DNA of 13,414 bases, taken from contig JAIQCW010000194.1 in NCBI GenBank assembly GCA_020283715.1, positions 1 to 13,414 of the forward strand, given 5' to 3'. Positions 1 to 13,414 of the stretch are shown here, in pieces. Made by a program: the position numbers and the translations under genes. Below the pieces are notes generated by a model. It did not search any database, was not told the origin of the DNA, and saw only the letters and a list, made by a program, of their open reading frames with translations. Origin of the DNA: Cytauxzoon felis. Its lineage: Eukaryota > Apicomplexa > Aconoidasida > Piroplasmida > Theileriidae. How positions within the stretch are numbered: position 1 is the first letter of the stretch; every line of letters starts with the position of its first letter.

Positions 1-112
1 AGGTCCAATCCTCACCTTCACCACGATCTCTGGGAGTGGCTTTACTCTTTAGAGATAGATAATTGGAAGAGGCCTCCACGGCGAGTGGAACAGTGGATTG
101 GACCTCAGGTGG
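1..112. repeat. MR mosaic repeat in TypA-like gene intron (left end cut)
   Basis: The copy begins inside an A motif (AGGTCCAATCC at the window edge). It continues with C3 (CACGATCTCTGGGAGTGGC, then CTTTAGAGATAGAT), a diverged hinge (AATTGGAAGAG), cassette B4 (CCTCCACGGCGAGTGG) and a closing A motif, GGATTGGACCTCAGGTGG. It lies in the intron that follows the first TypA exon. C3 on the + strand followed by H and B4 is the right half of the usual head-to-head pair; the left half would be outside the window. Confidence 0.85.
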
Positions 113-154
113 ATGACATATGGATAGATAGTATTGTTTTGTGTGGATACATAC

Positions 155-559
155 CTCTAGTGCTTTTCTAAGAACGAAATTTGTTTGAGGTTTGGGTCCT
201 TCTACAACATCAACTAATAAACAGACACAGTCTACTATGTTCATGATTCTTTCAACTTCACCACCAAAATCTGCATGTCCTGGTGTGTCAACTATATTTA
301 AAATTGAATCTTTCCAATTGATTCTTGTGACTTTTGATGTTATCGTTATACCTCGTTCTCTCTCTAAATCCATTGAATCCATCATTCTGCTATTTGATAT
401 GTTTTCACCACTACATTTCAAAAATTCATCGATTAATGTTGTCTTTCCATGATCAACATGTGCTACAACTGCTACATTTCTAATTGTACTGAAATTATGA
501 AATCCTAAACTCCTTCTACAAAATTGCGATATAAATTTCCCTATCTGGAATGAATACAT
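155..559 (-). CDS. TypA/BipA-like translational GTPase, first exon (partial)
   Basis: On the minus strand an ATG at 559 opens 135 codons ending exactly at a GAG|GTATGT donor (155/154). The product is the N-terminal GTP-binding domain of a TypA/BipA-type translation-factor GTPase: G1 AHVDHGKT at residues 33-40, the switch I signature ERGITITS at about 68-75, G3 DTPGHADF at 91-98, then [12 protein letters not shown], the spacing seen in TypA/BipA rather than EF-Tu. Family members bind ribosomes and hydrolyse GTP. Roughly 27 residues precede the conserved core and contain K, R and Q but no acidic residue, compatible with an organelle presequence (apicoplast or mitochondrion; inferred, since the family is bacterial-type). 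G4, G5 and the C-terminal domains would be in exons left of the window. The following intron carries the mosaic repeat at 1-112. Confidence 0.9.
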
Positions 560-723
560 CCTCTATCAAGTCAATCCATGCGATAAACTAAAGTCTAATT
601 ACAACATCAACATTCCACATCACACTCCACATATTGGACCACAAAAATTTACAAAAAATATTCCATATTATTCAATAATAAATTCCAATTAAATTATTAA
701 AATTATAATTAAAATTTTTAATA
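560..723. promoter_or_regulatory. Divergent intergenic region between TypA-like gene and 69-aa gene
   Basis: This gap separates two divergently transcribed genes and should hold both promoters and 5' UTRs. Positions 655-720 are almost pure A/T with runs of AATTAAAATT type. No specific element is recognised and no MR sequence is present. Confidence 0.4.
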
Positions 724-1105
724 ATGTGGAGATCAGCTAACGTGACATTTTCCAAATATTCCATTGAACTCGCTCAAATACTCTGCAGGTAAGCATAAAA
801 CCATCCAAGGTATGAATGAAGTGGCAACAACGACCTCCAAAATTCACTTACATTCCATTTTACTCCCTTCGACTTTCCATGGATTAACTTCGCCTCTCTC
901 ATCTTCTTTTTCTTAGATGTTTGAAGGATCCGTTTAGGGACAAGGCGTTGAGTCGCTATAAACTTCAAATGAAACAAACAGATTATATAAATGGTACACC
1001 TCAACATCCAGGTAACATTATACGAATATATATTTTGATAATATCACATTTATAGAGTTTCATACGGAATTCAAGGAACCGTCTGCAAAGACTGAATCCC
1101 AATAA
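724..1105 (+). CDS. 69-aa conserved-looking small protein, three exons (function unknown)
   Basis: Exons are modelled at 724-788, 917-1011 and 1056-1105. The introns are 128 nt (GTAAGC...TTCTTAG) and 44 nt (GTAACA...TTATAG), and the frame closes through both junctions to a TAA at 1103-1105. The protein starts MWRSANVTFSKYSIELAQIL and has a basic middle (CLKDPFRDKALSRYKLQMK) and a polar tail ending KTESQ. The short amphipathic basic start and small size recall mitochondrial ribosomal or respiratory subunits, but this is inference and no family is recognised. The first intron is the only one above 53 nt in the window without an MR repeat. A minus-strand open frame across 774-1007 is taken as a shadow because it ignores the good splice signals. 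Confidence 0.55.
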
Positions 1106-1261
1106 TCTTGGAATCGCAATGCCTAAAACGACATCAATTTATAATTTACTGTAATAATTTTTTAATTTTAAGAAATATGACATATTTGTATATTTAATGG
1201 AGCTTTTTATATTATTTTAATTTTTTTTCCTCATGTGTATACTATACAGCTCGGAGGATAT

Positions 1262-2506
1262 ATGGAACCCTTACACAGTGAGGATGTACCAAATGATATC
1301 GCAAAAATAATAGAGTTAAATGATAAAAACAAGGGTATAGTTAATAAATATGGCATTAATCCTTATACATCAGGCAATGTGTGCCTCCTAAGGAATATTT
1401 ACTGGGGACAAGATGACATTCCTAAAGAATGTTCCTGCACATTCTCAAGATTACGTATGTTTCACCCTCATACACTAACGACCATTGTGATAAGTCATTG
1501 TATACTCCACCTGAGGTTTAATCCAACACTCTTCATCCTGCCGTCAGCTCTCCTAATTCATTCCCTCTAAAGAGTAGAGCCACTCCCAGAGATCGTGGTG
1601 AAGATCAGGTGGAAACCTCAAGTGGACTACCCGTAGCTGATCTCAGGGAAGCGGAGGGGGAAATAAATAGAAGAGGTTCCATGCAATGGCAAGGATAGTT
1701 GGATTGGACTTCAGGTGGAACGGCGACTGGTAAGGGAAAAGGTAGACATGAATATCCTTCGGGTAACAATTGTTCACTATTGATTTATTTTTTCTAGAGC
1801 GTATGGAATTGGATTGTGCGAATGGTATAAAGGATAATTGTGAGGAGAGTTTATGTGAGACATGTTGTATATTGAGTTTGAGTGATCGATTTTCTGGAGA
1901 ATATTTTGATTCATCACTGGGTTATCCAATAAATTGTAAGATGAGATGCTTCAACTCTCAAGTCATTACAAATATTACACTGGATTCCATCCAATTCATT
2001 AACGATTACCTCAAAATTATCAATAACATTTATCACCCATCATTACATCTACATAAACAACACGGTAAGTATACACTAAAAGAAGGAACAGACTATCATC
2101 CAATAGTAAATCCTATCTATTATATCTAGTCTTCCACTAGACATTCCACCTGAGGTCCAATCCTTGCCTACACTGTTCGTCCTGCAGACAGCTCTTCTAT
2201 TTACTTCCCCCTCAAACTCCCAGAGATCATTCTCGGGTATTCCACTCGAGGTCCAATCACTATACTTCCGCCACGATCTCCGGGAGTGGTTATACTCTTT
2301 AGAGATAGGTAATTAGAAGAGCTGTCTGCAGGACGAACAGTGTAGGCAAGGATTGACCTCAGGTGTAGTATTGACTGGAATAATTGTACATATTAATTAT
2401 AATAATTCATTTCTTAATTGCTAATATACAAAATATTGCAGATGAAATTACTGTTCCTACTCAGTATCATATATTACCGTTGAGTGAAAGGGATGAGATG
2501 TTATAA
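1262..2506 (+). CDS. 174-aa cysteine-rich protein, three exons with two repeat-filled introns (function unknown)
   Basis: Exons are modelled at 1262-1454, 1798-2064 and 2442-2506. Junctions are TTAC|GTATGT...TTCTAG|AG, giving CAG, and CACG|GTAAGT...TTGCAG|AT, giving GAT. The frame runs to TAA 2504-2506. The start ATG 1262 is the first in-frame ATG; the frame is open slightly further upstream, so a short upstream exon is possible (ACTATACAG just before could be an acceptor). The protein has about eleven Cys, clustered as CSC near the first junction, then DCANG, DNCEESLCETCC, and NCKMRCF, a spacing that could bind metal or form disulphides. No signal peptide follows the chosen start. The tail is LPLSERDEML. 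I do not recognise the family. Both introns (343 and 377 nt) are mostly MR sequence. Confidence 0.68.
1507..1718. repeat. MR mosaic repeat, intron 1 of the Cys-rich gene
   Basis: The order is A (CCACCTGAGGTTTAATCC), B1 in minus sense (CATCCTGCCGTCAGCTC), a degraded hinge, C3 in minus sense (CCACTCCCAGAGATCGTGG), an inner A (CCTCAAGTGG), C1 in plus sense (CCGTAGCTGATCTCAGGGAA), hinge, B3 (TTCCATGCAATGG) and a terminal A (GGATTGGACTTCAGGTGG). This is a complete head-to-head pair with different C and B modules on the two sides. Confidence 0.88.
2146..2365. repeat. MR mosaic repeat with 52-bp near-perfect inverted arms, intron 2 of the Cys-rich gene
   Basis: The arms at 2147-2199 and 2314-2365 are reverse complements with one inserted C as the only difference. 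They contain A, a spacer (CTTGCCTACACTGTTCGTCC) that I see in no other copy, B2 and the hinge start. Between them lie a C2-like module in minus sense, an inner A (CCACTCGAGGTCCAATC) and C3 in plus sense. The identical private spacer in both arms points to recent arm copying or gene conversion within this element. Confidence 0.92.
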
Positions 2507-2575
2507 ACGAGGAAAATTCTTGAATAATATAATGTGAGAAAATTTATACTGTATTTATTAATAGTTTATGTAAGA

Positions 2576-3580
2576 ATGTCAGATGATTTAGATTGTATTA
2601 CAATTTTGGGTCTCCAGAGTATCTTAGCTGTGACATCTTTTATATTCTGCCTTTATACATGTAGAAATGTTAAGGTACAGTTCAAGAGATCTAATAGTAG
2701 CAATGAATATTATTATTCACCTATTAATATCATAAACAATAATGATATTACGAATATCAATAATAAAAATGCTATTAAAATGGTTATGAATAAAATAGAA
2801 TTACCAAATAAAAGGAAAAAGGTTGACTCAACCATCAATAATGATGACATTCAACTCTTAAATAACTTGATATCAGATGCCAACACATCCTCAATCTTAA
2901 ATAAAAACTCAATAAAAATCATTAGTGACACGATCGATAATGAAAAATTCACCATAGAACAATGTATCAACACTATTTCTTATGAATTCGGTAGTTATCT
3001 CAACATAACATAATCACACATTCAGTAACTCTCTATGGTACCGATAAACTACAACAAGCGGATATAAACTTATTACTCAATAATATACACTCAATACACA
3101 ACATCACGTACGTTAAACCCTATACACAAAGGAGTTTGCGGATGCTCCACTAGATGTCCAATGCAACTCTTTTTCTCTCCACCTGAGGTCAATCCTGCCG
3201 TCAGCTTCCTTATTTATCTCCCCTTCCAGCTCCCGTAGATCGCTTCCAGGTTCCACTTCCACTTGAGGTTACATCCTTATTACCTTCACGTTCTTCCGGG
3301 TTGACAATATACCGAGGATGATCTACGGGAATCCGAGGGGAGGTAAATAGAAGAGCTGTCTGCAAGACGAAGTAAGTTGGATTGGGCCGGCTGGAAGACA
3401 ATGATTTAACGGTAGTGTTGCTCATTGTCGCTCTTATTCTTCGATAATAATAATATTTAGTCAATTGGATTATATAGAGGTATTGGTGATACTTTTATTA
3501 TTGGATCGGATTATTATAAAGTCTTTTCAACCTTTGGTACTTTTATTATCGATTGTAATCATCACAACAAACGTAAATGA
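2576..3580 (+). CDS. 199-aa single-pass membrane protein, three exons (function unknown)
   Basis: Exons are modelled at 2576-2990, 3026-3107 and 3478-3580. The 35-nt first intron (GTAGTT...ATTCAG) removes an in-frame stop. The second (3108-3477, GTACGT...TATATAG) holds an MR element. Frames join as TTCG|TA and AC|A, ending TGA 3578-3580. The protein starts MSDDLDCITILGL with a hydrophobic stretch at about residues 8-26 followed by CRNVKVQFKR, a type III-like signal anchor. An Asn-rich low-complexity part and a basic NKRKK follow. The C-terminal 80 residues look folded (FTIEQCINTISYEF, GIGDTFIIGSDYYKVFSTFG). No family is recognised. The frame is open upstream to a GTG at 2534, but 2576 is the first ATG. 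Only about 70 nt separate it from the previous stop. Confidence 0.6.
3147..3390. repeat. MR mosaic repeat, intron 2 of the 199-aa membrane-protein gene
   Basis: The copy begins with a diverged A (CCACTAGATGTCCAATGC) and a second A (CCACCTGAGGTCAATCC). B1 minus, the hinge and C2 minus (TCCAGCTCCCGTAGATCGCTTCC) follow, then inner A motifs (CCACTTGAGGTTACATCC). A central segment TTCACGTTCTTCCGGGTTGA resembles the centre of the 11811-12424 cluster. Then come C4 plus (CCGAGGATGATCTACGGGAA), hinge, B2 (CTGTCTGCAAGACGAA) and a decayed terminal A. Confidence 0.85.
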
Positions 3581-3642
3581 AATCAATACAAATCAACTCT
3601 CACATCTACTCAAAGTTAGAATAACAGATCATCAATGATCAC

Positions 3643-4109
3643 ATGGACGGTCACCCACAAGATTGGAATCTGAATACAGTATCCTTTTCCATTGCATGGA
3701 GCTTCTATATTTACTTATCTCTAAAGAGTATAGCCACTCCCGGAGATCGTGGCGATAATGGAGGTAGTAGTTATGTAACCTCAAGTGGAACCCGTAGCTG
3801 ATCTCAGGGAAGCGGAGGGGGAGGTAAATAGAAGAGCTCCACAGCAGTGGGAAATAAGAGACAGAATGTAAAATCTCTTGTCGACAAAAATTCAGTTGTA
3901 AATTCTTTATAGCATCCCATTTAATTGTATGTTAAATTAATGTATAGGACTATGAAATTCGGGTGGATGAATTGGCATGTATGGTATTGATGATGTCTAG
4001 CATGAGATCGAACATTGAAGTTGGTGAAAGTGATATTACAAGTGTATTGGAATCTGTACGTGGTGGTGTGGTGCGTCGTTCTAGTAGGATAAGGAAGAGT
4101 AATAGATGA
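3643..4109 (+). CDS. 65-aa small protein with basic C-terminus, two exons (function unknown)
   Basis: Exon 1 is modelled at 3643-3678 (MDGHPQDWNLNT) and ends at ACA|GTATCC. Exon 2, 3948-4109, follows the acceptor ATGTATAG and closes with TGA 4107-4109; both junctions are phase 0. The second exon encodes an acidic-to-hydrophobic helix (DYEIRVDELACMVLMMSSMR), then ESDITSVLESV and a very basic end, RRSSRIRKSNR, that could be a nuclear-localisation or nucleic-acid contact. The intron (269 nt) holds an MR element. Exon 2 is supported by its frame and the clean acceptor. Exon 1 is weaker and could instead be 5' UTR, with the true start elsewhere. A minus-strand open frame at 3921-4181 is treated as a shadow. 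Confidence 0.5.
3687..3852. repeat. MR mosaic repeat, intron of the 65-aa gene
   Basis: The order is B3 minus (TTCCATTGCATGGAGC), hinge, C3 minus, a unique inner spacer, inner A (ACCTCAAGTGG), C1 plus, hinge and a B3/B4-like decayed cassette (CTCCACAGCAGTGG). Both outer A motifs are missing. Positions 3734-3834 are an exact reverse complement of 12794-12894. Confidence 0.88.
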
Positions 4110-4394
4110 GAATGGAAGAGATAAAGAATGAGTACAAGTAATTAAATGAATGGTACAGATGAAGCAGTAAATATTGTACAATGGCGAGATTATATGTATA
4201 TTGACTCATAAATGAAATGATAACAAATATAAAATGAATCTTTTTATTAATAAATTTACATTACATGATGGTGGGGTATGGATAGAAATATAAATGATAA
4301 TGTTCTATTGAAACTCGAAATAAATAATGGCATTAATTGATCATTTTATGATTTTAATTTTATTTGAATTTATTTAATGTAAATTATATTACTA
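4110..4394. other. Intergenic region upstream of the MIF4G gene
   Basis: This AT-rich gap contains the 3' end of the 65-aa gene and the promoter/5' UTR of the next gene. Runs such as TTTTTATTAATAAATTT near 4240 could serve polyadenylation. No repeat of the MR family and no RNA gene is seen. Confidence 0.4.
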
Positions 4395-5865
4395 ATGGAC
4401 AAGATAGATTCGTTGTCTATAAATAATTCTAATTATAATACACCACCATCAGTTACAACTGAATCTAACCATAATAATAATCACAAGTATGTCTAAATAT
4501 CACAATTTCATTTTATATTCATTAATTTTTAGTGATTCTTTTAAAAATGTTAAACAAGAATCTATTTTACAATCTAAACCAGGTATTTACCACACTCACT
4601 TCTTCATCTATACTTATATCATTAGATGTATGGAAACCATTATCTAAAAATGGACCAATCACACCCATAGAAAACATCTGTAGAAACATCAAAGGAAACC
4701 TCAATAAGCTCACCATTGAAAAATTCGAAACACTCACTGAAAAAATCGCAATCCAATGTGAGAATATAGATAACTACAACGACATCCTCCTTATTGTCGA
4801 TCTCATCATTAATAAAGCTGTATCTGAACCAGATTGGTCCGAAATGTACTCTGATCTATGTCAAGTAAGTGTTTTACATATAGTCAAAGTCCGATTCCAC
4901 TCGAGGTACAGTCATACTCTTCTTCCCCACTCGCCGTGGTGGCCTCTCTATTTACCTCACCTCGACTCCCATGGATCGTCTCGGATACTTCGCCACGATC
5001 TCCGGGAGTGGCTCCACCCTTCAGGGATAGGTAAATAGAAGAGCTGACGGCAGGATGACGATAGGTGGAAGTGGAAGAGGGGAAGGTGGATTGGATTTCA
5101 GGTAGAGATTGCTACTACTATATCATACGTTCTATTGTTATTATTCATGTTATATTTGATATATAGATATTATTTTGGCGTTCTCGTGAGTATATTGTGG
5201 ATGGTAAGCGTTTATCGTTTGCTAGTGCATTATTAACGAAGATTCAACGTGAGTATGAGAGTACCCCTCGTGATTTTGAGGATAGGTTATGTGATGATGA
5301 GTATGAGTTGTATGTTAAGAAATTAAAGACACGTGTATTGGGTGTTGTAAAGATGATTGGTGAATTATTTCAGAGGAGGATGTTGGGTTTTAAGATAGTA
5401 AATAAAGTAGTATATGATTTGGTTATGAATAAGGAGGAACCTCATGAATATTTTATAGAATGTTTTATACAATTGATATATAGTACTGGTTATTATATTG
5501 ATTGTAATGATTCATATCGTCCTGTATTAGATTTATGGTTTGGTCGTTTAAAAGAATTATTACTTAAGAAATGTTATTCTAAAAGGATCAAATGTATTAT
5601 ACAGGATGTTATTAATCTGCCTAAAGCACAGTGGCATAAAAAAATACATAAAGAAACTGCTAAAGCATTAAATGATCTCCGAGAACAAATACAATCTGAA
5701 GATATACTTGGTGGATCTGCGCTTGCCGCACAATTCGGACATATCCTCATTGTAGGACAACGATATAACTTAAATGCCAACTGCACCTATGGTGATTATA
5801 TGAAGAAACAAGAACACCTTTATAAAGATAAGAAACATAACAGCAACAATAACCATAAACACTGA
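4395..5865 (+). CDS. MIF4G-domain protein, eIF4G-like, 359 aa, four exons
   Basis: Exons are modelled at 4395-4486, 4533-4582, 4626-4864 and 5167-5865. All introns are GT-AG (46, 43 and 302 nt), and the frame closes at TGA 5863-5865. After an Asn-rich start, the domain begins near residue 60 (IENICRNIKGNLNKLTIEKF). It shows the MIF4G helical-repeat signatures in order: VDLIINKAVSEPDWSEMYSDLCQ (split here by position), LLTKIQREYE near 149-158, VVKMIGELFQRRML near 187-199, and RIKCIIQDVINL. MIF4G domains bind eIF4A and RNA in translation initiation. At 359 residues it is hardly more than the domain; no long N-terminal PABP/eIF4E-binding region or C-terminal MA3 domain is present, so it could be a minimal eIF4G or a related scaffold. 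The last intron carries an MR element. Confidence 0.9.
4897..5104. repeat. MR mosaic repeat, intron 3 of the MIF4G gene
   Basis: The order is A (CCACTCGAGGTACAG), B4 minus (CCACTCGCCGTGGTGG), hinge, a C2-like minus module (CGACTCCCATGGATCG), C3 plus (CCACGATCTCCGGGAGTGG followed by a variant, CTTCAGGGATAGG), hinge, B1 (GCTGACGGCAGGATGA) and a terminal A (GGATTGGATTTCAGG). The CTTCAGGGATAGG variant recurs at 12900-12915. Confidence 0.87.
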
Positions 5866-6365
5866 CATTTTTAATGTAGTTCACTAAATCAATACATACA
5901 TACATTTGTAAAAACACAATAGACGAGGTGTTGGATACTCCACATTAGGTTATATCTGTAATAGGTACAACCTCGCATTCTCTTACATCCCAATAACAAT
6001 GGTGTATTCTTATTCATTTCCTTCTAACTGCTATAAATATCATCCCGGGGATTGTGGCTGAAATTATAATGTTCCTGCCCCATTGTTGTTAATTTACCCC
6101 AGTATGTGAATTTTCAAAATGTTGAAATAACAAGGGATGTTTTATATAATATAGACAATTGAATTTCCGTTATTTTGTCAAATTAAATATTGTTATAATT
6201 CAACTGTATAATTTGTGTTTTCTGTTAGTTTTGTAATTTTGTATATATTGTTGCCCCATTATTCATAGTAGTTGTATGGAAGTAGTAAAATCGTAGCATT
6301 TATCACCTGAATGATAACATCATCCAATAATATGTTACCAATTGCTTTACTATGCCAATTGGAGA
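5866..6365. promoter_or_regulatory. Upstream region of the FAINT gene, no gene seen
   Basis: About 500 nt without a supported gene. It holds the 3' UTR of the MIF4G gene and the promoter/5' UTR of the FAINT gene. Two similar patches, CCTGCCCCATTGTTGTTAAT (about 6072-6091) and GTTGCCCCATTATTCATAG (about 6251-6269), stand out from the AT-rich background. No tRNA cloverleaf and no MR motif are seen. Confidence 0.35.
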
Positions 6366-7951
6366 ATGCATTTCTTTACATTTGTATTCATCGCACTATG
6401 TAAATATTCAATCGTAGGGGAACGACGTATTAAACGTGTTGATGTTGATATAAAAATTAAGGAGGGAACAGATGAAATTGAAGTGTCAAAAGGAGATACT
6501 GGTAATGTTATTGCCTATAACATTAAACCTAAAATTGACTGTGGATTTCGCAAAATTTCGGATGACAAGCGCCTATTTTACTTATCCAGAGATGGAGATA
6601 ATTTCGAAGCAGCAGAAGTTTTATACTTGAAGGGTATTAAAGGACCTATTCTTGTCAGACTGAATTTTAAAAGTACTAAAGTTCGTGGCGAATTTAGGTA
6701 CACTTACTATCTCCGGTTTCTTGACGAGTGGAGAATGGTTACGAATCATATTTATAACTTTACTGTAAATAAATTATTTAAATGTAAACCTGACAGTCAA
6801 GGGAAGTTGATTCCTCCAAATTTAATAGTACTTGATGTTAATGAAAGAGGAAGTAATGATAAGTATGAAGTTGAATGCATTAAAGAGGGTGATAACAAAT
6901 GGAACATTAAGTTCATTCCAAAGAGTGGATGTCATATATTGATAATAACTGCTGGTAAAGGATCTATATGGTTTCTAGGTGGGAATCATAAAGTTCCTGA
7001 TGAGGTTAATGTATCAATTGCAGATGAAGTTGTTGTTTCATTAACATTCAAGGACCCTAAAGGTGAAAAGGAACCAGAGACAGTCATATATAGACCACAT
7101 CCAGGATTAAAGTCTGATCGCGATATGCTATATGTTGATGATGAAGATGATAAAAAGAAGGTGGGTACTATTGGTGAAGATGAACGCAGGGACGAAGAAG
7201 AGGAAGAAGATGAACAGGGAGTAATAGAAGATCCAACTGAATGGACAGATGGAATAGATGTCACTGAAGAAGAGATGGAAAAATTGGCTGAACTCCAGGA
7301 AGAAAACTACAGGATGAAAGAGTTGACAAAGAGGTTATTGAACCCGAAGCCGATCTCGGGGAGGCGGAGGGGGAACTAATTGAAGAAGGCGCCACGCCGA
7401 GTGGAGAAGATATTGAACCTGAAATCGATCTCAGGGAGGCGGAAGAGAGAGTAGAAGAAGTACTAGAAGAGGAGGAGCAGGAATCTGAAGTCGATATCGA
7501 GGAGCTGGAAGAGGAAGAAGAAATATTACCTGATTATTATCTGGATGATTACTTTAAAGATTTGAAGCCGATTACACTAGACATTTACAATCATGAGACT
7601 GAAGGATTGGAAGTTAAGATTAAGTCATATCCAAAGCACTCATCTACTATTCACACATGTATACCAAAGAAAGGTTATATTATCGATTCATTATATGATT
7701 CACAACGTGGAGAAACGGTATGGAGGAAGTATAAACATGATAAATATGCTGTAGTGGCCCTTGTTTATACACGTAAAACTCAACTGATTGTACTATTTGT
7801 AATTGATGTAAATCCAAATAAATCTAAAGTCTTATACTATAGGAATTTACCATCATCTGGATGGAGAGAACGTTATAGAGAATCATTAGATCAATGTTAT
7901 TTAGATACTATAATTAAAGGAGAATGGAGAATCTCCGAAAAAGTTTTGTAA
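6366..7951 (+). CDS. Secreted FAINT (DUF529)-domain protein with acidic repeat linker
   Basis: The first ATG (6366) gives a signal peptide, MHFFTFVFIALCKYSIVG. Then come FAINT-like domains at residues about 23-135 and 152-245 (NLIVLDVNERG, FIPKSGCHILIITAGKGSIW), an acidic linker at about 255-381, and a third domain at 383-500 (KPITLDIYNHETEGLEVKI, CIPKKGYIIDSLYDS). FAINT proteins are abundant, often secreted piroplasm proteins; several are exported into the host cell in Theileria (family knowledge). The frame moves by one base between 7292 and 7379. A 53-nt intron, 7260-7312 (GTCACT...CTACAG), would join exons 6366-7259 and 7313-7951 into 510 aa, but that stretch also reads as acidic coding sequence (MEKLAELQEEN), so a one-base loss or an assembly error is equally possible. 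The linker includes three tandem units related to the MR repeats. Downstream strand-convergent neighbour: the WRAP53-like gene. Confidence 0.85.
7260..7312 (+). other. Candidate 53-nt intron or frameshift zone in the FAINT gene
   Basis: Removing this segment (GTCACT donor, CTACAG acceptor) joins two open frames in phase 0 (GID|DER). The donor is weaker than the GTAAGT/GTATGT used elsewhere in the window. Without removal, the first frame stops at 7377-7379, inside repeat unit 1. Confidence 0.45.
7340..7520 (+). repeat. Coding, in-frame MR-related tandem repeat (three units) in the FAINT linker
   Basis: Units start near 7340, 7415 and 7481. They encode EPEADLGEAEGELIEEG, EPEIDLREAEERVEEV and ESEVDIEELEEEEE. 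Unit 1 aligns with MR modules C1-H-B4: GATCTCGGGGAGGCGGAGGG matches GATCTCAGGGAAGCGGAGGG, followed by CCACGCCGAGTGGAG matching B4. The closest non-coding match in the window is 11317-11389, where by eye about four bases in five agree. Conversely, C1 copies in introns read V-A-D-L-R-E-A-E-G-E in the matching frame. Confidence 0.82.
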
Positions 7952-8026
7952 TTTGTCAAATACCAAATAGGTATCTTAATTTAATGTAGATTTAAGTTCA
8001 TATACATATATAATACATTGTAATAA

Positions 8027-8370
8027 ACCTGAGGTTATAGTCCAACTCTCTTGGTCCTGCCGTCAGCTCCTCCACCTGAGGTCATTCCACTCGGCGTGGA
8101 GCCTTCTTCTAAATACCTATCTCTAAAGAGTATAGCCACTCCCGGAGATCGTGGCGATGAAGTAGAGTAGTACTGGACCTCAGGTAGAACCCGTAGCTGA
8201 TCTCAGGGAAGCGGAGGGGGAAGTAAATAGAGAAGCTGACGGCAGGATAGACCTCGAGTGGAAAGCTCCATGCAATGGGAAAGAAGGACCTCAGGTAGAA
8301 GCTGTCTGCAAGACGAAGAAAGTTGGATATTTACCTAGACCTAACGATCGTCGGATGGACTTCTAGTGGA
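8027..8370. repeat. MR compound repeat in the convergent intergenic gap
   Basis: This is the only MR cluster outside a predicted intron; the gap 7952-8405 lies between two converging 3' ends. The order is A, B1 minus, A, B4 minus, hinge, C3 minus, inner A (GGACCTCAGGTAGAACC), C1 plus, hinge, B1 plus, A, B3, A, B2, then a tail TAGACCTAACGATCGTCGGA that recurs at 9660-9680. In the DLRE frame, positions 8166-8363 are open for 66 codons without a usable start. Confidence 0.87.
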
Positions 8371-8405
8371 GTTGTATTATATATGAGTGTAAATTAGTTG
8401 TAGGA

Positions 8406-10222
8406 TTAGTTTATGATATTATAGATTGAGATGTTTATATCTTCATTGATGAGATCATCGAATTGTCTATAGATGTAAATATGGATGTATGTATGATAAA
8501 ATTACCTATTACCATTACTAGTTAATAATAGATTAGATATTTTATTAATATTACATGTAGTAATAGATAATTTTGATAAATTTTTATTATAAATTTCAAT
8601 ACCATTATTTAAATTAAATATTTTTATATAACCATTAGTAGTACCAGTTATTAAATTATTATTATAAATATCAAATAATATTTTTTGATTATTATTAACA
8701 ATTCTATTAAATCTCATTAATGGTATATTACAATTACTACGTAAATCATAATATCTTATATAATAATCATTACGACAACCAACTATTAATATATTTTCAT
8801 TATAAAATTTCATCTAATTATATAAATTCTATTCATTATATAAACTAACATATGTAATAGGACCTAATGGATATTCATTATCATTAATATCTATTAAACT
8901 TATAGTACGTGATTCATTATTATCATATATACCAATCAATGAATTATAACTACCACATGCATACATCTTACCACCATCATACTCATTATGACATATACAT
9001 GATATTATACCACGCTGAACATTACCACGAACATTCAATAATCTACGAACCTATACTTACTAATAACATACAATCCAATTCCACCTGAGGTTCAATCCAT
9101 CTCTCTTCGTCCTGCCGTCAGCTTTTCCAATTATCTCCCCCTCCGCTTCCCTGAGATCAGCTACGGGTATTCCATCTCCACCTGAGGTCCAATATCACTA
9201 CATCCATATTCGCCTCATCACTTCGTCTTGCAGACAGCTCTTCTATTTACCTCCCCTCGGATTCCCGTAGATCATCCTCGGTACAATATCTTCATTTTTA
9301 CTCCCATAATTTGAAGGAAAATCCGAATTTCTGGGGAAACTCATGACAATATCTCAATGATTATTGGATGAATTTCTAATGTTAATACTTCATTAAAGAG
9401 GGATACTATTGCTTCATCTATTATTATCATCCTCACTTAATTCCAATCTACATCCATTGAGATATCCCATCAAACATGAATATAGTCACTTTATACTTAT
9501 CTCGTCGAGATTAGTAATTGACCTCAAGTGGAACCTGGAAGCGATCTATGGGAGCTGGAAGGGGAAGTAAATAGAGGAAGCTCTCTGCAAGAGAATGGAA
9601 GGATGGGAGTGGACCTCAAGTGGAGAGCTGACGGCAGGATAAAGATAGTTGGATTGGACCTAGACCTAACGGTCGTCGGATGAACCTCATTTGTCTTCGT
9701 ATAAACATACTTCAATTTGTTGTCCGGGTTCTTCTACATCGAAGACGTAGATATTATTTTTGCTACCGCAGAGTATATATTTACCGGATGGGTGGAAGTT
9801 TAAAGAGTATATTTCAGCTAATTCTCCCATGTTATTGATTGGTTTATATGTAAAGTGTTTATTTCCATACTGTACATCATATAAATGTACCTAGTATATA
9901 TATATATGGATATATTACAGGTACAACATACAGGTGTATTTTTAGATGATATTAATATACAGCATGAATCTGGATAATTCCAATTGAAATTTGGAAACCA
10001 TTGTATATCTCTAATATTATCTTGTAAATTTAATTTTAAATGAACTTTTAAATTAATAATATCATTAATATTAAATATAGTAATTATATTATCATTAGTT
10101 AATGTATATATACATATACCATCTGGACTAAATGATGATAATTTAATAAAATTTATATCATTAATATTATTTTTTTTAATTTTATAATCGAATTTATATT
10201 TCGATAATAAATTAATTTCCAT
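8406..10222 (-). CDS. WRAP53/TCAB1-family WD40 protein, five exons, 346 aa
   Basis: Minus-strand exons, 5' to 3': 10222-9932, 9890-9711, 9050-8850, 8813-8506, 8466-8406. Introns are 41, 660, 36 and 39 nt, all GT-AG with phases that close to TAA at 8408-8406. The blade order and motifs follow WRAP53: NFIKLSSFSPDGICIYTLTN and NIRDIQWFPNF in exon 1; GELAEIYSLNFHPSGKYILC in exon 2; EVRRLLNVRGNVQRGIISC across the long intron; KMYACGSYNSLIGIYD; then CRNDYYIRYYDLRS, LITGTTNGYIKIFN and LLLTSNGNRQF. WRAP53/TCAB1 binds CAB-box RNAs and helps telomerase RNP and scaRNA localisation in animals (family knowledge). This copy is near the bare propeller, lacking the N- and C-terminal extensions of the human protein. 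Shared divergent promoter with the gene at 10449. Confidence 0.92.
9081..9284. repeat. MR mosaic repeat, left part of the WRAP53-like gene's long intron
   Basis: The order is A (CCACCTGAGGTTCAATCC), B1 minus (CTTCGTCCTGCCGTCAGC), hinge, C1 minus (CGCTTCCCTGAGATCAGC), A (CCACCTGAGGTCCAAT), B2 minus (TCGTCTTGCAGACAGC), hinge and C4 minus (CGGATTCCCGTAGATCATCC). Both half-units face the same way here, followed directly by family F2. Confidence 0.87.
9285..9515. repeat. F2 repeat, copy 1 (about 230 bp, AT-rich)
   Basis: This segment is homologous, in inverted orientation, to 11046-11287. Shared anchors include TTTGAAGGAAAATCC / TTTGAAGGAAATCC, ATTTCTGGGGAAACTCATGA (identical), ATGAATTTCTAATGT, ATCATCCTCACTT, CATTGAGATATCC, and an end TTATCTCGTCGAGATTAG against TTATCTCGATGAGATTAG. 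It sits between an MR half-unit in minus sense and one in plus sense. No open frame of note. Confidence 0.85.
9516..9688. repeat. MR mosaic repeat, right part of the WRAP53-like gene's long intron
   Basis: The order is A (GACCTCAAGTGG), C2 plus (GGAAGCGATCTATGGGAGCT), hinge, a B2 variant (CTCTCTGCAAGAG), A (GGACCTCAAGTGG), B1 plus (GCTGACGGCAGGATAAAG), A, then the tail TAGACCTAACGGTCGTCGGA shared with 8337-8356. The DLRE-type frame is open for about 54 codons from the A motif to a TGA near 9680. Confidence 0.86.
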
Positions 10223-10448
10223 AATATTATATTATATATTTATTATTTCAAGACTATTCATTATATGAAGAAAATTCCAACATTGGGTTATATATAAAAA
10301 GAGAGAAGAAAATTCTATGCTTTTCTACACTACACATTTATATTCTCATCTACACATTTAAAATTATTATTAATTTATATTAAGAATAATAAATAAAAAA
10401 AATGTCTAATTATAATTATGTTGTTGTTTTACATTTAATAAAAAAATA
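10223..10448. promoter_or_regulatory. Divergent promoter region, WRAP53-like gene and secreted Cys-rich gene
   Basis: Two genes start outward from this extremely AT-rich gap, which must carry both promoters. A less AT-biased patch (AACATTGGGTTATATATAAAAAGAG at about 10278-10302, given as landmarks AACATTGGG and AAAAAGAG) could be a core element; this is only a guess. No MR repeat is present. Confidence 0.4.
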
Positions 10449-10449
10449 A
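10402..10449 (+). CDS. Short upstream ORF overlapping the next start (TAATG)
   Basis: The 15-codon frame MSNYNYVVVLHLIKK ends in a TAA (10447-10449) whose last A is the first base of the ATG at 10449. If this lies in the 5' UTR, it would be a uORF that could couple termination to re-initiation. The region is so AT-rich that chance is a serious alternative. Confidence 0.3.
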   Translation: MSNYNYVVVLHLIKK

Positions 10450-13284
10450 TGATTAATAAATTAATAATTATAAATTTATTATTATTTATTAATAATATTT
10501 ATACTAATATATTAAAATCAAATACAAATATATTAAATAATATATGTAATAATATTATTAATTCTATAGAATTATTAAATAAAAATGAATTAATTAAATT
10601 AATTGATTATAATAATTGTAAAAATTATGAATTATTAGGAGATAAAATTTTAAATATATCAAATAAATATAATAAATATTGTTATAAATCATTATCAATT
10701 ATATTATGTAATATCAAATTTATACCATTTGAAAATAATCTCAATTGTCAACATATCAAACAAAAATTTGTCAATATCATCAATACTTGCATCAATGATC
10801 ATAATAATAATAATAAAAATTGTAATAATGTCGATCCAGATACCAATATCATCAATGATACACTCGAATTCTGCCAAACAAATCATATCTATAATGGTAC
10901 AGTCCACTATAATATACTCAACATGAAGTTTAATCACTACATAGACCTCTTCCACTCTACCTTGTCTTCCCATTGCATGGAGCTCTTCCAATTACTTCCC
11001 CCTTCGCTTCCCTGAGATCAGCTACGGGTTCCACTCGAGGTTATAAACCTAATCTCATCGAGATAAGGATAAAGTGATGGAATCCACATAAATGAGGATA
11101 TCTCAATGAATATAAATTGAAATGAAGTGAGGATGAGTAAATTAAATACAATCATCAAATTCCTCTTCAATGAGGTATTGACATTAGAAATTCATTTGAT
11201 ATTCATTGAGTTATAATCATGAGTTTCCCCAGAAATTGAGGATTTCCTTCAAATTTCAGAGGTAAAAATGAATGTAGTGAAATTAGTGATTGGACCTCAA
11301 GTGGAGACCTCAAATGGAACCTGGAAGCGATCTCAGGGAAGCGAAGGGGGAAGTAAATAGAGAAGGCCACCACGGCGAGTGGAGAAGAGTTGGATTGTAA
11401 CCTCAGGTGGAAGTGGATTATTTATGATTAAATAAATTATAATAAATAGGTGAGAAGATGATAGGTTTTGATTCTGTAGAGTATGATTATTGTGGTCGTT
11501 TGGTAGAGAGTTATAATATGTGTCAATTGATATCAAAGAAATTAGGTTATAAAAGATTTTGTATAGATGGTGGATTTCAGAGTTATTGTACACATTATAT
11601 TAATGGTAAATTGATTTATAATTTAATATTTATAATTATTAGAAATACATGATGATTTATATACTACAATGTGTAGTAATTTCGTTTTACCATTCATCTT
11701 CACCAAAATACTCAATAATGAATCAATCACACATAATATCTGCCAAGATACAAATAATATCAAATATACACTACTCAAAAAAAGAGTATGTTCAATAACA
11801 AAATACACATTCTACTCGAGGTCCATACGATGACCGTTCCACCCGAGGTCCAATCCATTTCTTTACCACTATCCATTTCTTTCAGATTTTCACCTTCTAT
11901 TCCCACTGCCGTGGTGGCTTCATCTATTTAGTTCCCCCTCAAGCTCCCGTAGATCGCTCTCGGGTATTCCACTTGAGGTCATGTACTCACTAACTTCCTG
12001 TTCTTCCGCGTTGAATATTAGGAGATTTATGGGGTTTATTATAATTATGAGGTTTTTTATCCCCAGAATACCCCATTACCCCATCTTCTCCACTCGAGGT
12101 TCAGTCCATTTCCTTACCAATATCCATCCTTCATCATTAACCTTTCCTTCGTCTTGCAGACAGCTTTCCTTATTTACTTCCCCCTTCGCTTCCCTGAGAT
12201 CAGCTACGGGTTCCACTTGAGGTTACATCCTACTCTCCTTTCCACTTGATGTTACATCCAACATATCCTTAGAACCATCTTCCATCATTCCCATGATGGA
12301 TGATCCATCACAACCTTCATCACTACCCTCTCCACGATCTCCGGGAGTGGCTATACCGTTTACGGGGAGGTAATTAGAAGAGCTGACGGCAGGGCGAAGA
12401 GAGTTGGATTGGACCTCGAGTGGAGATGAATTATCAATAGAATATATGAATAATGATAAGAGATATATATATTAATAGGATTATTTGATGAGTAAGAGTC
12501 AGAGTGATGATGATATGATGGAATCAGAATTAGCATTTAATTCATGGAGTAATGATTTAGAATCGCATTTACAAACTATAGTAAGTTATATATTAATTAA
12601 ATTATCATATATAATTCATTATTTATAGCATGATAATCTACAAAATCTTATCAAACAATCCGAACTATGCTTCAATTATATGACTTATACATTCAACTGG
12701 TCATACGCATTCGATGATACAATCGTATGTTCATTAACATTATCATATCCACCTGAGGTTACATCCGCCTTTCCTTCGTCTTGCAGACAGCTTCTTCTAT
12801 TTACCTCCCCCTCCGCTTCCCTGAGATCAGCTACGGGTTCCACTTGAGGTTACATAACTACTACCTCCATTATCGCCACGATCTCCGGGAGTGGCATTAC
12901 CCTTCAGGGATAGGTAATTGGAAGAGCTGTCTGCAGGACCAAGAGAGGTGGACTGGAATATAGTGATTGGACCTCGAGTGGAGGTGGATTATATATGATT
13001 ATGATGATTGGATTTATATAGTTATGAATGATTGATATTATAGAGGTTGGAATTTAATCGTTCAATGGGTATAGTAGATGGTATACATGATATATTATTG
13101 AAATTACCTGATGAAACAACTACAAATTTATCATATTCAAGAATAAATGAAATTAATAATCTATCACTCAAAATTCAAGAAGCTATTATACACTTTAAAC
13201 AATTATATACACTCGTAAGTATACAAATACATACACACACACATAATCATTTAGATGTCATCAGGATCACACTACTATTTCGCC
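10449..13284 (+). CDS. Secreted Cys-rich protein with helical C-terminal part, at least seven exons (3' end beyond window)
   Basis: Exons are modelled at 10449-10896, 11450-11605, 11643-11785, 12479-12580, 12629-12724, 13044-13214 and 13255-13284; the first two junctions are phase 1 (both rebuild GG|T or G|AA codons) and later ones phase 0. The signal peptide is MINKLIIINLLLFINNIYT. An Asn/Ile-rich ectodomain follows with many Cys (NCKNYELL, KYCYKSLSIILC, EFCQTNH, YDYCGRLVESYNMCQ, RFCIDGGFQSYC). After the 693-nt intron come an acidic linker (KSQSDDDMMESE) and heptad-like helices (NDLESHLQTIHDNLQNL, INNLSLKIQEAIIHFKQLY). 382 residues lie in the window. No family is recognised; a Cys-rich ectodomain followed by coiled coils recalls Kar5/GEX1 karyogamy proteins, but I see no diagnostic motif. 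Exons from 12479 could be a separate gene starting at ATG 12488. Codons are strongly A/T-biased in exon 1. Confidence 0.6.
10950..11045. repeat. MR half-unit left of F2, intron 1 of the secreted Cys-rich gene
   Basis: The order is a B3 minus cassette (TTCCCATTGCATGGAGCTC), hinge (TTCCAATTAC), C1 minus (CGCTTCCCTGAGATCAGC) and A (TTCCACTCGAGG). An unspliced read would carry the exon 1 frame into this copy as far as CCTTCGCTTCCCTGA, which would be a false C-terminus. Confidence 0.86.
11046..11287. repeat. F2 repeat, copy 2 (about 240 bp, inverted relative to copy 1)
   Basis: Reverse-complement homologue of 9285-9515, with scattered substitutions and small indels, and the identical core TCATGAGTTTCCCCAGAAAT. 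It is bounded on both sides by MR A motifs (CCACTCGAGG left, GGACCTCAAGTGG right), so it forms the core of an MR-F2-MR composite of about 460 bp. Confidence 0.85.
11288..11410. repeat. MR half-unit right of F2, intron 1 of the secreted Cys-rich gene
   Basis: The order is A twice (GGACCTCAAGTGG, then GACCTCAAATGG), a C1/C2 hybrid plus (GGAAGCGATCTCAGGGAAGC), hinge, B4 (CCACCACGGCGAGTGG) and a terminal A (CCTCAGGTGG). Its C-H-B4 stretch, 11317-11389, is the closest intronic match to the coding unit at 7340. Confidence 0.87.
11811..12424. repeat. Large MR compound cluster, intron 3 of the secreted Cys-rich gene
   Basis: The order is two A motifs, B4 minus (CCCACTGCCGTGGTGG), hinge, C2 minus (CAAGCTCCCGTAGATCGC), A, a centre with GTTCTTCCGCGTTGAATATT (related to 3290-3310) and a GGGG/CCCC-rich patch (12028-12083), A, B2 minus, hinge, C1 minus, two A-like motifs (CCACTTGAGGTTACATCC, CCACTTGATGTTACATCC), a unique spacer, C3 plus, hinge, B1 plus (GCTGACGGCAGGGCGAAG) and A. 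It looks like several nested or serial insertions. Confidence 0.85.
12749..12982. repeat. MR mosaic repeat, intron 5 of the secreted Cys-rich gene
   Basis: The order is A (CCACCTGAGGTTACATCC), B2 minus, hinge, C1 minus, inner A (CCACTTGAGGTTACAT), unique spacer, C3 plus with the CTTCAGGGATAGG variant, hinge, B2 plus (CTGTCTGCAGGACCAA) and A (GATTGGACCTCGAGTGG). It shares 101 bp exactly, inverted, with 3734-3834. Confidence 0.9.
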
Positions 13285-13310
13285 GTAAGTCATACTTTAA
13301 ATCATCTCTT

Positions 13311-13414
13311 CTACCCGAGGTCCAATATCTACATCTACAACCTTGCTTTCCATTGCATGGAGCTCTTCTATTTACTTCCCCTTCCAGCTCCCGTAGATCG
13401 CTTCCAGGTTCCAC
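13311..13414. repeat. MR mosaic repeat cut by the right window edge
   Basis: The order is A (CTACCCGAGGTCCAAT), B3 minus (TTTCCATTGCATGGAGCTC), hinge, C2 minus (CTTCCAGCTCCCGTAGATCG) and the start of an inner A (GGTTCCAC). It follows the GCC|GTAAGT donor at 13285 by about 26 nt, so it lies in the next intron. Confidence 0.85.

Follow-up and report, generated by a model that had tools for sequence, protein, structure and literature searches.

The acidic linker of a gene for a secreted-type FAINT protein in Cytauxzoon felis contains protein code which, judged by its nucleotide alignments, is homologous to copies of an interspersed foldback repeat (MR). The linker is probably an exonised MR fragment: MR would have spread to introns, spacers and exons, and one fragment would have been captured once in a FAINT ancestor and domesticated there. 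The window (the whole stretch of DNA analysed) was contig C115 in its full length of 13,414 b, from a genome draft of 8.62 Mb in 181 contigs. Its GC content was 33.4%, and it held 15 MR blocks and the FAINT unit, while at least 145 matches to PF04385 (FAINT) were found in the genome. The labels C, tail (B4), H' and T (terminus) denote aligned MR modules and may differ from the names in the original prediction. The features of the window are as follows, with MR blocks given without strand.

6366..7379, plus strand: FAINT gene, N-terminal half, read in the other frame, with a weak FAINT match (17.3 bits, under the cut-off of 20.7)
7292..7951, plus strand: ORF with the linker units and the C-terminal FAINT domain (PF04385, 22.2 bits, above the cut-off of 20.7)
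7337..7413, plus strand: unit 1, MR C module and B4-type tail as protein code, EPEADLGEAEGELIEEGATPSGE, from its score against null sequences
7405..7460, plus strand: unit 2, partial second C module, IEPEIDLREAEERVEEV, 84.6% over 39 nt against unit 1
7480..7520, plus strand: unit 3, doubtful C-like stretch, SEVDIEELEEE (29.2 bits, 18 of 1000 shuffles equal or above)
1501..1720: MR block, taken as non-coding (block alignment)
2141..2371: MR block, taken as non-coding, with a long hairpin (z -16.5, DNA folding)
3136..3395: MR block, taken as non-coding (block alignment)
3700..3838: MR block, taken as non-coding, source of the main C query (block alignment)
4891..5108: MR block in an intron of a MIF4G-domain gene, flanked by two of its coding pieces, H' antisense to the gene (ORFs and blocks)
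8027..8345: MR block with the FAINT gene on one side and weakly WD40-like coding pieces on the other (ORFs and blocks)
9076..9285: MR block flanked by weakly WD40-like coding pieces (ORFs and blocks)
9508..9670: MR block flanked by weakly WD40-like coding pieces (ORFs and blocks)
11259..11415: MR block, C module and tail 80% over 75 nt against unit 1 (alignment)
12141..12425: MR block, taken as non-coding (block alignment)
12746..12991: MR block, taken as non-coding (block alignment)

Read in the 7292-7951 frame, positions 7340-7412 gave EPEADLGEAEGELIEEGATPSGEDI. The best score of this stretch was 77.0 bits against 147 MR blocks, which included the full-length exonic blocks and excluded ten linker units. 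Codon shuffles of the linker had a mean of 23.2 and a maximum of 34.6 bits, and recodings that kept the peptide but took their synonymous codons from four FAINT-type ORFs had a mean of 38.1 and a maximum of 61.7 bits, with none of 1000 reaching 65 bits in either case. Thus the likeness of unit 1 to MR lies at the DNA level, beyond the acidic peptide. Its best partner elsewhere in the window was 11314-11388 (80% over 75 nt), spanning the C module and the tail. Unit 2 (7414-7460) scored 36.5 bits, a value reached by none of 1000 shuffles (maximum 31.9), and on this alignment is a true partial C copy, while unit 3 is doubtful as an MR-derived stretch. Three units in the order C-H-B4 had originally been predicted; unit 1 was found in full with C and tail and unit 2 in part, and the third could not be upheld with confidence. 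Non-coding copies had also been expected to read D-L-R-E-x-E-G-E, and xDLRExEGE was indeed found in the equivalent frame, e.g. VADLREAEGEVNR and GSDLRELEGEVNR.

The FAINT gene of the window was spread over two overlapping frames (6318-7379 and 7292-7951), and the linker units shared their frame with the downstream FAINT domain only. The frame shifts inside the linker, which may reflect either a pseudogene or an assembly error. Seven related ORFs on other contigs were open throughout, unlike this two-frame gene.

MR is about 200-470 nt long with the ends TCCACCTGAGGT ... ACCTCAGGTGGA, and both inverted termini were present in 54 of 176 blocks. With up to 3 mismatches allowed, 2064 sites of the C core were counted, and the H' core had 1785, with 0 in reversed controls, and the two strands were about equally used by the C core genome-wide (1048 vs 1016). 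H' was found on either strand in the window (2 and 5), e.g. opposite to the MIF4G gene at 4993, and on both contig strands in non-exonic blocks (32 and 46). Copy 2141-2371, the single copy folded, gave a hairpin of -77.3 kcal/mol as DNA against a shuffle mean of -22.2 (z -16.5); it is a nearly perfect long hairpin. The GC content was 50% in MR, 29% in other sampled sequence and 30-36% in three coding stretches, so the argument that GC-rich MR fits a coding origin fails. Two further observations were made on MR structure. An inverted repeat pair (9284-9467 and 11096-11279, 184 nt, 78% complementary) lies next to MR blocks; it may belong to a separate repeat family or be a segment associated with MR. 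In addition, exonic MR in L086, L087 and L088-L093 has the extra modules VNPEEQ, LTRKNEDVQPLRTGNLPGGT and SDGSSIMGMMEDGAKDV, which recur between the H' and C halves.

A search of 54 copies for target-site duplications of lengths 2-6 and 8 found none, with no clear excess over shuffled pairing; the best signal (length 4, 3 of 54 vs 0.5 expected) was the maximum of 49 offset pairs. No mobilising enzyme was found with RVT_1, the only profile searched. Since neither was found, it is from its dispersal that MR appears to be mobile and would move as DNA. The sole RVT_1 match in the genome (C56:73693-74436) lay in a 1010-aa frame, and being a single locus it was rejected as a motor of MR; our guess is that it might be telomerase.

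MR was also present within long open frames. In an ORF of C31, MR of about 150 residues stood in frame, and this peptide gave 256 matches in the genome (4072 candidates, 150 scored). Among the 150 matches listed, which are rows and not genes with several rows per ORF, 126 lay in frames of at least 300 aa, 92 in frames of at least 600 aa and 18 in frames below 200 aa, a ranking by translated similarity that favours open frames, and 10 listed rows had internal stops. Six ORFs picked from this list contained 283-492 MR residues each. At the 30 loci whose DNA was most identical to a single C copy of the window (two of these loci being in the window itself), the central C copy lay in an ORF of at least 200 aa in the C frame at 3 of 30 and in each other frame at 0 of 30. 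For 95 C copies, from the sampled loci minus C31 and C68, the numbers in such ORFs were 10, 0 and 0 by frame, and three of these ten were FAINT units. Roughly extrapolated from these non-random samples, 150-200 C copies would be exonic if 7-10% are. The original prediction, which placed the motif in FAINT linkers, was correct for these and too narrow in scope, as MR occurs in many long ORFs.

The orientation of MR in such frames was uniform. Picked and unpicked exonic rows together had H' forward in 22 and reverse in 0, with C in frame 0 in 25 of 27, while the 15 exonic copies not peptide-picked had H' forward in 12 and reverse in 0, with C in one frame in all 15. Because copies were classed as exonic on the strength of an open frame, this uniformity is largely built in, and the flank test carries more weight. 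In that test (MR of at least 110 nt, at least 60 open codons on each side, same strand), the frame was continuous without stop in 7 of 10 rows at loci not picked by frame. The three misses were one antisense of a continuous row, and C146 and C20 with a short open flank on one side; the 16 of 16 continuous rows at peptide-picked loci have no evidential value.

Within exonic MR, only 69% of aligned letters between copies (26,106 of 37,812) started in the same codon frame. Differences by codon position numbered 169/148/154 in exonic MR and 733/680/684 in non-exonic MR, giving no third-position excess and no sign of amino-acid constraint in exonic MR. Gaps in multiples of three made up 21 of 77 in exonic pairs vs 46 of 338 in non-exonic pairs. 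With differences about equal at the three codon positions, exonic MR inserts look like passengers obliged to stay open, and the FAINT unit looks domesticated. Exonic MR would on this reading be translated, although it could also be removed by splicing or belong to broken proteins.

MR in long ORFs could instead consist of stop-free introns similar to introners, with the FAINT unit alone being true protein code, which we regard as unlikely. The MR termini contain GAG/GT and CAG/GT, which are splice-site-like, and some MR copies are intronic, as in the MIF4G gene. However, an introner would use its own ends as splice sites and keep the frame, and if exonic copies were spliced at their termini, a frame shift would result for 10 of the 12 that could be measured and for 5 of 7 not peptide-picked, which argues against introner-like removal, although splicing might use other sites. 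Neutral introns, moreover, need not be open, as only 19 of 80 non-exonic blocks of at least 150 nt had an open frame of any kind (shuffle mean 9.1, maximum 17), and the continuity of 7 of the 10 flank rows also counts against this reading.

In two ORFs only, an MR insert was clearly flanked by conserved domains before and after it. On C114, one 771-aa ORF ran from MMR_HSR1 (4-135) through the EngA KH-like domain (674-754) and matched GTPase Der structures; Pfam gave a single GTPase stretch in it, and two MR inserts lay in frame between the GTPase and KH-like domains. On C108, the CPSF_A profile was matched at 16-74 before the MR insert with 22.4 bits, short of the cut-off of 27, and at 81-158 after it with 38.5 bits, and the whole ORF gave 53 bits in two stretches; no PDB match was found for it. 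In most of the other scanned MR-bearing ORFs no Pfam match above cut-off was found. The C74 ORF with a cNMP-binding domain had MR at its start only, which could be an intron read into the frame. The Der/EngA and CPSF_A inserts, together with the frame bias of 3 of 30 vs 0 of 30, support the direction from repeat into protein.

The linker unit was found in eight related FAINT-type ORFs, namely in the window and on C142, C71, C21, C160, C112, C43 and C74. Six of the eight had PF04385 rows, and C21 and C74 were assigned by homology. One unrelated 389-aa ORF on C85, for which Pfam gave no match at E 0.01, contained it as well. By eye, this ORF (L046:1632-2798; C85:120631-121797) shares the FAINT linker block past the MR-like part, and linker pieces may have moved between it and FAINT-type genes. 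The relatives on C44, C173 and C160:1-1941 had no unit and a different charged linker, their translations being read by eye. In C123, a more distant FAINT ORF, the linker reads NGPQVESEADLGEAEG, and an MR-like terminal module GGACCCCAAGTGGAA still precedes the C module. In addition, the FAINT ORFs of C98 and C164 carried other MR pieces in frame, in a survey that covered part of the FAINT genes of the genome.

A tree was built from 55 copies that have a B4-type tail (unrooted, about 71 nt, one locus in it twice with a shift of 2 nt), and in it the 9 coding units formed a single clade, 9 of 9, with support 0.979. The pooled Nei-Gojobori dN/dS was 0.364 for the 8 FAINT-type units and 0.433 with C85 included, while the C-terminal FAINT domain of the 8 FAINT-type ORFs gave 0.268, the samples being small and non-independent. 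The FAINT-type linker units show a purifying pattern, and this pattern and the single clade suggest one capture and later copying as protein code. The C160 FAINT protein, searched against a large protein collection at E 0.001, had no homologue there, so there was no outgroup. The original prediction had called for a search of other FAINT linkers, a tree of coding and non-coding copies and dN/dS on the coding ones, and it had staked its case on the motif occurring in other linkers and on scores exceeding those of shuffled acidic codons; other FAINT-type linkers did carry the motif, in eight related ORFs, and the scores were above those of such shuffles, while the tree gave the clade of 9 among 55 and the pooled dN/dS was 0.364.

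It had left two directions open, a mobile repeat captured as protein code and a gene linker that became the repeat. The former is backed by the in-frame MR of C114 and C108, by the one clade of 9 among 55 and by the MR terminus of C123. The latter, by which MR arose through amplification of part of a pre-existing acidic FAINT linker, seems rather improbable. The purifying constraint on the unit, the similar block in the non-FAINT gene of C85 and the unrooted tree leave room for it. On the other side, the coding units occupy a single branch of the 55-row tree, MR has modules without counterpart in the FAINT linkers read, conserved proteins are interrupted by MR inserts, and the measured coding GC is well below that of MR.

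Capture of an MR fragment, the preferred reading, could have proceeded in the following way. MR can be stop-free in one orientation and frame, and it would spread to introns, spacers and exons. An exonic copy would survive only where its orientation and frame leave it open, and it would there add a tolerated linker peptide. In the ancestor of one FAINT subfamily, a terminus-C-tail fragment would have been captured once, trimmed, partly duplicated and inherited through gene duplication, and it would now be maintained as ordinary protein code.

An assembly artefact, in which repeat reads collapsed into coding contigs, might be suspected from a draft of 181 contigs and from the frame change in the window FAINT gene, but it is very improbable, because the in-frame runs lie on separate contigs and contain different MR variants. 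Chance likeness of acidic low-complexity codons, with which unit 3 alone is compatible (18 of 1000 shuffles), can hardly be credited, since units 1 and 2 scored above all 1000 shuffles and unit 1 above all 1000 recodings too.

Rickettsia palindromic elements (RPE) are palindromic by name and occur in genes in one orientation and frame; their original papers are reportedly those of Ogata et al. In one account, RPE are short interspersed repeats with a conserved peptide, placed in frame inside unrelated genes, and R. conorii has 44 RPE insertions in genes (PMC10969869). MR may be likened to RPE by behaviour, being short, interspersed, in frame within unrelated genes with a conserved peptide, and foldback. 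It has an inverted-repeat structure (z -16.5 in the one copy folded, both termini in 54 of 176), it lies in frame inside unrelated conserved genes (Der/EngA, and CPSF_A with its first piece below the cut-off), and it keeps one orientation and frame there, in part through the open-frame definition of exonic. Unlike RPE, MR is found in a eukaryotic nuclear genome with introns, is longer, modular and mosaic, and has 2064 sites of one module core vs the 44 gene insertions of R. conorii.

Palindromic protein-coding inserts in housekeeping genes are described by one source for Rickettsia, Wolbachia and an archaeon (PMC2996958). PARCELs, as presented there, are palindromic DNA encoding protein repeats, also in some eukaryotic microbes, and MR is similar as a palindromic, protein-encoding repeat of a eukaryotic microbe; PARCELs form tandem 25-residue arrays in ORFs without assigned function (PMC2996958). 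MR is by contrast a dispersed insert, also found in conserved genes and introns. MITEs are short, without internal transposase, with inverted termini and many copies. MR is like MITEs in being short, with terminal inverted repeats, many copies and no transposase seen inside, and unlike MITEs it had no target-site duplication in 54 copies. Introners, e.g. of Amoebophrya, are described as inverted-repeat elements which are tied to introns and are themselves introns (PMC7789003). MR likewise has inverted repeats and is associated with introns, whereas the MIF4G copy sits within a longer AT-rich intron. When 64 apicomplexan genomes were surveyed, class II elements were reported from none, and C. 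felis, T. parva, T. annulata and T. orientalis had no transposable elements at all (PMC9141347). For Theileria, no description of such a repeat was found in titles and abstract starts of the open-licence literature, a search with most subscription journals outside it.

On balance we lean towards regarding MR as a eukaryotic counterpart of RPE, a self-spreading foldback repeat with one open frame that settles in proteins and introns. Many piroplasm proteins, perhaps hundreds including housekeeping ones, would then contain MR peptide, and some pieces would be domesticated. This would be RPE-like behaviour in a nuclear genome, in a phylum for which one survey reported no class II elements (PMC9141347). 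If the inserts are translated, repeat DNA would through them become new protein sequence directly, and this process could be caught at several stages, as insert, neutral passenger and domesticated linker. In that case the annotation of these genomes would also be affected, as MR frames could be mistaken for exons or introns.
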